6,752 nucleotides of DNA. It comes from Reyranella sp. (GTDB lineage: Bacteria; Pseudomonadota; Alphaproteobacteria; Reyranellales; Reyranellaceae). The position numbers and the translations under genes are program-made. This document shows, in pieces, positions 1-6,752 of this stretch. Under the pieces are notes generated by a model. The model was not told the DNA's origin, did no database searches, and saw only the letters and a program-made list of their open reading frames with translations. The stretch covers positions 1 to 6,752 of the forward strand of contig SCVT01000446.1 in the NCBI GenBank assembly GCA_004296815.1, given 5' to 3'. How positions within the stretch are numbered: position 1 is the stretch's first letter; every line of letters starts with the position of its first letter.

Positions 1-1
1 G

Positions 2-865
2 GCCGATCTCGACCTGTCGACCTGGCGGCATGCCGGCATCGGCGGCGACATGGTGCGCGCCGACGTGCTGGAGCGCTTCGCCGCGACGTTCGGCCCTTAC
101 GGCTTCGACGCCAAGGCGTTCATCCCGAGCTACGGCATGGCCGAGGTTTGCCTCGCCATCACCTTCTGCCCGCACGGCACCGGCGTGCGCACCGACGCGA
201 TCGACCGCACGGCGCTTGCCGAGGTGCAGAAGGCGGTGCCGGCCGCCGATCCGTCGGACAATCATCGCGCCCGCCGCTTCGTCGTGTGCGGCCGCGTGCT
301 GCCCGGCCATCGCCTGGAAGTGCGCGACCCCGCCGGCAAGGTGCTGGCCGACCGCGCCGTCGGCCGCATCTTCGTACAGGGCCCCAGCATCATGCCGGGC
401 TACTTCGGCGAGCCCGAGGCCAGCCGCGAGGTCCTGTCGGCCGACGGTTGGCTCGATACCGGCGACCTCGGCTACATGCTGGACGGCGAGGTGATCGTCA
501 CCGGCCGCGCCAAGGACCTGATCATCGTCAACGGCCGCAACGTCTGGCCGCAGGACATCGAATGGGCGGTCGAGGCCAAGCGCCTGGTGAAGAACGGCGA
601 CGCCGCTGCCTTCTCGATCGACACCGGCGAGGGCGAGCGCGTCGTGGTCGCCGTGCTGGCGCGCGTGTCGGGCGAAGAGGCGCGGGCTGCCTTGGCGCGC
701 GATGTGGCCGGCGCCGTCCGCGAATCGATCGCTGTCGACTGCGATGTGGCGCTGGTGCCGCCGACGGTCGGCCTGCCGACCACCTCCTCGGGCAAGCTCT
801 CTCGCGCGCGCACCAAGGCCAACTATCTCGCCGGCCTCTACGCGCCCAAGCCCGCCGCGGCCTGA
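2..865 (+). CDS. aasR: Fatty acyl-AMP ligase / acyl-ACP synthetase, C-terminal part (5' end cut by window)
   Basis: An open frame enters from the left edge (first whole codon at 2) and ends at TGA 863-865, giving 287 residues of an adenylate-forming enzyme; about the first half is outside the window. In fragment numbering the motifs are: AGIGGD near 11-16, SYGMAE at 43-48, the acid-containing WLDTGDLGY at 150-158, hinge GRAKDLII at 168-175, NGRNVWPQDIE at 177-187, and the C-terminal lysine in TSSGKLSR (Lys265), which normally completes adenylate formation. The spacing between YGMAE and CGRVLPG, and the GRNxxPQDIE signature, are typical of fatty acyl-AMP ligases, which pass acyl-AMP to an ACP rather than to CoA. 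By context it probably charges the ACP encoded at 1895-2215, as the Caulobacter sphingolipid acyl-ACP synthetase does. The next gene starts 9 bp downstream. Family assignment is firm; the exact partner and the symbol are inferred from context. A CoA ligase is the alternative. Confidence 0.88.
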   Translation, partial: ADLDLSTWRHAGIGGDMVRADVLERFAATFGPYGFDAKAFIPSYGMAEVCLAITFCPHGTGVRTDAIDRTALAEVQKAVPAADPSDNHRARRFVVCGRVLPGHRLEVRDPAGKVLADRAVGRIFVQGPSIMPGYFGEPEASREVLSADGWLDTGDLGYMLDGEVIVTGRAKDLIIVNGRNVWPQDIEWAVEAKRLVKNGDAAAFSIDTGEGERVVVAVLARVSGEEARAALARDVAGAVRESIAVDCDVALVPPTVGLPTTSSGKLSRARTKANYLAGLYAPKPAAA

Positions 866-874
866 GCCATCGCC

Positions 875-1801
875 GTGAGCAAGCTGGTCGCCGTCACGGG
901 TGCCACCGGCTTCGTCGGCACCCATCTCGTCGCCGCCCTCGCGCGCCGCGGCTTCCGCCTGCGTCTGCTGGTGCGGCGCTGGTCGCCGCTGCCGTCTCTG
1001 TCGGCGGTCGATGCCGAGCTGGTGCTGGGCGACGTGACGTCGGAGACGGCACTCCGCCGGCTGGTCGACGGCGCCGACGCGGTCGTCCATGCCGCGGGCC
1101 TCATCAAGGCCCGCTCGCCGGCCGACTTCCTGCCGGTGAACAGGGACAGCGCGGCGTTGCTCTCGGCGCTGGCGCCTGATGCGCACCTCGTCCTTCTCTC
1201 CTCGCTGGCGGCGCGCGAGCCGCAGCTTTCGGGCTACGGCGCCAGCAAGCGGGCGGGGGAGGCGGTCGTCGCCGTCCGCAGCGGGCCTTGGGCGATCGTC
1301 CGGGCGCCGGCGGTCTACGGGCCGGGCGACCGCGAGACGCTGGCCTACTTCCGGGCCGTGAAGTCGGGCCTGGCGGCCGAACCGCGGGTCGCCGGGGCCA
1401 GGCTCTCGCTGATCCACGTCGCCGACCTCGCTGAGGCGCTGGCGTCGGTCGTCGAACGTCCGCCGGAAAACGGGACCTACGAGATCGATGACGGAAACGA
1501 GGCGGCGTACGCCTACGCCGACATGGCCGCCGCTGCCGGGGAGGCGCTCGAGCGTCGGCCATGGCGGGTCCGCATCCCGAGACGGGTCATGGCGGCCGTG
1601 GCCGGATGGAATGCCGTTCGCCAATCGCTGGGCGGTCCGACCCAAATCCTGACCGCCGGCAAGGTGGCCGAGATCTTCCATCCCGACTGGTCGGTACATG
1701 ATCGCCGGCTGGCTGCAGCGATCGGCCACGAGTCTCGTTATGACCTGCCGGCCGGCTTCCGGGACACGATCTTGTGGTACCGGGGCCAAGGCTGGCTCTA
1801 G
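875..1801 (+). CDS. cerR: NAD(P)-dependent extended SDR (epimerase/dehydratase family), probable ceramide reductase
   Basis: 308 residues, starting at GTG 875 and ending at TAG 1799-1801. The protein opens directly with a Rossmann beta strand and the nucleotide-binding motif TGATGFVG (residues 8-15). It has the expected acidic residue in LGDVT (51-55), the NAD-binding HAAG (72-75), serines at 109-110 and the catalytic pair Tyr121/Lys125 in YGASK, followed by RAPAVYGPGD (143-152), a standard extended-SDR element. The set is complete, so it should be an active oxidoreductase. In Caulobacter a protein of this family in the spt cluster (CerR) reduces the keto group of the sphingoid base or ceramide; position between the acyl-AMP ligase and the ACP/spt genes supports the same role here. 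I see no good Shine-Dalgarno before the GTG; the 9-bp gap suggests translational coupling to the preceding gene. The start fits because no residues precede the Rossmann fold. A generic nucleotide-sugar epimerase is the less likely alternative. Confidence 0.82.
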   Translation: MSKLVAVTGATGFVGTHLVAALARRGFRLRLLVRRWSPLPSLSAVDAELVLGDVTSETALRRLVDGADAVVHAAGLIKARSPADFLPVNRDSAALLSALAPDAHLVLLSSLAAREPQLSGYGASKRAGEAVVAVRSGPWAIVRAPAVYGPGDRETLAYFRAVKSGLAAEPRVAGARLSLIHVADLAEALASVVERPPENGTYEIDDGNEAAYAYADMAAAAGEALERRPWRVRIPRRVMAAVAGWNAVRQSLGGPTQILTAGKVAEIFHPDWSVHDRRLAAAIGHESRYDLPAGFRDTILWYRGQGWL

Positions 1802-1805
1802 GACG

Positions 1806-1839
1806 TGTGAAATACAGCGTAACAATTTGTTATTTCACA
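1806..1839. promoter_or_regulatory. Overlapping inverted repeats, possible operator in the promoter region of the acp-spt operon
   Basis: In the only sizeable gap of the window there is a perfect 9-bp inverted repeat, TGTGAAATA (1806-1814) and TATTTCACA (1831-1839). A second palindrome, TAACAATTTGTTA (1820-1832), is 6+6 bp around a central T. The two share bases 1831-1832 and have different centres (about 1822.5 and 1826). The block is AT-rich in a very GC-rich background and is not followed by a T run, so an operator fits better than an intrinsic terminator. I could not place convincing -35 and -10 boxes. The identity of any binding protein is unknown. Confidence 0.5.
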
Positions 1840-1884
1840 TGGATTCAACGTTTCGGCACAACTTTCCCGCCTGACCCCGGGACC

Positions 1885-1890
1885 GGAGAG
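1885..1890 (+). promoter_or_regulatory. Ribosome binding site favouring the TTG start of the ACP gene
   Basis: GGAGAG lies 4 bases before TTG 1895. It is the best Shine-Dalgarno sequence at any gene start in the window. It is too far (22 bases) from the in-frame ATG at 1913, and the ATG at 1934 has no comparable site. Confidence 0.5.
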
Positions 1891-1894
1891 CGTT

Positions 1895-2215
1895 TTGCGC
1901 ACTGCCCATCAAATGATCGTCGAAAACGACGGCATGACCGACACCATCGACCTGCGCCGCGAGAGCACCCTCGCGCGCGGAGAGGTCATGGGCGAGATTT
2001 GCCATCACCTGCTGCCGTACCAGACGGGCGAGAAGCCGATCGTCGGTGACACGGTGATCGCCAAGGACCTGACCATCGACTCGCTGGCGATCATGGACAT
2101 GGTCATGGAGCTCGAGGATCGTTTCGACATCTCGATCCCCATGAACGTCGTGGCCGAGATCCACACCGTCGACCAGCTCGCGGACACCATCCTGAAGTTG
2201 CACGCCCGGCGTTAG
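1895..2215 (+). CDS. acpR: Acyl carrier protein dedicated to sphingolipid synthesis
   Basis: 106 residues from TTG 1895 to TAG 2213-2215. The phosphopantetheine attachment site is Ser63 in TIDSLAIMDMVMELEDRF, followed by helix-II-like acidic residues and an ISIPMNVVAEIHTVDQLADTI segment typical of helix III and the C-terminal helix of acyl carrier proteins. It would be modified to the holo form by a phosphopantetheinyl transferase encoded elsewhere. It starts 93 bp after the SDR stop and ends 2 bp before spt, so the two are almost certainly co-translated and the ACP probably delivers the fatty acyl group to Spt. Start choice is uncertain: TTG 1895 has a good ribosome site, while ATG 1913 (100 residues) and ATG 1934 (93 residues, closer to normal ACP length) are in frame but lack one. 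The N-terminal tail before the first ACP helix (near residue 28) looks unstructured under any choice. Identity as an ACP is secure; the symbol rests on context. Confidence 0.88.
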   Translation: MRTAHQMIVENDGMTDTIDLRRESTLARGEVMGEICHHLLPYQTGEKPIVGDTVIAKDLTIDSLAIMDMVMELEDRFDISIPMNVVAEIHTVDQLADTILKLHARR

Positions 2216-2217
2216 CC

Positions 2218-3444
2218 ATGGGCCTGTTCGATCGGCATGCGGGCCTCCTCGAGGCCTACCGGGACGTTCGGACTACCGGTTACGACCCGTTCCAGATCCG
2301 CATGGAGCGGGTCTTGTCGCCCACCGAAGCGATCATCAACGGCAAGAAGACGCTGCTGGTGGGCACCAACAACTATTTCGGCCTGACCTTCGACGAGAGC
2401 TGCAAGGAAGCGGCGATCGAGGCGATCCGCGCCGAGGGCACCGGCACGACCGGCTCGCGCATCGCCAACGGCAGCTACAACGAGCACGTGGCGCTGGAGC
2501 AGGAGATTGCCGAGTTCTACGGCAAGAAGCACTGCATGGTCTTCACGACCGGCTACCAGGCCAACCTGGGGGTGATCTCGACGCTCGCCGGCGAAGGCGA
2601 CTTCCTGCTGATCGACGCCGACAGCCACGCCTCGATCTACGACGCCTGCAAGATGACCCAGGCCGAGGTCGTGCGCTTCAAGCACAACGACCCGTCGAGC
2701 CTCGATGCCCGCCTGCGCCGCCTGGGCGACCGGCCGGGCAACCGTGTCGTGGTCCTCGAAGGCATCTATTCGATGCTGGGCGACAGCGCGCCGCTGCGCG
2801 AGTTCGTCGACGTCTGCAAGAAGTACGGCGCCTACGTGCTGATCGACGAGGCGCACTCGCTGGGCGCGCTGGGCGAGACCGGCCGCGGCCTCTGCGAGTC
2901 CACGGGCGTGCTCGACGACTGCCACTTCATCGTCGGCACCTTCTCCAAGACGCTGGGCGCCATCGGCGGCTATTGCGTGTCGGACGATCCGGACTTCGAC
3001 ATCCTGCGCGTCACGGTCCGCTCCTACATGTTCACCGCCTCGCTGCCGCCCTCGATCGTTGCGTCGGTGCGCCAGGCGCTACGCGTCGTGAAGGCGAAGC
3101 CGGAGCTGCGCAAGCAGCTCTGGGACAATGTCGCCACGCTCTATGACGGCCTCGCGGCCAAGGGCTTCAAGCTGGGGCCCGAGCATGGCCCGGTCGTGGG
3201 CGTCCATCTGCCCGACCGCATGCTCGCTATCGGCTTCTGGCGCGCCATGCTCGATGCCGGCATCTACGTGAACGTCGCCGTGCCGCCAGCCACGCCGAAT
3301 GGCGTGTCGCTGCTGCGCTGCTCGGTCTGCGCCGTGCACACCGCCGAGCAGCTCGAGCACATGATCGAGGTCATGACCGGCATCGGCCGCCAGCTCGGCG
3401 TGCTCGGCGATCCGAAGCTCCGCGTCGTTGGCGGCACGCGCTAG
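2218..3444 (+). CDS. spt: Serine palmitoyltransferase (PLP-dependent alpha-oxoamine synthase)
   Basis: 408 residues, ATG 2218 to TAG 3442-3444, about the length of soluble bacterial serine palmitoyltransferases. It catalyses the committed step of sphingolipid synthesis, decarboxylative condensation of L-serine with an acyl thioester to 3-ketosphinganine, in the cytoplasm as a homodimer. Visible features are NNYFGLT (51-57), GTGTTGSRIANG (74-85), His137 in DADSHAS (stacks on PLP), Asp210 and His213 in LIDEAHSLG, and the Schiff-base Lys244 in GTFSKTLGAIGGY. The C-terminal PPATPNGVSLLRCS (356-369) contains Arg367, matching the substrate-carboxylate arginine region of Spt. The PPATP-LLRCS signature separates it from 8-amino-7-oxononanoate synthase, 2-amino-3-ketobutyrate CoA ligase and 5-aminolevulinate synthase. 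No N-terminal membrane segment is seen. The gene starts 2 bp after the ACP stop with no clear Shine-Dalgarno, implying translational coupling. The adjacent ACP suggests acyl-ACP rather than acyl-CoA as donor. Confidence 0.93.
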   Translation: MGLFDRHAGLLEAYRDVRTTGYDPFQIRMERVLSPTEAIINGKKTLLVGTNNYFGLTFDESCKEAAIEAIRAEGTGTTGSRIANGSYNEHVALEQEIAEFYGKKHCMVFTTGYQANLGVISTLAGEGDFLLIDADSHASIYDACKMTQAEVVRFKHNDPSSLDARLRRLGDRPGNRVVVLEGIYSMLGDSAPLREFVDVCKKYGAYVLIDEAHSLGALGETGRGLCESTGVLDDCHFIVGTFSKTLGAIGGYCVSDDPDFDILRVTVRSYMFTASLPPSIVASVRQALRVVKAKPELRKQLWDNVATLYDGLAAKGFKLGPEHGPVVGVHLPDRMLAIGFWRAMLDAGIYVNVAVPPATPNGVSLLRCSVCAVHTAEQLEHMIEVMTGIGRQLGVLGDPKLRVVGGTR

Positions 3445-3455
3445 GCGCGGGCCCC

Positions 3456-4376
3456 ATGTTCACCCTCGCTCATCTCTCCGATCCGCATCTGCCGATGCCG
3501 CAGGCGCGCGTCGGCCAGCTGCTCGGCAAGCGCGTCACCGGCTACGTGAACTGGTGGCGCAACCGGGCCGACCTGCACCGGCCTGAGGCGCTGGCGGGCC
3601 TGGTGGCCGACATCAAGACGCAGAAGCCCGACCACATCGCGCTGACCGGCGACCTGGTGAACATCTCGCTGCCGGACGAGTTCGCGCGCGCCTCGGCCTG
3701 GCTCTCCGAATTCGGCAAGCCCGAGGACATCACCGTCATCCCCGGCAACCACGACGTCTATGTCGCCACGAAGTGGGGCGAGGGGCTCGGCCTCTGGGGT
3801 GCCTACATGGCGGGCGACGGCAAGCCGCCGGCCGCCGATTTCGCGATCTTCCCGACCGTGCGCCGCCGCGGCCCGGTCGCGCTGGTCGGGCTGAACAGCG
3901 GCGTGCCCAAGCCGCCCTTGTTCGCGACGGGCACGCTGGGCGAGCAGCAGATCGCCGAGACGGAAAAGCTGCTGGCCGAGCTCGGTCGCGAGGGCCTGTG
4001 CCGGGTCGTCCTGATCCATCACCCGCCGCTCACTACCGAGAAGCATTTCAAGCGCCTGACTGATGCCGCCGCCTTCCAGGCGATGATCCGGCGCGTGGGC
4101 TGCGAGATCGTCCTGCACGGCCACAACCATCGCAGCGAAGTGGCGCAGATCGCAGGCCCAATCGGGTCCATCCCCGTCGTCGGCGTGACGTCGGCCTCGG
4201 CGGCGCCCGGCAGCAAGTACGGCCGCGCGCGCTACCACTTGCTCGGCATCGAGCGCGAAGGCGCAGGGTGGCGCATCGCCGTCGATATCCGCGCGCTCAA
4301 GGCAGATGGCAGCGGTTGTGAACCAGATGGTCGCATCGTGTTCCGCAGCGATGCGACCGTCCGCATGGTAGCCTGA
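3456..4376 (+). CDS. Calcineurin-like metallophosphoesterase of unknown substrate
   Basis: 306 residues, ATG 3456 to TGA 4374-4376. The full dinuclear metal-site set of the calcineurin-like superfamily is present in order: SDPHL (Asp9, His11), LTGDLVN (Asp66), PGNHD (Asn98, His99), LIHHPP (His188) and LHGHNH (His221, His223). The enzyme should therefore hydrolyse a phosphomono- or phosphodiester. No signal peptide or membrane segment is apparent, so it probably acts in the cytoplasm or at the inner membrane surface. Residues 20-45 (TGYVNWWRN and around) are basic and aromatic and could touch a membrane or lipid. It starts 11 bp after spt and ends 4 bp before the bcerS-like gene, so it is embedded among ceramide genes. 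LpxH, a lipid A pathway UDP-diacylglucosamine hydrolase, is a precedent for a lipid-acting member; cyclic-nucleotide phosphodiesterases (CpdA type) are another branch. A role on a phosphosphingolipid is inference only. No gene symbol is justified. Confidence 0.85.
   Translation: MFTLAHLSDPHLPMPQARVGQLLGKRVTGYVNWWRNRADLHRPEALAGLVADIKTQKPDHIALTGDLVNISLPDEFARASAWLSEFGKPEDITVIPGNHDVYVATKWGEGLGLWGAYMAGDGKPPAADFAIFPTVRRRGPVALVGLNSGVPKPPLFATGTLGEQQIAETEKLLAELGREGLCRVVLIHHPPLTTEKHFKRLTDAAAFQAMIRRVGCEIVLHGHNHRSEVAQIAGPIGSIPVVGVTSASAAPGSKYGRARYHLLGIEREGAGWRIAVDIRALKADGSGCEPDGRIVFRSDATVRMVA
4326..4361 (+). other. Strong RNA hairpin at the 3' end of the phosphoesterase gene
   Basis: GGTCGCATCG (4329-4338) and CGATGCGACC (4349-4358) are perfect 10-base inverted repeats around a 10-base loop. 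The stem extends outward to 13 pairs (4326-4338 with 4349-4361) with one U-G wobble. It lies in the last codons of the metallophosphoesterase gene and ends 19 bases before the ATG at 4381. There is no following T run, so it is not a canonical intrinsic terminator. It may instead be an RNA processing, stabilising or translation-tuning element, or coincidence in GC-rich coding DNA. Confidence 0.45.
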
Positions 4377-4380
4377 GCGC

Positions 4381-5529
4381 ATGGCTTCCACCGACATCGT
4401 CGTCAGTCCGGTCGCGACCAAGGCCGATCTCAACGCCTTCATCGCGCTGCCCAAGCGGCTCTACGCCGGCCACAAGGGCTACACGCCGCATCTCGACGTC
4501 GAGCGGCGCGAGGCCTTCACGCCGGGCAAGAACCCGCTGTTCCACCATGTCGAGGTCCGGTTCTTCCTGGCTCGCCGCGGAGCCAAGGTCGTGGGCCGCA
4601 TCACCGCCCAGGTCGACAACGCCCATCTCGAACGCTACGCCGACGCCACCGGCCATTTCGGCTGCCTCGCTGCCGAGGATGATCCGGCGATCTTCACCGC
4701 TCTCTTCGCCGCCGCCGAAGCGTGGCTGCGTGAGAAGGGGATGAAGCGCGTGACCGGGCCGTTCAGCCTCTCGGTCAACGAGGAGGTCGGCCTCCTGATC
4801 CACGGCTTCGACGCCCGGCCCATGCTCATGGTGCCTTACGATCCGCCCTATGCCGGTGGCAGGGTCGAGGCCAACGGCTATGCCAAGGCGAAGGACGTCT
4901 TCTCCTACGACTACGATGTCCAGAACGCGCCGGAGACGATCGGCGCCAAGCTGATGGCACGCGCCGGCATGGCAGGCCGGGTCAAGGTCCGCAGCGCCAA
5001 CATGAAGATGTTCGACGCCGAGGTGCGGACCTTGGTCAATATCTTCAACGATGCCTGGAGCGACAATTGGGGCTTCGTTCCCTTCACCCAGGCCGAGATC
5101 GACCACGCCTCCAAGGCCTTCGGGCCGGTGATCGTGCCCGAGCTCGCGGTCTTCGTGGAGGTCGACGACGAGGCGGTGGCCTTCATCGTGGCGCTGACCA
5201 ACCTCAACGAGGCGACCGTCGATTTCGACGGCAAGCTCGGCCCCTGGAAGCTCGCGAAGCTGCTCACGCGCATGAAGCTGCTGGGCGTTGGCAGCACGCG
5301 CGTGCCGCTGATGGGCGTGCGCAAGAAATACCGCAACCACCCGCTGATGGGCGCCGGGCTCGCCATGATGGCGATCGACCAGCTCCGCCAGAACGGCAAG
5401 CGGCTGGGCAAGACCACGGCCGAGCTGGGCTGGATCCTCGAGGACAACAAGGCGACCAACAACATCATCCGTTCGGTCGGCGGGGTGCACTACAAGACGC
5501 ACCGCATCTACGAGAAGTCGCTGGGGTGA
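4381..5529 (+). CDS. bcerS: GNAT-type N-acyltransferase, probable bacterial ceramide synthase
   Basis: 382 residues, ATG 4381 to TGA 5527-5529. The protein looks like two GNAT-like halves. Residues 1-180 include VGRITAQVDN (71-80), AEAWLREKGMKRVTGPFSLS (112-131), a GLLIHGFD segment (137-144) and YDPPY (153-157). Residues 200-382 carry an acyl-donor-binding-like loop, GVRKKYRNHPLMGAGLA (312-328), then ELGWILEDNKATNNIIRSVGG (348-368) and YKTHRIYEK (371-379), the usual C-terminal GNAT pattern. This architecture and length match the bacterial ceramide synthase family described in Caulobacter (bCerS), which N-acylates the sphingoid base and is unrelated to the membrane-embedded eukaryotic ceramide synthases. 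No membrane helix is evident. It starts 4 bp after the phosphoesterase stop and its TGA overlaps the GTG of the next gene. The location two genes from spt strongly supports the role. Which acyl donor it uses (CoA or ACP) cannot be read from sequence. Without context it would only be called a GNAT-domain protein. Confidence 0.82.
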   Translation: MASTDIVVSPVATKADLNAFIALPKRLYAGHKGYTPHLDVERREAFTPGKNPLFHHVEVRFFLARRGAKVVGRITAQVDNAHLERYADATGHFGCLAAEDDPAIFTALFAAAEAWLREKGMKRVTGPFSLSVNEEVGLLIHGFDARPMLMVPYDPPYAGGRVEANGYAKAKDVFSYDYDVQNAPETIGAKLMARAGMAGRVKVRSANMKMFDAEVRTLVNIFNDAWSDNWGFVPFTQAEIDHASKAFGPVIVPELAVFVEVDDEAVAFIVALTNLNEATVDFDGKLGPWKLAKLLTRMKLLGVGSTRVPLMGVRKKYRNHPLMGAGLAMMAIDQLRQNGKRLGKTTAELGWILEDNKATNNIIRSVGGVHYKTHRIYEKSLG

Positions 5530-6752
5530 ACGCGCCGACGTCATCGGCGTTCGCACCGCTCGCCAACCGGTCGTTCCGGGCGATGTGGATCGCCAACCTG
5601 ATGTCGAACATCGGCGGCTGGATGGCGACCACGGGTGCCGCCTGGGAGATGACCAGCCTCACCCAGGAGCCGATCTTCGTGGCCCTGCTGGCGGCCGCCG
5701 GCACGCTGCCGATGTTCCTGTTCTGCTTCTTCGCCGGCATCCTGGCCGACCGCTTCGACCGCCGCCGCTACATCATCGTCTGCCAGTTCTGGATGATCGC
5801 CGTGGCCACGACGCTGGCGGTGCTGGCCTTCCTGGGCAGGCTCGACCACTGGAGCCTATTGGCGCTCTCCTTCTGCATGGGGCTGGGCAACGCCATGAAC
5901 GCCCCGGCCTGGCATGCCGTGGTGCCGGAGATCGTCACGGGCCCGCAGCTCCGGCCGGCCATCGCGCTGAACAGTGCGGGCTTCAACCTCGCCCGCACCA
6001 TCGGCCCGGTCATCGGCCAGCTGCTGCTCAGCTTGGTGGGCGTGTTCCTGCTGTTCGCCATCAATGCGCTCACCTACGTGGGCGTGGTCTTCGCCATGCG
6101 CGCCTGGAAGCGCCCTGCGGAGGCCCGCGCCTCCCAGCGCCGCGAGGGCTTCGCCGAGGCCGCCCGGGCGGGCATCGCCTTCGTCCGCGGCTCGGCCGAG
6201 CTCCGGGCGATCTTCGCCCGCGGTCTCTGTTTCTTCGTCCCGGCCATCGCCATGGGCACGCTCCTGCCGGTGATCGGGCGCTTCGAGCTGGGCCTCGACG
6301 AGTTCGACTTCGGCATCCTCTACGGCGTGTTCGGCGTCGGCGCGGTGGCGGCAGCTTTCTCGATGCCGACCGTCAACCGCCTGCTGGGCGCCGACCGCGC
6401 CAACATCTGGGCCATGGGCATATCGGCCGCGACCACGATGGTGGCGGCGCTGGCGATGACGCCGCTGGTGGTGGGCGCCGTGGTCGCCATCAACGGCGCC
6501 TGCTGGATCACCGTCATCGCCAACAACGGCGCCTCGGTTCAGATGATCCTGCCCAACTACATGCGGGCTCGTGGCATGGCGGTCCACCAGATGGTGTTTT
6601 TCGGCGCCATGGTGGCGGGCTCGCTTCTGTGGGGGAAGGTCGCCAATTTCTTCGACGTGCGCACCGCGCTCGTCGCCTCGGCCGTCGCGTTGGTGCCGCT
6701 CACCGTGCTCGCGGCGTCGATCAAGCTCCCGGGCTCGCCGCTGCCAAGAGTC
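5526..6752 (+). CDS. MFS transporter (EntS-like / MFS_3 group), 3' end cut by window
   Basis: The frame opens at GTG 5526, which overlaps the preceding TGA (GTGA), and stays open to the right edge: 409 codons with no stop. The product is strongly hydrophobic, with helices at roughly 19-42, 49-73, 83-103, 109-130, 150-190, 232-252, 262-284, 295-331 and 353-399. Family marks are the loop 2-3 motif GILADRFDRRR (71-81), NAPAWHAVVPEIV (125-137) and NSAGFNLARTIGP (149-161). These are typical of the MFS group that includes enterobactin exporter EntS and many uncharacterised permeases; it should sit in the inner membrane. An in-frame ATG at 5583 would start inside the first helix region and drop the N-terminal ANRSFRAM stretch common in this family, so GTG 5526 is preferred. 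The overlap implies translational coupling to the bcerS-like gene. The substrate is unknown; a link to sphingolipid export is only contextual, and it may simply be the operon's last, unrelated gene. Confidence 0.85.
   Translation, partial: MNAPTSSAFAPLANRSFRAMWIANLMSNIGGWMATTGAAWEMTSLTQEPIFVALLAAAGTLPMFLFCFFAGILADRFDRRRYIIVCQFWMIAVATTLAVLAFLGRLDHWSLLALSFCMGLGNAMNAPAWHAVVPEIVTGPQLRPAIALNSAGFNLARTIGPVIGQLLLSLVGVFLLFAINALTYVGVVFAMRAWKRPAEARASQRREGFAEAARAGIAFVRGSAELRAIFARGLCFFVPAIAMGTLLPVIGRFELGLDEFDFGILYGVFGVGAVAAAFSMPTVNRLLGADRANIWAMGISAATTMVAALAMTPLVVGAVVAINGACWITVIANNGASVQMILPNYMRARGMAVHQMVFFGAMVAGSLLWGKVANFFDVRTALVASAVALVPLTVLAASIKLPGSPLPRV

Follow-up and report, generated by a model that had tools for sequence, protein, structure and literature searches.

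A compact predicted ceramide locus in Reyranella, a genus mostly without lipid A and LPS-export markers

Does a short contig from Reyranella sp. encode a route to ceramide, and what might that lipid do in a genus where genes for LPS are hard to find? The window analysed here is the whole of contig SCVT01000446.1 (6752 b) from assembly GCA_004296815.1, a fragmented MAG of 770 contigs that is 89% complete. All of its genes lie on the + strand, in the following order.

2..865, + strand: AasR-like fatty acyl-AMP ligase / acyl-ACP synthetase, C-terminal 287 aa (PF00501, 52.8 bits); 5′ end beyond the contig
875..1801, + strand: CerR-like NAD-dependent SDR of the epimerase type, predicted 3-keto reductase (PF01370, 74.3 bits)
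1806..1839, + strand: conserved element in the cerR-acpR gap, candidate operator/promoter region; 9-nt inverted repeat TGTGAAATA/TATTTCACA around GTAACAATTTGTTA
1895..2215, + strand: AcpR-like acyl carrier protein (PF00550, 37.1 bits), DSL at residue 62
2218..3444, + strand: serine palmitoyltransferase, Spt (NF047599, 649.8 bits vs cut-off 500)
3456..4376, + strand: calcineurin-like metallophosphoesterase, complete gene (PF00149, 49.6 bits)
4381..5529, + strand: bCerS-like tandem-GNAT N-acyltransferase, predicted ceramide synthase (homologues in genus and class, fold model, gene order)
5526..6752, + strand: MFS transporter (PF05977, 378.5 bits), start only, 3′ end beyond the contig; 4-nt overlap with the bcerS stop

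Gene calls and family searches bore out the claim of the sequence-only reading that five ceramide genes lie in order on one strand within 2..5529, and a script located the catalytic motifs, which it had called visible, in the ACP, SDR, Spt and ligase. Its statement that one window holds the whole core pathway is right in that all five genes are there; the ligase, at the contig start, is only about half present. Its gene list passed over the complete metallophosphoesterase between spt and the GNAT gene, as well as the MFS gene. The family assignments themselves hold, resting on profile scores above cut-off for Spt and for a relative of the ligase, and on position and fold for the GNAT protein.

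Spt passed the equivalog NF047599 and fell below the cut-offs for NF047603 (501 vs 670) and NF047600 (345 vs 640). Its best PDB matches were entries named serine palmitoyltransferase (2x8u, 2w8j and 2jg2). Aligned with 2x8u and 2w8j, it has the same letters as the solved enzymes at SHAS, DEAH and FSK, which we take to be the PLP lysine and neighbouring catalytic residues. The truncated ligase matched the fatty acyl-AMP ligase family NF006624 over profile positions 290-565 (385 bits vs a cut-off of 600) and contains GRAKD and SSGK; a full-length relative (L076, 584 aa) reached 755 bits, above that cut-off. Together with a separate DSL-bearing ACP, for which a TTG start was inferred with GGAGA upstream, this half gene has the features of an AasR/AcpR pair.

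The SDR gene lies between aasR and acpR, and its product carries the nucleotide-binding and YxxxK motifs expected of CerR (GATGFVG, LSSLA and YGASK were found). The nucleotide motif begins at residue 9 and an N-terminal signal peptide is not visible; a periplasmic location has been reported for Caulobacter CerR (PMC11087976). The earlier placement of the SDR and GNAT proteins within CerR and bCerS met no competing family: in the NCBIfam profile search neither scored above the cut-off of any other curated family, and neither has a curated NCBIfam family of its own.

The 93-nt gap between cerR and acpR suggests two transcripts, for it contains a conserved element whose core, 75-87 nt upstream of the acpR start, recurred in 36 of the 37 gaps aligned. 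A sigma-70 scan returned 0 sites, and a terminator scan found 2 sites vs 2.4 in shuffles, neither result being informative. A PHO box was considered for the element upstream of acpR and dropped, its half-site spacing being a misfit to the PHO-box consensus.

The GNAT protein of the window had no Pfam match, although a gammaproteobacterial bCerS homologue has some relatives that carry a precomputed PF00583 annotation. The structural model of the GNAT protein (pLDDT 93.6) has a GNAT-type fold, and all ten best PDB matches were GNAT-type, e.g., 7q3a and 5kf1. As to position, bCerS homologues in L086-L089, L147, L227 and other loci occupy the published cerS site, preceded by LptF2-LptG2 and followed by a CofC/MobA-like nucleotidyltransferase, and in this genus the homologue lies near spt. 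Dongia (L111), Rhodospirillales bacterium Bin_16_5 (L147) and Roseomonas gilardii (L227) have a CDP-alcohol transferase, phosphoesterase, LptF, LptG, the bCerS homologue and then the nucleotidyltransferase, an order that runs as the gene numbers CC_1160-CC_1153 given in PMC11324152. The L111 and L227 clusters also include a kinase and have one or two extra genes ahead of the bCerS homologue.

From gene position and modelled fold, the GNAT protein is predicted to be of the bCerS/CerS (CC_1154) type. The family is broad, with identities of 24-26% in Bacteroides, Ensifer and Tunicatimonas plasmids and 37% in a Streptomyces plasmid, and membership alone is therefore no proof of ceramide synthase activity. 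No named Caulobacter sequence appeared among the best 80 of 537 loci (a contig scan centred on a Dongia-type genus), 44 plasmid records and the 120 proteins listed in a search from the gammaproteobacterial homologue.

The ceramide reading is well supported and ordinary in kind. AasR would load a fatty acid onto AcpR, and Spt would condense acyl-AcpR with serine to give 3-ketosphinganine. An amide-linked acyl chain would then be added by bCerS and the keto group reduced by CerR, two steps whose order in Caulobacter is disputed (PMC11087976).

The likeness to Caulobacter crescentus proposed from sequence extends to the same five functions, aasR-cerR-acpR-spt (CC_1165-CC_1162) and cerS/bcerS (CC_1154), with the first four in the same order by gene number and bcerS in the same region. 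There, however, seven genes (CC_1161-CC_1155) separate spt from cerS, which is stated to be in another operon (PMC11324152), whereas here only one gene, for the phosphoesterase, separates them. The E. coli yghO locus (plasmid NZ_MG591698.1, L226) likewise brings together an acyl-AMP ligase, an SDR (32% identical to that of the window), an ACP, an Spt-type aminotransferase and the bCerS homologue YghO (41%); unlike here, yghO is divergent from the other four genes and lptF/lptG stand alongside. Sphingomonads share the presence of sphingolipid genes. On a Sphingomonas parapaucimobilis plasmid, genes for a class I/II aminotransferase and a bCerS homologue (36%) lie near each other, but with lptF and lptG between the two, whereas this genus gave no LptF/G match.

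Conservation of gene order, put forward earlier as a check, was found: the same order recurs across the genus, and the set is therefore not a chance assembly. In 30 of 38 genus genomes spt, the phosphoesterase gene and bcerS are spaced by 4-113 nt, and the phosphoesterase-bcerS gap is 4-7 nt in 34/34 measured, with gene starts placed by alignment. In four genomes the distance from spt to the phosphoesterase gene is 2.4 to ~9 kb (~9 kb in G002). According to PMC11324152 (2024), cerS is "always" in another operon. The compact spt-bcerS order tends to speak against that "always", a generalisation made in the paper that does not define the enzyme as such.

In the sister genus and in Dongia-type genomes, LptF, LptG and head-group-type genes lie between the phosphoesterase gene and bcerS; these genomes keep LptD, a ceramide kinase and the LptF/G pair inside the cluster. 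Absence of the intervening genes would leave the compact order seen here. Gene order among relatives is not uniform, as Fodinicurvata (L161) departs from that of Caulobacter. LptF-type genes are also kept in the clusters of Reyranella sp. CPCC 100927 (L120, bCerS 71% identical) and Vineibacter terrae (L159, 70%), both outside the 38-genome set, so not all strains that bear the name Reyranella share the loss.

The gap between bcerS and the MFS gene ranges from -10 to 172 nt in genus relatives. We set aside a role of the MFS protein as a sphingolipid flippase: in both the sister genus and G037, bcerS is followed by a transferase gene and the MFS gene is another 0.9-1.8 kb further on, where it precedes ornithine-decarboxylase-like and homospermidine-synthase-like genes (named by eye). 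The MFS gene probably came to lie next to bcerS as intervening genes disappeared.

The phosphoesterase has all the blocks DxH, GDxxN, GNHD, H and GHxH, presumably the metal-site blocks of calcineurin-like phosphoesterases. D9, H11, D66, N98, H99, H188 and H223 were invariant in 31/31 aligned sequences, the window included, and H225 and D100 were present in at least 90% of the 31. The model (pLDDT 93.6) matched Lmo2642, Rv0805 and GpdQ best in the PDB. By its position the protein is likely the counterpart of Caulobacter CC_1158, a phosphoesterase of CPG2 synthesis, with which it shares the phosphoesterase domain and the relative place in Dongia- and Roseomonas-type clusters. It differs in being kept in a genus where no ceramide-kinase homologue was found: a Dongia-type query for the CC_1160-type kinase gave no match below E 1e-10 in the 38 genus genomes, only five weak ones, and good matches in G222 (sister genus) and G037. 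CC_1158 is reported missing from six other genomes (PMC11324152). As the phosphoesterase is kept where the kinase homologue was not found, it would have to do more than the proposed CPG2 end step, which argues against a purely CPG2-linked function; its substrate may be another phosphoester, in place of or in addition to that of the published ceramide-phosphoglycerate end step.

Markers of lipid A and LPS export were nearly absent from the genus. LpxC and LptD each matched in 1/38 genomes, LpxB in 0/38 and LptF/G in 0/25 tested (24 and the window's own), while Omp85 was found in 38/38. The sole LpxC match lies on a 3-kb contig of a 75% complete genome (G033) and the sole LptD match in a genome with 6% contamination (G012); both are likely contamination. 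In the class sample, bCerS was present in 28/57 LpxC-negative vs 22/328 LpxC-positive genomes. Of the 385 class genomes, just four combined a clear bCerS match with a lack of LptD, and all four belong to this genus; G208, with a weak bCerS match (E 3.4e-4, class sample), was also without LptD. None of the literature matches listed (titles and abstract starts) dealt with LPS or sphingolipids in Reyranella. Sphingolipids are described as replacing LPS in sphingomonads (PMC11087976, PMC11324152).

We therefore favour, at a probability of about 0.78, the reading that the co-directional set makes (dihydro)ceramide, likely as an outer-membrane lipid in place of LPS and in an envelope that does without the Lpt bridge.

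The alternative that survives best is that ceramide is made but remains scarce or confined to the inner membrane, while phospholipid, hopanoid or a polysaccharide lipid, for instance, fills the outer leaflet. It accepts the ceramide chemistry and overlaps the favoured reading, differing only in the destination of the lipid. Enhydrobacter aerosaccus was grown for a study of hopanoids and is listed in a hopanoid composition table (PMC12583986). No route of delivery to the outer leaflet is known without an Lpt bridge. Nevertheless, we consider this rather unlikely, given the presence of Spt in 38/38 and bCerS in 37/38 genus genomes (the remaining one, G026, ends inside spt) and the association of bCerS with LpxC loss across the class.

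An ordinary Caulobacter-type phosphosphingolipid producer, making both LPS and ceramide-phosphoglycerate but with its lpx, lpt and cpg genes missed through divergence or fragmentation, is improbable. The state of the window's assembly and the single LpxC and LptD matches would fit it, but the same searches detected LpxC in 328/385 and LptD in 342/385 class genomes and LptF/G in 14/15 genomes of other families, and the sister genome G222 yielded both LptD and kinase matches. MAG incompleteness as the cause of the missing LPS genes was rejected, since the single-contig genomes G015 (100% complete) and G021 (97%) show the same absence of LpxC, LptD and LptF/G. Least probable is a related N-acyl long-chain base in place of ceramide proper (a 1-deoxy form or one from another amino acid), for although Spt belongs to the alpha-oxoamine synthases, a group with many other activities, and sequence does not reveal which substrates Spt and bCerS homologues use, the protein reaches 650 bits with the Spt equivalog but 316 with BioF and aligns with solved Spts over most of its length.

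If ceramide does replace LPS here, the genus may have a two-membrane envelope without LPS or an Lpt bridge, its ceramide reaching the outer leaflet by a route independent of LptB2FGC-A-D. Such a state could have arisen stepwise, with lipid A lost first, Lpt being kept for sphingolipids, and Lpt, the ceramide kinase and the head-group genes lost later. We put this forward tentatively, at a little under even odds. PMC11324152 describes the sphingolipid route to the outer membrane as unknown and suggests a second Lpt set. Relatives that have no LpxC but carry LptD, and whose ceramide cluster includes LptF/G, suggest that sphingolipid is what Lpt still transports there. A genus with ceramide synthesis and without LpxC, LpxB, LptD and LptF/G would offer a natural test: its ceramides either arrive in the outer membrane independently of Lpt or do not arrive there at all.

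Frame calling and profile searches gave seven plus-strand frames in the window, which is all of contig C301 from a genome of 770 contigs that is 89% complete. The frames and one inverted repeat are:

2-865, + strand, fatty acyl-AMP ligase, C-terminal half
875-1801, + strand, SDR, epimerase-type
1806-1839, inverted repeat around GTAACAAwTTGTyA, in the cerR-acpR gap
1895-2215, + strand, acyl carrier protein
2218-3444, + strand, serine palmitoyltransferase (Spt)
3456-4376, + strand, calcineurin-like metallophosphoesterase
4381-5529, + strand, 382-aa protein, no Pfam/NCBIfam match
5526-6752, + strand, MFS transporter, start of gene only

Intergenic spacing, from ligase to transporter, was 9, 93, 2, 11, 4 and -4 nt. 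Reyranella sp., Reyranellaceae bacterium and Enhydrobacter aerosaccus are among the source names that the closest proteins carry.

The window Spt scored 649.8 bits against NF047599 (cut-off 500) and aligned to solved Spts across most of its length, and a full-length ligase from a relative passed NF006624 (755 bits, cut-off 600). Among PDB sequences the SDR matched best, at 52.5 bits, to chain P of 9g83, which is an NAD-dependent epimerase/dehydratase, and PMC11087976 describes CerR as similar to NDUFA9; assignment of the SDR to CerR therefore rests on gene neighbourhood. The phosphoesterase model (pLDDT 93.6) resembles Lmo2642, Rv0805 and GpdQ, with acid-sphingomyelinase-like enzymes and LpxH among its lower PDB matches, and the metal-site letters are kept across 31 aligned sequences; the modelled fold is that of a phosphodiesterase or phosphatase.

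For the 382-aa protein, the model (pLDDT 93.6, built on a 38-sequence alignment) had only GNAT-type acetyltransferases among its top ten PDB matches, several titled tandem GNAT, with N-myristoyltransferases further down. Databases name the family 'N-acetyltransferase', 'YghO' or, in several sources, 'dATP pyrophosphohydrolase'. The last name has no support here. The searches showed no nucleotide-hydrolase domain, and the model has a tandem GNAT fold.

We take this protein as bCerS, the predicted ceramide synthase, by its comparable gene slot in relatives. In Caulobacter, the gene numbers after spt run CC_1161, kinase CC_1160, CC_1159 (tied to CDP-alcohol chemistry), phosphoesterase CC_1158 and CC_1157, then LptF2, LptG2, CerS (CC_1154) and the nucleotidyltransferase-like CC_1153 and CC_1152, according to PMC11324152. 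Dongia-type loci (L086, L087, L088, L110, L111) and those of Roseomonas gilardii (L227), Rhodospirillales bacterium Bin_16_5 (L147) and Hydrocarboniphaga (L126) carry a homologue of the GNAT gene downstream of a CDP-alcohol transferase gene, a phosphoesterase gene and LptF/LptG-type genes. The kinase is also present in all of these except L147; some have one or two extra genes, or the kinase and CDP genes on the opposite strand. LptF2-style labels are best BLAST matches to a few query genes, with gene calling by a simple script, so genes can be missed or mislabelled. Other relatives differ in order; Fodinicurvata (L161), for example, has GNAT, transferase, phosphoesterase, LptF, LptG, kinase. 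On a Sphingomonas plasmid the homologue (36%) comes after an aminotransferase, lptF and lptG. On an E. coli plasmid, YghO (41%) is grouped with a ligase, an SDR, an ACP and an Spt that exceeds the equivalog threshold (599.9 bits, cut-off 500); this set (L226, 2343-10122) lies beside lptF/lptG, and strains that carry the locus may be able to make ceramide. The sequence-only reading of the window as a ceramide-making gene set is supported, as a prediction, by the Spt and ligase profile scores, the GNAT fold and the gene slot.

Spacing was surveyed across the genus, which comprises 38 genomes (G000-G036 and G393). In 30 of them spt and the phosphoesterase gene lie 5-113 nt apart and the phosphoesterase gene and bcerS 4-7 nt apart; the gene order recurs across the genus. 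Contigs stop at about the phosphoesterase gene in G019 and G006 and inside spt in G026; only the spt-bcerS distance (946 nt) was measured in G033. The spt-phosphoesterase distance grows to 2.4, 5.5, 8.4 and ~9 kb in G007, G013, G012 and G002, respectively, with phosphoesterase-bcerS still at 4-7 nt. These insertions (L071, L082/L253, L251, L254) include two with genes resembling, by eye, HlyD-ABC-ABC2 transporters. Two loci of other lineages (L091, L217) carry aasR-cerR-acpR-spt with bcerS 0.9-1.1 kb behind spt, all on the same strand. The tight spacing speaks, at the level of gene layout, against the rule that cerS "always" belongs to another operon than spt (PMC11324152).

The GTAACAAwTTGTyA core occurred in 36 of 37 aligned gaps, sister genus included, 75-87 nt before the acpR start, and the repeat is single-copy per locus in nearly all genus genomes and the sister genus. 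It may be a promoter or operator of acpR-spt-phosphoesterase-bcerS. One copy also lies in L147 (1146-1159). Downstream, in relatives (L069, L104, L105), ~380-470 nt separate the MFS gene from the ODC-like and homospermidine-synthase-like genes (named by eye) that come next. The MFS gene likely came to adjoin bcerS through loss of the genes between them.

Lipid A and LPS-export markers were nearly absent from the genus. LpxC was matched in 1/38 genomes (G033, a MAG 75% complete; 3-kb contig C681, L196), LptD in 1/38 (G012, 6% contamination; contig C20, L236), LpxB in 0/38, and LptF/G in none of 25 genomes searched; Omp85 was found in 38/38. The single-contig genomes G015 and G021 were negative for LPS markers, as was G010. 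The two lone contigs are perhaps foreign to their MAGs; their GC (0.69 and 0.70, vs 0.63-0.71 in genus loci) does not discriminate. Fourteen of 15 genomes of other families had two LptF/G matches each. Neither LpxC nor LpxB was matched in the sister-genus genome G222 or in the Dongia-type G074 and G299; all three have LptD, and an LptF/G pair between the phosphoesterase gene and bcerS. In G037, a genome of the same order that is 81% complete, LptD and a homologue of the kinase were found, with no match for LpxC, LpxB or LptF/G. A Dongia-type kinase query matched well in G222 and G037, with no match at E < 1e-10 and five weak ones in the 38 genus genomes.

A class-wide sample of 385 genomes was treated as one set across the bCerS, LpxC and LptD searches. 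bCerS was counted at E < 1e-60 (50/385; 52 at E 1e-3), leaving out the weak rows of G220 and of G208, which is without LptD. It was present in 28/57 LpxC-negative versus 22/328 LpxC-positive genomes and, among LptD-positive genomes, in 24/38 versus 22/304, comparisons for which Fisher values overstate the evidence because genome relatedness is ignored. None of the 24 genomes with LpxC and without LptD had bCerS. Nineteen genomes had neither marker; the four with bCerS are exactly the four from the genus, and the seven of the other 15 with a printed size are all <= 1.7 Mb.

Loss of lipid A synthesis, common to the genus and its relatives, would have come first; the Lpt bridge, the ceramide kinase and neighbouring head-group-type genes would then have been lost on the genus line alone, leaving the core ceramide genes and the phosphoesterase. 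The first loss appears shared and the later ones the genus's own. Of the head-group genes, the kinase was searched genome-wide, and the absence of the CDP-alcohol and nucleotidyl transferases refers to the neighbourhood. The clusters of Reyranella sp. CPCC 100927 (L120; bCerS 71% identical to that of the window) and Vineibacter terrae (L159; 70%) keep LptF-type genes, so the Lpt loss applies to the 38 genomes as the collection draws the genus, not to every Reyranella-named strain. If the phosphoesterase is, by position, the counterpart of CC_1158, the end role in CPG2 proposed for the latter would not be the whole story, because the gene is kept in 36/38 genomes (G026 is cut and G033 was not measured).

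According to PMC7179689, Sphingomonadales appear to be the only Alphaproteobacteria with sphingolipids, and later work (PMC11087976, PMC11334938) gives a wider range; none of the open-access matches listed dealt with ceramides or a lack of LPS in Reyranella. G049 (L103) has no LpxC or LpxB match, and its sole two LptF/LptG matches sit between spt and bcerS, making it a good case for Lpt as a sphingolipid carrier. Ceramide is the predicted product of the window genes, and one possibility for the genus is that ceramide lipids fill the outer leaflet.
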